Positions 1 to 64,000 of a stretch of DNA of 64,000 nucleotides are shown here, piece by piece. The notes under the pieces are model-generated. The model searched no databases. It was given only the letters and a program-made list of their open reading frames with translations, and was not told the origin of the DNA. The first letter of the stretch is position 1. Each line of letters starts with the position of its first letter. A program made the translations under genes and the position numbers. The stretch comes from Streptomyces roseifaciens (GTDB lineage: Bacteria; Actinomycetota; Actinomycetes; Streptomycetales; Streptomycetaceae). The stretch covers positions 868,001 to 932,000 of the forward strand of contig NZ_LNBE01000004.1 in the NCBI RefSeq assembly GCF_001445655.1, read 5' to 3'.

Positions 1-2811
1 GGGCGTCTCGGTGATGATGACCTCGTCGGGGGAGAGGGTGACCGTCTCGCCGTCCACCTCGACCGAGGCCGTGCCCTCGCGCAGGGCCAGCGACAGCGCC
101 GCGGCGTCGGCCCCGGCGACGGCCTTGGCGACCGCCTGGACGCCCTTGCCGAACCGCTTGCCCAGGGCACGGAAGTTGGCCTTGGCCGTGGTGTCGACCA
201 GGGAACCACCCACCTCGGAGAGCGAGGCGAGGGAGGAGACGTTGAGCTCCTCGGCGATCTGGGCGCGCAGCTCGGCGCCCAGCTCCTCGAAGCCGGCCGA
301 GGCCACCAGCGCGCGGGAGAGCGGCTGGCGGGTCTTGACGCCGGACTCCGCGCGGGTGGCGCGGCCCAGCTCGACCAGGCGCCGCACGAGCAGCATCTGC
401 TGCGACAGCTTCGGGTCGACGAGGGCGGCGTCCGCCACCGGCCAGGTGGCCAGGTGGACCGACTCGGGGGCCTGCGGGTCGACGGGGACCACGAGGTCCT
501 GCCAGACGCGCTCGGTGATGAACGGCACCAGCGGGGCCATCAGGCGGGTCACCGTCTCGACGACCTCGTGGAGGGTGCGCAGCGCGGCCGCGTCACCCTG
601 CCAGAACCGGCGGCGCGAGCGGCGCACGTACCAGTTGGACAGGTCGTCGACGAAGGAGGACAGCAGCTTGCCGGCCCGCTGGGTGTCGTAGGCCTCCATG
701 GCCTCGGTGACCTGGCCGACGAGGGCGTTGAGCTCGCCGAGCAGCCAGCGGTCCAGCAGCGGGCGGTCGGCCGGGGCCGGGTCCGCGGCGCTGGGGGCCC
801 AGCCGGATGTACGGGCGTAGAGGGCCTGGAAGGCGACCGTGTTCCAGTACGTCAGGAGCGTCTTGCGGACGACCTCCTGGATGGTGCCGTGACCCACGCG
901 GCGCGCGGCCCACGGGGAGCCGCCGGCCGCCATGAACCAGCGGACGGCGTCGGCGCCGTGCTGGTCCATCAGGGGGATCGGCTGGAGGATGTTGCCCAGG
1001 TGCTTGGACATCTTCCGGCCGTCCTCGGCGAGGATGTGGCCCAGGCAGACGACGTTCTCGTACGACGACTTGTCGAAGACGAGGGTGCCGACGGCCATCA
1101 GCGTGTAGAACCAGCCGCGGGTCTGGTCGATGGCCTCGGAGATGAACTGCGCCGGGAAGCGCTGCTCGAAGAGCTCCTTGTTCTTGTACGGGTAGCCCCA
1201 CTGCGCGAACGGCATCGAGCCCGAGTCGTACCAGGCGTCGATGACCTCCGGCACGCGCACGGCCGTGTGGGCGCAGCCCTCGGCGGTGCAGGTGAAGGTG
1301 ACGTCGTCGATGTAGGGGCGGTGCGGGTCCAGGCCGCTCTGGTCGGTGCCGGTGAGCTCGGTGAGCTCGGCCAGGGAGCCGACGCAGGTGAGGTGGTTCT
1401 CCTCGCAGCGCCAGATGGGCAGCGGCGTGCCCCAGTAGCGGTTGCGGGAGAGCGCCCAGTCGATGTTGTTGTTCAGCCAGTCGCCGAAGCGGCCGTGCTT
1501 GACCGACTCGGGGAACCAGTTGGTCTTCTCGTTCTCCTCGAGCAGCCGGTCCTTGACCGCGGTGGTGCGGATGTACCAGGACGGCTGCGCGTAGTAGAGC
1601 AGCGCGGTGTGGCAGCGCCAGCAGTGCGGGTAGCTGTGCTCGTAGGCGATGTGCTTGAAGAGCAGGCCGCGCTCGTCGAGGTCCGCGACGAGCTTCTCGT
1701 CGGCCTTCTTGAAGAACTGGCCGCCGACGAGGGCGAGGCCCTCCTCGAAGGTGCCGTCCGGGCGGACCGGATTGACGACCGGCAGGCCGTAGGCGCGGCA
1801 GGTCCTGAGGTCGTCCTCACCGAAGGCGGGCGCCTGGTGGACCAGACCCGTGCCGTCCTCGGTCGTGACGTACTCGGCGTTGACGACGAAGTTGGCGCCC
1901 TCCAGCTCGACCAGGTCGAACGGGCGGCGGTAGGCCCAGCGCTCCATCTCGCGACCGGTGAAGGACTGCCCCGTCGCGGTCCAGCCCTCGCCGAGGGCCT
2001 TCTCCAGCAGCGGCTCGGCGACGACCAGCTTCTCGGAGCCGTCGGTGGCGACGACGTAGGTGACGTCGGGGTGTGCGGCGGCGGCCGTGTTGGAGACCAG
2101 CGTCCAGGGGGTGGTCGTCCACACCAGCAGCGAGGCCTCGCCCGCGAGCGGGCCGGAGGTCAGCGGGAAGCGGACGAAGACGGAGGGGTCGACGACCGTC
2201 TCGTAGCCCTGGGCCAGCTCGTGGTCCGACAGGCCGGTGCCGCAGCGGGGGCACCAAGGGGCCACGCGGTGGTCCTGGACCAGCAGGCCCTTGTTGAAGA
2301 TCTCCTTCAGCGACCACCACACGGACTGGACGTAGTCCGGGTCCATCGTGCGGTAGGCGTCGTCCAGGTCGACCCAGTAGCCCATGCGGGTGGTGAGCTC
2401 GGCGAAGGCGTCCGTGTGGCGGGTGACGGACTCGCGGCACTTGTCGTTGAAGGCCGCGATGCCGTACGCCTCGATGTCCTGCTTGCCCGAGAAGCCCAGC
2501 TCCTTCTCCACCGCGAGCTCCACCGGCAGGCCGTGGCAGTCCCAGCCGGCCTTGCGGCCGACGTGGTAGCCCTGCATCGTGCGGAAGCGGGGGAAGACGT
2601 CCTTGAAGACGCGGGCCTCGATGTGGTGCGCGCCCGGCATGCCGTTGGCCGTGGGCGGGCCCTCGTAGAACACCCACTCGGGGCGGCCCTCGGACTGCTC
2701 GAGGCTACGGGCGAAGACCTTGCTCTCGCGCCAGAACTCGAGCACGGCGTGCTCCAGGGCGGGCAGGTCCACCTGGGCGGGTACCTGGTGGTACTGCGGC
2801 TGGGGACTCAT
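1..2811 (-). CDS. ileS: Isoleucyl-tRNA synthetase, 3' end outside window
   Basis: Charges tRNA-Ile with isoleucine in the cytoplasm; class I synthetase with an editing domain. The visible 937 codons start at ATG 2811 (MSPQPQYHQV) and run off the window edge; the family is about 1,040 residues, so roughly 100 C-terminal residues are missing. The HIGH-equivalent is PGAHH at residues 59-63 and the KMSKH loop is at residues 600-604. A Cys-containing insert (CEENHLTCVG, CTAEGCAH) lies near residues 460-500. GGAGG sits about 9 nt before the ATG. The gene is divergent from ddbA and follows a T-box leader, so its expression should respond to uncharged tRNA-Ile. Identification is secure. Confidence 0.97.
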   Translation of the reverse strand, partial: MSPQPQYHQVPAQVDLPALEHAVLEFWRESKVFARSLEQSEGRPEWVFYEGPPTANGMPGAHHIEARVFKDVFPRFRTMQGYHVGRKAGWDCHGLPVELAVEKELGFSGKQDIEAYGIAAFNDKCRESVTRHTDAFAELTTRMGYWVDLDDAYRTMDPDYVQSVWWSLKEIFNKGLLVQDHRVAPWCPRCGTGLSDHELAQGYETVVDPSVFVRFPLTSGPLAGEASLLVWTTTPWTLVSNTAAAAHPDVTYVVATDGSEKLVVAEPLLEKALGEGWTATGQSFTGREMERWAYRRPFDLVELEGANFVVNAEYVTTEDGTGLVHQAPAFGEDDLRTCRAYGLPVVNPVRPDGTFEEGLALVGGQFFKKADEKLVADLDERGLLFKHIAYEHSYPHCWRCHTALLYYAQPSWYIRTTAVKDRLLEENEKTNWFPESVKHGRFGDWLNNNIDWALSRNRYWGTPLPIWRCEENHLTCVGSLAELTELTGTDQSGLDPHRPYIDDVTFTCTAEGCAHTAVRVPEVIDAWYDSGSMPFAQWGYPYKNKELFEQRFPAQFISEAIDQTRGWFYTLMAVGTLVFDKSSYENVVCLGHILAEDGRKMSKHLGNILQPIPLMDQHGADAVRWFMAAGGSPWAARRVGHGTIQEVVRKTLLTYWNTVAFQALYARTSGWAPSAADPAPADRPLLDRWLLGELNALVGQVTEAMEAYDTQRAGKLLSSFVDDLSNWYVRRSRRRFWQGDAAALRTLHEVVETVTRLMAPLVPFITERVWQDLVVPVDPQAPESVHLATWPVADAALVDPKLSQQMLLVRRLVELGRATRAESGVKTRQPLSRALVASAGFEELGAELRAQIAEELNVSSLASLSEVGGSLVDTTAKANFRALGKRFGKGVQAVAKAVAGADAAALSLALREGTASVEVDGETVTLSPDEVIITETP

Positions 2812-2829
2812 ATGAGGCTTCCTCCGGCG

Positions 2830-3097
2830 GAACGTCATTGCGCTGTCCGTCGGAGGGACGAGATGCGCCGTGCGGTGCGCTTCCCGCGGTACCACCCTCC
2901 TTGGCCGCGGGCGCTCGCGCCCGGGGCCCCCTCATTGGGCCGCGATGCCGGCTCTACTGACCCGCCGGGGTGTCCGGGGGCGTTCTTCCGGCGGCTCAGG
3001 GGTGATCTTCACACCGCGCACGCCCCCGGGCTCCCACCGTCCCCGGGTCGCTACAGGCTGCGTGCGGCGCTACTCGTCCCTTCCACGCCTTTCGCTG
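2830..3097 (-). promoter_or_regulatory. T-box leader (riboswitch) of ileS
   Basis: On the minus strand the conserved T-box sequence AGGGTGGTACCGCG lies at 2885-2898, the bulge that pairs with the tRNA acceptor end. Further upstream in the RNA, an ATC triplet (3004-3006) in GAAGATCACC is the likely isoleucine specifier codon, and GGGACGAGTAGCG near the RNA 5' end fits stem I. No terminator with a U-run follows. A pyrimidine stretch (CCCTCC) in the 3' part can pair with the ribosome binding site, matching the translational, SD-sequestering T-boxes known for actinobacterial ileS. Exact ends are inferred. Confidence 0.9.
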
Positions 3098-3103
3098 CGC
3101 CCC

Positions 3104-3109
3104 AGTGTA
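3104..3109 (-). promoter_or_regulatory. Candidate -10 box for the ileS T-box transcript
   Basis: TACACT on the minus strand lies about 7-8 nt before the expected 5' end of the T-box RNA. No clear -35 element is seen at 17-18 nt. The assignment rests on position only. Confidence 0.45.
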
Positions 3110-3300
3110 CGGGGCCGGACCGGACGCGGCCCACCGGTTTCGGCCGGGGCCGGGCGGGGGACGGGTGCAGTCCGATTACAGGGCCGGGGGCGGGGCACAA
3201 CCGAGGAGACCGGCGTGCCCCGTTGCCGCGTGCCCGGTGGAGTTTTATCGTTCCGGCACGATTCGCGCGCAAGATCATAAAATGTGAAGGGGCCGCGGTC

Positions 3301-4857
3301 ATGGTGGCGAAGAGAGCGGCGGCGGACGTCGCTTCCGCGAAGGGGAAGGCCCACGGGGCCGCTGCCGCCAGGGCCGCCGCTGCCGCCGGGGGCGGCGGGA
3401 AGGCGGCGAAGACGGCGCCGTCGGCGAAGCCCGCCGGGGGCGGCGGAAGCGCGGCCAAGGGATCCGCGCCGGCGAAGACGTCGTCCGCCGCGGGCAAGGC
3501 CGCCAAGGCGGCGGACGGCGGGAAGGCTGCGGAGGAGGCTGCGCCGGCTCAGAAGACGGCTGCAGGGGGTGCGACCAGGGCGTCCCGGAAGGCGCCGTTG
3601 CCGGCGGGCGGGGCCGCGGAGGCCGCCGGGGGCGGGGGGAGGCCGGTCAAGGCGTCCGCGGCGGCTGAGAAGGAAGCCGCCGGGAGTGTGTCCGGGTCGG
3701 CGAAGAAGGCGGCCAAGACGTCTGCTCCGGGCAAGGCGTCGTCGGCCGCGGGCGAGGCTGCCAAAGCCGCGGACGGCGGCAGGAAGGCTGTTCCGGCCAA
3801 GAAGACGTCGCCGTCGGCGGGCAAGGCCGCGAAGACGGCCGCCCCGGCCGGGAAGGCGGCGGACAAGCCGCCTGCGGCGAAGAAGGCGGCCGCTCCGGCG
3901 AAGAAGGCGGCGGCGAAGAAGGCCGCTCCGGCGAAGAAGACGGCCGCCAAGAAGACGGCTGCCAAGACGGCGGCCGCCAAGAAGACAGCCGCCAAGAAGA
4001 CGGCGGCGGCCAAGACGGGGGCCACCAAGGCGGCGGCCACCAAGGCGGCCACCAAGGCGGCGGCCCCCAAGAAAACAGCCGCCCAAAAGGCGGTGGCCTC
4101 GGCCAAGGAGGTCGTCGGGAAGAAGGCGGCGCCCGCCGAGAAGCGTGCCGCCGTCGCGGTCGCGGCGTCTTCCGCCAGGACGTCCGCGGAGAAGGCCGCA
4201 GGCAAGAACAAGAAGGCGGCGCCCGCCCCGGCGGGTTCCCCCGCCTCCGGCGGCACGGCGGCACCCGCCGAGGAGAGTGCCACCCGGGCGGTCGGCAAGC
4301 GCGCCGCAGGCGAGAAGGCCGCCCCCATCGAGAAGGCCGCACCTGCCCAGAGGGCGGTGCCCGCGAAGAAGACGGGAGCCAGGACGGTGGCTGCGAAGAA
4401 GACGATGGACGGGACACAGGCCGCCGGGAAGGTGCCGGGGGCCCGTACGGGACCCGTGGAGCCCGGCGAGCTGGCCGTGCGGCCGGGGGAGGAGCCCTGG
4501 TCGCCGGGCGAGGTGGCCGAGGCCCGGACGGAGCTGCAGAGCGAGGTACTGCGGCTGCGGGCGGAGATCGCCCACTCGGAGGAGGCGATCAGCGGCCTGA
4601 TGCGGGACTCGGGCGACGGCGCGGGCGACGACCAGGCCGACACCGGCACCAAGAACATCACCCGGGAGCACGAACTGGCCCTGGCGGCCAACGCCCGGGA
4701 GATGCTGGACCAGACCGAGCGGGCGCTGGAACGGCTCGACGCGGGCACGTACGGGCTCTGCGAGAACTGCGGGAGGCCCATCGGCAAGGCCCGCATGCAG
4801 GCGTTCCCGCGGGCCACCTTGTGTGTGGAGTGCAAACAGCGCCAGGAACGCCGCTGA
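3301..4857 (+). CDS. ddbA: Histone H1-like / DksA-TraR zinc-finger nucleoid protein
   Basis: 518 residues from ATG 3301, with GAAGGGG just upstream. Residues 1 to about 370 are Ala/Lys/Gly/Pro-rich with repeated AAKK, PAKKT and AAKT units, like eukaryotic histone H1 tails. A coiled segment (about 400-470, [14 protein letters not shown] and [16 protein letters not shown]) leads into a four-Cys finger: Cys487, Cys490, Cys508, Cys511 (CENCG, LCVEC), the DksA/TraR type. This matches DdbA (SCO2075) of S. coelicolor, described as a bifunctional DNA-binding protein, and the same neighbours (ileS, lspA) are present. The frame is open far upstream to 454, but that part is antisense to ileS and is not used. 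An AT-richer patch at 3240-3285 probably holds the promoter. Confidence 0.9.
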
Positions 4858-4935
4858 CCCCCTCGCACGGGCGTGCCGTACCCTCGTCCTCAGCCAGGCA
4901 GGCCCTGGCGACCTGGACGACGTCGAAGGACTCAC

Positions 4936-5484
4936 GTGACAGAGGCGGAACAGACCACCACCGGCACGCCGGAGGCCGCGGAACCGACCACGGCCAAGGG
5001 CGGGCGGCGCATCGGGGTACTCCTGGCGGTGGCCGCCTTCGCCTATGTCCTGGACCTCGGCAGCAAGCTGTTCGTGGTCGCGAAGCTGGAGCACCACGAT
5101 CCGATCGAGGTGTTCGGCACCTGGCTGCAGCTGGAGGTGGTCCGCAACCGCGGTGCCGCCTTCGGCATCGGCGAGGCGATGACGATCGTCTTCACGGTGA
5201 TCGCCTCCGCCGTGATCGTGGTGATCGCGCGGATCGCCCGCAAGCTCTACAGCCTGCCGTGGGCGATCGCGCTGGGCCTGCTGCTCGGCGGCGCGCTGGG
5301 CAACCTCACGGACCGCCTGTTCCGCGCCCCGGGCGGCTTCGAGGGCGGTGTCGTCGACTTCATCGCGCCCGCGCACTTCGCGGTCTTCAACCTCGCCGAC
5401 TCCGCGATCGTCTGCGGCGGCTTCCTGATCGTGATCCTGTCCTTCCGCGGTCTGGACCCGGACGGCACGGTCCACCAGGACTGA
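4936..5484 (+). CDS. lspA: Lipoprotein signal peptidase II
   Basis: Aspartyl protease of the membrane that removes the signal peptide from prolipoproteins after Lgt has diacylated the cysteine. 182 residues from GTG 4936, with GAAGGA 5 nt upstream. Four membrane segments lie at about 25-45, 82-102, 107-125 and 150-170. The catalytic aspartates are Asp126 in GNLTDR and Asp155 in FNLADSA, the two signature motifs of the family; VRNRGAAFG near residue 70 is also typical. The partner enzyme lgt is at 45682-46599. An upstream in-frame extension to 4873 is possible but less likely. Function is secure. Confidence 0.96.
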
Positions 5485-5526
5485 GCCCGGGGCGGGGGTG
5501 TCGCACCCGTCCGTCATACTCGACGG

Positions 5527-6468
5527 GTGAGCACCATTCCCGAGATCCGCGCCCTGCCCGTACCCGACGGCCTGGAAGGCGAGCGCGTCGACGCCGCCAT
5601 CGCCCGTATGTTCGGCTTTTCCCGCACCAAGGCGGCCGAGCTGGCGGCCGCGGGCAAGGTCCAGCTGGACGGGGCGGAGGCCGGGAAGTCCGACCGCGTG
5701 ACCGGCGGGGCCTGGCTCGAGGTCGAGATGCCCGCCGCGCCCGCCCCGGTGCAGATCGTCGCCGAGCCCGTCGAGGGCATGGAGATCGTCCATGACGACG
5801 ACGACATCGTCGTGATCGTCAAGCCGGTCGGCGTGGCGGCCCACCCCAGCCCCGGCTGGACGGGCCCGACGGTCATCGGCGGCCTGGCCGCCGCGGGCTA
5901 CCGCATCTCCACCTCCGGCGCCGCCGAGCGCCAGGGCATCGTGCACCGCCTGGACGTGGGCACCTCCGGCCTGATGGTCGTCGCCAAGTCCGAGCGCGCC
6001 TACACCCTGCTCAAGCAGCAGTTCCGCGAGCGCACGGTCGACAAGCGCTACCACACGCTGGTCCAGGGGCACCCGGATCCGATGAGCGGCACCATCGACG
6101 CCCCCATCGGCCGCCACCCCAACCACGACTACAAGTGGGCCGTCACCGCCGAGGGCAAGCCCTCGGTCACCCACTACGACCTGATCGAGGCCTTCCGCGC
6201 GGCCAGCCTGCTGGACGTGAAGCTGGAGACCGGCCGTACGCACCAGATCCGCGTGCACATGGCCGCCCACCGCCACCCCTGCGTCGGCGACCTCACCTAC
6301 GGCGCCGACCCGACCCTCGCCAAGCGCCTCAAGCTCACCCGCCAGTGGCTGCACGCCGTGCGGCTCGGCTTCGAGCACCCCGAGGACGGCCGCTGGGTCG
6401 AGTTCGAGAGCTCCTACCCCGAGGACCTGCAGCGCGCGCTGGACACGGTGCGCGCCGAGAGCGCCTGA
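5527..6468 (+). CDS. RluA/RluD-family pseudouridine synthase
   Basis: Isomerises uridine to pseudouridine in rRNA (RluD-like, probably 23S rRNA). 313 residues from GTG 5527. An S4 RNA-binding domain lies at about 19-55 and the catalytic domain at about 85-300, with the [10 protein letters not shown] motif and catalytic Asp143. [10 protein letters not shown] is the second family signature. CATACT ends 6 nt before the GTG with no ribosome binding site between, so the transcript may be leaderless. It lies 42 nt downstream of lspA, the usual arrangement in actinobacteria. Exact target uridines cannot be read from the sequence. Confidence 0.92.
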
Positions 6469-6473
6469 GCACC

Positions 6474-6956
6474 GTGGGCGCCGCGCAGGGGATCACGGTC
6501 CGCGTCGTCGGCCCCGGCGAGCTGCCCGGCTGCCACGCCGTGCGCCGCGAGGTCTTCGTCGGCGAGCAGCGCATCCCCGAGGCCGAGGAGATGGACGCGT
6601 ACGACGTCCACGCCGTCCACCTCCTGGCCACCGGGCCGGCCGGCCCCGTCGGCACGGTCCGCTTCCTGCACGGCGCCCCGGCCCGGAAGAAGTACGGCCC
6701 CGCGGGCGTCGAGGACGACGTCACGGCCGTCCTCGGCCGGCTCGCCGTCTCCCGTGCCGCGCGCGGCACGGGCCTGGGCGCCGAGCTCGTCCTGGCCGTC
6801 GAGGCGGAGGCCCGCCGGCTGGGCCTGGCCCGGGTCTACCTGGAGGCCCAGACGCACGCCCTCGGCTTCTACGAGCGGCTCGGCTATGCGGCCCACGGGC
6901 CCGAGTTCGACGAGGGCAGCGGCATACCGCACCGCGCGATGACGAAGGCGCTGTGA
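6474..6956 (+). CDS. GNAT-family N-acetyltransferase
   Basis: 160 residues; start taken at GTG 6474, five bases after the stop of the pseudouridine synthase gene, so co-transcription and coupling are likely. The acetyl-CoA site is visible as [17 protein letters not shown] (R/Q-x-x-G-x-G/A) near residues 85-100, followed by the C-terminal FYERLGY motif found in many GNAT enzymes. The N-terminal part ([17 protein letters not shown]) resembles the ElaA/YjcF-type subfamily. The substrate is unknown. Confidence 0.85.
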
Positions 6957-7061
6957 GCAGCACGCGCTGACTCCGTCCGGAATCTCCGGAAGATCCGGGT
7001 TCGTCCGGTTCGTGGCAGGCTGGGAAAACGATCGCCTGCCCGATCCGCCCGGAGGACGTCC

Positions 7062-8654
7062 GTGGACCAGCTCGCCCTGCTGTTCGTGCTGCTCATCGGA
7101 TCGCTGGTCATGGTGCCCGTCGCGGACCGGCTGCGCCTGCCGGCCCCCGTCCTCATGACGCTGGGCGGCATCGTCCTCGCGCTGCTGCCCTTCGTGCCCA
7201 ACGTGGAGATGCCGCCGGAGTTCATCCTCCCGCTGGTGCTGCCGCCCCTGCTCTACGCGTCCGTGCAGCGCACGTCCTGGCGGCAGTTCCAGGCCAACGT
7301 CCGGCCCATCCTGCTGCTCGCGGTCGCCCTGGTGTTCGTGACCACCGCGGCCGTGGCCGCCGTCGCCGACGCCATCGTGCCCGGCATCTCCCTCGCCGCG
7401 GCCGTCGCGCTCGGCGCCCTCGTCGCCCCGCCCGACCCGGTGGCCGCGACGGCCGTCGCGGGCTCGCTCGGGCTGCCGCGCCGCCTGATCTCCATCCTGG
7501 AGGGCGAGGGGCTCTTCAACGACGTGACGGCCATCGTGCTCTACCACGTGGCCATCGCCGCGGCCGTCAGCGGCAGCTTCTCCGCCCCGAAGGCCGCGGG
7601 CGAGTTCGTGCTGTCCGCCGTGGTCGCCCTCGCGGTCGGGCTCGCGCTCGGCTGGGCGGCCAAGAAGCTCATGGACGTCCTCGGCGACGCGACCCTCCAG
7701 ATCGGCCTCACCCTGCTCGTCCCCTTCGTCTCCTACGTCCTCGCCGAGGAGCTCAAGGGCTCCGGCGTGCTCGCCGTGCTCGTCACCGGGCTCTTCCTCG
7801 CCGAGTACGCCGGTGACGCCGACGACGTGCTCGGCCGGCTCGCCCGGCACTCCTTCTGGGAGGTCATCGACACGCTCGTCACCGGCGTCGCCTTCGGCCT
7901 CATCGGCCTCGAACTCCACCACGTCCTGCGGACCGCCTCCGGCCGGTGGGGCGAGATGCTGGGCATCGGCGCCGTCGTCGTCGCGGTCGTCGTCGGCGTA
8001 CGGCTGCTGTGGCTGCTGCCCGCCGCGTGGCTGGCCAAACAGCTGCACAGCCGGCGGGACATCGACGAGGACGTCCCCATCAGCTGGCGCGAGACGGTCG
8101 TGATGTGGTGGTCCGGGATGCGCGGCGTCGCCTCCGTCGCGCTCGCCCTCGCCATCCCGCACACCCAGGACGACAAGACGCCCTTCCCCGCCCGCGACGA
8201 GATCGTCTTCGTCGCCTTCGCCGTCATCCTCGCCACGCTCGTCCTGCAGGGCCTCACCCTGCCGTGGCTCGTGCGGAGGCTGGGCGTGCAGTCCGACTCC
8301 GACGCCGAGCGGGAGCTCGCCCGCCTGCTCGCCGTCCGCGCCGCGAAGGCCGCCAAGCGGCGGCTGAAGGAGATCCAGGAGACCGAGGAGATCCCCGACG
8401 ACATGGTCGAGCAGCTCACGCGGCGCGCGTACGACGTCGGCGCCCGCATCAGCCCCGACATGGTCGACGAGGAACGGCGCGAGGCGCACGCCCAGCGGGT
8501 GGAAAGGATCCGGGCGACCCAGCGCATCCAGGCCGAGATGCTCTCGGCCGCCCGCCGGGAGGTCCTGTCGGCCCGCAGCGAACCGGGAGCGGACCCGGAG
8601 ATCGTGGACCGGGTCCTCCGCCACCTGGACGTCCGCAGCCTACGGGGAGGCTGA
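7062..8654 (+). CDS. CPA1-family Na+/H+ antiporter
   Basis: 530 residues from GTG 7062 with GGAGGAC 6 nt upstream. About 12 hydrophobic segments fill residues 1-410, consistent with a NhaP/NHE-type exchanger that trades cytoplasmic Na+ or K+ for protons. The family signature EGEGLFNDVTAIVL lies near residues 147-160, with the acidic residues of the ion site; APPDPVAATA just before it is the second conserved helix. The C-terminal about 110 residues are charged and helical and probably cytoplasmic, a regulatory tail. It stands alone between the GNAT gene and a repeat block. Ion preference is not predictable. Confidence 0.9.
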   Translation: MDQLALLFVLLIGSLVMVPVADRLRLPAPVLMTLGGIVLALLPFVPNVEMPPEFILPLVLPPLLYASVQRTSWRQFQANVRPILLLAVALVFVTTAAVAAVADAIVPGISLAAAVALGALVAPPDPVAATAVAGSLGLPRRLISILEGEGLFNDVTAIVLYHVAIAAAVSGSFSAPKAAGEFVLSAVVALAVGLALGWAAKKLMDVLGDATLQIGLTLLVPFVSYVLAEELKGSGVLAVLVTGLFLAEYAGDADDVLGRLARHSFWEVIDTLVTGVAFGLIGLELHHVLRTASGRWGEMLGIGAVVVAVVVGVRLLWLLPAAWLAKQLHSRRDIDEDVPISWRETVVMWWSGMRGVASVALALAIPHTQDDKTPFPARDEIVFVAFAVILATLVLQGLTLPWLVRRLGVQSDSDAERELARLLAVRAAKAAKRRLKEIQETEEIPDDMVEQLTRRAYDVGARISPDMVDEERREAHAQRVERIRATQRIQAEMLSAARREVLSARSEPGADPEIVDRVLRHLDVRSLRGG

Positions 8655-8838
8655 CGCCGCGGGGCTCCACGGCCGGGGCGGCCAGGGCCCGGCCCGGCCT
8701 GCCGGGCTGCGCCGCGGTGGCCGGCCGCGGCGGCTTCTTCCTGCCCGGCGGCGGTTCCTTTGCCCGGGAGGGCGACCCCGGGGGGCGACCCTGGGGCGGC
8801 TGTCCGCCGGGGGCCACGCCCCGCGGCCGGGGCCCGGG

Positions 8839-8896
8839 CCGGCACCGCCGTGCGACGCCGTGGTGGCTGATCGCCGCCGCGGCGGGGTTTTTCCGC
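8839..8896 (+). repeat. Dispersed palindromic repeat, copy 1
   Basis: Contains CCGGCACCGCCG, then GTGGCTGATCGCCGC and GCGGCGGGG followed by TTTTT. The core is a short hairpin (CGCCGC, one base, GCGGCG) with a T-run, so it could act as a terminator. Confidence 0.65.
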
Positions 8897-8963
8897 CGGA
8901 CGGCGGCCCATTTGTCCAGGGCGGTCGACCGCCGGGGGCAACGACCAGTGGCCGGGTCCCGGC

Positions 8964-9022
8964 CCGGCACCGCCGGGCTGCGGCTCCGGTGGCTGATCGC
9001 CTTTGCGGCGGAATTTTCTGCC
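8964..9022 (+). repeat. Dispersed palindromic repeat, copy 2
   Basis: CCCGGCACCGCCGG then GGTGGCTGATCGCC, TTTGCGGCGGAA and TTTTC. Same orientation and order as copy 1; the hairpin arm is degenerate (CGCCTT instead of CGCCGC). Confidence 0.65.
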
Positions 9023-9076
9023 TGGGGAGACGTGCCAGGGGGCGCCCGACCGGGCTCCATCCGTCGTCGCCGGGCA

Positions 9077-9130
9077 ACAATCCTCCGCCGCAACGGCGAT
9101 CCGCCACGACGGCGCCCTCCGGCGGTGCCG
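9077..9130 (-). repeat. Dispersed palindromic repeat, copy 3 (inverted)
   Basis: Reads on the minus strand as CGGCACCGCCGG, then GTCGTGGCGGATCGCCG, TTGCGGCGGAGGATTG. It faces copies 1 and 2, so the block as a whole can fold back on itself. Confidence 0.65.
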
Positions 9131-9241
9131 AGCCGACCGTACGACCTGGTGGCCGACAGGCCGAGAGGCCGGCGGCCGCGAGGCCGGGCCCGGTGGAGCC
9201 GGAAGCGGGCGCACCCCCGGAGCCCCGAACCCAGGCGGAGC

Positions 9242-10345
9242 CTACGTCGTGCCGGGGCCCGGGCCGATGTCCTCCGACGTCGGCGGAGCCTGGCGGCGGT
9301 CCGGAGCCTGCTCCAGGCCCGGGGCCGGCGCCGTGTTGATGCGCGGCAGTGCGTACGGGTGCTCCCGCCGCAGCCACTCGATCAGCTGCTCCCGCACCAC
9401 GCACCGCAGCGTCCAGATGTCGTCGGCGTCCTTCGCCGTCACCAGCGCCCGCACCTGGATCGTCGTCGGGGTCGTGTCGGTGACCACCAGGCTCCAGGAC
9501 CGCCCGTCCCACTCCGGCAGGCCCTTGAGGATCCCGTGCAACTGCTCCCGCATGAGGTCTATGGGCGTGGAGTGGTCGAGGTGGAAGAAGACCGTGCCGG
9601 TCATCCGGGGGTTGCTGCGGGACCAGTTCTCGAAGGGACGGCTGGTGAAGTACGACACCGGCATGGTGATGCGCCGCTCGTCCCAGGTGGTCACCACCAG
9701 ATAGGTGAGCGTGATCTCCTCCACCCGGCCCCACTCGCCGTCCACGACGACCGTGTCCCCGATGCGCACGACGTCGCCGAAGGCGATCTGCAGCCCGGCG
9801 AAGAGGTTGGCGAGCGTGGACTGCGCCGCCACACCGGCGACGATGCCGAGCAGACCGGCCGAGGCCAGCACGGACACCCCGGCGGCCCGCATGGCCGGGA
9901 AGGTGAGCAGCATCGACGCCACCGCGACCACGCACACGACGGCCGTGACGATCCGCCGGATGAGCGTCACCTGGGTCCGTACCCGGCGCACCCGGGCCGC
10001 GTCCTCCGCGCGCGCGGCGTAGCGCGCGTAGGCCGCCTCCACTATGGCGACGGCGACCCGCACCACCAGCCACGCGCAGGCGCCGATCAGCACGAGCGTC
10101 AGGACCTGGCCGACCACCTCCTCGTGGTCCGGCAGGATGCCGGCCGAGCGGTAGCCGCCGCGCAGCAGCGCCGTGCACAGGACGACCTGGAGGGGGAGCC
10201 GGCACCGGCGCAGCAGGTCCCACAGGGGCGTCTCGGGGTGGCGCTCGTCGATTCTGCGCACGACCTGGTCGGCCACCCACCCCACGACCAGGGTGACGAT
10301 CAACGCTCCGCCGATGACGGACAGCGGACGCAGTACGCCCTCCAT
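9242..10345 (-). CDS. MscS-family mechanosensitive ion channel
   Basis: 367 residues from ATG 10345 with AAGGAG about 12 nt upstream. Membrane segments at about 8-28, 45-65, 80-105 and 128-150 precede the pore helix (about 150-185, GVSVLASAGLLGIVAGVAAQ) and the beta domain starting at FGDVVRIGDTV, the MscS signature. The C-terminal 35 residues are Pro/Gly-rich and probably disordered. The protein would open under membrane tension and release solutes on hypo-osmotic shock. The gene is divergent from the hydrolase gene, with 108 nt between them. Subfamily is not resolved. Confidence 0.92.
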   Translation of the reverse strand: MEGVLRPLSVIGGALIVTLVVGWVADQVVRRIDERHPETPLWDLLRRCRLPLQVVLCTALLRGGYRSAGILPDHEEVVGQVLTLVLIGACAWLVVRVAVAIVEAAYARYAARAEDAARVRRVRTQVTLIRRIVTAVVCVVAVASMLLTFPAMRAAGVSVLASAGLLGIVAGVAAQSTLANLFAGLQIAFGDVVRIGDTVVVDGEWGRVEEITLTYLVVTTWDERRITMPVSYFTSRPFENWSRSNPRMTGTVFFHLDHSTPIDLMREQLHGILKGLPEWDGRSWSLVVTDTTPTTIQVRALVTAKDADDIWTLRCVVREQLIEWLRREHPYALPRINTAPAPGLEQAPDRRQAPPTSEDIGPGPGTT

Positions 10346-10453
10346 GGACACCTCAGCTCCTTCCGGCCGGCTGCTGGCGGGGCACTCACCGGGTGGCGCT
10401 TCACCCCGACCGTAGCTGGCACGATGGGAGGCACGCGATCCACCTGTTAGGAA

Positions 10454-11089
10454 GTGACTCCAGTGGCGTCCTCTACCACGATTGTCCTTTTTCATTCGGC
10501 CTACGGCCTGAGGCCGGCCGTGCACGCCGCTGCCGAGCGCCTGCGCGCCGCCGGGCACGAGGTGCACGTACCGGACCTCTACGAGGGCCGGACCGCGGAC
10601 ACCGTGGAGGACGGCATGGCCGTCAAGGACGGGATCGGCCGCGAGGAGCTGCTGCGCCGCGCCGTCACCGCGGTGGCGCCGCTGTCGGACCGGGGCCTGG
10701 TCTACGCCGGCTTCTCGCTCGGCGGGTCGATCGCGCAGAACCTGGCGCTGGGCGACGAGAAGGCGCGCGGCCTGCTGCTCCTGCACGGCACCTCGGACCT
10801 GGCCGACGACGCCGCCGTGGACGAGCTGCCCGTCCAGCTGCACGTCGCCGACCCGGACCCGTTCGAGCCGCACGACTGGCTCAACGCCTGGTACCTGCGC
10901 ATGGGCCGGGCCGGGGCGGACGTGGAGGTCCACCGGTACCCCGGGGCGGGGCACCTGTTCACGGACCCGGACCTCGCGGACTACGACGAGGAGGCCGCGG
11001 AGACGGCCTGGCGCGTCGCGCTGGCCTTCCTGGAGGAGATCGGCGACCAGGCCGGGGGCCGGGCGCGGATCACCGCACCGGCGTCCTGA
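10454..11089 (+). CDS. Dienelactone hydrolase-family protein
   Basis: 211-residue alpha/beta hydrolase from GTG 10454 (weak TAGGAA upstream). The nucleophile elbow reads GFSLGG near residue 92, so the nucleophile is serine, whereas classical dienelactone hydrolases use cysteine. The likely acid is in the DPFEPHDW segment near residue 136 and the base is the His of GAGHLFTD near residue 166. Its 3' end overlaps the convergent phoD gene by 20 nt. Related actinobacterial proteins are annotated as DLH-family enzymes without a known substrate; a catabolic role is not implied by the neighbours. Confidence 0.82.
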
Positions 11090-12707
11090 CCCGCTCGACC
11101 TGCTGCGTGCCCGAGCGCGTCCGGTACGAGCGGCTCCACTCGGTCGTCGCCTTCGGGTCGGCCTTGTCGGAGAGGACGTAGTAGTCCATCTGCGCCTGCT
11201 CGGGGGTGATGTCGAGGACCCCGTAGCCGTGGGAGTCCATGTCCACCCACTTCGCGTGCCGGTTGGCGGCCTTGATGGCGGTGACCGCGGCGAGCGAGAC
11301 GGTGTGCGGGGCCACGCCCAGGAGGTCGTCCAGGTTGTCGGAGCTCACCGACGTGACGACGAACTCGGTGGCGACGGACGGCGACAGCGGGTACGTGGCG
11401 GCCTTCTTGGGCACGTCGTTGGCCCAGGACATGTGGATGTCACCGGTCAGGAAGACGGTGTTGCGGATCCCGCGGTCGCTCAGGTGGGCGAGGAGCTCGC
11501 GCCGGTCGTCGGTGTAGCCGTCCCACTGGTCGGTGTTGGCGGCTATGCCGCCGGCGGGCAGGCCCAGCAGCTTGGCGAGCGGCTCCAGCAGGTGGGCGGG
11601 CAGGGCGCCGAAGGCGAACGGGGAGATCATCACGGGGTTGCCGACGAGGCGCCAGGTGGTGTCGGAGGAGGCGAGCCCGGCCTTCAGCCAGTCGAGCTGG
11701 GCGCGCCCGGTGATCGTGCGCTCGGGGTCGTCCACCTTGCCGTTGCCCGGCTTGACCTGCTGGGACCGGAAGGATCTGAGGTCCAGCAGGTGCAGGTCTG
11801 CGAGGTTGCCGAAGCGCAGGCGGCGGTACGTGGTGCCCTCGGTGGACGGGCGCACCGGCATCCACTCGAAGTAGGCCTGCTTGGCGGCCGCCATGCGCGC
11901 GGCCCACTCGCCCTCGGCGCCGGGGGTGTGGTTCTCGGCCCCGCCCGTCCAGGTGTCGTTGGCGAACTCGTGGTCGTCCCAGATGGCCACGAAGGGGTGG
12001 GTCCGGTGGAGGGCCTGCAGGTCGGGGTCCGTCTTGTAACGGCCGTGGCGGGTGCGGTAGTCGGCGAGGGTGACGATCTCGTGGGCCGGCGCGTGCGGGC
12101 GGACGACCTGCTTCGCGGGCGGGTAGGTGCCCGAGGCGTACTCGTAGATGTAGTCGCCCAGGTGCAGGACGGCGTCCAGGTCGCGGCGGTCCGCGAGGTG
12201 GCGGTAGGCCGCGAAGTGACCGGACTCCCAGTTGGCGCACGAGACGACGCCGAAGCGGACGCCGGCGACGGCCGCGCCGGCCGCGGGTGCCGTACGGGTG
12301 CGGGCGGCGGGGGAGTGCGCGCCGCCGGCGGCGAAGCGGTACCAGTAGCCGGTGGCCGGGCGCAGGCCGCGGACGTCCGCCTTGACGGTGTGGTCGCTCG
12401 CGGCCGTCGCGGTGACCGTGCCGCGGGCGACGACCCTGCCGAACGCCTCGTCCTCGGCGACCTCCCAGGCGACCTCCACGTCCGCGCCGCGGCCCGAGCC
12501 GGGCACGGCGTCGGGGGAGGGCGTGACGCGCGTCCACAGCAGGACGCCGTCGGGCAGTGGGTCGCCCGAGGCGACGCCGTGCAGGAAGAGGGAGGGGTCC
12601 GCGGCGTGTGCCGGGGCGGCTGCGGCCAGCGGCAGGAGGGCGACGGTCGCGGCGCCGGCGACGGCCGTGACGGCGGTGCGGCGCGATATGCAGGAGTCGA
12701 TGGTCAC
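11070..12707 (-). CDS. phoD: Alkaline phosphatase PhoD, Tat-exported
   Basis: 545 residues from GTG 12707 (AAGGTGATG upstream). The N-terminus holds a twin-arginine motif (SRRTAV) and an Ala-rich signal ending near AHAADP. An Ig-like PhoD N-terminal domain (about 40-140) precedes the metallophosphatase domain with [21 protein letters not shown] and [11 protein letters not shown], the Fe/Ca-binding motifs of the PhoD family. The enzyme releases phosphate from phosphodiesters and monoesters outside the cell. In Streptomyces PhoD genes are usually under PhoP control; I could not assign a PHO box with confidence in the 77-nt upstream region, which also contains the terminator of the next gene. 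Confidence 0.93.
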
Positions 12708-12737
12708 GGACCATCACCTTACTGCCCGGTAAGCCCC

Positions 12738-12770
12738 GGGGCGGACGAAACCTGACAGTTCGTCCGCCCC
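12738..12770 (-). terminator. Terminator between DsbA-like gene and phoD
   Basis: Perfect 12-bp inverted repeat, arms GGGGCGGACGAA and its complement, with a 9-nt loop. It lies 15 nt past the stop of the DsbA-like gene at 12785 and just upstream of phoD, so it separates the two transcripts. Confidence 0.8.
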
Positions 12771-12784
12771 TCACCGGCCCGTCA

Positions 12785-13606
12785 CTACTTCTTCGGGCCG
12801 AATTCCTTGTCGATCGCCGCGATGAAGGACTCCTTGGCCATCGGCGGGTTGCCGTTCGGGCCCTTCAGCTGCTTGTCGCCGTGGAGCAGGGCCGGGGTGC
12901 CGCCGATCTTGTTCTTCTCGAACAGCGTGCCCATCTCGACGGCCCACTTGTCGTAAGTGCCCTCGTTGACGGCCTTCTCGAAGTCCTTGTTGCCCTTCAG
13001 GGCCGGGACCTGCTGCGCGATCTCGATCAGCCGCGAGTCCTTGGCGAAGGCGTCGTCGCGCTCGTCGGGGTGGTTCTTCGGGGAGTAGAGCGCCTCCTTG
13101 TACGCGACGAAGGCGTCCGGGCTGACGTTGAGCGCGGCGCCGAGGGCGCTGACGGCGTTCTTCGAGCCGGTGCCCTTGGCCAGGTCGTCGATGAAGTTCA
13201 CCATGACGAACCGGACCTTGTAGCGGCCGTCCTTGACGTCCTGGCGCAGCTGGGCGCCGGACTCGTTCTCGAAGGCGGCGCAGGACGGGCAGCGCGGGTC
13301 CTCGTAGACCGTGAGGGTCTCCTTGGCCTTGGCGTCACCGAGGACGATCTCGTTGCCGTTCTCGCCGGTGGTGTTGGCGGGCTTGACCAGGGTCTTGTCG
13401 CTCGCCCAGCTGCTCGCGCCGTCCTTGCTGTCGTTCATGTTGGTCACGGCGTAGCCCACGCCGCCGGCTATCGCGAGGACGACGACGATGGCGCCGGCGA
13501 CGACGAGCTGACGGCGCGTCTTGTCCCGGCGGGCCTGGCGCTCGCGCTCGGCGCGCAGCCGCTCGCGCGCGGCCTGCTTGTTCTGCTGGTTGTTGCGGTT
13601 GCTCAT
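12785..13606 (-). CDS. Membrane-anchored DsbA-family thiol oxidoreductase (copy 1)
   Basis: 273 residues from ATG 13606 (GGAGAAG upstream). A very basic N-terminus (ARERLRAERERQARRDK) is followed by one membrane helix (about 34-54), leaving an exported thioredoxin-fold domain (Thioredoxin_4/DsbA type). The active site is CPSC in DPRCPSCAAFE near residue 112, and the cis-proline loop is GGTPALL near residue 240. The helical insert (SALGAALNVSPDAF) is shared with copy 2. It is the last gene of two tandem membrane-protein/DsbA modules, with 46 nt to the membrane protein gene upstream. It probably makes or shuffles disulfides in secreted proteins. Confidence 0.88.
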   Translation of the reverse strand: MSNRNNQQNKQAARERLRAERERQARRDKTRRQLVVAGAIVVVLAIAGGVGYAVTNMNDSKDGASSWASDKTLVKPANTTGENGNEIVLGDAKAKETLTVYEDPRCPSCAAFENESGAQLRQDVKDGRYKVRFVMVNFIDDLAKGTGSKNAVSALGAALNVSPDAFVAYKEALYSPKNHPDERDDAFAKDSRLIEIAQQVPALKGNKDFEKAVNEGTYDKWAVEMGTLFEKNKIGGTPALLHGDKQLKGPNGNPPMAKESFIAAIDKEFGPKK

Positions 13607-13652
13607 GATGTCTTCTCCGGTGTGGACGTACGGGAATGGGGGGACCGCGGGC

Positions 13653-14321
13653 TCAGGCAGCTGCCGGAGCGAGGGGCGGTCCGCGCCGTACGACGGAGTG
13701 GACGAGGAGGGGGAGGCCGCGCGCCCGGAGCGTGCGGCGCGCGGGGCGTACGCGCGCGCCCGGGGCGGCGGGCGCCGCCGGGGAGGCGAAGGCCAGGAGC
13801 AGGGGGCCGAAGGCGAAGGCGGCGGCCGTGCGCAGCAGCTGGGCCAGGGCGGCCTCGCCGCGGCGCAGCCAGGCGGCGGCCAGCAGGCCCACCGCGACGT
13901 GGCCGGCGAGCAGCAGCCAGGGCAGTGCGGAGCCGGCGACCGGCCCGGCGTCGCCCTCGGCGGCCATGCGGGCCAGCGGGGTGCCGACCTCGCCGCGGCA
14001 GGCGAGGTCGAGGCCCAGGGAGTGCAGGGGGCCCGCGACGGGCCCGCCGGCCCGCCCGTAACAGGCGTGCTGGCCCACCGTGAACACGGTGTCCGCCGTG
14101 AGCTCCAGGGGGACCATCAGCGCGGCGATCGACCCGAAGCCGCGCTCGCGGCCCGCGAGGGCGTAGGCGACGGCGAAGAACACCGCCGACAGCACGGCGA
14201 CGGTGACGGCGGGAAGGGGCGTACGGGAGAGCAGGACGTGCGAAGCGGCGGACAGCGTGACACAGAGCGCCGTGAAGAGCGCTGCGCGCAGCGCCCTCAG
14301 TCGAACTCCCGTCCCCTCCAT
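13653..14321 (-). CDS. Five-helix membrane protein with conserved extracytoplasmic cysteines (copy 1)
   Basis: 222 residues from ATG 14321; a TTG at 14363 is an alternative start. I do not recognise the family. Hydrophobic segments at about 6-27, 31-52, 60-82, 125-147 and 152-175. By the positive-inside rule (GRERG between helices 2 and 3 inside) the loop after helix 3 faces outward; it holds HACYG and LACRG. The paralogue at 15324 keeps CYG and a second Cys in the same loop, and the C-terminal motif LPLLVHSVVRRGPP. Both copies sit directly upstream of a DsbA-like gene, which suggests a redox partner, but this is inference. Confidence 0.75.
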   Translation of the reverse strand: MEGTGVRLRALRAALFTALCVTLSAASHVLLSRTPLPAVTVAVLSAVFFAVAYALAGRERGFGSIAALMVPLELTADTVFTVGQHACYGRAGGPVAGPLHSLGLDLACRGEVGTPLARMAAEGDAGPVAGSALPWLLLAGHVAVGLLAAAWLRRGEAALAQLLRTAAAFAFGPLLLAFASPAAPAAPGARVRPARRTLRARGLPLLVHSVVRRGPPLAPAAA

Positions 14322-14442
14322 GAGGCCGAAGTCTGCCACGGCAGCCGTTAAGTGTCGTGTCAAGATTCGGCATCGCTGGACGCCGCCGGAGGGGACGGGA
14401 ACCCGGGCGGAAACCCGGACGGAATCCCGGACGGGAGGACCG

Positions 14443-15276
14443 TCAGGACTTCAGGGCCGCGTCGACGGCCTTGGTGTACTGCTCGGGGGTGATCGGGACG
14501 TTCTTCCCGTCCTCCGCCGTCAGCTTCTTGCCGTCGAGCTTGAGGGTCGGCGTGCCGGTGACGTCCTTGGCCTTGTCGAACTCGTCGGACACCGTCAGCG
14601 CCCACTTGTCGAAGGTGCCGTCCTTGACGTTCTTCTCGAAGTCCTTGTTGCCCTTGAGCGCCGGCACCTCGTTGGCGACCTTCAGCAGGACGTCGTCCTT
14701 GGCGTAGTCGTCCTTCGTCTCGTTGGGGTGGTTGGCCTTGGAGTAGAGGGCCTTGTTGTAGGCGCTGAAGGCCTCGGGGCTCACGTCGAGCGCGGCGCCC
14801 AGCGCGCTGAGGGCGTTCTTGGAGCCGCTGCCGCCGAAGTTGCGGTCGAGGAACGTGGCGACGTGGTACGAGACCTTGTACTTGCCGTCCTTGACGTCCT
14901 TGTCGATCGTGCCGCCGACGCTCTGCTCGAAGACCGAGCAGATCGGGCAGCGCATGTCCTGGTAGAGGTCCAGGGTGTGCTTGGCGTTCTTGTCGCCGAT
15001 CGTGACCTCGGTGCCCTTGTCGCCGCCCGTGTTGGCGGGCTTGACGAGCTCCTTCTTGGACGCGGCCTCCCACGCCGCGTTCAGCCCGCTCTTGCCGTCC
15101 TTGCCCAGCTGGGAGACGGCCACGACGATGCCCGCACCGACGGCCAGGACCGCGGCGACGGCCCCGCCGACGACGAGCTGGCGGCGCGTCCTGTCCTTCT
15201 TGGCCTGCCGCTCCCGCTCGGCGCGCAGGCGCTCGCGTGCGGACTGCTTGTTCTCCCAGTTGTTGCGCTTGCTCAT
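14443..15276 (-). CDS. Membrane-anchored DsbA-family thiol oxidoreductase (copy 2)
   Basis: 277 residues from ATG 15276 (GGAGAGC upstream). Same plan as copy 1: basic N-terminus with ARERLRAERERQAKKDRTRR, one membrane helix (about 33-55), then the exported thioredoxin-like domain. The active site differs: CPIC in MRCPICSVFE instead of CPSC, which should shift its redox potential. The cis-proline loop is TGTPTLKL. The two proteins share long blocks such as VPALKGNKDFEK and KNALSALGAAL, so they are products of a tandem duplication. Its own membrane partner lies 47 nt upstream. Confidence 0.88.
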   Translation of the reverse strand: MSKRNNWENKQSARERLRAERERQAKKDRTRRQLVVGGAVAAVLAVGAGIVVAVSQLGKDGKSGLNAAWEAASKKELVKPANTGGDKGTEVTIGDKNAKHTLDLYQDMRCPICSVFEQSVGGTIDKDVKDGKYKVSYHVATFLDRNFGGSGSKNALSALGAALDVSPEAFSAYNKALYSKANHPNETKDDYAKDDVLLKVANEVPALKGNKDFEKNVKDGTFDKWALTVSDEFDKAKDVTGTPTLKLDGKKLTAEDGKNVPITPEQYTKAVDAALKS

Positions 15277-15323
15277 GGTCTTGCTCTCCGTGCTCGGTCG
15301 TGCGTGATGCGTGGTGGGTGTGC

Positions 15324-15959
15324 TCAGGCGGGGGCGGGCCCGGGCGGCGGTCCACGGCGGACGACGGAGTGCACGAGGAGGGGAAGGGCCGGTGCCCTGC
15401 GGGCGGGCCCGGCGGCCCGCACGGGCGCGGTGCGACACCGCCCGCCCGCGGCGGCCGTTGTGGGGGCGGGCAGCAGGCGGCGCAGGGCCGCCCCGGCGAG
15501 CGTGCCCAGCAGCCGGGCCAGCGCCGCCTCGCCGAGCCGCAGCCATGCGGCGGCCAGGAGGCCGACGGCGACGTGGGCGGCGAGCAGCAGCCACGCGGCG
15601 GTGTCGGGGCCCGGCGCGGGGGCGAAGGGTCCGCCGACCGTGCCACCGCCGCACAGGGCGGTCAGCGCGCCCGGCACGGCGTGCCCGCCCGTGCCGTAAC
15701 AGCTCTCCTGGCCGGTGGAGAAGAGGGCGTCGGAGGCCAGCTCCAGCGGGACGAACAGCGCGGCGATCCGCGCGAAGCCGCGCTCGCGGCCCGCCAGGGC
15801 GTACGCGAGCGCGAAGACGGCGGCTCCGGCCACCGCGACCGTCGCCAGGGGCAGGCCGGTGCCGGACAGCAGCACGTGGGAGCCCGCGGACAGCGTCACG
15901 CACAGCGCTGTGAACAGCGCCGCGCGCAGTGCCCGCAGCCGTGCCGCCGATATGTCCAT
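15324..15959 (-). CDS. Five-helix membrane protein with conserved extracytoplasmic cysteines (copy 2)
   Basis: 211 residues from ATG 15959 (MDISAARLRAL); an in-frame GTG at 15977 is an alternative. It matches copy 1 closely over RLRALRAALFTALCVTLSA, YALAGRERGF and the C-terminal LPLLVHSVVRRGPP. The outward loop carries ESCYG and TALCGG. No known domain is recognised. First gene of the duplicated module set; the region upstream (15960-16019) separates it from the DUF2252 gene transcribed in the same direction. Confidence 0.75.
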   Translation of the reverse strand: MDISAARLRALRAALFTALCVTLSAGSHVLLSGTGLPLATVAVAGAAVFALAYALAGRERGFARIAALFVPLELASDALFSTGQESCYGTGGHAVPGALTALCGGGTVGGPFAPAPGPDTAAWLLLAAHVAVGLLAAAWLRLGEAALARLLGTLAGAALRRLLPAPTTAAAGGRCRTAPVRAAGPARRAPALPLLVHSVVRRGPPPGPAPA

Positions 15960-16019
15960 GGGGAACGAGTCTGGCACGACCCGCCGTAAACCGTGCCTAA
16001 AGGCGGCCCGGAGCCGGTC

Positions 16020-17354
16020 CTAGAGGCCGGGGATGCGGCCGTTGCGGAAGAGGTCCACGAAGATCTGGTGGTCCGCGCGGGCCCGGGCCCCGTAGGAGTG
16101 GGCGAAGCCGGTCAGGAGCTCCGCGAAGCCCTCCTCGTCGGCGGCGATCACAGCGTCGATGGCCCGCTCGGTGGAGAAGGGCACCAGGGAGTGGCCGCTC
16201 TGGTCGTCCGCCGCGGCGTGCATGGCGGCCGTGGCGCGGCCCAGGTCGGCGACGACCGCCGCGATCTCGGCCGGGTCGTCGATGTCCGACCAGTCCAGGT
16301 CGACCGCGTACGGCGAGACCTCGGCCACCAGCTGCCCGGTGCCGTTCAGCTCGGTCCAGCCCAGCCACGGGTCGGCGTGCGCCTGCAGCGCGCGCTGGGA
16401 GATCACCGTGCGGTGGCCCTCGTGCCGGAAGTAGTCGCGCACGGCGCGGTCGGCGATGTGCCGGGAGACCGCCGGGGTCTGCGCCTGCTTCATGTAGATG
16501 ACGACGTCGTTCTCCAGGGCGTCGCTGTTGCCCTCCAGGAGGATGTTGTACGAGGGCAGGCCGGCGCTGCCGATCCCGATGCCGCGGCGGCCGACGACGT
16601 CCTTGACCCGGTAGGAGTCGGGGCGGGCGAGGCTCGTGTCCGGGAGGGTCTCCAGGTAGCCGTCGAAGGCCGCGAGGATCTTGTAGCGCGTGGCCGCGTC
16701 CAGCTCGACGGCGCCGCCGTCGGCGGCGAAGCGGCGGTCGAAGTCCCGGATCTCCGTCATGGAGGCGAGCAGCCCGAAGCGCGTCATCGAGCGGGCCTCG
16801 CGCAGGGCGCCGAGCAGGGGGCCGTCGGCGGTGTCGAGGGTGAAGGGCGTGTGGCCGTCCTCCGCGGTGCCGGTGGCCAGGGCGTGGATGCGCTCGCGGT
16901 AGGCGGCGGCGTAGGTCCGCACCAGCTCGGTGATCATCTCGTCGCTGAGGGCCTTGGTGTAGCCGATCAGGGCGACGGAGGCGGCGAAGCGCTTGAGGTC
17001 CCAGGTGAAGGGGCCGACGTAGGCCTCGTCGAAGTCGTTGACGTTGAAGACCAGGCGGCCGCCCGCGTCCATGTACGTGCCGAAGTTCTCGGCGTGCAGG
17101 TCGCCGTGGATCCACACCCGGCTCGTGCGCTCGTCCAGGTACGGCCCGGCGGCGCCCTCGGGCGCCTCCGCGGCCAGGTCCCGGTAGAAGAGGCACGCCG
17201 TGCCCCGGTAGAAGGCGAAGGCGGAGGCCGCCATCTTCCGGAACTTCACCCGGAAGGCGGCGGGGTCGGCCGCGAGCAGCTCGCCGAAGGCGGTCTCGAA
17301 AACGGCGAGGATCTCCTCGCCGCGCTGCGCGGCCCGGTCGTGCTCGGTCGCCAT
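16020..17354 (-). CDS. DUF2252 family protein
   Basis: 444 residues from ATG 17354 with AGGAGG 9 nt upstream. The WIHGDLHAENFGT motif near residue 84 and FNVNDFDEAYVGP near residue 104 resemble the catalytic loop and metal-binding motif of aminoglycoside/choline kinase-like folds, as is typical of DUF2252. The substrate and activity of this family are not established. It is transcribed away from dnaE and its start is 158 nt from it. Length and motif spacing are normal for the family. Confidence 0.88.
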   Translation of the reverse strand: MATEHDRAAQRGEEILAVFETAFGELLAADPAAFRVKFRKMAASAFAFYRGTACLFYRDLAAEAPEGAAGPYLDERTSRVWIHGDLHAENFGTYMDAGGRLVFNVNDFDEAYVGPFTWDLKRFAASVALIGYTKALSDEMITELVRTYAAAYRERIHALATGTAEDGHTPFTLDTADGPLLGALREARSMTRFGLLASMTEIRDFDRRFAADGGAVELDAATRYKILAAFDGYLETLPDTSLARPDSYRVKDVVGRRGIGIGSAGLPSYNILLEGNSDALENDVVIYMKQAQTPAVSRHIADRAVRDYFRHEGHRTVISQRALQAHADPWLGWTELNGTGQLVAEVSPYAVDLDWSDIDDPAEIAAVVADLGRATAAMHAAADDQSGHSLVPFSTERAIDAVIAADEEGFAELLTGFAHSYGARARADHQIFVDLFRNGRIPGL

Positions 17355-17512
17355 CGCGGGGTCCTCCTGGGGTGGGGCATGGAACGAACATCAGTGCTGT
17401 GGTGCTCAACGCGTGAGGCTACCGGCGCGTGCCCGCGGCTGTCGGTGGGGGCCGGTAACCTTCAAAACTGTCCCGCCCGACCCGCAGCCACCACCGCCGG
17501 AGGTCTCCCACC

Positions 17513-20500
17513 GTGGCCACGAAGCCGCCCTTCACGCACCTGCACGTCCACACCCAGTACTCCCTGCTGGACGGTGCCGCGCGGCTCAAGGACATGTTCA
17601 ATGCCTGCAATGAGATGGGCATGACACACATCGCCATGTCCGACCACGGCAACCTGCACGGCGCGTACGACTTCTACCATTCCGCCCAGAAGGCCGGGGT
17701 CGTCCCGATCATCGGCATCGAGGCCTACGTCGCCCCCGAGTCCCGGCGCAACAAGCGCAGGATCCAGTGGGGCCAGCCGCACCAGAAGCGGGACGACGTC
17801 TCGGGTTCGGGTGGTTACACCCACAAGACCATCTGGGCGGCGAACGCCACCGGTCTGCACAACCTCTTCCGGCTGTCCTCCGACGCCTACGCCGAGGGCT
17901 GGCTCACCAAGTGGCCCCGCATGGACAAGGAGACCATCAGCCAGTGGTCCGAGGGCCTGATCGCCTCCACCGGCTGCCCCTCCGGCGAGCTGCAGACCCG
18001 GCTGCGCCTCGGCCAGTTCGACGAGGCCCTGAAGTCCGCCTCCGAGTACCAGGACATCTTCGGCAAGGACCGGTACTTCCTGGAGCTGATGGACCACGGC
18101 ATCGAGATCGAGCGCCGCGTCCGCGACGGCCTGCTGGAGATCGGCAAGAAGCTCGGCATTCCGCCCCTGGTCACCAACGACTCGCACTACACCTACGCGC
18201 ACGAGGCCGAGGCGCACGACGCCCTGCTGTGCATCCAGACCGGCAAGAACCTCTCCGACCCGGACCGCTTCCGCTTCGACGGCTCGGGCTACTACCTGAA
18301 GTCCACGGACGAGATGTACGCCATCGACTCCTCGGACGCCTGGCAGGAGGGCTGCGCCAACACCAGGCTGGTCGCCGAGCAGGTCGACACCGAGGGCATG
18401 TTCCAGTTCCGGAACCTGATGCCCAAGTTCGACATCCCCGAGGGCTACACCGAGGTCACCTGGTTCCGCGAGGAGACCATGCGGGGCATGCACCGCCGCT
18501 TCCCCGGCGGCATCCCCGAGGACCGCATGAAGCAGGTCGAGTACGAGATGGACACGATCATCTCGATGGGCTTCCCGGGCTACTTCCTCGTGGTCGCCGA
18601 CTTCATCATGTGGGCGAAGAACCAGGGCATCGCGGTCGGCCCCGGCCGAGGCTCCGCGGCCGGCTCGATCGTCGCGTACGCCATGGGCATCACCGACCTC
18701 GACCCGATCCCGCACGGCCTGATCTTCGAGCGGTTCCTCAACCCCGAGCGCATCTCCATGCCCGATGTCGACATCGACTTCGACGAGCGCCGGCGCGCCG
18801 AGGTGATCCGGTACGTCACCGAGAAGTACGGCGCCGACAAGGTCGCCATGATCGGCACCTACGGCACCATCAAGGCCAAGAACGCCATCAAGGACTCCGC
18901 CCGCGTCCTCGGCTATCCGTACGCGATGGGCGACCGCCTCACCAAGGCGATGCCCGCCGACGTCCTCGGCAAGGGCATCCCCCTCTCCGGCATCCTCGAC
19001 CCGCAGCACCCCCGCTACGGCGAGGCCGGCGAGATCCGCGGGATGTACGAGAACGAGCCGGACGTGAAGAAGGTCATCGACACCGCGCGCGGCGTCGAGG
19101 GCCTGGTCCGGCAGATGGGCGTGCACGCGGCCGGCGTGATCATGTCCAGCGAGACGATCACCGACCACGTCCCGGTCTGGGTCCGGCACACCGACGGCGT
19201 GACCATCACGCAGTGGGACTACCCGAGCTGTGAGTCGCTCGGCCTGCTGAAGATGGACTTCCTCGGCCTGCGCAACCTCACGATCATGGACGACGCCGTC
19301 AAGATGGTGAAGGCCAACAAGGGGATCGACATCGATCTCCTCAGCCTGCCCCTCGACGACCCCAAGACCTTCGAGCTGCTCCAGCGCGGCGACACCCTCG
19401 GCGTCTTCCAGTTCGACGGCGGCCCCATGCGGTCCCTGCTGCGGCTGATGAAGCCCGACAACTTCGAAGACATCTCCGCCGTGTCCGCCCTGTACCGGCC
19501 GGGCCCGATGGGCATGAACTCGCACACGAACTACGCGCTGCGCAAGAACGGCCAGCAGGAGATCACGCCGATCCACCCGGAGCTGAAGGAGCCCCTCGAA
19601 GAGGTCCTCGGCGTCACCTACGGTCTGATCGTCTACCAGGAGCAGGTGCAGAAGGCCGCGCAGATCGTCGCCGGGTACTCGCTCGGCGAGGCCGACATCC
19701 TCCGCCGCGTCATGGGCAAGAAGAAGCCCGACGAGCTGGCGAAGAACTTCGTCTTCTTCAAGGAGGGCGCACAGAAGAAGGGCTTCTCCGACGAGGCCAT
19801 CCAGGCCCTGTGGGACGTGCTGGTCCCCTTCGCCGGCTACGCCTTCAACAAGGCCCACTCCGCCGCGTACGGCCTCGTCTCGTACTGGACCGCCTACCTC
19901 AAGGCGAACTACCCCGCCGAGTACATGTCCGGGCTGCTCACCTCCGTGCGCGACGACAAGGACAAGTCGGCGATCTATCTGAACGAGTGCCGGCGCATGG
20001 GCATCAAGGTGCTCCCGCCGAACGTCAACGAGTCCGAGGCCAACTTCGCCGCCCAGGGCGACGACGTGATCCTCTTCGGCCTCACCGCCGTCCGCAACGT
20101 CGGACAGAACGTGGTCGACTCGATCATCCGCTGCCGCAAGGCCAAGGGGAAGTACGGCTCCTTCCCCGACTTCCTCGACAAGGTCGAGGCCGTCGTCTGC
20201 AACAAGCGCACCGTCGAATCGCTGATCAAGGCCGGCGCCTTCGACGAGATGGGCCACACCCGCAAGGGCCTCACCGCGCACTACGAACCGATGATCGACA
20301 ACGTGGTCCAGGTCAAGCGCAAGGAGGCCGAGGGACAGTTCGACCTCTTCGGCGGCATGGGCGACGACACCGGCGACGACGGCCCCGGCTTCGGGCTGGA
20401 CGTGGAGTTCTCCGACGTCGAGTGGGAGAAGGCCTACCTGCTCGCGCAGGAGCGCGAGATGCTCGGCCTCTACGTCTCCGACCACCCGCTCTTCGGCATC

Positions 20501-21058
20501 GAGCACGTCCTCAACGACAAGGCCGACGCCTCGATCTCCCAGCTCACCGGCGGTGAGCACGCCGACGGCGCGATCGTCACCATCGGCGGCATCATCTCCG
20601 GCCTGCAGCGCAAGATGACCAAGCAGGGCAACGCCTGGGCCATCGCCACCGTCGAGGATCTGGCCGGATCCATCGACTGCATGTTCTTCCCCGCCACCTA
20701 CCAGCTGGTCTCCACCCAGCTCGTCGAGGACGCCGTCGTCTTCGTCAAGGGCCGCCTCGACAAGCGCGAGGACATCCCCCGCCTGGTCGCCATGGAGCTG
20801 ATGGTCCCCGACCTGTCCAACGCGGGCACCAACGCCCCCGTGATCATCACCATCCCCACGGTGAAGGTCACCCCGCCGATGGTCGAGCGGCTCGGCCAGG
20901 TCCTCACCCACCACCGCGGCTCCACCGAGGTGCGGATCAAGCTCCAGGGCCCGCGGAAGACCACCGTCCTGCGCCTGGACCGGCACCGGGTCACCCCCGA
21001 CCCGGCGCTCTTCGGCGATCTCAAGCAGCTGCTCGGCCCGTCCTGCCTGGCCGGCTGA
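17513..21058 (+). CDS. dnaE: DNA polymerase III subunit alpha
   Basis: Replicative DNA polymerase of the chromosome. 1,181 residues from GTG 17513 (GGAGG 10 nt upstream). The N-terminal PHP domain starts with FTHLHVHTQYSLLDGA and continues with the metal-site residues (MSDHGNLHG, TNDSHY). The palm contains PDVDIDFDERRR at residues 417-428 with the catalytic aspartates, and GPGRGSAAGS marks the nucleotide-binding region. The fingers (AYRFNKAHSAAYG-like AFNKAHSAAYG), the tandem HhH region and a C-terminal OB domain (about 990-1080) follow. The antisense strand is open for most of its length but this is a codon-bias shadow. Followed by a strong terminator. Confidence 0.98.
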   Translation: MATKPPFTHLHVHTQYSLLDGAARLKDMFNACNEMGMTHIAMSDHGNLHGAYDFYHSAQKAGVVPIIGIEAYVAPESRRNKRRIQWGQPHQKRDDVSGSGGYTHKTIWAANATGLHNLFRLSSDAYAEGWLTKWPRMDKETISQWSEGLIASTGCPSGELQTRLRLGQFDEALKSASEYQDIFGKDRYFLELMDHGIEIERRVRDGLLEIGKKLGIPPLVTNDSHYTYAHEAEAHDALLCIQTGKNLSDPDRFRFDGSGYYLKSTDEMYAIDSSDAWQEGCANTRLVAEQVDTEGMFQFRNLMPKFDIPEGYTEVTWFREETMRGMHRRFPGGIPEDRMKQVEYEMDTIISMGFPGYFLVVADFIMWAKNQGIAVGPGRGSAAGSIVAYAMGITDLDPIPHGLIFERFLNPERISMPDVDIDFDERRRAEVIRYVTEKYGADKVAMIGTYGTIKAKNAIKDSARVLGYPYAMGDRLTKAMPADVLGKGIPLSGILDPQHPRYGEAGEIRGMYENEPDVKKVIDTARGVEGLVRQMGVHAAGVIMSSETITDHVPVWVRHTDGVTITQWDYPSCESLGLLKMDFLGLRNLTIMDDAVKMVKANKGIDIDLLSLPLDDPKTFELLQRGDTLGVFQFDGGPMRSLLRLMKPDNFEDISAVSALYRPGPMGMNSHTNYALRKNGQQEITPIHPELKEPLEEVLGVTYGLIVYQEQVQKAAQIVAGYSLGEADILRRVMGKKKPDELAKNFVFFKEGAQKKGFSDEAIQALWDVLVPFAGYAFNKAHSAAYGLVSYWTAYLKANYPAEYMSGLLTSVRDDKDKSAIYLNECRRMGIKVLPPNVNESEANFAAQGDDVILFGLTAVRNVGQNVVDSIIRCRKAKGKYGSFPDFLDKVEAVVCNKRTVESLIKAGAFDEMGHTRKGLTAHYEPMIDNVVQVKRKEAEGQFDLFGGMGDDTGDDGPGFGLDVEFSDVEWEKAYLLAQEREMLGLYVSDHPLFGIEHVLNDKADASISQLTGGEHADGAIVTIGGIISGLQRKMTKQGNAWAIATVEDLAGSIDCMFFPATYQLVSTQLVEDAVVFVKGRLDKREDIPRLVAMELMVPDLSNAGTNAPVIITIPTVKVTPPMVERLGQVLTHHRGSTEVRIKLQGPRKTTVLRLDRHRVTPDPALFGDLKQLLGPSCLAG

Positions 21059-21085
21059 GCACCGGCCGAACCCGCACCCGCGCAC

Positions 21086-21120
21086 GAGGGGCGCGCCCGG
21101 ATCCTCCGGGCGCGCCCCTC
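21086..21120 (+). terminator. Terminator of dnaE
   Basis: Perfect 15-bp inverted repeat with a 5-nt loop (ATCCT), arm GAGGGGCGCGCCCGG, 27 nt after the dnaE stop. No T-run follows, as is common in Streptomyces. It may also serve the small convergent gene at 21181. Confidence 0.85.
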
Positions 21121-21180
21121 GCTGCATCAAAGCGCCGCCGGGCGCCGTCGCTTATCGGCCGGATGCCGTGCGGGCACCGC

Positions 21181-21354
21181 TCAGTTGTGCCCGAAGCGCT
21201 TCTGCTTGCTCTTGCGAGCCATGTCGCCCGGGGTGACCTGCGTGGCCCGCTGGTCGCTCTGGGACTCGATCGAGGAGCTCTTGGCCTGCTGCTGTCCGCG
21301 CTCCGCGGCGCTGCCCCGCTGCTGGCTCCTGTCCTGCTTCTTGTTCTTCGCCAT
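21181..21354 (-). CDS. Small basic hydrophilic protein, conserved in Streptomyces
   Basis: 57 residues from ATG 21354, with GGAGG 6 nt upstream. The sequence (MAKNKKQDRSQQRGSAAE... MARKSKQKRFGHN) is rich in Lys, Arg, Gln and Ser, has no membrane segment and is probably disordered. I recall similar short proteins in many Streptomyces genomes but no function. The intergenic stretch to the NYN gene (21355-21610) contains a 10-bp perfect palindrome GGTAATTACC at 21423-21432, in an AT-rich patch, which may be part of a divergent promoter or operator. Confidence 0.75.
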   Translation of the reverse strand: MAKNKKQDRSQQRGSAAERGQQQAKSSSIESQSDQRATQVTPGDMARKSKQKRFGHN

Positions 21355-22306
21355 GCTCAGCCTCCACTCGGGGTGTCCCCCCGCCGAACACACTCGCACG
21401 CACCGGCGAATGGCGCATTTCGGGTAATTACCGTGCGTGATCCGTGCACTTACCGCCGGGAAGGCGTATCCGCCACGCCGAAGATCCAGTTCGGACTGAT
21501 AACCCCCGCACGGTCGGGCAGACTCCAGGGAAAGCCGAGGAGAACCGGGGCACTGCTTGCCGTGCCGGGGGGCGACCGCAATTTCTGCACGCACAGAAAG
21601 AGGGTGGAACGTGGACCGCTGCGTCGTCCTGGTGGACGCCGGGTACCTGCTGGGCGCCGCCGCGAGCCTGCTGGCCGGCGAGCCCGCCCGGTCCCGTATC
21701 TCCGTCGACCACGCGATCCTCATCCGGGGGCTGCGTGAGCGCGCCGAGGCCGAGACCGAGCAGCCCCTGCTGAGGATCTACTGGTTCGACGGCGCGCCCG
21801 ACCGGGTGCCCCAGCCCGAGCACCGCAGGCTGCGCGTCATGCCCCGCGTCACCGTCCGGCTGGGGGCCCTGACCCGCAGCGACGGCCGCTGGGCGCAGAA
21901 GGGCGTCGACGCCGCCATGCACGCCGAGCTCACCGAGCTCGCCCGCAACCGCGCCTGCTCCGACATCGTGCTCGTCACCGGCGACGGCGACCTCCTCCCG
22001 GGCCTGATGTCCGCCAAGGAGCACGGCGTCGCCGTCCACCTGTGGGCCGTCCAGGCCGCCGACGGCGACTACAACCAGTCCGAGGACCTCGTCGCCGAGG
22101 CCGACGAGCGCCGCGTCCTCGACCGCACCTGGATCACCCGCGCCGTCCGCGCCAAGGAGCTCACCGGGCCCTGCGCCCCGCAGCCCGCGCCCCGCCCCGA
22201 GATCGCCGCGATCCTCTCCGCCCCCCTCCCCGAGACCGCCGCGGCGGGCGCGGCCCCGTCGCCCCGCCCGGCCGAGCCGGTCCCCGCCGAGCGCAACGGC
22301 TCCCGG

Positions 22307-22564
22307 CCCGCTCAAGGTGGCGCGGATGTGCGTAGGGCTGTACTGGGCACCCTGCAGCTCGTCAGTCTGCCTGTGCATTGTGGATTCTCCAGTCGCTTTC
22401 AAATTGGCGCTGCCTATATGGCGCCAGTAGGTTCCGGAACCTACTGGCGCCATATAGGCAGCGCCAATTTGAAAGCGACTGGAGAATCCACAATGCACAG
22501 GCAGACTGACGAGCTGCAGGGTGCCCAGTACAGCCCTACGCACATCCGCGCCACCTTGAGCGGG
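22307..22564. repeat. Perfect 258-bp palindrome (2 x 129 bp, no spacer)
   Basis: Centre lies between 22435 and 22436 (GGTTCC then GGAACC). Each base out to 22307/22564 pairs exactly; the first mismatch is 22306/22565. The right arm is the promoter and first 24 codons of the excisionase-like gene, so the left arm is an inverted duplicate of that gene start. GC content is clearly lower than in the flanks. It could be a real fold-back duplication or an amplification/assembly artefact. Confidence 0.95.
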
Positions 22565-22768
22565 ACGGGGAGCGTGGAGGACGCGTCCAAGGCCCTCGGG
22601 ATCTCGCGGGCGAAGGGCTACGACCTGGTCCGTCAAGGCGAGTTCCCCTGCCGCGTGACACGCATCGGCCGTAAGACGCGTGTTGTCACCGCCTCCCTGC
22701 TTCGCGTGCTCGACAGCGGAGAGCCGGAGTACGGCGGCGCCCGCATCGCACGCTGCACACCGTCGTAG
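22493..22768 (+). CDS. Excisionase-like helix-turn-helix protein
   Basis: 91 residues from ATG 22493, with GGAGA 6 nt upstream. The central part (SVEDASKALGISRAKGYDLV then RQGEFPCRVTRIGRKTRVV) has the layout of HTH_17/MerR-type excisionases of actinomycete integrative elements: helix-turn-helix, then a beta wing with Gly-Arg. In such elements Xis acts with an integrase, which is absent here. A candidate -10 (TATAGG) lies about 36 nt upstream, inside the palindrome, so the same promoter is duplicated facing left. The stop codon is the first triplet of a 32-bp hairpin arm. The frame is also open from the NYN gene. Confidence 0.75.
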   Translation: MHRQTDELQGAQYSPTHIRATLSGTGSVEDASKALGISRAKGYDLVRQGEFPCRVTRIGRKTRVVTASLLRVLDSGEPEYGGARIARCTPS

Positions 22769-22831
22769 TCCGTGAGACGGCGAACCCCCGCAGGGAGGTC
22801 TCCCTGCGGGGGTTCGCCGTCTCACGGACTA
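22766..22831. terminator. Long bidirectional terminator hairpin after the excisionase-like gene
   Basis: Perfect 32-bp inverted repeat with a 2-nt loop (GT); arms start TAGTCCGTGAGACGGCG and continue ACCCCCGCAGGGAG. It begins at the stop codon of the excisionase-like gene. The symmetry allows it to stop transcription from both sides. Confidence 0.85.
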
Positions 22832-22930
22832 TCACACAGCTGTCACCGACTGCACGGGCTCCCCGAGACAAGAAGGCCCTGACCTGGCTTTCAGCGCCTC
22901 TCCTGGATCTGCTGGACACCCGTGGACGGC

Positions 22931-23083
22931 CTATACGACCTGTGCCATGTAGTGCCCAGGCAGTGGCCAGTTTCGGGGGAAGTCATTGCCGAGAGCAGCC
23001 AGGGCCGCATCGTCGTCACCAGCGTCTGCCGCACGGCGCAGCACCCTGTGGAGTCGGGCTTGGTCGGAGGGGCTGGTCAACAC
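22931..23083 (-). CDS. Short unrecognised frame, possible gene remnant
   Basis: 50 codons from GTG/TTG near 23083 to TAG at 22931. The product ends AALGNDFPRNWPLPGHYMAQ-VV and has a helical charged start (DQARLHRVLRRAADAGDDDA). It looks like the C-terminal tail of a longer protein whose body was lost at the insertion boundary, rather than a complete gene. No ribosome binding site is seen. I do not recognise the family. Confidence 0.3.
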   Translation of the reverse strand: MLTSPSDQARLHRVLRRAADAGDDDAALAALGNDFPRNWPLPGHYMAQVV

Positions 23084-23191
23084 CGCCGCCCTGGCCCGGC
23101 TGCCCGCCGGGGCCGGACTGGGCCGCGGCCCCGCCGGCCAGCCCGCCGCGGCCCAGTCCGGCCCCGGCGGGCAGCCGGGCCAGGGCGGCGG
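23083..23191. repeat. 47-bp inverted repeat inside the NYN linker
   Basis: Arms 23083-23129 and 23145-23191 are exact reverse complements around a 15-nt loop. It lies where NYN-family sequence resumes after the insertion and encodes the Gly/Pro/Ala/Gln-rich linker (LARLPAGAGLGRG, AAAQSGPGGQPGQGG). Such a long exact repeat in coding sequence is unusual. Confidence 0.9.
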
Positions 23192-23712
23192 CCAGGGCGG
23201 CACCCTCGCCGCCAACGCCACCCTGCGCTGGTCCTCCGACAAGGGCTGGATCGAGCGCGGCACCGGCACCGGGCTCGGCGAGCCCCCCGAAACCGCCTCC
23301 CTGCCGATGCTCGCCCAGCTCACCAGCGCCGAGCAGCGCTGGGCGGACCGCGAGGAGGACATCACCACCGTCGGCGGCGACCCCTTCGAGGTCGGCCAGG
23401 TCTTCGCCCGGCGCTGGGCCGAGCGGCTCCCCGACGCCGTCCACCTGCAGCACCTCTCCACGGAGTACCCCCGCATCCCGCACCGCATCGACGGCGAGCT
23501 GCTCCGCTACGCCGCCCGGTTCGGGCTCCTCGCCCACAAGGACGACCAGATCGACGAGCACGACCGCTATGCGATCCGTGCCGGGTTCTGGCGCGAAATC
23601 GACGCGCGCACGGCCGCGGAGAAGGCGCCGGTGGGCGACTGACGGCACCACGCCCCGCCTTCGGGCGCCCCAACGGCCGGGGCGCGAGCCCAACCGCGTA
23701 CCCTCATAGCTC

Positions 23713-24723
23713 GTGAGGACGGGCGTGAAAGAGGCGGCGGCAGCCGCCACGGTGTGCACCGTGCGCGGCCTGGTCAAGACCTACCCCGCCGCGCGCGGCC
23801 GCCGCGGTGCGCCCGGGACCGCGGCCGTGCGCGCCAGCGACGGCATCGACCTGGAGGTCCGGCGCGGCGAGATCTTCGGACTGCTCGGCCCCAACGGAGC
23901 CGGCAAGTCCACCCTGGTGCGCCAGCTGACCGGCCTGCTGCGGCCCGACGAGGGCAGCGTCGAGCTCCTCGGCCACGACCTCGTGCGCCACCCCGAGCGC
24001 GCCGCCCGGCTCGTCGGCTACCTCGGCCAGGAATCGACCGCGCTCGACGAGCTGACGGTCTCCCTCGCCGCCGAGACCACCGGCCGGCTGCGCGGCCTCG
24101 GCCTGCGCGCCGCCCGCGCCGAGCGCGACGCCGTCCTCGAGGAGCTGGGCCTCACGGACATCGCCGGGCGCCCGCTGAAGAAGCTCTCCGGCGGCCAGCG
24201 CCGGCTGGCCTGCTTCGCCGCCGCGCTCGTCGGCGACCGGCCCGTGCTCGTCCTCGACGAACCCACCGCCGGCATGGACCCCGTGGCCCGCCGCGCCGTC
24301 TGGGCCGCCGTCGACCGGCGGCGCGCCGAGCGCGGGGCGACCGTCCTGCTCGTCACCCACAACGTCATCGAGGCCGAGACCGTCCTCGACCGCGTCGCCG
24401 TGCTGGAGCGCGGACGCATCATCGCCTGCGACACCCCCGCGGGGCTGAAGGAGCTCGTCGGCGACGAGGTCCGCGTCGAGCTCGTCTGGCGCGACGAGGC
24501 CCCGCTGCACGTCCCCGAGGTCGCCGCGCTGCGCGACGCCGCGCACGCCGCGGGGCGCCGCTGGACGCTGCGGCTCGCCCCCGCCGAGGCGCGCGCGGCC
24601 GTCGCCGCCGTGACCGGCGGGCCCGCCTTCGCCGCGCTCGACGACTTCACACTGACCACGCCGAGCCTGGAGGACGTGTACCTGGCGCTCGGCGGCCGCG
24701 CGGACGGGCTGGTGAAGGCGTGA
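23713..24723 (+). CDS. ABC transporter ATP-binding protein (exporter type)
   Basis: 336 residues from GTG 23713. Walker A is GPNGAGKST (near residue 60), the signature is LSGGQRRL (near 160) and Walker B is LVLDEPTAGMD (near 178), followed by the H-loop LVTHN. The C-terminal about 90 residues form the extension common to DrrA/CcmA-type exporters. TACCCT about 9 nt before the GTG, without a ribosome binding site, suggests a leaderless transcript; GTG 23725 is an alternative. It pairs with the permease gene 55 nt downstream. The substrate is unknown. Confidence 0.92.
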   Translation: MRTGVKEAAAAATVCTVRGLVKTYPAARGRRGAPGTAAVRASDGIDLEVRRGEIFGLLGPNGAGKSTLVRQLTGLLRPDEGSVELLGHDLVRHPERAARLVGYLGQESTALDELTVSLAAETTGRLRGLGLRAARAERDAVLEELGLTDIAGRPLKKLSGGQRRLACFAAALVGDRPVLVLDEPTAGMDPVARRAVWAAVDRRRAERGATVLLVTHNVIEAETVLDRVAVLERGRIIACDTPAGLKELVGDEVRVELVWRDEAPLHVPEVAALRDAAHAAGRRWTLRLAPAEARAAVAAVTGGPAFAALDDFTLTTPSLEDVYLALGGRADGLVKA

Positions 24724-24778
24724 CGGGGACGACGGCGAGACGGGGTCACCGGACCCGACCGAACAGGAGCTGTGCCGG

Positions 24779-25615
24779 GTGAGTGCTGTATCCGCAGAGG
24801 CGGTGTCCGGGGCGGTCCGGACCGGGAGCGACTCCCGGCCGCGGTCCGGCGGCGAAGAGGCCGCCCCGCTCGCGCCCAGGGCGAAGCTGCTGCCCGCCCT
24901 GGCCGCCGTGTACCGCGCGCAGCTCTCGCGGGCCAAGGTGGCGCGGATCCCGCTGCTCTTCGTGGCCACGTTCCAGTCCGTCGGCATCATGATCATGATG
25001 CGCGGGGTGGTGGACGGCGGCGACGAGGCGCGCGCCGTCGTCGCGGGCTCCAGCGTGCTCGTCGTTGCCTTCGTCGCCCTCAACCTCCTCGCCCAGTACT
25101 TCGGGCAGCTGCGTGCCGGCGGCGGCCTCGACCACTACGCGACGCTGCCGGTGCCGCCCGCGGCCGTGGTCCTCGGCGCGGCCGGCGCGTACGCCTCCTT
25201 CACCGTGCCCGGCACGGCCGTCACCGCGGTCGTCGGCAGCGTGCTCTTCGACCTGCCGATGGGGCACCTGTGGGTGCTCGTCGCGGTGGTCCCCCTCTCC
25301 GGCGCCGCCCTCGCCGGGCTCGGCGCGGCCCTCGGGCTGCTCGCCCCCCGGCAGGAGCTGGCCACGCTCTGCGGGCAGCTGGGCATGTCGGCCGCGCTGC
25401 TGCTGGGCGTGCTCCCCGCCGCCCACATGCCCGCGCCCATCGCCTACGCCCGCGACCTGCTGCCCTCCACGTACGGAGTGGAGGCGCTGGCCCGCAGCTT
25501 CGACGCGAGCCCCGACTGGGCCGTGGTCGCGGCCGACCTCGGCGTGTGCGCCGCCGTCGGCGTGGTGTCGCTGGCCGCGGCCACCTGGGCGTACCGCCGG
25601 GCGGCCGTGCGGTGA
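24779..25615 (+). CDS. ABC transporter permease (ABC-2 type)
   Basis: 278 residues from GTG 24779, with AGGAG 10 nt upstream. After a polar N-terminus of about 50 residues there are six hydrophobic segments (about 58-75, 83-102, 115-150, 155-180, 190-210, 245-268), as in ABC-2 permeases that work with DrrA-like ATPases. It follows its ATPase gene in the same operon. The substrate, lipid or drug, cannot be told. Confidence 0.88.
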   Translation: MSAVSAEAVSGAVRTGSDSRPRSGGEEAAPLAPRAKLLPALAAVYRAQLSRAKVARIPLLFVATFQSVGIMIMMRGVVDGGDEARAVVAGSSVLVVAFVALNLLAQYFGQLRAGGGLDHYATLPVPPAAVVLGAAGAYASFTVPGTAVTAVVGSVLFDLPMGHLWVLVAVVPLSGAALAGLGAALGLLAPRQELATLCGQLGMSAALLLGVLPAAHMPAPIAYARDLLPSTYGVEALARSFDASPDWAVVAADLGVCAAVGVVSLAAATWAYRRAAVR

Positions 25616-25671
25616 CGCGCCAGGACCGTCCTGCCGCGGGCCCGGCGGCCCCGACCTGGCACGATGACAGG

Positions 25672-26289
25672 GTGACCGCACCCCTGACGCCGCATGACCA
25701 GCCCGCCGACGAGCAGCCCGCCGCGGACGGGCCCGCCGTTCTCCCCGCCGACCGGGAGGAGCTCCGCACCGAGGCGCGGGAGGCCGCGGTCGTCGCCGCG
25801 GTGGTGGCCGTCGCCGGAGTGCTGCTCGGGCTGCTGTGGATGTGGCTGGCGCCGCGCGTGCCGCTGATCTCGGACGGCAAGGCGGTGTACCTCAAGAACA
25901 GCGAGGGGGAGCAGGCGATCGGCGCCGACGGCATGTTCGTGCTGCTGGCGCTCGGGTTCGGCGCGGTGAGCGGCGCGGTCGTCTTCCTGCTCCGCCGCCG
26001 CGGGGGCCTCCCGCTGGTCATCGGCCTCGCCGCCGGTTCCCTGGTCGCCTCGGTGATCGCCTGGCGCGTGGGCGCTGCGCTCGGCCCGACGACGGACGTG
26101 GTGGCGGCGGCCCGCGCGGCGGGACGCGGGGTCGTCTTCGACGCCCCGCTGAAGCTCGCGGCCAAGGGCGCACTGCTGGCGTGGCCGCTGGCGGCGCTGG
26201 CGGTGCACCTGGTCCTGACGGCCGTCTTCGGCCCCCGGGACCCCGAACCGGACTGGTCCGTCCCGGCAGACCCGGACCCCTCGGCCTGA
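25672..26289 (+). CDS. Conserved membrane protein, possibly DUF2567-like
   Basis: 205 residues from GTG 25672. Polar N-terminus of about 40 residues, then four membrane helices (about 44-62, 85-105, 115-135, 165-188). The loop after helix 1 (SDGKAVYLKNSEGEQAIGADG) faces outward. The architecture and its place after an ABC permease gene fit the DUF2567 proteins of actinobacteria, but I am not certain of that family. No ribosome binding site is visible before the GTG; CACGAT 9 nt upstream could be a -10 for a leaderless transcript. Confidence 0.7.
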   Translation: MTAPLTPHDQPADEQPAADGPAVLPADREELRTEAREAAVVAAVVAVAGVLLGLLWMWLAPRVPLISDGKAVYLKNSEGEQAIGADGMFVLLALGFGAVSGAVVFLLRRRGGLPLVIGLAAGSLVASVIAWRVGAALGPTTDVVAAARAAGRGVVFDAPLKLAAKGALLAWPLAALAVHLVLTAVFGPRDPEPDWSVPADPDPSA

Positions 26290-26295
26290 CGCCCG

Positions 26296-26356
26296 GTCCG
26301 GCACCGCCGGATTCGTCCGTAGTGGTTGCGCGCCGCTGCGGCGGGGAAGAGGACCG
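26296..26356 (+). repeat. Dispersed palindromic repeat, copy 4
   Basis: GTCCGGCACCGCCGG, then CGTCCGTAGTGGTTGCG, CGCCGCTGCGGCGGGG. Core hairpin CGCCGC-T-GCGGCG. It shares CCGTAGTGGTTGCG with copy 5. Confidence 0.65.
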
Positions 26357-26530
26357 GCTTCGGCAATCCGTGCCCGCCGGGGCGGAAGCTGCCTGCTTGG
26401 GCGGAAGCGTTGAGCAATGGTGCAGCTACGGGCACACCCTCCCGCCGCGACGGTGAGTAGCCACAGTGGCGAGAGTCCGGCGGAATCCGCAGATGCCCCG
26501 CGGCACCGAGCCGGGCCCCGGCGTGGTGCC

Positions 26531-26585
26531 GGTCCGGCGCCGCCGGGTCGTCCGTAGTGGTTGCGTGCCGCCGCGGCGGAGAGAG
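26531..26585 (+). repeat. Dispersed palindromic repeat, copy 5
   Basis: GTCCGGCGCCGCCGG, then TCGTCCGTAGTGGTTGCG, TGCCGCCGCGGCGG. About 235 bp after copy 4 in the same orientation, and just downstream of the bL37 gene. Confidence 0.65.
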
Positions 26586-26592
26586 CGTGCGG

Positions 26593-26667
26593 CTACGCCG
26601 GCCTGCGGCCGTGGTTGGCGCGGTTTTTCTTCAGGCGCCAGCGGCGCTTGCGGGTGCGCTTCGACAT
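26593..26667 (-). CDS. 24-residue ribosomal protein bL37-like
   Basis: ATG 26667 to TAG 26593; GGGAGGG lies about 8 nt upstream. The whole product is MSKRTRKRRWRL followed by KKNRANHGRRPA. The tiny size, very high Arg/Lys content and the ANHGRRP end match bL37, a 24-residue protein of the actinobacterial large subunit first seen in mycobacterial ribosome structures. It would be buried in rRNA of the 50S subunit. It is easily missed because of its length. Confidence 0.82.
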   Translation of the reverse strand: MSKRTRKRRWRLKKNRANHGRRPA

Positions 26668-26767
26668 GGGCGTCCCTCCCGGGTCGCGGGCCGCACGCGC
26701 GGCGGCCCGCTCCTGACGGTCGTAGTCGAGGGACGGCCGGCCGTCCAGACCCCCGGCGCCCGCGGCG

Positions 26768-27268
26768 TCACGCGCGGGCGATGGGGGCGATCACCGCGTC
26801 CGTGAGGGCGGCCAGGTCGGCGGGGGAGAGTTCGATCTCCAGGCCGCGCCGCCCGGCCGAGACGCAGATGGTCGCGTGGGAGCGCGCGGAGGCGTCCAGC
26901 GCGGTCGGCAGGCGCCGGCGCTGCCCGAGCGGGGAGATGCCGCCCCGTACGTACCCCGTGGTGCGCTCGGCGGCCGCCGGATCGGCCATGGCGGCTCGCT
27001 TGCCGCCGACCGCCGCCGCGAGCGCCTTGAGGTCGAGCGAGCCGGAGACGGGCACGACGGCCACGGTCAGGGCGCCGTCGACCTCGGCGACGAGCGTCTT
27101 GAAGACCTCCGCGGGATCGCGCCCGAGCGCCTCCGCGGCCTCCTCGCCGTAGGACGGGGCCGCCGGGTCGTGGGCGTAGGAGTGCACGGAGAAGGCGGCT
27201 CCGGCCTTCTCCAGGGCGACGATCGCCGGGGTCGAGCCCGCCTGCTGTTTGCCGGCCTTGCGTGCCAA
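26768..27268 (-). CDS. ybaK: YbaK/EbsC-type Cys-tRNA(Pro) deacylase
   Basis: 166 residues; the frame starts at TTG 27268 (MARKAGKQQAG) with GGGACGGA upstream. The fold is the YbaK/aminoacyl-tRNA deacylase domain: PSYGEEAAEALG, VFKTLVAEVDG, the catalytic-type lysine segment and GGISPLGQRRRLPT. It should hydrolyse Cys mischarged on tRNA-Pro, a proofreading step in trans. It lies 17 nt after the LON-domain gene and is probably co-transcribed. Confidence 0.88.
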   Translation of the reverse strand: MARKAGKQQAGSTPAIVALEKAGAAFSVHSYAHDPAAPSYGEEAAEALGRDPAEVFKTLVAEVDGALTVAVVPVSGSLDLKALAAAVGGKRAAMADPAAAERTTGYVRGGISPLGQRRRLPTALDASARSHATICVSAGRRGLEIELSPADLAALTDAVIAPIARA

Positions 27269-27285
27269 GGGTCCGTCCCGTCGGG

Positions 27286-28023
27286 TCAGTTGGGGTTCGT
27301 GGGCCGCCGGGTGAAGTCGACGGCCGGCAGCGAGGGGAGCTTACCGATCACCGCGGTCTCGGTGCGCAGCAGTTTCAGCTCGCGCGCGAGCCGCGTGGCC
27401 GTGTCCGGCGTCTCCAGGAGCCGCTGCTTGGCGGGGGTGTCGAGCATCGCCGCGGCGGCGACCAGGTAGGAGAGGACGGACGGCTCGCCCGGCAGGTCGC
27501 TCTGTCCGGCGAGCGTGCGCTCGGTCGCTCCCGCGAGCCGCTTCTGGTAGGCGCGGAAGGCGCGGACGACCCCGGAGGCGAGCGCGCCCGCCCCTTCGCC
27601 CTGCTCCTCCTCGATGTCCTCGACCTCGCCGGTCAGGTAGGGGCCGGAGGTGTCGACGGACAGCAGGCGGAAGCGGGTGGTGCCGGTGGAGAGGACCTCG
27701 TACGTGCCGTCGGAGCGCTCGCGGATCGTCGCCGCCTCGGCCACGCAGCCCACGGCGTGGAACGCCTTGCGGGGGTCGGGGCCGAAGCCGGAGGCGGGGC
27801 CGGGCTCGGGGCGGGCGCCCTCGGGCAGCCCGGGCGCCGTGGGCGCGACCTCGCTGCCGTCGCGGATGGCGACGACGCCGAAGCGGCGCGGTTCCTCCTC
27901 CGGGAGCGCCGACAGGTCGCGCATCAGCGCGCGGTACCGCTGTTCGAAGACGTTCAGGGGCAGGACGAGCCCAGGGAACAGCACCGAGTTCAGCGGGAAG
28001 AGGGGCAGGCGCGCGGTGGTCAC
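27286..28023 (-). CDS. LON peptidase substrate-binding domain protein
   Basis: 245 residues from GTG 28023. The N-terminal part (LPLFPLNSVLFPGLVLPLNV, then FEQRYRALM) is the classic LonSB (Lon N-terminal) domain; the rest is helical. The AAA and protease domains of Lon are absent, as in stand-alone LON-domain proteins of actinobacteria, whose role is not established. TAGGCT lies about 10 nt before the start with no ribosome binding site, suggesting leaderless expression. It heads a two-gene operon with ybaK. Confidence 0.88.
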   Translation of the reverse strand: MTTARLPLFPLNSVLFPGLVLPLNVFEQRYRALMRDLSALPEEEPRRFGVVAIRDGSEVAPTAPGLPEGARPEPGPASGFGPDPRKAFHAVGCVAEAATIRERSDGTYEVLSTGTTRFRLLSVDTSGPYLTGEVEDIEEEQGEGAGALASGVVRAFRAYQKRLAGATERTLAGQSDLPGEPSVLSYLVAAAAMLDTPAKQRLLETPDTATRLARELKLLRTETAVIGKLPSLPAVDFTRRPTNPN

Positions 28024-28067
28024 AGCCGGTAAGCCTAATGGCCTGTGCAGCAATGCCGCCCCGGCGT

Positions 28068-29669
28068 TCACTGCCGGCGCAGCAGCCGGGACGCCCCGGC
28101 CGCCACGGTCGTCGCGAGCACCCAGCCCAGCAGGATGAGCGCGGTCACCACCCACTGCGCGGCGCCGGTGGGCCGCCAGGCGCCGCCCTGTCCCAGGTCG
28201 ATGACGGGGACGAGCAGGTCGAGGGCGTAGAGCTCGGGGCTCCAGGCGGGGCCTTCGCCCTCCTTCAGCGGCGGCACGGGCCGCCAGGCGAAGTAGACCG
28301 TGGCGGCCGCCCACAGCACGGCCATCCACACGGCCGCCCGCCCGGGGCGGTAGCCGTAGGCCACCGTCCAGTCCTGCAGATAGCCCCAGGCCTTGCCGGC
28401 CGGGGGGAGCGTCTCGCGGCGGCGCCGCTGCTTGGCGAGCAGGACGGCGCGGGCGTCGGCGTCCTCGCCGCTGCCGCGCAGGGCGCCGGCCAGCCGCTCG
28501 TACGGCTCGGGGGCGTATTCGGGGGTGGCCGCGGCCACCCATTCCAGGCGCAGGGCCAGGGGGAAGTGGCCGAGCGGTATCAGCGTCTCGTAGGAGAAGC
28601 CGGCCATCACCAGATTGCCCGGGCCGGGCCAGCTCGCGTAGCGGTCGACCAGGTTGGAGACGCGGGCCCCGGAGAGGACCACCCGGCCCCGCTGGACCCA
28701 TTCGCCGAGGAAGCGCAGCTCGGGGGTCTGGACGCGGCGCAGCGACAGCTCCTGGTCGGACTCCAGGACGAACCGGGCCTGGCTGAAGTCGACGGCGTCG
28801 CCGAACCGGCCGTCGTCGAGGCGGACTCCGCCGCGGCACTCGAAGGCCTGGGTGCGGATGCCGTGCTGCGGGGTGGTGGTGATGCCGTACGGGGGAGTGG
28901 CGCCCGTGGCGAACGGATAGCCGCCGACCCCGGCCCCGGTCAGATAGAGCGTGCGCTCCACGGTCAGCTGCGGGGCGTTGAGCGCGCGCCGCCCCTGCGG
29001 ATTGCTCAGCGTGGAGCCGCGCAGGCTCAGCGAGACCCCTATCGTCGCGGCCCGCATGCTCAGCTCGCCGTACGAGCGCATCATCTCGGCCTGCAGGTCC
29101 TGCCCGACGCTGATGCCGTCGGCGGCGATGGACACCCCGCGCCGGTCCGCGCGCACCACGAGCTGGTTGAGCAGCAGGTCGGTGCCTATCTGGGCGTCGG
29201 TGAGCCGTATGCCGCGCTGGACGGCGCACCGCGGCAGGTGCAGATCGCCCTCGGTGTGCAGCCGGGCGGCCTCCAGCCGGGGCAGGGCGCAGGCGACCAG
29301 CCGCAGCGTCGTGAAGTGGCTCTCGGGCAGCAGCACCTCCTGCTCGAAGCGGCAGTTGTGCATCTCGACGTACGGCACGACCGTGCCCCCCGACAGGTCG
29401 AGCTGGCCGGTGATCTGCACGCCGTTGAGCTTGAGGGCGCAGACGCGGCCGGGCAGCGCGGGCGGGCCGTCCAGCAGGAGGAGGGCCACGAGCCGGGCCC
29501 GCACGCTGCGCTCGGGCCCCCACGCGTGCGGCGCGCGCGGATCGTTCCACTCGGGGCGGGGGGTGCGCAGGTCGTGGGTGGCGCCGCGGCGGAAGGCCTC
29601 CCACATGGCCCGCTCGGGGGGTGTCAGCTCGAGCTCCGCCGGCGGGTCGCCGTCCGTCGGGTCGGTCAC
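28068..29669 (-). CDS. Large membrane-anchored protein of unknown function
   Basis: 533 residues from GTG 29669 with a strong GGGAGGGGG site about 9 nt upstream. Residues 50-350 consist of short beta repeats (LNGVQITGQLDLSG, GGVRLDDGRFGDAVDFSQA, GELSMRAATIGVSLSLRGS) that resemble pentapeptide-type right-handed beta helices. Two membrane helices lie near residues 428-446 and 500-525 at the C-terminus. Similar Streptomyces proteins are labelled membrane-associated oxidoreductase, but I see no cofactor motif and would not repeat that function. It is divergent from hisD across a region with two palindromes. Confidence 0.75.
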   Translation of the reverse strand: MTDPTDGDPPAELELTPPERAMWEAFRRGATHDLRTPRPEWNDPRAPHAWGPERSVRARLVALLLLDGPPALPGRVCALKLNGVQITGQLDLSGGTVVPYVEMHNCRFEQEVLLPESHFTTLRLVACALPRLEAARLHTEGDLHLPRCAVQRGIRLTDAQIGTDLLLNQLVVRADRRGVSIAADGISVGQDLQAEMMRSYGELSMRAATIGVSLSLRGSTLSNPQGRRALNAPQLTVERTLYLTGAGVGGYPFATGATPPYGITTTPQHGIRTQAFECRGGVRLDDGRFGDAVDFSQARFVLESDQELSLRRVQTPELRFLGEWVQRGRVVLSGARVSNLVDRYASWPGPGNLVMAGFSYETLIPLGHFPLALRLEWVAAATPEYAPEPYERLAGALRGSGEDADARAVLLAKQRRRRETLPPAGKAWGYLQDWTVAYGYRPGRAAVWMAVLWAAATVYFAWRPVPPLKEGEGPAWSPELYALDLLVPVIDLGQGGAWRPTGAAQWVVTALILLGWVLATTVAAGASRLLRRQ

Positions 29670-29691
29670 GCTCCGTACCCCCTCCCGTCCC

Positions 29692-29707
29692 GTACACCTC
29701 GGTGTAC
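29692..29707. promoter_or_regulatory. 16-bp palindrome, operator candidate
   Basis: GTACACC, two bases (TC), GGTGTAC. It lies 23 nt upstream of the start of the minus-strand membrane protein gene, where a repressor would block transcription. Half-sites resemble those of the palindrome at 29756-29778. Confidence 0.4.
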
Positions 29708-29755
29708 TGTCCCCTTTCCCAAACGTGTGACCGATTGAACACTCTCGGTGAAACT

Positions 29756-29778
29756 CCCGTACCACTGAGTGGTACGGG
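29756..29778. promoter_or_regulatory. 23-bp perfect palindrome upstream of hisD
   Basis: Arms of 11 bp (CCCGTACCACT and its complement) around one central G, 37 nt before the hisD start and 30 nt before a -10-like GACAAT (29809-29814 region). A site this symmetric in the promoter of the his operon is a good operator candidate. The factor is unknown. Confidence 0.5.
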
Positions 29779-29815
29779 GCGCCGTGCGACGGTACGGGTC
29801 TGAGACAATTACCGT

Positions 29816-31153
29816 GTGATCTCCCGAATCGATCTGCGTGGTTCCGCCTCCGCCCCGGGCTCCCCCGAGGCCGGCGTCGACCGCGACCTGCTGCCCCGAG
29901 CCGAACTCGACGTCGAGGCCGCCCTGGAGAAGGTGCGGCCCATCTGCGAGGACGTGCATCATCGCGGTACCGCGGCCCTGATCGACTACGCGCATCGGTT
30001 CGACGGCGTCACGCTCGACCGGATCCGGGTCCCCGCCGAGGCGATCACCCGCGCCCTCGAGGAGCTCGACCCCGCCGTGCGCGCCGCGCTGGAGGAGTCC
30101 ATCCGCCGCGCCCGGATCGTCCACCGCGAGCAGCGCCGCACCGACAAGACCGTCCAGGTCGTGCCCGGCGGCACGGTCACCGAGCGCTGGGTGCCCGTCC
30201 AGCGCGTCGGGCTGTACGTCCCGGGCGGCCGGTCCGTCTACCCCTCGTCCGTGATCATGAACGTGGTGCCGGCCCAGGAGGCCGGCGTCGGCTCCATGGC
30301 CGTCTCCTCCCCGCCCCAGGCCGGCTTCGGCGGCCTGCCGCACCCCACGATCCTGGCCGCCTGCGCGCTGCTGGGCGTCGACGAGGTGTACGCCGCGGGC
30401 GGCGCCCAGGCCGTCGCCATGTTCGCCTACGGCACCGAGGAGTGCCGCCCGGTCAACATGGTCACCGGCCCGGGCAACATCTGGGTCGCCGCCGCCAAGC
30501 GGCTGCTCAAGGGCCGCATCGGCATCGACGCCGAGGCCGGCCCCACCGAGATCGCCATCCTCGCGGACGCCACCGCCGACCCCGTGCACGTCGCCGCCGA
30601 CCTGATCAGCCAGGCCGAGCACGACCCGCTGGCCGCCTCCGTCCTCGTCACCGACTCGGAGGACCTGGCGAACGCGGTGGAGAAGGAGCTCGAGACCCAG
30701 GTCGCCATGACCCGGCACGTCGAGGACCGGATCGTGCCCGCGCTCGGCGGCCGCCAGTCCGGCATCGTCCTGGTCGACTCCGTCGACCACGGCCTCGCCG
30801 TCGTCGACGCCTACGGCGCCGAGCACCTGGAGATCCAGACCGCCGACGCCGCGGCCGTCGCCGCCCGCGTGCAGAACGCCGGCGCGATCTTCGTCGGCCC
30901 GTACGCCCCCGTCTCGCTCGGCGACTACGCGGCCGGCTCCAACCACGTGCTGCCCACCGGCGGCTGCGCGTGCCACTCCTCCGGCCTTTCCGTCCAGAGC
31001 TTCCTGCGCGGCATCCACGTCGTGGACTACACCCGGGAGGCCTTGGCCGAGGTCGCGGGCCACGTGGTGACGCTCGCCGAGGCGGAGGACCTGCCGGCGC
31101 ACGGGGCCGCGGTCAAGGCAAGGTTCGACTGGAAGGTTCCGGACGGCAAGTGA
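29816..31153 (+). CDS. hisD: Histidinol dehydrogenase
   Basis: Last two steps of histidine synthesis, L-histidinol to L-histidine with NAD+; Zn enzyme. 445 residues from GTG 29816. Signatures: [52 protein letters not shown] with zinc ligands, and GSNHVLPT near residue 380. No ribosome binding site precedes the GTG; GACAAT a few bases upstream suggests a leaderless transcript. It opens the his operon, with a GTGA overlap into hisC. Confidence 0.97.
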
Positions 31154-32265
31154 CGCACGTGACCCGTATCGACGATCTCCCCATCCGGGACGAGCTGCGC
31201 GGCAAGTCCCCGTACGGCGCCCCCCAGCTGGACGTGCCCGTACGCCTGAACACCAACGAGAACCCCTACCCGCTGCCCGAGCCCCTCGTCGCCCGCATCG
31301 CCGAGCGCGTCGCCGAGGCCGCGCGGCACCTCAACCGCTATCCCGACCGGGATGCGGTCGAGCTCCGCACCGAGCTGGCCAAGTACCTCACCCGCACCGC
31401 CGGGCACGAGGTCACCATGCGTCAGGTGTGGGCGGCCAACGGCTCCAACGAGGTCCTCCAGCAGCTGCTGCAGACCTTCGGCGGCCCCGGCCGCACCGCG
31501 ATCGGCTTCGAGCCCTCGTACTCGATGCACGCCCTGATCTCGCGCGGCACCGGCACCGGCTGGATCTCCGGCCCCCGCCGCGACGACTTCACCATCGACG
31601 TGGAGTCGGCCGAGCGCGCCATCGCCGAGCACCGGCCGAACGTCGTCTTCGTCTGCTCGCCCAACAACCCCACGGGCACGGCGGTCGGGGCGGAGACGGT
31701 CCTGCGGCTGTACGAGGCCGCGCAGGCGGCCGGGCCCTCGCTGGTGGTCGTCGACGAGGCGTACGGCGAGTTCAGCCACCGCCCCTCGCTGCTGCCGCTC
31801 ATCGAGGGCCGCCCGAACCTCGTCGTCTCCCGCACCATGTCCAAGGCGTTCGGTGCGGCCGGGCTCCGGCTCGGCTACCTCGCCGCGGACGCGGCCGTGG
31901 TCGACGCCGTCCAGCTCGTCCGCCTGCCGTACCACCTGTCGGCCGTCACCCAGGCCACGGCGCTGGCCGCCCTGGAGCACACGGACACGCTGCTCGGCTA
32001 CGTCGAGCAGCTCAAGGCCGAGCGCGACCGCCTGGTCACCGAGCTGCGCGCGATGGGCTGCGAGGTGACCGACTCGGACGCCAACTTCGTCCAGTTCGGC
32101 CGGTTCGAGGACAGCCCCACCGCGTGGCGGGCCATCCTCGACCACGGCGTGCTGGTGCGGGACAACGGCGTACCGGGGTGGCTGCGGGTCACCGCCGGCA
32201 CCCCGGAGGAGAACGACGCGTTCCTGGACGCGGTCCGCGCAGTACTGAAGGAGACCAAGTCATGA
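31150..32265 (+). CDS. hisC: Histidinol-phosphate aminotransferase
   Basis: PLP enzyme that makes histidinol phosphate from imidazole acetol phosphate. 371 residues; GTG 31150 overlaps the hisD stop (GTGA), and GTG 31159 is an alternative. Fold-type I motifs: [42 protein letters not shown] and the PLP lysine in SRTMSKAFG (near residue 230), then LRLGY. Unusually, a 49-codon frame separates it from hisB, though it overlaps that frame by 4 nt. Confidence 0.96.
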
Positions 32266-32281
32266 ACCGCGTGGGCCGCGT
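32248..32281 (+). repeat. Direct repeat, first copy of the hisB translation start
   Basis: AAGGAGACCA, four variable bases, then ATGAACCGCGTGGGCCGCGT. The second copy is at 32394-32427; 30 of 34 bases agree. The 112 bp between them include a decayed match to the dispersed repeat family (CCGTATTGCGCGCCGC at about 32371). Confidence 0.9.
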
Positions 32282-32411
32282 GCTGCATCTCCCGGGGGCT
32301 CAGACATCAGCGGCTGACGCCGCGGGCCCCCGGACCCCCGGCCGGGTCCGGTTCGACGCCGACCGTATTGCGCGCCGCGGACGGCGCAACCGCAAGGAGA
32401 CCACCGTATGA
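32262..32411 (+). CDS. 49-aa ORF between hisC and hisB, from a partial duplication of the hisB start
   Basis: ATG 32262 overlaps the hisC stop (ATGA) and its own stop overlaps the hisB ATG (ATGA), so it is coupled on both sides. Its first seven residues, MNRVGRV, equal those of hisB because a 34-bp segment with the hisB start and ribosome binding site is repeated 146 bp apart. The rest ([19 protein letters not shown], then a basic tail [15 protein letters not shown]) is unlike HisB. I recognise no family. It may be translated simply to keep coupling intact. Confidence 0.5.
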
Positions 32412-32427
32412 ACCGCGTGGGCCGCGT
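32394..32427 (+). repeat. Direct repeat, second copy (functional hisB start)
   Basis: Same 34-bp unit as 32248-32281, here leading into the genuine hisB coding sequence (next codons GAG CGC ACC). Confidence 0.9.
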
Positions 32428-33001
32428 AGAGCGCACCACCAAGGAGACCTCCGTTCTCGTCGAGATCGATCTCGACGGGACCGGGCAGGTCGACGTGTCG
32501 ACCGGGGTCGGTTTCTACGACCACATGCTCGACCAGCTCGGCCGCCACGGCCTCTTCGACCTCACCGTCAAGACCGACGGCGACCTGCACATCGACACCC
32601 ACCACACCATCGAGGACACCGCCCTCGCGCTGGGCGCCGCCTTCCGGCAGGCCCTCGGCGACAAGGTGGGCATCTACCGCTTCGGCAACTGCACGGTCCC
32701 GCTGGACGAGTCCCTCGCCCAGGTCACCGTCGACCTCTCCGGCCGCCCCTACCTGGTGCACACCGAGCCCGAGAACATGGCGCCGATGATCGGCACGTAC
32801 GACACGACGATGACCCGGCACATCCTGGAGTCCTTCGTCGCGCAGGCGCAGATCGCCCTGCACGTGCACGTCCCGTACGGGCGCAACGCGCACCACATCG
32901 TGGAGTGCCAGTTCAAGGCCCTCGCCCGGGCCCTGCGCTATGCCTCCGAGCGCGACCCCCGCGCTGCCGGAATCCTCCCCTCCACGAAGGGTGCCCTGTG
33001 A
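32408..33001 (+). CDS. hisB: Imidazoleglycerol-phosphate dehydratase
   Basis: Dehydrates imidazole glycerol phosphate to imidazole acetol phosphate; Mn enzyme. 197 residues from ATG 32408, AAGGAGA 8 nt upstream. Family motifs: [32 protein letters not shown] and [20 protein letters not shown], with the His and Glu metal ligands. It is the monofunctional form without the phosphatase domain of the E. coli enzyme. It overlaps the next gene by GTGA. Confidence 0.97.
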
Positions 33002-33165
33002 ACGGCCTGTCCACCACGCTCATCGTCGTCGGCCTGTTCCTGGTCGGCGGCATCATCTCCTTCCTCAAGCAGGGCATGCCCAAGGGCATCGTCGTGCTGC
33101 TCGGGATAGGCGCCGCGATGTGCCTGACCGCCGGAACCCTCCGGATCGAAGGACTGTGGTCATGA
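32998..33165 (+). CDS. 55-aa membrane protein in the his operon
   Basis: GTG 32998 overlaps the hisB stop and its TGA overlaps the hisH ATG, so it is coupled on both sides. Two hydrophobic stretches: [20 protein letters not shown] and [19 protein letters not shown], joined by KQGMPK. I recall similar small proteins at this place in Streptomyces his operons. No function is known. Confidence 0.75.
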
Positions 33166-33806
33166 GCGCCCCGAAGAAGAAGGTCGTCGTCTTCGACTAC
33201 GGCTTCGGCAACGTCCGCTCCGCCGAGCGCGCCCTCGCCCACGTCGGCGCGGACGTCGAGATCACCGGCGACTACGACAAGGCCATGAACGCCGACGGCG
33301 TCCTCGTCCCCGGCGTCGGCGCGTTCGCGGCCTGCATGCAGGGCCTGCGCGCCGCCCGCGGCGACTGGCTCGTCGGGCGCCGGCTCTCCGGCGGCCGCCC
33401 CGTGATGGGCATCTGCGTCGGCATGCAGATCCTCTTCGAGCGCGGCATCGAGCACGGCGTGGAGACCGAGGGCCTGGACGAGTGGCCCGGCGTCGTCGAG
33501 CCCCTCAAGGCGGACGTCGTCCCGCACATGGGCTGGAACACCGTCACGCCCGCCGCGGACTCGCAGCTCTTCGCCGGCCTGGACGCGGACACCCGCTACT
33601 ACTTCGTGCACTCCTACGCGGTGCGCGAGTGGAGCCTGGAGGTGACCAACCCCCACATCCGCGCCCCCAAGGTCACCTGGGCCACGCACGGCGAGCCCTT
33701 CGTGGCCGCCGTGGAGAACGGCCCCCTGTGGGCCACCCAGTTCCACCCCGAGAAGTCCGGCGACGCCGGCGCCCAGCTCCTCACCAACTGGATCGGAACC
33801 CTGTGA
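33162..33806 (+). CDS. hisH: Imidazole glycerol phosphate synthase, glutaminase subunit
   Basis: Releases ammonia from glutamine for HisF. 214 residues from ATG 33162. Class I amidotransferase triad: Cys in [10 protein letters not shown] (near residue 85), and His/Glu in TQFHPEKSG (near residue 195). VPGVGAF and the oxyanion-strand region are also present. Overlaps the preceding gene (ATGA) and the following one (GTGA). Its partner hisF is two genes downstream. Confidence 0.97.
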
Positions 33807-34528
33807 GCAAGCTCGAACTCCTCCCCGCCGTCGACGTCCGCGACGGCCAGGCCGTGCGCCTCGTCCACGGCGAGTCCGGCTCCGAGACCTCGTACGGCTC
33901 CCCGCTGGAGGCGGCCCTCGCGTGGCAGCGCTCGGGCGCCGAGTGGCTGCACCTGGTCGACCTGGACGCCGCGTTCGGCACCGGTGACAACCGCGAGCTC
34001 ATCGCCCAGGTGGCCGGGGCCATGGACATCAAGGTCGAGCTGTCCGGCGGCATCCGCGACGACGCCTCGCTCGCCGCCGCCCTCGCCACCGGCTGCACCC
34101 GCGTCAACCTCGGCACCGCCGCCCTGGAGACCCCCGAGTGGGTCGCCAAGGTCATCGCCGAGCACGGCGACAAGATCGCGGTCGGCCTGGACGTCCGCGG
34201 CACCACCCTGCGCGGCCGCGGCTGGACCCGCGACGGCGGCGACCTCTACGAGACCCTCGCCCGCCTCGACTCCGAGGGCTGCGCCCGCTACGTCGTCACC
34301 GACATCGCCAAGGACGGCACCCTCCAGGGCCCCAACCTGGAGCTGCTGAAGAACGTCTGCGCGGCCACCGACAAGCCGGTCGTCGCCTCCGGCGGGGTCT
34401 CGTCCCTTGACGACCTGCGCGCGATCGCCAACCTGGTACCGGAGGGTGTCGAAGGCGCCATCGTCGGAAAGGCCCTCTACGCCAAGGCGTTCACCTTGGA
34501 AGAGGCCCTGGAGGCTGTGTCCGTATGA
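33803..34528 (+). CDS. priA: Phosphoribosyl isomerase A (HisA/TrpF bifunctional)
   Basis: (beta/alpha)8 isomerase, 241 residues from GTG 33803. [20 protein letters not shown] carries the catalytic Asp of strand 1 and [19 protein letters not shown] the second catalytic Asp. HisA and TrpF substrates are both used by PriA in Streptomyces and Mycobacterium, which lack trpF. The trp genes in this window (trpE, C, M, B, A) contain no trpF, which supports the bifunctional call, though the rest of the genome is not visible. Confidence 0.93.
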
Positions 34529-34926
34529 CCGAAGCCGTGCAGCGTGTGCAGAGCGACAGTCCCTGGGAAGAGGCCTTCGGTTGTGCGCGCGCCGTCGCGG
34601 CGGGAGACCGGGTGCTCGTGGCCGGCACCATGCCGTTCACCGGCACCGTGCTGAACGGCGAGGGCGATCCGTACGAACAGGCCAGGTCGGCCTTCGGCAA
34701 CGCCCTCGCCGCGCTGGAGCGGTTCGGCCTCGGCCCCGAGGCCGTCGTCCGCACCCGGATGTACCTGACCCACGCGCGAGACGTGGACGAGGTGGGCCGT
34801 GCCCACAAGGAGCTCTTCGACGCGGTCCGCCCGGCGGCGACCCTGATCGTCGTCTCCGGCTTCGTCGACTCGCGCGTGCTGGTCGAAGTAGAGCTGGAAG
34901 CGTACCGAGGAGCAACGAGCACATGA
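34525..34926 (+). CDS. RidA-family protein in the his operon
   Basis: 133 residues from ATG 34525, overlapping the priA stop (ATGA) and overlapped by hisF. RidA/YjgF signatures: [36 protein letters not shown] and a C-terminal [10 protein letters not shown]. RidA enzymes hydrolyse reactive enamine/imine intermediates released by PLP enzymes. The typical catalytic Arg (near R104 in RidA proper) lies in a variable region here ([10 protein letters not shown] has an Arg at the matching strand). Its place between priA and hisF suggests a housekeeping role linked to histidine synthesis. Confidence 0.88.
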
Positions 34927-35678
34927 CCCTGGCGGTCCGAGTCATCCCCTGCCTGGACGTGGACAACGGCCGTGTCGTCAAGGGCGTCAACTTCCAGAAC
35001 CTGCGCGACGCGGGCGACCCGGTGGAAATGGCCAAGGTGTACGGCCGGGAGGGCGCCGACGAGCTGACGTTCCTCGACATCACCGCCTCCTCCGGCAACC
35101 GCGAGACCACCTACGACGTGGTCCGCCGCACGGCCGAGCAGGTCTTCATCCCGCTGACCGTCGGCGGCGGCGTGCGCACCGCGGCCGACGTCGACAAGCT
35201 GCTGCGGGCCGGTGCCGACAAGGTGGGCGTCAACACGGCGGCCATCGAGCGGCCCGAGCTCGTCCAGGAGATCGCCGAGCGCTTCGGCCGGCAGGTCCTC
35301 GTCCTGTCGGTCGACGCCCGCCGCACCCCCTCCGGCAGCTTCGAGGTCACCACCCACGGCGGTCGCCGCGGCACCGGCCTCGACGCCGTCGAGTGGGCCC
35401 ACCGCGCGGCGGAGCTCGGCGCCGGGGAGATCCTGCTGAACTCCATGGACGCCGACGGCACCAAGGACGGCTACGACACCGAGATGATCCGGGCCGTGCG
35501 CAAGCACGTCACGGTGCCGGTCATCGCGAGCGGCGGCGCGGGACGCTTGGAGCACTTCGCTCCGGCGGTGGCGGCAGGCGCGGACGCGGTCCTGGCCGCG
35601 TCGGTCTTCCACTTCGGTGACCTGCGGATCGCCGACGTCAAGAGCGCCTTGCACGAGGCGGGCCACCCGGTCCGGTAG
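34923..35678 (+). CDS. hisF: Imidazole glycerol phosphate synthase, cyclase subunit
   Basis: (beta/alpha)8 cyclase, 251 residues from ATG 34923. [19 protein letters not shown] holds the catalytic Asp of strand 1, FLDITASSG strand 2, and [14 protein letters not shown] the second catalytic Asp. VIASGGAG and [10 protein letters not shown] form the phosphate-binding loops. Works with HisH. Last gene of the his operon; a 109-bp inverted repeat follows 12 nt after the stop. Confidence 0.97.
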
Positions 35679-35689
35679 GCCCGCGGTGG

Positions 35690-35798
35690 GTCCGGCACCG
35701 CCGGTCCGCACCGTCGTGGTGCCTCGCCGTTGCGGCGGGCAATCCTCTTCCGCCGCAACGGCGACACGCCACGACACGGCAGCCCGGCGGTGCCGGAC
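35690..35798. repeat. Long inverted repeat after hisF (dispersed repeat copy 6, two-sided)
   Basis: Three stem segments share one symmetry centre at 35744: GTCCGGCACCGCCGG at 35690-35704 with its complement at 35784-35798, GTCGTGG at 35713-35719, and CGCCGTTGCGGCGG at 35725-35738. This is the repeat of 8.8 and 26.3 kb with both arms present. It separates hisF from the convergent doxX gene and probably terminates both. Confidence 0.85.
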
Positions 35799-35830
35799 CG
35801 CGCTGTAGCCGGGTGAAGATCCGCCGGAGG

Positions 35831-36364
35831 CTAGTCACGGATCAGCAGGAAGATCGCCCCCGTCACCAGGGCGAGGGCGATCGCCGCGATCCCGTAGGAC
35901 AGCCGGTGCTGCCGCAGGACCGGCAGGTGCGCGTCCGCCGAGTACCTGCCGGGGCCCGTGAGCGCGAGCGCCGCCGCCGTGACGGCGACCAGCAGGGTGA
36001 ACTCGATGCCCTTCGGGAGGAAGAACCCGCCCCACGTCACCCCGAGCGCGTTGACCATCGTGCCCAGCACGGCGGCCGCGGCCAGTGGGGTGAGGAGGCC
36101 GAGGAAGAGGCCGGCGCCGCCCAGCGTCTCGCTGAGGCCCGCGATGACGGCCATCGCCTTGGGCGCGGGATAGCCCCAGGCCTGGAAGGCCTTCGCGACC
36201 GCGTCGAGGCCCGGCTCGCCGAACCAGCCGAACAGCTTTTGCGTGCCGTGCCCCATCATGATGAGGCCGAGCATCATCCGGAGCAGCAGGATTCCCAGCG
36301 AGAAGCCGGTCAGGGGTGGTGCGGGCGACGGGGCGGAGTGGGCGGGTCTGCTGGTGTACGCCAT
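35831..36364 (-). CDS. DoxX-family membrane protein
   Basis: 177 residues from ATG 36364 (GAGGTG about 10 nt upstream; an in-frame start at 36397 is less likely). Four membrane helices (about 20-40, 65-85, 90-115, 150-170). The motif LRMMLGLIMMGHGTQKLFGWF near residues 28-48 is characteristic of DoxX. Members of this family are linked to redox or sulfur stress responses in some bacteria; the role here is unknown. Confidence 0.88.
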   Translation of the reverse strand: MAYTSRPAHSAPSPAPPLTGFSLGILLLRMMLGLIMMGHGTQKLFGWFGEPGLDAVAKAFQAWGYPAPKAMAVIAGLSETLGGAGLFLGLLTPLAAAAVLGTMVNALGVTWGGFFLPKGIEFTLLVAVTAAALALTGPGRYSADAHLPVLRQHRLSYGIAAIALALVTGAIFLLIRD

Positions 36365-36403
36365 GGCAGGGCACCTCTTCGGAGTCGGGTCCGGCACGGA
36401 ACC

Positions 36404-37036
36404 TCAGATTCCCAGCTTGGCCGCCTCTACCTTGGCCACCGCGTCCTTTTCGCCGTCCAGCTCCACCCGGGCGGCCGCCTGGCGGCCGAAGACGAAGAGG
36501 GTCAGCTCGCCGGGCTCCCCGGTGACGGTCACCACCGGCGCGCCGCGCTGGGCGACCGCCGTACGGCCGTCCGGGCGGCGCAGGACCAGGCCGACGGGCG
36601 ATCTGCGGCCGAGCATCCGGGCCACCCGCTCCAGCCGGGTCCACAGGGCGTCCGCGAAGACGGGGTCGATCTCGCGCGGGGCCCAGTCCGGCTGGGCCCG
36701 GCGGACGTCCTCGGCGTGCACGTAGAACTCGACCGTGTTCGCGGCCTCGTCGATCTGCTTGAGGGCGTAGGGCGACAGCCGCGGCGGCCCGGTGCGGATG
36801 AGCTGGATCAGCTCCTCGTAGGGCTTGGCGGCGAACTCCGCCTGCACCCGCTCCAGGCGTGCGGCCAGGGGCTTGAGCACGATCCCGGCGGCGGCGTCGG
36901 CGCGGCGCTCGCGCACCACGACGTGGGCCGCGAGGTCACGGGCCCGCCAGCCGCCGCAGAGCGTCGGGGCGTTCGGGCCCGCCGACTCCAACAGATCGGC
37001 GAGGAACAGACGTTCGCGCTGGGCGTGGGTCGACAT
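36404..37036 (-). CDS. TIGR03085-family metal-binding protein (DinB/MDMPI-like)
   Basis: 210 residues from ATG 37036. The N-terminal four-helix bundle with LCGGWRARDLAAHVVVRERR and VEFYVHAEDVRRAQ matches the TIGR03085 branch of mycothiol-dependent maleylpyruvate isomerase-like proteins; the His residues are likely metal ligands. The C-terminal domain (RTAVAQRGAPVVTVTGEPGEL, FVFGR) resembles an SCP2-like sterol carrier fold. Mycothiol-linked chemistry is inferred from the family. It lies 39 nt upstream of doxX in the same direction. Confidence 0.82.
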   Translation of the reverse strand: MSTHAQRERLFLADLLESAGPNAPTLCGGWRARDLAAHVVVRERRADAAAGIVLKPLAARLERVQAEFAAKPYEELIQLIRTGPPRLSPYALKQIDEAANTVEFYVHAEDVRRAQPDWAPREIDPVFADALWTRLERVARMLGRRSPVGLVLRRPDGRTAVAQRGAPVVTVTGEPGELTLFVFGRQAAARVELDGEKDAVAKVEAAKLGI

Positions 37037-37082
37037 GGCGCCACCCTAAGGCCGGCCCCCTGCCGGTGCCACGCCCCCGCGA

Positions 37083-37931
37083 CTACTCGGGCAGCGGCTT
37101 GTCCATCTTCTGGCCGCCCTGCGAGACGCTCAGCGTCATCGAACACGTGATCTGGTCCTGGCCCCGGGCGTAGGTGGTCGGGGTCGGGTAGAGCACGTAC
37201 GAGTAGTAGTTCTTGCCGTCGGTTATGGAGCGCATGCGGTCCTGCGCCCTCTTCTTGCACAGCTCCCGGGCCTTGGTCTGGATGTCCAGCTCGGTGTCGA
37301 ACTTGCCGGTCAGGGTCTCGTTGGCGATGACCTCGCCGTCGTGCGGACCGCTGCACGGCTTCGTCTTCACCTCGGTGAGCCCGATGCTCATGCGCGGGTG
37401 GTCGAAGCACTGGCCGGGCTTGAGCACCACGTACGGCACGCGGGAGATCGACGGCAGGCCGGAGGAGGACGGCTCCGGGCCCGAGGGGTCGGTGCCCGGG
37501 GCGCTCGGGTCCACGGCCGGCGCGGAGGGCGCCGCCGACGGGGCCGACGAGCTCTTCGGCTTGGCGGTCGGCTTGTCCTCCTTGTCGCCGCCGGCGGTCA
37601 GCATGATGCCGCCCACGATGAGGCCGACCACCAGGACGCAGCCGATGACGATCGCGGCGACCTTCGCGCCGTTGCCGCCCGAGGGCGGGGGCGGCGGAGG
37701 CATGGGCTGGCCGAACTGCTGTCCGTACTGCTGTTGCTGGCCGTACTGGCCGTACTGGCCGAAACCCGGCTGCTGACCGAAGCCGGGCTGCTGGCCGTAT
37801 CCCTGCGGCGCTTGGGGCTGTCCGTAGGGCTGGGCGGGCGGCTGGGCCGACGGCGGCCCGAACTGCTGCGGCGGGCCGAACCCACCGCCGCCACCGGGGG
37901 GCTGCGGGGGGTTCGAGGGCGGAGTACTCAT
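37083..37931 (-). CDS. Proline/glutamine-rich membrane protein with septum-formation-like domain
   Basis: 282 residues from ATG 37931. Residues 1-95 are Pro/Gly/Gln-rich with repeats such as [19 protein letters not shown], as in DUF4190-type proteins. One membrane helix (about 100-120, [21 protein letters not shown]) and a Ser/Pro linker lead to an exported domain of about 110 residues with four Cys ([32 protein letters not shown]), the pattern of the actinobacterial Septum_form domain. The partner is unknown. The start is close to hisI on the other strand. Confidence 0.78.
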
Positions 37932-38006
37932 GGGCGAAGCATGCCGTACGCCACTGACAGGCCCGTTCGGGGGGTCCCGGCCGGCCCGCGCGGCAGAATG
38001 GACCCC

Positions 38007-38375
38007 ATGACCGGCAACACCGCCCCCGCGTCCTCCCTCGACCCCGCCATCGCCGCGCGCCTCAAGCGCAGCGCCGACGGGCTGATTCCCGCCATCGCCC
38101 AGCAGTACGACACCGGCGAGGTGCTCATGCTCGGCTGGATGGACGACGAGGCGCTCCACCGCACCCTGACCACCGGCCGCTGCACCTACTGGAGCCGCAG
38201 CCGCCGGGAATACTGGGTCAAGGGCGACACGTCCGGACACGTCCAGCACGTGAAGTCCGTGGCCCTCGACTGCGACAAGGACACCCTCCTCGTCAAGGTC
38301 GACCAGGTGGGCGCCGCCTGCCACACAGGCGACCGCACCTGTTTCGATGCCGACGTCCTCCCGCTGGGCAAGTAG
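38007..38375 (+). CDS. hisI: Phosphoribosyl-AMP cyclohydrolase
   Basis: Opens the purine ring of PR-AMP in the third step of histidine synthesis; Zn/Mg enzyme. 122 residues from ATG 38007. Signatures: [48 protein letters not shown] and [10 protein letters not shown], with the zinc-binding Cys residues. No HisE domain is fused. CAGAAT lies 7 nt before the ATG without a ribosome binding site, suggesting leaderless transcription. It is 11 nt upstream of trpE, linking histidine and tryptophan genes. Confidence 0.96.
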
Positions 38376-38386
38376 GCTCCGCTGCC

Positions 38387-39913
38387 ATGGCTGCCACGAC
38401 CACCGGTGACATCACCCCGGACGCCGACACCTTCCGTACGCTCGCGAAGGACCGCCGGGTCATCCCGGTCACCCGGCGGTTCCTCGCCGACGGCGACACC
38501 CCCGTCGGCCTGTACCGCAAGCTCGCCGCCGAGCGCCCCGGCACCTTCCTGCTGGAGTCCGCGGAGAACGGCCGCACCTGGTCGCGCTACTCGTTCGTGG
38601 GCGTCCGCAGCGCCGCGACCCTCACCGCGCGCGACGGCCGGACGCAGTGGCTCGGCACCCCTCCCGTCGGCGTCCCCACCGAGGGCGACCCGCTGGAGGC
38701 GCTGCGCGCCACCGTGGCCGCCCTGCACACCCCGCGCGACCTCATAGAGGGTGCCGGACTGCCGCCCTTCACCGGCGGCATGGTGGGCTACCTCGGCTAC
38801 GACGTCGTCCGCCGCCTGGAGAAGATCGGTGAGCACGGCGGCGAGGACCGCGACCCCCTCGGCCTGCCCGAGCTCACCATGCTCCTCACCTCCGACCTCG
38901 CCGTCCTCGACCACTGGAACGGCACGGTCCTGCTGATCGCCAACGCGATCAACCACAACGACCTCGACACCGGCGTGGACGAGGCGTACGCCGACGCCGT
39001 CGCCCGGCTGGACGCGATGGCCGCCGACCTGCACCGGCCCGCGCCCTCGGCCCCCACTGCCCTGCCCCCCTCCGAGCTGCCCGGGTACACCGCCCGCTGG
39101 GGCGGCCCGGACTACATGGCGGCCGTCGAGGACATCAAGGAGCGCATCCGCGCCGGCGAGGCCTTCCAGGTCGTGCCCTCGCAGCGCTTCGAGACGCCCT
39201 GCACGGCCTCCGCGCTCGACGTCTACCGCGTGCTGCGGGCGACGAACCCGAGCCCGTACATGTACCTGTTCCGGTTCGACGGGTTCGACGTCGTCGGCTC
39301 CAGCCCGGAGGCGCTCGTCAAGGTCGAGGACGGGCAGGCCATGGTGCACCCCATCGCCGGCACCCGGCCGCGCGGGGCCACCCCGCAGGCGGACGCCGCG
39401 CTCGCCGAGGAGCTCCTCGGCGACGCCAAGGAGCGCGCCGAGCACCTGATGCTCGTCGACCTCGGCCGCAACGACCTCGGGCGGGTCTGCGAGCCCGGCA
39501 GCGTCGAGGTCGTCGACTTCATGTCGATCGAGCGCTACAGCCACGTGATGCACATCGTCTCCACGGTCACCGGCCGCCTGGCCGCCGGGCGCACCGCCTT
39601 CGACGTGCTCACCGCCTGCTTCCCGGCCGGCACGCTCTCCGGCGCGCCCAAGCCGCGCGCCATGCAGATCATCGAGGAGCTGGAGCCGTCGCGCCGCGGC
39701 CTGTACGGCGGCTGCGTCGGCTACCTGGACTTCGCCGGGGACTCCGACACCGCCATCGCCATCCGCACCGCCGTCCTGAAGGAGGGCACCGCCTACGTCC
39801 AGGCGGGCGCGGGCGTCGTCGCCGACTCCGACCCGGCGGCGGAGGACGCGGAGTGCCGCAACAAGGCGGCGGCGGTGCTGCGCGCCGTGCACACCGCGAA
39901 CCGGCTCGCCTAG
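38387..39913 (+). CDS. trpE: Anthranilate synthase component I
   Basis: Makes anthranilate from chorismate using ammonia supplied by TrpG (not in the window). 508 residues from ATG 38387. The N-terminal feedback region contains [15 protein letters not shown] with the Ser of the tryptophan site; the catalytic domain shows [33 protein letters not shown] and AIRTAVL. An internal isochorismate/salicylate variant is excluded by these motifs. It follows hisI directly and is 48 nt upstream of a Trp-associated membrane protein gene. Confidence 0.96.
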
Positions 39914-39961
39914 CCGCCCCCCGGCGGCGCCGACAAACCACCCACAAGGGATAGTGGACCC

Positions 39962-40549
39962 GTGAGCACTGGAAGAACCGTAGGCACCGCGCTGCTCCTC
40001 GGCGCGGCCGGCGCCGCCCTCGCCCTGCTCGCGGGCGGCCGCACCTGGGCCGAGGGGACGACGACCGTCGCCCAGAGCACCGTCGCCAAGCACGTCAGCG
40101 GCCAGGACGTCACCGGCCTGCCCGGCGCCCTCGCCGTCGTCGGCCTCGCCGCCCTCGTGGCGGTCTTCGCCGTCCGCGGCGTCTGGCGCACCGTGGTGTC
40201 CGCCGGGCTCGTCCTCGCGGGCGCCGGGGTCGTGGCCGGCGCGGTCACCGGTGCGGGGGACACCTCCGCCCTGGACGAGCAGGCCGCCAAGGCCAACGGG
40301 CTCACCAGCGGCGCCATCGACAACGTCACCCACACGGCGTGGCCGTGGGTCGCCCTCGCGGGCGGCGTCCTGCTGATGCTCGCGGGGCTCCTCGCCCTGC
40401 GTTACGGCCGCCACTGGCCGGCCATGTCCGGGCGGTACGAGCGCGACGGCACTCCGCGCCCGCGCCGCACCCGCACCGCCCCCGACCCGGAGCGCCCCGA
40501 GGAGCTGTGGAAGGCCCTCGACCGCGGCGAGGACCCCACCAGGGCGTGA
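39962..40549 (+). CDS. TIGR02234 / Trp-operon-associated membrane protein
   Basis: 195 residues from GTG 39962. Four membrane helices (about 7-27, 56-75, 80-100, 127-150) and a basic Pro/Arg-rich cytoplasmic tail. The first loop (GRTWAEGTTTVAQSTVAKHVSG, cut here for length) with the Trp and the helix 4 region fit the family of membrane proteins found beside trp genes in actinobacteria (Trp_oprn_chp). Function unknown. ATAGTG about 10 nt before the GTG suggests a separate leaderless start. Confidence 0.85.
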   Translation: MSTGRTVGTALLLGAAGAALALLAGGRTWAEGTTTVAQSTVAKHVSGQDVTGLPGALAVVGLAALVAVFAVRGVWRTVVSAGLVLAGAGVVAGAVTGAGDTSALDEQAAKANGLTSGAIDNVTHTAWPWVALAGGVLLMLAGLLALRYGRHWPAMSGRYERDGTPRPRRTRTAPDPERPEELWKALDRGEDPTRA

Positions 40550-40658
40550 CACGCCCCGGCGGCGCCCCCCGGATCGAGGCGGCCCCGGCCGTCGGGGACA
40601 ATGACCATGAGCGTTCTCCGCGCCCGCGGGCGCGCCACAGCAACGAGGAGTCTTAGTC

Positions 40659-40892
40659 ATGGCGGGTACCAGCCACGGACACACCCCGGCCGCCTGGACC
40701 GGTGTCACGATCGCCTTCATCGGCTTTTGCGTCTCCGGCGCCTTCATGGTGGCCGCGAAGCCGGCCGGCTTCTGGGCCGGCATCGCCATCATCGCGATCG
40801 GTGGTGTCGTGGGCGGCGTCATGAGCATGATGGGCATGGGCATGCCCAAGAGGGCTCCTCTGAAGGTGGCCGGCGAGTCCGGCCGGAGCTGA
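40659..40892 (+). CDS. HGxxPAAW-motif small membrane protein
   Basis: 77 residues from ATG 40659 with GAGGAG 9 nt upstream. N-terminal SHGHTPAAWTGV carries the motif that names this Streptomyces family. Two membrane helices (about 15-33 and 40-62). GACAAT at about 40598 is a candidate -10, giving a short leader. Unknown function; conserved in the trp region of Streptomyces. Confidence 0.85.
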   Translation: MAGTSHGHTPAAWTGVTIAFIGFCVSGAFMVAAKPAGFWAGIAIIAIGGVVGGVMSMMGMGMPKRAPLKVAGESGRS

Positions 40893-41005
40893 CGCCCCGC
40901 GTCCTCCACGCCATCCCTGCCCCGAGGCGCGGCCCCGGGCCCGTACGGTCCTCCGTACGACGGCCCTGAGCTGCGCCTTCGTGCTGTCCGGCGGAGACTT
41001 TCGGT

Positions 41006-41422
41006 GTGATTGCCGCTGTGAGGGACCGTGCGCGCCTGCTGGCCGCCCCGCTGGGCGTCGCGGCCGGCCTCGCCGCGGCCTTCGGCTACGTCGGCGCCGT
41101 GGACCCCGGCCGCCCCGGCCACTACCCCGCCTGCCCCCTGCTGCGCTGCACGGGCCTGTACTGCCCCGGCTGCGGCGGGCTGCGCGGCGTCCACGCCCTC
41201 GCCCACGGCGACCTCCCGGCCGCGCTCGGCGCGAACGCCCTGGCCGTCGCCGGGTACGCCGCCTTCGCCGTCCTGTGGTGCGTGTGGATCACCAGGGTCC
41301 TGCGGGGACACGAGGGCGTGCAGCTGTCCCCGCGCGCCCGCCACTGGTGGGCCCTCGGCACCCTCGTCCTGCTCTTCACGGTCGTGCGGAACCTGCCCTT
41401 CGGCGCCGCCCTGACCCCCTAG
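41006..41422 (+). CDS. DUF2752 membrane protein
   Basis: 138 residues from GTG 41006 (GGAG 9 nt upstream). The motif [18 protein letters not shown] (near residues 48-65) is the DUF2752 signature, with a Cys pair preceded by ACPLLRC. Three membrane helices (about 12-32, 80-100, 115-130). The clustered cysteines could bind metal or form disulfides at the membrane surface. Function is not known. Confidence 0.88.
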
Positions 41423-41594
41423 ACGGACGCCCGGTCGGGCAGCGGAGGGTGTCCACCGGACGTCCACGACGTGGGACCCGCGTCAACCGGATGCGAAACC
41501 TTCGCCCCGCGGCAGATACCATCGCAGTGCCTGGTGGGGGAGGATTCCTGCCTCACCAGCCCAGACCATCCGAGTCCGGAAGGGGGCCGCTCGC

Positions 41595-42404
41595 GTGAGT
41601 GTGCTCGACGAGATCATCGAGGGCGTCCGTGCCGACCTCGCGGAGCGGCAGGCGCGCGTCAGCCTCGACGAGCTCAAGGAGCGGGCCGCCAGGGCGCCAC
41701 AGGCGAAGGACGGCGCCGCCGCCCTCCGCGGCGAGAACGTCAGCGTGATCTGCGAGGTCAAGCGCTCCAGCCCCTCCAAGGGCGCGCTGGCCGCGATCGC
41801 CGACCCCGCCGGCCTCGCCGCCGACTACGAGGCGGGCGGCGCGGCCGTGATCAGCGTGCTGACCGAGCAGCGGCGCTTCGGCGGCTCCCTCGCCGACCTC
41901 GAAGCCGTCCGCGCCCGGGTCGACATCCCGATCCTGCGCAAGGACTTCATCGTCACCGCCTACCAGCTGTGGGAGGCCCGCGCCTACGGCGCCGACCTGG
42001 CCCTGCTGATCGTCGCCGCCCTGGAGCAGGAAGCCCTCGTCTCCCTCATCGAGCGGGCCGAGTCCATCGGGCTCACCCCGCTGGTCGAGGTGCACGACGA
42101 GGAGGAGGTCCAGCGCGCGGTCGACGCCGGCGCCCGGATCATCGGCGTCAACGCCCGCAACCTCAAGACCCTCGAGGTGGACCGCGGCACCTTCGCCCGG
42201 GTCGCCCCCGAGATCCCGGACGGCATCGTCAAGATCGCCGAGTCCGGCGTGCGCGGCCCGCACGACCTCATCGCCTACGCGAACGACGGCGCCGACGCCG
42301 TCCTGGTCGGCGAGTCCCTGGTCACCGGCCGCGACCCCAAGGGCGCCGTTGCCGACCTGGTCGCGGCGGGTGCCCACCCGGCGCTGCGGCACGGGCGGGG
42401 CTGA
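41595..42404 (+). CDS. trpC: Indole-3-glycerol phosphate synthase
   Basis: 269 residues from GTG 41595 (GGAAGGGGG upstream). Ring closure of CdRP to indole glycerol phosphate. [13 protein letters not shown] holds the catalytic Lys, [13 protein letters not shown] [11 protein letters not shown] the second, and [22 protein letters not shown] complete the (beta/alpha)8 active site. Monofunctional, without a TrpF domain. The 172-nt upstream region holds an imperfect 9-bp hairpin at about 41530-41558, in front of the start; I cannot tell whether it regulates. Confidence 0.96.
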
Positions 42405-42412
42405 CGCCCCGG

Positions 42413-42631
42413 ATGACCAGCCGCCGCACCTGCCGCACCGGACCGGGCCGACGCCCGGCTCCCGCGTGTGCGCCAGCGGCCGGGCTGTCCGCCCCGGAGC
42501 CTTACGCACGTCTGGCCCGGGGCTGCCGCCCCCGGGGCTGCCGCGCGCCTGCGCGACGCATCCTCGGGCGTCGCGTGCGGTACCACATCGGCTGTGAGCC
42601 GGGTCAGATCAACGGGATGCGATGGCGCTGA
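42413..42631 (+). CDS. trpM: TrpM-like small protein between trpC and trpB
   Basis: 72 residues from ATG 42413, nine bases after the trpC stop. The product is Arg/Pro/Cys-rich and ends GRRVRYHIGCEPGQINGMRW-R. The position and this C-terminus match TrpM (SCO2038) of S. coelicolor, reported as a modulator of tryptophan biosynthesis and development. I see no domain. The N-terminal half is weakly conserved in my memory, so the exact start is less certain. Confidence 0.75.
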   Translation: MTSRRTCRTGPGRRPAPACAPAAGLSAPEPYARLARGCRPRGCRAPARRILGRRVRYHIGCEPGQINGMRWR

Positions 42632-42693
42632 GCGCTGCGCTCCAGCCATCCACCCGTCACCCATAACCTCACAGTCGTCCGAGGAGTACGTAC

Positions 42694-43944
42694 GTGTCCT
42701 CTGAATTCTTCGTCCCGGACCCGGAGGGTCAAGTTCCCAGCGCCGAAGGCTACTTCGGCGCGTTCGGCGGCAAGTTCATCCCCGAGGCCCTCGTCGCCGC
42801 CGTCGACGAGGTCGCCGCCGAGTACGAGAAGGCCAAGGCCGACCCCGCCTTCGCCGCCGAGCTGGCCGACCTGATGGTCAACTACACCGGCCGGCCCAGC
42901 GCCCTCACGGAGGTGCCGCGCTTCGCGGAGCACGCCGGCGGCGCCCGGATCTTCCTCAAGCGCGAGGACCTCAACCACACCGGCTCGCACAAGATCAATA
43001 ACGTGCTGGGCCAGGCGCTGCTCACCAAGCGCATGGGCAAGACCCGCGTCATCGCGGAGACGGGCGCCGGCCAGCACGGCGTCGCCACCGCCACCGCCTG
43101 CGCCCTCTTCGGCCTCGAATGCACCATCTACATGGGCGAGGTGGACACCCAGCGGCAGGCGCTGAACGTCGCCCGCATGCGGATGCTCGGCGCCGAGGTC
43201 ATCGCCGTGAAGTCCGGCAGCCGCACCCTGAAGGACGCCATCAACGAGGCGTTCCGCGACTGGGTCGCCAACGTCGACCGCACGCACTACCTCTTCGGCA
43301 CCGTCGCGGGCCCGCACCCTTTCCCGGCCCTCGTCCGCGACTTCCACCGGGTCATCGGCGTCGAGGCGCGCCGCCAGATCCTGGAGCGCGCCGGCCGCCT
43401 GCCGGACGCCGCCGTGGCCTGCGTGGGAGGCGGCTCCAACGCCATCGGCCTGTTCCACGCCTTCCTCCCCGACGAGGGCGTGCGCCTGATCGGCTGCGAG
43501 CCCGGCGGCCACGGCCTGGCCACCGGCGAGCACGCGGCCACCCTCACCGCCGGCACGCCCGGCATCCTGCACGGCTCGCGCTCCTACGTCCTGCAGGACG
43601 AGGACGGCCAGATCACCGAGCCGTACTCGATCTCGGCGGGCCTGGACTACCCCGGCATCGGCCCGGAGCACTCGTACCTGAAGGACACCGGCCGCGCCGA
43701 GTACCGCGCCGTCACGGACGACGACGCCATGCAGGCCCTGCGGCTGCTCTCCCGCACGGAGGGCATCATCCCGGCCATCGAGAGCGCGCACGCGCTGGCC
43801 GGGGCGCTGGAGGTCGGCAAGGAGCTGGGCAAGGACGGGCTGGTCCTGGTCAACCTCTCCGGCCGCGGCGACAAGGACATGGACACCGCAGCCCGCTACT
43901 TCGGGCTGTACGACCCGACCGATGAAAGCGCGGGGGAGCAGTAA
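42694..43944 (+). CDS. trpB: Tryptophan synthase beta subunit
   Basis: Condenses indole with serine using PLP. 416 residues from GTG 42694, with GAGGAG 8 nt upstream. [26 protein letters not shown] with the PLP lysine (near residue 100), the ETGAGQHG loop, and [10 protein letters not shown] for the cofactor phosphate. SEGIIPA appears as [11 protein letters not shown]. This is the trpB1-type that pairs with TrpA. Stop and trpA start overlap. Confidence 0.97.
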
Positions 43945-44759
43945 TGGCGGGCAACATCGAACTCCTCAGCTCGGTCCTGGCCGCCGCCAGGGCCGAGAAC
44001 CGCGCCGCGCTCGTCGGCTACCTCCCCGCCGGCTTCCCGACCGTGGACGACGGCGTGCGTGCCATCACCGCCATGCTCGACGGCGGTTGCGACGTCGTCG
44101 AGGTCGGCCTGCCGCACAGCGACCCCGTCCTGGACGGCCCGGTCATCCAGACCGCCGACGACATCGCCCTGCGCGGCGGCATCAAGATCGTCGACGTCAT
44201 CCGCACGGTGAAGGAGGCGCACGAGATCACGGGCGCGCCCGTGCTGTGCATGACCTACTGGAACCCCGTCGACGCCTACGGCCCCGAGCGCTTCGCCGCC
44301 GACCTCGCCGCGGCGGGGGGAGCGGGCTGCATCCTGCCCGACCTGCCGGTCGAGGAGTCCGAGGCCTGGCGCAAGGCCGCCGAGCAGCACGGGCTCGCCA
44401 CCGTCTTCGTGGTCGCGCCCAGCAGCCGCGACGAGCGCCTCGCCAAGATCACGGCAGCGGGCAGCGGCTTCGTGTACGCGGCCTCGCTGATGGGCGTCAC
44501 GGGCACCCGGGAGTCCGTCGGCAACGAGGCGCAGGACCTGGTGCGCCGCACGCGCGCGGTCACCGAGCTGCCGGTCTGCGTCGGCCTGGGCGTCTCCAAC
44601 GCAGCCCAGGCTGCGGAGGTGGCGGCCTTCGCCGACGGCGTGATCGTCGGCTCGGCCTTCGTCAAGCGGCTCCTGGACGCCCCCGACCTGGAGGCCGGCC
44701 TCACCGCCGTCCGCGCCCTCGCGGGTGAACTGGCCGAGGGCGTGCGCAAACGCGCGTAA
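43944..44759 (+). CDS. trpA: Tryptophan synthase alpha subunit
   Basis: Cleaves indole glycerol phosphate to indole and G3P. 271 residues; ATG 43944 shares its A with the trpB stop. LVGYLPAGFPTVDDG, VEVGLPHSDPVLDGPVIQ with the catalytic Glu/Asp pair region, ILPDLPVEES and GFVYAASLMGVTG are family motifs. Asp in LPDLPVEE is the second catalytic residue. Followed by a terminator hairpin at 44780. Confidence 0.97.
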   Translation: MAGNIELLSSVLAAARAENRAALVGYLPAGFPTVDDGVRAITAMLDGGCDVVEVGLPHSDPVLDGPVIQTADDIALRGGIKIVDVIRTVKEAHEITGAPVLCMTYWNPVDAYGPERFAADLAAAGGAGCILPDLPVEESEAWRKAAEQHGLATVFVVAPSSRDERLAKITAAGSGFVYAASLMGVTGTRESVGNEAQDLVRRTRAVTELPVCVGLGVSNAAQAAEVAAFADGVIVGSAFVKRLLDAPDLEAGLTAVRALAGELAEGVRKRA

Positions 44760-44779
44760 CTCTTTTGAAGGAACCGACG

Positions 44780-44809
44780 ACCGGGGGCGCGCATGGGCGG
44801 GCCCCCGGT
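44780..44809 (+). terminator. Terminator after trpA
   Basis: ACCGGGGGC and GCCCCCGGT separated by 12 nt, 20 nt past the trpA stop. It isolates the trp genes from the DsbA-like gene, which begins 16 nt later. Confidence 0.75.
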
Positions 44810-44824
44810 TCGTTGTAGGGGGAT

Positions 44825-45604
44825 GTGAGCCAGAAGAACTCGGATGGGAAGCGCAGCGCCCGTGAGCGGCTGCAGGAACAGCGGCAGCGCGAAGAGGCCC
44901 GGGCCAAGCGCAAGCGCACGCTGATCGCCGGTGTCGTCGTCGTCGCGGTCCTCGGCGTGGGCGGCGGCATCGCGGCGCTCGTGGCGAACATGGGCGGCGG
45001 CAAGAAGGAGGCCGCCGGGCCCCTGGTCGCCCCGCAGGGCGCCACAGGAAAGGACAGCGTCACCATCCCGGTCGGCAAGCCCGCCGCGAAGGCGACCCTC
45101 ACGGTCTACGAGGACTTCCGTTGCCCCGGCTGCGGCGGCTTCGAGAACGTCTTCCGCGACACGGTCAACGAGCTGGAGCAGAAGGGCCAGCTCAAGGCCG
45201 AGTACCACCTGGTCACCCTGATCGACAACAATCTCGGCGGCAGCGGCTCGCTCAACGCCGCCAATGCGGCGGCCTGCGCGCAGGACGCGGGGAAGTTCGC
45301 CCCGTACCACGACCTGCTCTTCAAGAACCAGCCGCAGGAGACGGACGACGCCTACGGCAAGAAGGCGCGCCTGCTGGAGCTGGCCGGGCAGGTGCCCGGG
45401 CTGGACACCCCCGCCTTCCGCACCTGCGTGGACGACGGCACCCACGACAGCTGGGTGAAGAAGTCCCACGAGGCCTTCGGCAAGTCCTCCTACCGCGCCA
45501 CCCCGACCGTCCTGCTCAACGGCAAGAGCATCTACGGCGACCAGAAGAACCCGCTCACCCCGGACAAACTCCGGCAGATGGTCGCCGAAGCCGCGAAGGG
45601 CTGA
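44825..45604 (+). CDS. Membrane-anchored DsbA-family thiol oxidoreductase (third copy)
   Basis: 259 residues from GTG 44825. Basic N-terminus (SARERLQEQRQREEARAKRKR), one membrane helix (about 37-57), then the exported thioredoxin-fold domain with CPGC in DFRCPGCGGFENV (near residue 100) and cis-proline RATPTVLL. An extra Cys pair (AAACAQDAG and RTCVDDG) occurs in the helical insert. It is more distant from the two tandem copies at 12785 and 14443 and has no membrane-protein partner next to it. It precedes lgt, as in other Streptomyces. Confidence 0.9.
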   Translation: MSQKNSDGKRSARERLQEQRQREEARAKRKRTLIAGVVVVAVLGVGGGIAALVANMGGGKKEAAGPLVAPQGATGKDSVTIPVGKPAAKATLTVYEDFRCPGCGGFENVFRDTVNELEQKGQLKAEYHLVTLIDNNLGGSGSLNAANAAACAQDAGKFAPYHDLLFKNQPQETDDAYGKKARLLELAGQVPGLDTPAFRTCVDDGTHDSWVKKSHEAFGKSSYRATPTVLLNGKSIYGDQKNPLTPDKLRQMVAEAAKG

Positions 45605-45681
45605 GGCCCGGGGCGTTACTCAGCTGTTGCGCCGGGTGGGTTGCCGTTCCGTCGCCCCGGCAGGGTAGCGTCGGGGATGTC

Positions 45682-46599
45682 ATGGAACTCGCATACATTC
45701 CCAGCCCGTCGACCGGCGTGATCCACCTCGGACCGGTCCCGCTGCGCGGCTATGCCTTCTGCATCATCATCGGCGTCTTCGTGGCGGTCTGGCTGGGCAA
45801 CCGGCGCTGGATCGCCCGCGGCGGGCGGGCCGGGACGGTTGCCGACATCGCCGTCTGGGCGGTTCCCTTCGGGCTCGTCGGCGGCCGGCTCTACCACGTC
45901 ATCACCGACTACGAGCTGTACTTCGGCGAGGGCCGCGACTGGGTCAACTCCTTCAAGATCTGGGAGGGCGGCCTCGGCATCTGGGGCGCCGTCGCGCTCG
46001 GCGCGGTCGGCGCATGGATCGGCTGCCGCCGCCGCGGCATCCCCCTGCCGGCCTGGGCGGACGCCCTCGCCCCCGGCCTGGCCGTCGCCCAGGCGATCGG
46101 CCGCTGGGGCAACTGGTTCAACCAGGAGCTGTACGGCAAGCCGACGACGCTGCCGTGGGGACTGAAGATCGACGCCGATCCGGCGATCGGCCGGGTCGCC
46201 GGGACCTACCACCCGACGTTCCTGTACGAGTCGCTGTGGTGCCTGCTGATCGCGGGCCTGGTGATCTGGGCGGACCGGCGCTTCACCCTCGGGCACGGGC
46301 GCGCGTTCGCGCTGTACGTGGCCTCGTACACGGTGGGCCGCTTCTGGTTCGAGTACCTGCGCGTGGATGATACGCACCACGTGCTGGGCCTGCGGCTCAA
46401 CGGGTGGACGTCGATCGTGGTCTTCATCGCGGCCGTCGCCTACATGATCATCTCCGCGAAGCGGTGCCCCGGCAGGGAGCTCGTGGTGGAACCGGGGGCT
46501 ATCGGGGAAGCCGGCGAGGGGCCGACTTCCCTGACAAAGCCGGGGAGTGACGGTGACTCGCCCGTAGAGGGCTCGTCCCCCAAACCGAAGAAGGTCTGA
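45682..46599 (+). CDS. lgt: Prolipoprotein diacylglyceryl transferase
   Basis: Attaches diacylglycerol to the lipobox cysteine of prolipoproteins. 305 residues from ATG 45682. Seven membrane helices; family motifs PLRGYAFCIIIG, GGRLYHVITD, and AIGRWGNWFNQELYG with the essential Arg and Asn. The polar C-terminal tail (about 270-305) is Ser/Pro/Gly-rich. TAGCGT about 13 nt upstream may be a -10. S. coelicolor has a second lgt elsewhere; whether this genome does is not visible here. Confidence 0.96.
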   Translation: MELAYIPSPSTGVIHLGPVPLRGYAFCIIIGVFVAVWLGNRRWIARGGRAGTVADIAVWAVPFGLVGGRLYHVITDYELYFGEGRDWVNSFKIWEGGLGIWGAVALGAVGAWIGCRRRGIPLPAWADALAPGLAVAQAIGRWGNWFNQELYGKPTTLPWGLKIDADPAIGRVAGTYHPTFLYESLWCLLIAGLVIWADRRFTLGHGRAFALYVASYTVGRFWFEYLRVDDTHHVLGLRLNGWTSIVVFIAAVAYMIISAKRCPGRELVVEPGAIGEAGEGPTSLTKPGSDGDSPVEGSSPKPKKV

Positions 46600-46646
46600 G
46601 CTTCGCTCGGCACCTCGCCCAGCTAGCGCTGGGGGGACCCCCAAAC

Positions 46647-46690
46647 CCGCCGCAGTGGCTGATCGCCGCTGCGGCGGGATTTTTGTGCCT
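46647..46690 (+). repeat. Dispersed palindromic repeat, copy 7
   Basis: CGCCGCAGTGGCTGATCGCC, GCTGCGGCGGGA, TTTTTG. Nearest relative is copy 1 (GTGGCTGATCGCCGC with T-run). It lies about 50 nt past the lgt stop, as expected for a terminator. Confidence 0.65.
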
Positions 46691-46766
46691 GCGGCACAGG
46701 TCGCTGCAGCGGACCGGACCGGCAACCGGATGGCCTTCCCCGACCCCGCCAGAAGGACCCATACGC

Positions 46767-46785
46767 CCAGGTCAGCCAGGCCTTC
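46767..46785. promoter_or_regulatory. Possible iron-regulator (DmdR/IdeR) box upstream of the VIT gene
   Basis: CCAGGTCAGCCAGGCCTTC matches 12 of 19 positions of the DtxR/IdeR consensus, including AGGT-AGCC and the CCT end. It lies about 94 nt before the VIT gene. Plausible because the gene product stores or moves iron, but the match is imperfect. Confidence 0.3.
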
Positions 46786-46878
46786 CTTGCTAGCGGATCA
46801 TCGTGTTCGTGCGTACCTTCGAATCAGCGGGGGCGGGCGGACGAGGCGCCACCCCCAGGGGAAGGGAGCCCACCGGAG

Positions 46879-47610
46879 ATGTCTGTCCTGGAAGCCGTTG
46901 CCGCACCGCACGCCGCGCACCGCGACAACCACACGCACCGCGACGTGAACGGCGGCTGGCTGCGCCCCGCGGTGTTCGGTGCCATGGACGGGCTGGTCTC
47001 CAACGTCGCCCTGATGACCGGTGTCGCGGGCGGCTCCGCCTCCGCGCAGACGGTCGTCATCGCCGGCCTGGCCGGCCTCGCCGCGGGCGCGTTCTCCATG
47101 GCCGCCGGCGAGTACACCTCCGTCGCCTCGCAGCGCGAACTCGTCCTCGCCGAGCTGGACGTGGAGCGCCGGGAGCTGCACAAGCACCCGGCCGACGAGC
47201 TGGCGGAGCTGGCCGCGCTCTACGAGTCGCGGGGCGTCGAGCCCAAGCTCGCGCTCGAGGTCGCCATGCAGCTGTCCCGCGACCCCGAGCAGGCGCTGGA
47301 GATCCACGCCCGCGAGGAGCTCGGCATAGACCCCTCCGACCTGCCGTCGCCCATGGTCGCGGCGGTGTCGTCGTTCGGCTCGTTCGCGCTCGGCGCGCTC
47401 CTGCCCCTGCTGCCGTACCTGCTGGGAGCGACCGCGCTGTGGCCCGCCGTGCTGCTCGCGCTGCTCGGTCTCTTCGCCTGCGGGGCCGTCGTGGCGCGGG
47501 TGACGGCCCGCTCCTGGTGGTTCAGCGGCCTGCGCCAGCTGTTCCTGGGCGCCGCGGCCGCGGGTGTGACTTACGCCCTCGGTATTGCCTTCGGCACCGC
47601 CCTGGGGTGA
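46879..47610 (+). CDS. VIT1/CCC1-family iron or manganese transporter
   Basis: 243 residues from ATG 46879. Helix 1 region LRPAVFGAMDGLVSNVALMTG is the VIT1/CCC1 signature, with metal-binding Asp and Met residues. AAGEYTSVASQRELVLAEL starts the cytoplasmic metal-binding helices (about 75-155, many Glu), followed by three further membrane helices. Eukaryotic members load Fe2+ or Mn2+ into vacuoles; bacterial ones are thought to export these metals. A 9-bp palindrome follows the stop. Confidence 0.88.
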   Translation: MSVLEAVAAPHAAHRDNHTHRDVNGGWLRPAVFGAMDGLVSNVALMTGVAGGSASAQTVVIAGLAGLAAGAFSMAAGEYTSVASQRELVLAELDVERRELHKHPADELAELAALYESRGVEPKLALEVAMQLSRDPEQALEIHAREELGIDPSDLPSPMVAAVSSFGSFALGALLPLLPYLLGATALWPAVLLALLGLFACGAVVARVTARSWWFSGLRQLFLGAAAAGVTYALGIAFGTALG

Positions 47611-47614
47611 TGCT

Positions 47615-47634
47615 TTATGCGGGCTCCCGCATAA
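47615..47634. terminator. 9-bp-arm hairpin after the VIT gene
   Basis: TTATGCGGG, two bases, CCCGCATAA, five bases past the VIT stop. It could be a short terminator. The AT ends and tight loop would also suit a protein-binding site. Confidence 0.45.
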
Positions 47635-47934
47635 CGTACGGATGACATCGCGGTTTCAGGCCCTCGACGGCCGGGCACAATCCGGTAGCGCAGCGGGCAA
47701 CGCCGCCCGCTCTGTGCTGTGTCCGGCGGGGCCGGGCCGGGCGATCCCCAGTGCTTCCGGCAGCTCGCCGCCTTCACCGCAGTGTCCACATGCTGGACCG
47801 GTGCTTCCGCTTTTCGAGAAGCGCCCCATCATGTAACCTGCACCAAATTTCTTCCGCAGAGGGCCAACGTCGTCCCTCGGCACATGCACCGGCCGCACCG
47901 GCCGGGACTGCCAAGACGACGACGGGAGCCGCCG
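47635..47934 (+). other. Long leader region of gltB
   Basis: About 300 nt with no gene I can support. GTAAC-N6-CAAAT at about 47834-47849 half-matches the GlnR box (GTNAC-N6-GAAAC), which would fit nitrogen control of gltB, but the second half deviates. GTCCACATGCTGGACC at about 47783 forms a short hairpin. GGGAG precedes the gltB ATG. Promoter position is not clear. Confidence 0.4.
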
Positions 47935-53953
<6,019 letters not shown>

Positions 53954-53971
53954 CCCTCCCCGAAAAGCTCG

Positions 53972-54014
53972 CGGCGCCTGCCCCACCCCGACCACAGGTG
54001 GCAGGCGCCGCGCT
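53972..54014. terminator. Terminator between gltD and the convergent lectin-like gene
   Basis: 13-bp perfect inverted repeat, arm CGCGGCGCCTGCC, with a 17-nt loop, 18 nt past the gltD stop. It lies between convergent genes and probably serves both directions. Confidence 0.8.
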
Positions 54015-54038
54015 GTCGTACCCGCGCCGTACCGGCCG

Positions 54039-54704
54039 TCACCCGGTCCGGCGCACCAGCAGATCGCGGAACTCCACCTTCGCGTCCTCGGTGTACACCC
54101 CCACGCTGCCCTCCCGGTAGGGCCGCTCGTGGTCCTCGTAGGCCACCAGGCCCCGGCCGTCGACGCTCACCTCCATGCGTGCGCCGCGCTGCGCGACGCG
54201 GACGGAGGACCACTCGCCTACGGGGAAGCTCCCCTGGCCGGTCGCCAGGAAGCGCTGCCCGCCCTCGTAGGCCGGGTCGCGCTTGCCGAGCTCCCAGCCG
54301 TTGGGCTTGAGGGTGACGTAGTAGAAGTGCTCGGGGTCGGTGTACGCCCACAGCAGCCACGGCACCTCCCACGGATTGGGCTCGGGCGTGCGCAGCTGGG
54401 CGACGGTCCGCATGCGCGCCTCGTAGTCCAGATCCCCGAAGCGGTCCGTGGAGACGATCAGTCCGGCGTGGGTCTCGTCCGGCACCCGGGCGGGCAGGGG
54501 GGCGAGGAAGAGGCCGTCGTGGCGGCCGATGTTCTCGCCGTGGCCGTCGAAGACCGACCGCCACGGGCCGTGGACCGAGCCCTCGGCCCACGGCCGCTCC
54601 GGCTCGCCGTCGCCGGACCAGAGGCTGCTCGCCGCGAGGGCGGCGCCCGCCACCACGACGGCGGCGAGCAGCGCGAGACCGAGCAGCCGCTGAACTCTCG
54701 TCAT
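54039..54704 (-). CDS. Exported lectin/glucanase-fold protein (DUF1080-like)
   Basis: 221 residues from ATG 54704, overlapping the epimerase stop (ATGA). An N-terminal hydrophobic segment (LLGLALLAAVVVAGAALA) acts as signal or anchor; no lipobox Cys. The rest is a jelly-roll of the concanavalin-like type: WRSVFDGHGENIGRHDGLF, YEARMRTVAQL, FYYVTLKPNGWELGK, WSSVRVAQRGARMEVSVDG and a closing VGVYTEDAKVEFRDLLVR. Such domains bind or cut polysaccharides. It is the last gene of the exopolysaccharide-type operon, so the polymer made there is its likely ligand. Confidence 0.8.
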   Translation of the reverse strand: MTRVQRLLGLALLAAVVVAGAALAASSLWSGDGEPERPWAEGSVHGPWRSVFDGHGENIGRHDGLFLAPLPARVPDETHAGLIVSTDRFGDLDYEARMRTVAQLRTPEPNPWEVPWLLWAYTDPEHFYYVTLKPNGWELGKRDPAYEGGQRFLATGQGSFPVGEWSSVRVAQRGARMEVSVDGRGLVAYEDHERPYREGSVGVYTEDAKVEFRDLLVRRTG

Positions 54705-55891
54705 GCCGTCGAGTATGACCCCGGCCCCTCGGTGCGGGAGGCGACCAGTTCGGGCCCGCCGCCGTCGTCCGGGTCGGCGCCGAAGTCCTCCGCGAGCTGG
54801 GCGATGATGCGGTCGGTGGCGTGTCCGTCCCCGAAGGGATTGCCCGCCGTGGCCATCCGCTCGTAGGCGGCAGGATCATCCAAAAGGTGGACGGCGGCCT
54901 CCAGGATGCACTCCGGTTCGGTGCCCACGAGCCGGGCCGCGCCGGCCTCGACCGCCTCGGGGCGCTCGGTGGTCGTGCGCAGCACGAGGGCGGGCTTGCC
55001 GAGGGTGGGGGCCTCCTCCTGGATGCCGCCGGAGTCGGTGAGGACCAGGTCGCATCCGGCGAGCGTGGCGGAGAAGTCGAGGTAGCCGAGCGGTTCGACG
55101 ACCTCGATGTGCGGGTGGCCGGTCAGCTCCGGCAGGAGGGCCTCGCGGACCGCGGGGCTCTTGTGCAGCGGCACCACCATCTCCACGTCGCCGCGGTCGG
55201 CGAGCCGGCACAGGGCCCGGCCCATGGAGCGCATCACCGCGCCCTGGTTCTCGCGGCGGTGCAGGGTGACCAGCACGCGCCGCAGGCCGGTGCGGAAGAG
55301 GCAGCGGCCGGTGCCCTCGGCCAGCACCCACAGCAGGTTGTCGATGACGGTGTTGCCGGTGGTGAACACTTCGGCGTCCGGGACGCCTTCGGCCGCCAGG
55401 TGGGCCGCGGCGCGCTCCGTGGGCGCGAAGTGCCAGCGGGCCATACGCCCTATCAGGCGCCGGTTGAGCTCCTCCGGGAAGGGGTTGTCGAGGACGCCGG
55501 TGCGCAGGCCGGCCTCCACGTGGGCGATGGGGACGTGCTCGTAGAACGCGGCGAGGGCGCCGGTCAGGGCGGTGGTGGTGTCGCCCTGGACGACGACGAG
55601 GTCGGGGCGCCCGGCACGGATCACCTCGCCGAGGCCGTCCACGAGGCGGGCGGTGAGGGTGGACAGCTGCTGCCGCTCGCGCATGACGTCGAGCCCGGTG
55701 TGGACCGGTACGCGCAGCAGGTCCAGCATCTGGTGGAGCATCTCGCGGTGCTGGCCGGTGGTGACGACGAGCGGCTCGAAGAGCGGGGAGTGCGCCATGG
55801 CACGGGCCACGGGCGCCAGTTTGATGGCCTCGGGTCGGGTGCCCAGTACGAGCATGGCGCGTACGGGCGCGGTGATGAGGTCAGCGGACAT
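54701..55891 (-). CDS. wecB: UDP-N-acetylglucosamine 2-epimerase (non-hydrolysing)
   Basis: Interconverts UDP-GlcNAc and UDP-ManNAc. 396 residues from ATG 55891 with GGGAGAA 3 nt upstream. GT-B fold motifs: LVLGTRPEAIKLAPV, VVQGDTTTAL, IAHVEAGLRTG, LVTLHRRENQG, LTDSGGIQEEAPTLGKP and LRTTTERPEAVEAG. These fit the non-hydrolysing enzyme rather than the hydrolysing NeuC type. It follows the glycosyltransferase gene by 80 nt and probably supplies its donor sugar. The gene symbol is given for the enzyme type. Confidence 0.95.
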   Translation of the reverse strand: MSADLITAPVRAMLVLGTRPEAIKLAPVARAMAHSPLFEPLVVTTGQHREMLHQMLDLLRVPVHTGLDVMRERQQLSTLTARLVDGLGEVIRAGRPDLVVVQGDTTTALTGALAAFYEHVPIAHVEAGLRTGVLDNPFPEELNRRLIGRMARWHFAPTERAAAHLAAEGVPDAEVFTTGNTVIDNLLWVLAEGTGRCLFRTGLRRVLVTLHRRENQGAVMRSMGRALCRLADRGDVEMVVPLHKSPAVREALLPELTGHPHIEVVEPLGYLDFSATLAGCDLVLTDSGGIQEEAPTLGKPALVLRTTTERPEAVEAGAARLVGTEPECILEAAVHLLDDPAAYERMATAGNPFGDGHATDRIIAQLAEDFGADPDDGGGPELVASRTEGPGSYSTA

Positions 55892-55971
55892 GGTTCTCCC
55901 TGGGAAAGGCCTGTCGCGGGGAAGGCCTGACGGGCGGGTGGAGTGCGGGGGTTCGGGTGCGCGCGGTCGCT

Positions 55972-57231
55972 TCAGGTGCGCGCCGTCTTCAGCCACGTCT
56001 GCTTGCCGGTGAGCATCCGCCACAGTCCCCACCAGCCGGCCGCGAACCAGATGTAGCCGTAGAAGATGAAGACGTGCGAGAGCAGGATCGAGCGCACGAG
56101 CCCGAGGCCGCGTTCGCGCCGGCGGTAGACGAATCCGTACGCGTAGGCCGCGGTGAAGGAGAGCACGTACGGGCCGATGATCCACATCGGGGAGATCAGG
56201 GCGCGCCCGGCCTGCACGGAGCCGATGACGGTGCCGGCCACCGCGACCAGGAAGGACAGCGGCAGCAGGGAGGTGAGCAGGATCAGGACCGGGCTGGAGA
56301 GGTGGTAGAGCAGGTCGACGGCGGCGCGGGTGGGGACGGAGCGCAGGATCAGCGGCACCAGCCCCGCCGACTGCAGGTGGCCCTGGAACCAGCGGGAGCG
56401 CTGGCGCACCAGGCGCCGTACGTCGAGCACGGCCTGCTGGGAGACGGCCGCCGCGGTGCAGTGCTGGTTGGTCCAGCCGCGGGCGATGAGGCGGACCCCG
56501 AGGTCGAGGTCCTCGGTCAGCGAGTCGCTCCAGGGCCCGCCGGCCGTCTCGCCGGGCGGGGCGAGGGAATCCAGCGCGGCGAGCCGCATGAACTGTCCGT
56601 TGCCGCCCATTCCGACGCTGCCGATATAGCGCCGGGCGCACTGGAAGATATCGCCGTAGATGACGAATTCCATGTCCTGGAGCCGGGCCAGCAGCCCTTG
56701 GTGGCGGTTGTACATCCGTACGCCGACCTGGGTGGCGCCGGTGCGCGGATTGTCGAAGAAGGGGTCGACGGACTGGACCACGTGTTCGTCGAGGCGGCCG
56801 TCGGCGTCGACGACGCAGACGATGACGTCGCGCGGGTCGTAGCCGTCGAGCAGGCCCGACTCGCGCAGGTGCCGTATTCCGGCGTTGAGGGCGGCGCCCT
56901 TGCCCCGGCGGGCATCGGGCAGGGTGCGCTGCAGCAGCCGGACGCGCTCGGGGTCGGCGGCGCGGGCGACCTCCGCGGTCCCGTCGTCGGAGCCGTCGTC
57001 GATCACCAGGGCGAGGAAATTGCCTGCGGGCAGGGCAGTGATGCGGGCCAGGCTCTCGGCGAGAACCTTTTCCTCGTTCAGACAGGCGAGCAGAAAGACG
57101 TACAGACGCCGTTGGCGGGGGCCGCGGACGCGGCGCACCCGGCGCCGGGAGAGCAGGAAGAGAGCGGTGTTGTAGCAGCCCGCCATCACGATGATGGCGA
57201 TGGCGGATCCCAGCAGGATCTCGCCGGTCAA
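55972..57231 (-). CDS. Processive family-2 glycosyltransferase (polysaccharide synthase)
   Basis: 419 residues; the start is TTG 57231, overlapping the stop of the small upstream gene (TTGA). One membrane helix (about 5-25), then the GT-A domain: VIDDGSDDGT, VVDADGRLDEH, DSLTEDLDLGVR and QRSRWFQGH (QxxRW), the four motifs of hyaluronan/cellulose/PNAG-type synthases. Four C-terminal helices (about 295-315, 325-345, 355-370, 388-405) could form the export channel. RGKGAALNAGI is also typical. Gene neighbours suggest UDP-ManNAc or UDP-GlcNAc as donor. Confidence 0.9.
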   Translation of the reverse strand: MTGEILLGSAIAIIVMAGCYNTALFLLSRRRVRRVRGPRQRRLYVFLLACLNEEKVLAESLARITALPAGNFLALVIDDGSDDGTAEVARAADPERVRLLQRTLPDARRGKGAALNAGIRHLRESGLLDGYDPRDVIVCVVDADGRLDEHVVQSVDPFFDNPRTGATQVGVRMYNRHQGLLARLQDMEFVIYGDIFQCARRYIGSVGMGGNGQFMRLAALDSLAPPGETAGGPWSDSLTEDLDLGVRLIARGWTNQHCTAAAVSQQAVLDVRRLVRQRSRWFQGHLQSAGLVPLILRSVPTRAAVDLLYHLSSPVLILLTSLLPLSFLVAVAGTVIGSVQAGRALISPMWIIGPYVLSFTAAYAYGFVYRRRERGLGLVRSILLSHVFIFYGYIWFAAGWWGLWRMLTGKQTWLKTART

Positions 57232-57446
57232 GGCCGGCCGCCGGGGCTGTGGTCCATGGTGGTGGCGCGGACGGCGAACCAGAGTTTGACGGCGATGATG
57301 ACGAAAGCGCTCGCACAGTACAAGAGGAATCCGGCCCCGGCCGCCTCCTGCAATCCGCGGGCAAATGGAATGCCCGGTAGCACTTCCGGTGCCGCAGTGA
57401 GCCCGGCCATGGGCAGGACGGATCCCAGAGCGGGTTTTCCGTACAT
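57228..57446 (-). CDS. Small membrane protein preceding the glycosyltransferase
   Basis: 72 residues from ATG 57446 (GGGGGAGAA 6 nt upstream); an earlier in-frame start at 57482 is less likely. One strong membrane helix (AGAGFLLYCASAFVIIAVKL) and a weaker hydrophobic segment before it. It overlaps the glycosyltransferase start by 4 nt. I do not recognise the family. By analogy with small accessory subunits of polysaccharide synthases it could help the glycosyltransferase; this is inference. Confidence 0.65.
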   Translation of the reverse strand: MYGKPALGSVLPMAGLTAAPEVLPGIPFARGLQEAAGAGFLLYCASAFVIIAVKLWFAVRATTMDHSPGGRP

Positions 57447-57770
57447 GAGTTCTCCCCCGTATGTCGCCTCGATGCGAGGCAAGGCATGCGCAGGGAAGGT
57501 ATCAGATCAGACAGGTACTACTGTCGGACTTGATGAGAATTGTTGGAGCGGAATCTCAAATTCGGTGAACGTACCGGTAATTATGCCTGGTGATCGCTTA
57601 TCTGTGACGGGTGTGACCTCTGGTCTGCACCAGGATGGCTGCACGGAACTGCACATTCGAGATCGAAGTTGTCTATTGACATACATCCTTCCCGGCCAGA
57701 AGAATCTGGCGCCTGTCGGGCCCCCGAAGGAACGGGGGTGGCGACCGCTGCATTACCCAGGGGGAATTTC
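57447..57770. other. AT-richer divergent promoter region of the polysaccharide operons
   Basis: 324 nt between the divergent operons, clearly less GC-rich than its surroundings (for example GAATCTCAAATTCGG, GGTAATTATGCC). It has a small inverted repeat GACAG-GTACTA-CTGTC at 57510-57525 and a consensus-like promoter at 57676 for the plus operon. The deacetylase leader (57706-57770) has a GCCCCCG...CGGGGG hairpin near 57719. No gene is supported here. Confidence 0.6.
57676..57705 (+). promoter_or_regulatory. Promoter of the deacetylase operon
   Basis: TTGACA at 57676-57681 and AAGAAT at 57700-57705 with an 18-bp spacer, a good match to a housekeeping-sigma promoter and unusual in being so canonical for this genome. 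Leader of about 60 nt to the ATG. Confidence 0.6.
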
Positions 57771-59585
57771 ATGCAAAAGAAGTGCTGGAGATCCAGGAAA
57801 GTCCGGATCTCCGCCGTCGTCATGCTCCTCGCCGCCCTGCTGGGCGGCGTCGTGCTTTCCCGGAGCGCCGAGGGCGCGATATCCCGGCCGCGCGCCACCG
57901 ACGCCGTGAACCCGGTCTCGCTCTCACCGAACAGCACCAAGGACCTCGCCGCCGCGGTGAAGGCCCGGATCGGCTCGGACCGGCTGCGCCGCGCGGGCAG
58001 GCTGGCCCTGACCCTCGCGCCCCTCACGAAGGCCCCCGCCGCCCAGGCGGCCGCCGCTCCGGCCGGCACCTCGGCCCTCGTCCTGTACGACAACGCCGGC
58101 CCCTACGGGCAGCTGGGCGAGCTCTACGCCATGGCGACGGCCAACCTCGCCGGCCACTTCGGCACCGTCACCGCCAAGCCCGTCTCGGCCTACACCGCCG
58201 GCATGGTGAACCAGTACACCGCCACGGTCTACCTCGGTTCGACCTACTACGGGGGCACCATCCCCGACGCCGTCCCCGCCGCCTTCTACCAGGACGCGCT
58301 GGCCACGAGCCGGCCCGTGACCTGGATCGGCGACAACATCTGGAACATGGCGGGCGCCGTCGGCGTCACGCAGTTCAAGCAGAAGTACGGCTGGGACCCC
58401 ACCAACTCGTACTACGAGTCCGGCGGTTCCGTCGGGAACATCAACCAGGTCACGTACAAGGGACGGCAGCTGACCCGGAAGATCCCCGCCGGCCAGGACG
58501 GGGGAGTGCTCCACCCGGACATCCTCACCGGGCCCGGCTACCCGGCGGTCACCCGCCTCGCCGAGGCCAAGGACGGCACCTCCGGCGCCGTCAGCCCCTG
58601 GGCGATCCGCTCCTCGAACCTCACCTACCTCGGCGAGATGCCCTTCGCCTACGTCTCCGAGAGCGACCGCGTCATCGTCTTCGAAGACCTCCTCTTCGAC
58701 GCCCTCGCCCCCGCGACCGCCGAGCGCCACCGGGCCTTCGTGCGGCTGGAGGACATCAGCCCCAAGGCCGAGCCCGCCCAGCTGCGGGCCATCGCGAACT
58801 ACCTCAAGTCGCAGAACATCCCGTACGGGATCAACGTCATCCCGGTCTACAAGGACCCCAAGGGCACCTACAACAACGGCGTCCCCGAGACCGTCACCCT
58901 CGCCCAGGCCCCGGCCGTCGTCGCCGAGCTGAAGCACATGCTCGCCAACGGCGCCGTCCTGATGAACCACGGCTACACCCACCAGTACGGCACGGCGAAC
59001 AACCCCTACAACGGCGTCACCGGCGACGACTTCGAGTTCTTCCGCGCCCACGTCGACACCTCGGACAACGTGATCCTCGACGGGCCGCCCGCGGAGGACT
59101 CCACCGTCTGGGCCCAGAGCCGGGTCACCCAGGCCCTGGCGGGCTTCGCCGCCGCCGGACTGCCGAAACCGGCCTTCTGGACCACTCCGCACTACGCGGC
59201 CTCCGCCACCGACTACCGTGTCTTCGGCCAGAACTACTCCGCCCGCCTGGAGCGCTCGTTGTACTTCTCCGGCACGCTCACCGGTGGCACACCGGACACC
59301 GGCCGCTACATCGGCCAGTTCTTCCCGTACGCGGTCAAGGACGTCTACGGGACGACCGTCCTGCCCGAGAACATCGGCAACTACGAGCCCGACGCGTACA
59401 ACAACCACCCGCCCCGCTTCCCCGCCGACCTGATCGCCTCGGCCAAGGCCAACCTGGCCGTCCGCGACGGCGTGGCGAGCTTCTTCTACCACCCCTACTA
59501 CCCGGTGGCGCCGCTGCAGCAGACGATCGAGGGCATCAAGGCCCTCGGCTACACCTTCGTCGGCCCCGCGGACCTGAAGCAGTGA
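57771..59585 (+). CDS. DUF2334-family polysaccharide deacetylase, exported
   Basis: 604 residues from ATG 57771 with AGGGGGAA upstream. N-terminal basic segment and signal/anchor helix (ISAVVMLLAALLGGVVLS). A first domain (about 70-270) resembles a ThuA/Rossmann-like region (LVLYDNAGPYGQLGELYA, WIGDNIWNM). The DUF2334 carbohydrate-esterase domain follows with RLEDISPKAEP, LMNHGYTHQYG, and FWTTPHYAA, containing the Asp and His metal ligands. DUF2334 is related to CE4 NodB deacetylases. It should remove acetyl groups from an amino-sugar polymer outside the cell. Its stop overlaps the start of the hydrolase gene (GTGA). Confidence 0.88.
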   Translation: MQKKCWRSRKVRISAVVMLLAALLGGVVLSRSAEGAISRPRATDAVNPVSLSPNSTKDLAAAVKARIGSDRLRRAGRLALTLAPLTKAPAAQAAAAPAGTSALVLYDNAGPYGQLGELYAMATANLAGHFGTVTAKPVSAYTAGMVNQYTATVYLGSTYYGGTIPDAVPAAFYQDALATSRPVTWIGDNIWNMAGAVGVTQFKQKYGWDPTNSYYESGGSVGNINQVTYKGRQLTRKIPAGQDGGVLHPDILTGPGYPAVTRLAEAKDGTSGAVSPWAIRSSNLTYLGEMPFAYVSESDRVIVFEDLLFDALAPATAERHRAFVRLEDISPKAEPAQLRAIANYLKSQNIPYGINVIPVYKDPKGTYNNGVPETVTLAQAPAVVAELKHMLANGAVLMNHGYTHQYGTANNPYNGVTGDDFEFFRAHVDTSDNVILDGPPAEDSTVWAQSRVTQALAGFAAAGLPKPAFWTTPHYAASATDYRVFGQNYSARLERSLYFSGTLTGGTPDTGRYIGQFFPYAVKDVYGTTVLPENIGNYEPDAYNNHPPRFPADLIASAKANLAVRDGVASFFYHPYYPVAPLQQTIEGIKALGYTFVGPADLKQ

Positions 59586-60658
59586 ACGCCCGGAGGAGGG
59601 CGGCCGGCGCGCTGCTCGCGGCCGCCCTCCTCCTCGCCGGGTGCTCCTCCGGCCGGGGAGGGGAGGGCGGGGAGGAGGGGCCCGGACCGAGCACGGGCAC
59701 CCGCCCCGGGGACGGAAAGGCGGCGGGACTGCGCGGCATCACGCTCCCCTCGTGGAACACCGGCGACTACAGCAGCCCCGACGCCGCGGCGTACCTGCGG
59801 CAGATCGCGGCCACCGGCGCCCGCTGGGTGACCTTCACCCCCACCTGGTACCAGGACGGCGCCGCCGAGGCGGACATGCACACCACCGGCGAGACCGCCG
59901 GCGACGACAGCCTCCGGCACATCATCGGGCTCGCCCACCGGACCGGCCTCAAGGTCATGCTCAAACCCCACGTCGACCTCGCGCAGGGCGGCGACCGGGC
60001 GGGCATCCGGCCGCACGACCCCGGCGCCTGGTTCAGCGCGTACGAGCGCTTCATCACCCACTACGCGAAGCTCGCCGAAGACACGGGGGCCGAACAGTTC
60101 GCCGTCGGCACCGAACTGGCCGGCACCTCCCGCGACGGCGCCCGCTGGAGCAAGGTCGTCCGGGCCGTCCGCGCGCAGTACCGCGGGCCGCTGACCTACG
60201 CCGCCAACTACGACGAGTACCGCACCGTCCCCTTCTGGGACGACCTCGACGTCATCGGCATCGACGCCTACTGGCCCCTCGCCGACCGCCCCACCGCCGA
60301 CGCCGCCCGGCTGCGCGACGCCTGGAAGCCCATCACGCGGGAGCTCGCCGCCTTCTCCGCCCGCCACCACCGCAGGATCCTCTTCACCGAGGCCGGCTAC
60401 GTCAGCCAGCGCGGCGCCACCACCGCGCCCTACTCCTGGACCGTCAGCAAGAGCGCCGGGGAGGACGAACAGGCCGCCGCCTACGAGGCGCTGCTCACCG
60501 CCCTCGACGGAAAGCCCTGGTGGGCGGGGGTCTGCTGGTGGATGTGGGACGACTGGCCCGACAGCGGCGAGACCCCGCGGCGCCTCGCCTACACCCCGCA
60601 TGGCAAGCCGGCCGAGAAGATCCTGCGCGGGCACTGGCGCAACGGCGGTACGGGTTGA
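59582..60658 (+). CDS. GH113-like glycoside hydrolase lipoprotein
   Basis: 358 residues from GTG 59582. Signal peptide with lipobox LLLAGCSS, so it is a lipoprotein processed by Lgt and LspA. A TIM barrel follows: LPSWNTGDYSSPDAAAYLRQ, ARWVTFTPTWYQDG, and GLKVMLKPHVDL are the hallmark of the GH113 mannanase-like family. Candidate acid/base Glu lies in AVGTELAGTSRD and the nucleophile Glu in ILFTEAGYVSQR. GH113 enzymes characterised so far act on beta-1,4-mannan. Coupled to the deacetylase, it may trim or release the polymer made by the divergent operon. Confidence 0.88.
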   Translation: MNARRRAAGALLAAALLLAGCSSGRGGEGGEEGPGPSTGTRPGDGKAAGLRGITLPSWNTGDYSSPDAAAYLRQIAATGARWVTFTPTWYQDGAAEADMHTTGETAGDDSLRHIIGLAHRTGLKVMLKPHVDLAQGGDRAGIRPHDPGAWFSAYERFITHYAKLAEDTGAEQFAVGTELAGTSRDGARWSKVVRAVRAQYRGPLTYAANYDEYRTVPFWDDLDVIGIDAYWPLADRPTADAARLRDAWKPITRELAAFSARHHRRILFTEAGYVSQRGATTAPYSWTVSKSAGEDEQAAAYEALLTALDGKPWWAGVCWWMWDDWPDSGETPRRLAYTPHGKPAEKILRGHWRNGGTG

Positions 60659-60676
60659 GGGCAGCCGGGCGCGGCC

Positions 60677-61564
60677 CTACGTGTCGCAGTCGAGCACGGT
60701 GCGGCAGAGCCCGCAGCGTGCTCGTACCTTTCCCCGTACCGGCACCCGGATGCGCTGGTGGCACGTCGGGCACGGGAAGCTGACCCGCAGCGGGCCGTCG
60801 CCCTCGAAGGCGTAGTCCCGCTCGCCCGGCGTGCCGGGCCTCGCGCTCTGCACGGCGCGCCGGTCGCGGGCGTAGCGGTGGCGGCCGAGCCGCCCGGCCG
60901 CCGCGAGCGGGGGCCGCCGGCCGTCGCGCCGGGCCTCCGCCAGGCCCTTCACGTAGGCCTCGTACGCCTGGGGGCTGGTGAACCACGGGGAGGGGTCCTC
61001 GCCGAAGGCCAGCGCCCGCTTGGCGATGACGTAGCCGAACTCCTCCGGGGTGAGGTAGCCGAGCTTCTGCGTGGAGACCGACGACTCGCGGTAGGCGTCC
61101 AGCAGCAGCCAGCCCGCCCCCAGGTAGGCCGCCGCGGTGTCGGTGAGGATCTCGTTGTCCCGCGTGCCGGGGAAGGCGAGGCCGAGCCGGTGCAGGTAGA
61201 CGTGCATGACCTCGTGGGAGAGGGCCGCGCCGATGTCCCTGCGGTGGGTCTTGAAGCGGGAGTTGAGCTCGATGAAGTACTCCGGGCCGGCGGCGAGCTC
61301 GATGCTGCCCGCGTGCCGCATCTCGCGGAAGCTGACGATCATCCGGGCGTCCGGCAGCCGCAGGTGCCGCACCATCGCGCCGGCGACGCGCTGCACGCCG
61401 AGGTAGGGATTCTCCTCGTCGGAGAAGGCGACGTCGGACGGGGGCACGCTGAGCCCGAAGCTGTGCACCGTGTCGTAGGAGAGGCGCTTGTACAGCGCGG
61501 TGATCGCGGCGCGCACCGTCGCGATGTGCGGAAAGCCGTGCACGATCTCGATGCCGGTGCCCAC
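60677..61564 (-). CDS. HExxH putative zinc metalloprotein with C-terminal zinc ribbon
   Basis: 295 residues from GTG 61564 (GGGGTGG upstream). ALSHEVMHVYLHRLGL near residue 115 has the HExxH zinc-protease motif and a downstream His; DNEILTDTAAAYLGAG follows with acidic residues that may be the third ligand. The C-terminus has CPTCHQRIRV and RARCGLCRTVLDC, a treble-clef zinc ribbon. No signal peptide, so it is probably cytoplasmic. I do not know its substrate; the layout recalls SprT-like proteins but the match is loose. Confidence 0.7.
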   Translation of the reverse strand: MGTGIEIVHGFPHIATVRAAITALYKRLSYDTVHSFGLSVPPSDVAFSDEENPYLGVQRVAGAMVRHLRLPDARMIVSFREMRHAGSIELAAGPEYFIELNSRFKTHRRDIGAALSHEVMHVYLHRLGLAFPGTRDNEILTDTAAAYLGAGWLLLDAYRESSVSTQKLGYLTPEEFGYVIAKRALAFGEDPSPWFTSPQAYEAYVKGLAEARRDGRRPPLAAAGRLGRHRYARDRRAVQSARPGTPGERDYAFEGDGPLRVSFPCPTCHQRIRVPVRGKVRARCGLCRTVLDCDT

Positions 61565-61774
61565 GCGTGACCACCCCCTGGGGTCCCCCTGCCGGCCGCT
61601 GCGCCCCCTGTCCACTGTACGGGCGGGGCCCCGCCGGCGGGCAGTGCGCCGGGCTGGCCGAAACGGGGTGCTTGTCGCACGTTCGTCCGATCCTCATAAT
61701 CGCACCGCGCATCGAAGGTTCGATTCCGGTAATCGGACGGCCGGGATTGTCATGAGCCTGACATTCGTGCGTAA

Positions 61775-62587
<813 letters not shown>

Positions 62588-62592
62588 CGACC

Positions 62593-62633
62593 GGCCTGCC
62601 CGGCGGATCCCGCCACGTCCCGCCGGGCAGGCC
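62593..62633 (+). terminator. Terminator after the trypsin-like protease gene
   Basis: 14-bp perfect inverted repeat, arm GGCCTGCCCGGCGG, loop 13 nt, six bases past the stop codon. Confidence 0.85.
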
Positions 62634-62915
62634 CCGCCCCCCCGGCCCGCTGGGCCGTCCGGATGGTCCCGCGAACCCGTACGGACCAGTCCCGGTACGG
62701 CCCTCCCCGGCCCGCCCGCCCGACTCCGGTATGACGTGGGCGGGCCTCCGTCATCCTTTCGGCCGAGGCGGGAATGGTCGGACAGTCGAGGTGTGGGCGC
62801 GATAAAGGCCCGTAACGTGAGGAGCGTGGCCCGCCGGCCCCGGAGGACGACACGAATCCGGGGCGCCCGCGGCGGCCGCAGACCGAGCCGTCCGTTACGG
62901 AAAGGGACCACCTCC
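62634..62915. other. Intergenic region before the secreted protein gene
   Basis: About 280 nt. I see no gene. GATAAAGG at about 62802 and GGGCGTGGCC-like stretches could be promoter parts, but no -35/-10 pair is convincing. AAGGGA precedes the next start by about 9 nt. Confidence 0.4.
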
Positions 62916-63650
62916 GTGTCCGCCAAGACCCGCATCGCCGCCGCCACCGTCCTCGCCGCAGCCGTCGGCGCGGTGGCCTGGCCCACGGCGAGCGCGTTCG
63001 CCGCGGACCTGCGCACCGCCGGCGACACGGACGGCGGCAGCGGCCGCCCCACCCGCCCGGACCGCCCCGTCGTCGTGCAGCAGGTCCAGCTGCCCGACGG
63101 CAGCCGGGCCCGGCTGACCTCCGGCGAGCGCGGCACGACCGTCACCGTGACCAAGCACGGCAAGCAGCGCCACACCTTCGACACCGCCCGCCCCACGGCC
63201 GACCTCGACCGGCTCCACCTGCGCATCCTCGGCGGCGACACGCACAAGCCCACCCTGCGCGCCTCCCTCGACGGCACCGGGCTGACGAACTACTACGACT
63301 TCGCCTCCGGCACGCTGCGGCACACCCCCGACGGGGCCGAGGGCACCACGGTCACGAGCAGCGGCGCCGGCCACGACAAGGGCGCCAAGCACGCCCGCGG
63401 CGTGGTCACCGTGCGCAACGGCTCCGCGGAGGGCCACGAGCAGCAGGCCACGCCCCCCGCGCGCACCCTCCACGCGGCCTCCAGCAACCCCGTCAAGCGC
63501 GTCGTCGAGGCCGGCGAGGTCATCAAGGTCCGCCACGACATCGGCACCCCCGCCCTCGCGGGCGGCGCCGGGCTGCTCGCCCTCGGCGGCGGCGCCTACG
63601 GCATGCGCCGCCTCGCCGCCCGGCGCGCCGCCGCCCGCACCGGAGCCTGA
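62916..63650 (+). CDS. Secreted protein with C-terminal membrane anchor, unknown function
   Basis: 244 residues from GTG 62916 (AAAGGGA upstream). Signal peptide (TRIAAATVLAAAVGAVAW, cleavage near AFAAD). The mature part is polar, Thr/Gly/His/Arg-rich (VQLPDGSRARLTSGERGTTV, LRILGGDTHKP), then a C-terminal hydrophobic stretch (LAGGAGLLALGGGAYGMRRL) and basic end, so it is probably anchored with its body outside. I do not recognise a domain. It lies 118 nt before a response regulator gene; a link is not shown. Confidence 0.72.
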   Translation: MSAKTRIAAATVLAAAVGAVAWPTASAFAADLRTAGDTDGGSGRPTRPDRPVVVQQVQLPDGSRARLTSGERGTTVTVTKHGKQRHTFDTARPTADLDRLHLRILGGDTHKPTLRASLDGTGLTNYYDFASGTLRHTPDGAEGTTVTSSGAGHDKGAKHARGVVTVRNGSAEGHEQQATPPARTLHAASSNPVKRVVEAGEVIKVRHDIGTPALAGGAGLLALGGGAYGMRRLAARRAAARTGA

Positions 63651-63768
63651 CCCGCGGTTGCGGCGGCCCAGCGGCCCCGCTGACATGGAGGGGCGGCCGG
63701 AGGCGGCACCGGCCCGTCACCCGCACACACCAGGCCCCCGCACGGCCGGCACAGCGCAAGGAACGAGT

Positions 63769-64000
63769 ATGGCGATCACCGTGGTCATCGCGGACGACCA
63801 GGAGATGGTCCGCACCGGCTTCCGCATGATCCTGGAGAGCCAGCCCGACATCGAGGTCGTCGCCGACGTCGTGGACGGCGAGGCCGCCCTCACCGCCGTC
63901 GAGCAGTACGAGCCCGACGTGCTCCTCCTCGACATCCGCATGCCCAAGCTCGACGGCCTGGAGGTCACCCGCCGCCTCTCCGAACGCGCCGCCGACCGCC
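63769..64000 (+). CDS. Response regulator, NarL/LuxR type, truncated by window end
   Basis: First 77 codons from ATG 63769 with AAGGAAC 9 nt upstream. The receiver domain shows VVIADDQEMVRTGFRMIL with the acidic pair and VLLLDIRMPKLDGLEV with the phosphorylated Asp. This start is typical of NarL/FixJ-type regulators, so a C-terminal LuxR helix-turn-helix is expected beyond 64000. The cognate kinase is not in the window. Confidence 0.9.
   Translation, partial: MAITVVIADDQEMVRTGFRMILESQPDIEVVADVVDGEAALTAVEQYEPDVLLLDIRMPKLDGLEVTRRLSERAADR

What the first reader, a model, noticed from the sequence alone, without database searches (positions are those of the whole stretch)
54039..60658. Putative ManNAc-type exopolysaccharide system in Streptomyces: synthase, UDP-ManNAc supply, deacetylase and a mannanase-like lipoprotein
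Seen: two divergent, tightly coupled operons. Minus: 72-aa membrane protein, processive GT2 with the four synthase motifs, non-hydrolysing UDP-GlcNAc 2-epimerase, exported lectin-fold protein. Plus: DUF2334 deacetylase and a GH113-like lipoprotein. Known: the Listeria Pss exopolysaccharide, as I recall, is a poly-beta-1,4-ManNAc with a hyaluronan-synthase-like PssA, a DUF2334 protein PssB and a dedicated glycosidase; GH113 enzymes cleave beta-1,4-mannan. Inferred: this locus makes, deacetylates and trims a ManNAc-containing polymer. It differs from the known Streptomyces matAB/PNAG system in carrying the epimerase and GH113-like enzyme.
Basis: partly seen in the sequence, partly recalled or inferred. 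Interest (0 to 1): 0.82.

Follow-up and report, generated by a model that had tools for sequence, protein, structure and literature searches.

The report
Streptomyces ManNAc-type exopolysaccharide gene cassette
Six neighbouring genes look like a machine that builds a sugar chain from N-acetylmannosamine, strips acetyl groups from it outside the cell and trims it; the same set recurs in many soil actinobacteria, where I found no study of it.

Summary
In detail: six real genes, with 4-nt overlaps inside both divergent operons. The set is strongly conserved. Of 80 GT2 relatives fetched from named genomes, DUF2334 lies nearby in 80, the lectin-fold protein in 78, the epimerase in 76 and GH113 in 72. 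Starting instead from DUF2334, 7 of 10 neighbourhoods examined carry the same kind of GT2, four of them fused to it. DUF2334-lectin and GT2-lectin fusions also occur. DUF2334 folds confidently as a CE4-like deacetylase with its motifs intact. The GT2 groups apart from PgaC/IcaA, Listeria PssC and E. coli NfrB. Best reading: a synthase-dependent ManNAc polymer, partly de-N-acetylated outside the cell. Sugar and linkage are inferred, not shown. Novelty is moderate: a 2020 paper predicted the same enzyme inventory and product for a Clostridioides difficile locus (PMC7710045); Listeria Pss is a known ManNAc polymer; E. coli Nfr/WecB is proposed to make one.

The parts
57228..57446 (-). 72-aa single-TM membrane protein, first gene of the minus operon; candidate small synthase subunit
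   Evidence: ORF and hydropathy; similar small ORF found by BLAST in 65 of 80 loci and by eye upstream of GT2 in four loci looked at further (L136, L139, L146, L147; BLAST had already seen those of L139 and L147); no Pfam or NCBIfam match
55972..57231 (-). processive family-2 glycosyltransferase (polymer synthase), 419 aa
   Evidence: PF13641/PF13632/PF00535; DAD, TED and QRSRW motifs, invariant in A2 (10 rows); TTGA overlap with the small gene
54701..55891 (-). non-hydrolysing UDP-GlcNAc 2-epimerase (WecB/MnaA type), UDP-ManNAc supply
   Evidence: TIGR00236 429 bits over cut-off; PDB homologues such as 3ot5 at E 3e-101; one of only two in this genome
54039..54704 (-). exported or anchored lectin-fold (LamG/3-keto-disaccharide-hydrolase-like) protein
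   Evidence: PF06439 36 bits; N-terminal hydrophobic segment; near GT2 in 78 of 80 loci; fused to DUF2334 or GT2 in L225, L226, L155
57771..59585 (+). DUF2334 protein: N-terminal amidotransferase-like domain plus CE4-like deacetylase barrel, exported or anchored
   Evidence: PF10096 188 bits; model pLDDT 95.8; fold matches to CE4 deacetylases; E327 D328 H400 H404 H474 H574 in 68-69 of 69 rows
59582..60658 (+). GH113 glycoside hydrolase lipoprotein (beta-1,4-mannanase-like)
   Evidence: PF22612 206 bits; PDB GH113 mannanases E 1e-36; E178 and E270 invariant in 77 of 77 cassette rows; lipobox LAGC
57447..57770 (.). divergent promoter region between the two operons
   Evidence: aligned in 62 sequences with two conserved blocks
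57676..57705 (+). sigma-70-like promoter TTGACA-18-AAGAAT for DUF2334-GH113
   Evidence: block found in 49 of 62 orthologous regions

Best explanation
The cassette is a synthase-dependent exopolysaccharide system. The epimerase turns UDP-GlcNAc into UDP-ManNAc; the membrane GT2, probably with the 72-aa subunit, polymerises it and pushes the chain through the membrane; outside, the DUF2334 enzyme removes part of the N-acetyl groups, the lectin-fold protein binds or guides the chain at the synthase, and the GH113 lipoprotein cuts or releases it. Shown here: the gene families, catalytic residues, CE4-like fold, operon coupling, conservation and gene fusions. Inferred: that the sugar is ManNAc, the linkage beta-1,4, that deacetylation is N- rather than O-, and that the product is a secreted matrix polymer.
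Against: No biochemical or compositional data. GH113 is not always present (8 of 80 loci lack it) and also occurs away from the cassette (in the 8 loci mapped no partner was labelled, though gene calling failed in L161 and was poor in L159). The epimerase was not found in 4 of 80 loci nor in L218, and UDP-ManNAc has other uses. The GT2 group support (93/95) is below the starred threshold. GT2 sequence does not fix the donor sugar. CE4-like folds also include O-deacetylases. Three of the 10 DUF2334 neighbourhoods showed no GT2 (one is a 3.5-kb contig, two have the hit near a contig end), and the 18 genomes with weaker DUF2334 hits were not examined.
Confidence: 0.7

Rival explanations
1. The polymer is a GlcNAc polymer (PNAG- or chitosan-like), a second MatAB-type system; the epimerase serves something else nearby.
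For: GT2 has distant similarity to PgaC/IcaA (TIGR03937 66 bits, far under its cut-off of 422); MatB also pairs GT2 with a CE4 deacetylase domain (PMC5972031, passages). The window's genome has no PgaC-like match at E 1e-30 or better, so this could fill that role.
Against: GT2 is separated from the PgaC/IcaA/PgaC-like group with full support (100/100). The epimerase accompanies GT2 in 76 of 80 loci. GH113 is a mannanase family, not a chitosanase or PNAG hydrolase.
Confidence: 0.12
2. The polymer is an O-acetylated (gluco)mannan: GT2 uses GDP-mannose, DUF2334 removes O-acetyl groups, GH113 is an ordinary mannanase.
For: GH113 solved structures are beta-1,4-mannanases; the CE4 fold includes acetylxylan esterases (7fbw and 2c71).
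Against: No GDP-mannose gene in the cassette, while a UDP-GlcNAc 2-epimerase is there in 76 of 80 loci; epimerase, GT2, DUF2334 and lectin recur together in loci without GH113 nearby (L139, L146, L150, L155; L223, L225, L226).
Confidence: 0.1
3. The locus decorates a wall glycopolymer or a lipid-linked glycan instead of making a free exopolysaccharide; ManNAc is used in a short linkage or repeat unit.
For: UDP-ManNAc is a known precursor of teichoic-acid linkage units and secondary wall polymers (recalled; the PMC11464976 abstract describes MnaA supplying such a polymer).
Against: GT2 carries the processive TED and QxxRW motifs and several membrane segments; the cassette map shows no adjacent gene that recurs in all ten loci besides the cassette genes; the partners are extracytoplasmic polymer enzymes. 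No dedicated search for undecaprenyl-linked or TagA-like genes was run.
Confidence: 0.06

Closest known systems
Predicted Clostridioides difficile 630 GT2/BcsB + GH113 + WecB + CE4-like deacetylase locus (PMC7710045, section 12 read)
   Different: There a BcsA/BcsB-like pair; here no BcsB, but a small TM protein and a lectin-fold protein, and an actinobacterial GT2 group. Sequences of the two loci were not compared.
Listeria Pss (pssA-E)
   Same: GT2 plus DUF2334 in one operon (L. innocua copy L166); product is a beta-1,4-ManNAc polymer (PMC10172500, passage)
   Different: GT2 22.8% identical over 382 residues and in another part of the tree; has BcsB and a diguanylate cyclase; DUF2334 degenerate; no epimerase or GH113 annotated in the 13-kb stretch
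E. coli Nfr/NGR (nfrB-nfrA-ybcH with wecB) and the Comamonadaceae version with wecB and DUF2334
   Same: GT2 dependent on WecB; ManNAc polymer proposed (PMC8669472, PMC8669469, passages); Comamonadaceae run adds DUF2334 and a DUF4434 protein
   Different: NfrB is a different GT2 lineage (BLAST E 0.035 to ours) with a c-di-GMP-binding MshEN domain; outer-membrane porin NfrA
Streptomyces MatAB (PNAG)
   Same: GT2 plus extracellular deacetylase; in distant relatives of this cassette they are fused DUF2334-GT2, as CE4 and GT2 are joined in MatB (PMC5972031, passages)
   Different: MatB uses a CE4 domain and makes PNAG; here DUF2334, epimerase and GH113, and GT2 outside the PgaC-like group
XrtP-associated glycosyltransferase NF053846
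   Same: Nearest curated NCBIfam model to the GT2 (281 bits); a paralogue in the same genome also sits by a WecB
   Different: The cassette GT2 is below the model's cut-off of 520 and forms a separate group; no DUF2334 or GH113 hit beside the paralogues in their 4-kb loci
Bacillus subtilis ydaJ-N
   Same: Operon for a cryptic EPS, with YdaM and YdaN as putative glycosyltransferases (PMC5422440, passages); several sources name the DUF2334 relatives YdaL
   Different: c-di-GMP receptor YdaK; the sequences were not compared here

Membership tests
Synthase-dependent ManNAc exopolysaccharide systems (working class) | Processive GT2 with DxD, TED and QxxRW and membrane segments | tested here: met
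Synthase-dependent ManNAc exopolysaccharide systems (working class) | Linked UDP-ManNAc source (WecB type) | tested here: met
   76 of 80 loci
Synthase-dependent ManNAc exopolysaccharide systems (working class) | ManNAc shown in the product | not testable with these tools
   needs chemistry
Listeria Pss | BcsB-like subunit (PssD) and degenerate GGDEF receptor (PssE) in the operon | tested here: not met
   no ORF between or flanking the six genes corresponds; partners differ
Listeria Pss | GT2 orthologous to PssC | tested here: not met
   22.8% identity; outside the group in the trees
PNAG synthases (PgaC/IcaA; MatB by its published homology) | GT2 over the TIGR03937 cut-off or inside that clade | tested here: not met
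   66 bits against 422; split 100/100
E. coli Nfr system | NfrB-type GT2 with MshEN domain, NfrA porin | tested here: not met
   (E 0.035 to NfrB); Pfam of the GT2 shows no MshEN
GH113 | PF22612 over cut-off and both catalytic glutamates | tested here: met
   206 bits; E178 and E270 aligned with 4cd6 and invariant
CE4-like / NodB-fold de-N-acetylases | Fold and Asp/His/His metal motif | tested here: met
   for fold and motifs (works like); no CE4 Pfam match, only PF10096, so not filed as CE4
CE18 (Agd3/PelA) | Fold match to Agd3 | tested here: inconclusive
   Agd3 not among the rows listed
NF053846 XrtP-associated GT2 | Score over the curated cut-off of 520 | tested here: not met
   280.6 bits; the paralogue L058 scores 695.7

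The most novel reading that the evidence does not exclude
An actinobacteria-wide, so far undescribed pathway that makes a cationic, partly de-N-acetylated poly-beta-1,4-mannosamine, the C2 epimer of chitosan, with DUF2334 as a dedicated poly-ManNAc de-N-acetylase working at the synthase (hence the DUF2334-GT2 and lectin fusions) and GH113 as its hydrolase. DUF2334 next to WecB and a GT2 would then mark ManNAc matrices across phyla, assembled on at least three GT2 lineages (this one, NfrB-like, PssC).
Probability: 0.45. Interest if true: 0.75.

Novelty: new variant of a known kind. Interest (0 to 1): 0.55.

Why it matters
If true, many Streptomyces and relatives carry a third matrix polysaccharide system besides the cellulose-like and PNAG ones, with a sugar not considered there in the papers I could search. 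It would give PF10096 (a domain of unknown function) a testable activity and substrate, give GH113 enzymes a possible non-plant substrate, and supply marker genes to look for ManNAc matrices. A cationic polymer could bear on hyphal clumping, which matters in fermentation.

Tried and rejected
First structure job on DUF2334 with 10 close orthologues gave a poor model (pLDDT 60.9); it was not searched, and a 67-row alignment gave 95.8. PDB sequence searches with DUF2334 gave nothing or only hits at E 0.41-0.8. Rfam found nothing at gathering thresholds in 53000-61800, so no riboswitch explanation. GH113 residues H130, D138, W231 and Y273 are constant in 77 of 77 cassette rows and vary in the 20 others (the grouping put the cassette member L010 among the others by mistake), but I could not tie them to ManNAc recognition. 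The idea that GH113 strictly marks the cassette was rejected. In the second tree BcsA, NfrB, the Comamonadaceae, Sphingobium and Paenibacillus rows were left out as long or awkward branches; they are in the first tree. The promoter count 49 of 62 used two alternative patterns, while its shuffle control (1 of 12400) used only the narrower one. Fisher p ignores phylogeny. The viral fold library gave only generic deacetylase-like matches. Absence in print rests on searches of an open-licence library only.
Full report
Observation. Pfam and NCBIfam identify the GT2 (PF13641), the WecB-type epimerase (TIGR00236, over its cut-off), the DUF2334 protein (PF10096), the GH113 protein (PF22612) and a weak but above-threshold lectin-fold match (PF06439); the 72-aa protein has no match. 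The GT2 has DAD, TED and QRSRW motifs. Three pairs of genes overlap by 4 nt and GT2 and epimerase are 80 bp apart (coordinates, sequence), which fits two compact operons.

Conservation inside Streptomyces. In a sample of 101 genomes, GT2 orthologues occur in 10 (nine at 670 bits or more, one diverged at 313 bits) and GH113 orthologues at 340 bits or more in the same 10 plus G073, where the gene begins at a contig end. All ten loci keep the five larger genes together (window plus L048-L056); in G006 they are arranged differently, DUF2334-GH113-GT2-epimerase-lectin on one strand, so this is not merely inherited order. One copy lies on a 316-kb linear plasmid. The other 15 GT2 matches are paralogues at 32-42% BLAST identity; 12 of these 15 have an epimerase-like hit nearby (37-49% to ours) but none has DUF2334 or GH113 in its roughly 4-kb locus.

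Conservation among named genomes. A scan with the GT2 alignment gave 141 relatives, of which the best 80 were returned. In these 80 loci tblastn finds DUF2334 in 80, lectin in 78, epimerase in 76, GH113 in 72, and the small protein in 65; by eye, three-frame translations upstream of GT2 show a similar small ORF also in L136 and L146, which BLAST had missed, so 65 is a lower bound. Hosts include Streptomyces, Kitasatospora, Actinacidiphila, Actinomadura, Actinocorallia, Planomonospora, Planobispora and a Solirubrobacterales MAG. The selection favours close relatives, so this is not an unbiased rate. The Planomonospora/Planobispora loci have two DUF2334 genes and no GH113 nearby.

A test from the other side. 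Searching 396 genomes of the phylum with PF10096 alone gave matches in 29. I examined the ten non-own genomes with full-length matches above 165 bits: seven have a GT2 of this kind and six of these also a WecB-type epimerase. L219, L220 and L227 show no GT2; L220 is a 3.5-kb contig, and in L219 and L227 the match lies within 3 kb of a contig end. The 18 genomes with weaker matches were not examined. In four loci (L218, L221, L222, L224, one family) DUF2334 and GT2 are one open reading frame, deacetylase first; in L225 and L226 DUF2334 is fused to the lectin domain; in the Solirubrobacterales locus L155 GT2 is fused to the lectin domain. These fusions tie synthase, deacetylase and lectin protein into one process, and the deacetylase-then-GT2 order recalls the CE4-GT2 protein MatB (PMC5972031, passages).

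GT2 relationships. The best NCBIfam model is NF053846, XrtP-associated glycosyltransferase, at 281 bits against a cut-off of 520; an in-genome paralogue scores 696. In the tree of 37 rows the 17 DUF2334-linked GT2s form one group (93/95, not starred), next to the XrtP-type and other paralogues; the whole set is split from PgaC, IcaA, PgaC-like Streptomyces proteins and PssC with 100/100. NfrB and BcsA, included in the first tree, also fall outside, and BLAST to NfrB gives only E 0.035.

Mechanism. Shown: families, motifs, fold, operon coupling, conservation, fusions, and a conserved sigma-70-like block upstream of DUF2334 (TTGACA-18-AAGAAT). Inferred: UDP-ManNAc is made by the epimerase and polymerised by the GT2; the chain is partly deacetylated by DUF2334 and cut by GH113; the lectin and small proteins assist the synthase. 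GH113 solved structures are beta-1,4-mannanases, hence the suggested linkage.

Comparison with the literature. PMC7710045 (section 12) describes near a BcsA/B-like pair of C. [quoted passage not shown] the idea is therefore in print, for another phylum, as a prediction. Listeria Pss is a beta-1,4-ManNAc polymer with galactose (PMC10172500, passage); its GT is PssC (PMC4125290, passages). For E. coli, two papers show dependence of the NfrB system on WecB and propose a ManNAc polymer, composition not determined in the passages seen (PMC8669472, PMC8669469). The Comamonadaceae plasmid locus L170, with wecB, an NfrB-like GT2, DUF2334, an NfrA_C TPR protein and DUF4434, links that system to DUF2334. 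I found no paper on this locus in actinobacteria in searches, which cover openly licensed papers only.

Verdict. It is a new, actinobacterial variant of a known kind of system.

Noticed in passing
L058 9347-12095 (G000:C4 near 363389): A second GT2-WecB pair in the same genome: GT2 is the XrtP-associated type (696 bits, over cut-off) beside a WecB, a response regulator, a histidine kinase and valS.
   Followed up: partly
L170 4773-13719: Comamonadaceae plasmid with wecB, NfrB-like GT2, 100-aa protein, DUF2334, NfrA_C TPR protein and DUF4434 in one run, plus EAL and PAS proteins nearby: an Nfr-type system with DUF2334.
   Followed up: partly
L166 4317-5816: Listeria innocua DUF2334 protein (PssB position) appears degenerate at most catalytic positions.
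   Followed up: partly
L173 (NZ_CP108510.1): The cassette lies on a 316-kb linear plasmid of Streptomyces sp. NBC_01237, so it can be plasmid-borne.
   Followed up: no
L143, L149, L150, L151, L153: Planomonospora and Planobispora loci carry two DUF2334 genes side by side and no GH113 nearby.
   Followed up: no
L158 9345-12687: A GH113 protein (55% to ours) in another family of the class, next to an EpsD-like glycosyltransferase and a Wzy_C ligase-like protein.
   Followed up: no
L078: Record titled Streptosporangium nondiastaticum has a cassette 85-95% identical to the Streptomyces ones; another source names Streptomyces nondiastaticus, so the title may be a naming matter.
   Followed up: no
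window 47719-53956: gltB and gltD (glutamate synthase) flank the cassette; gltD is within the fetched stretch in 51 of 80 loci, one of them only a weak hit.
   Followed up: no
window 60677-61615 and 61796-62587: A protein with an HEVMH metallopeptidase-like motif and a trypsin-like secreted protease follow the cassette (translations; family names are by eye).
   Followed up: no
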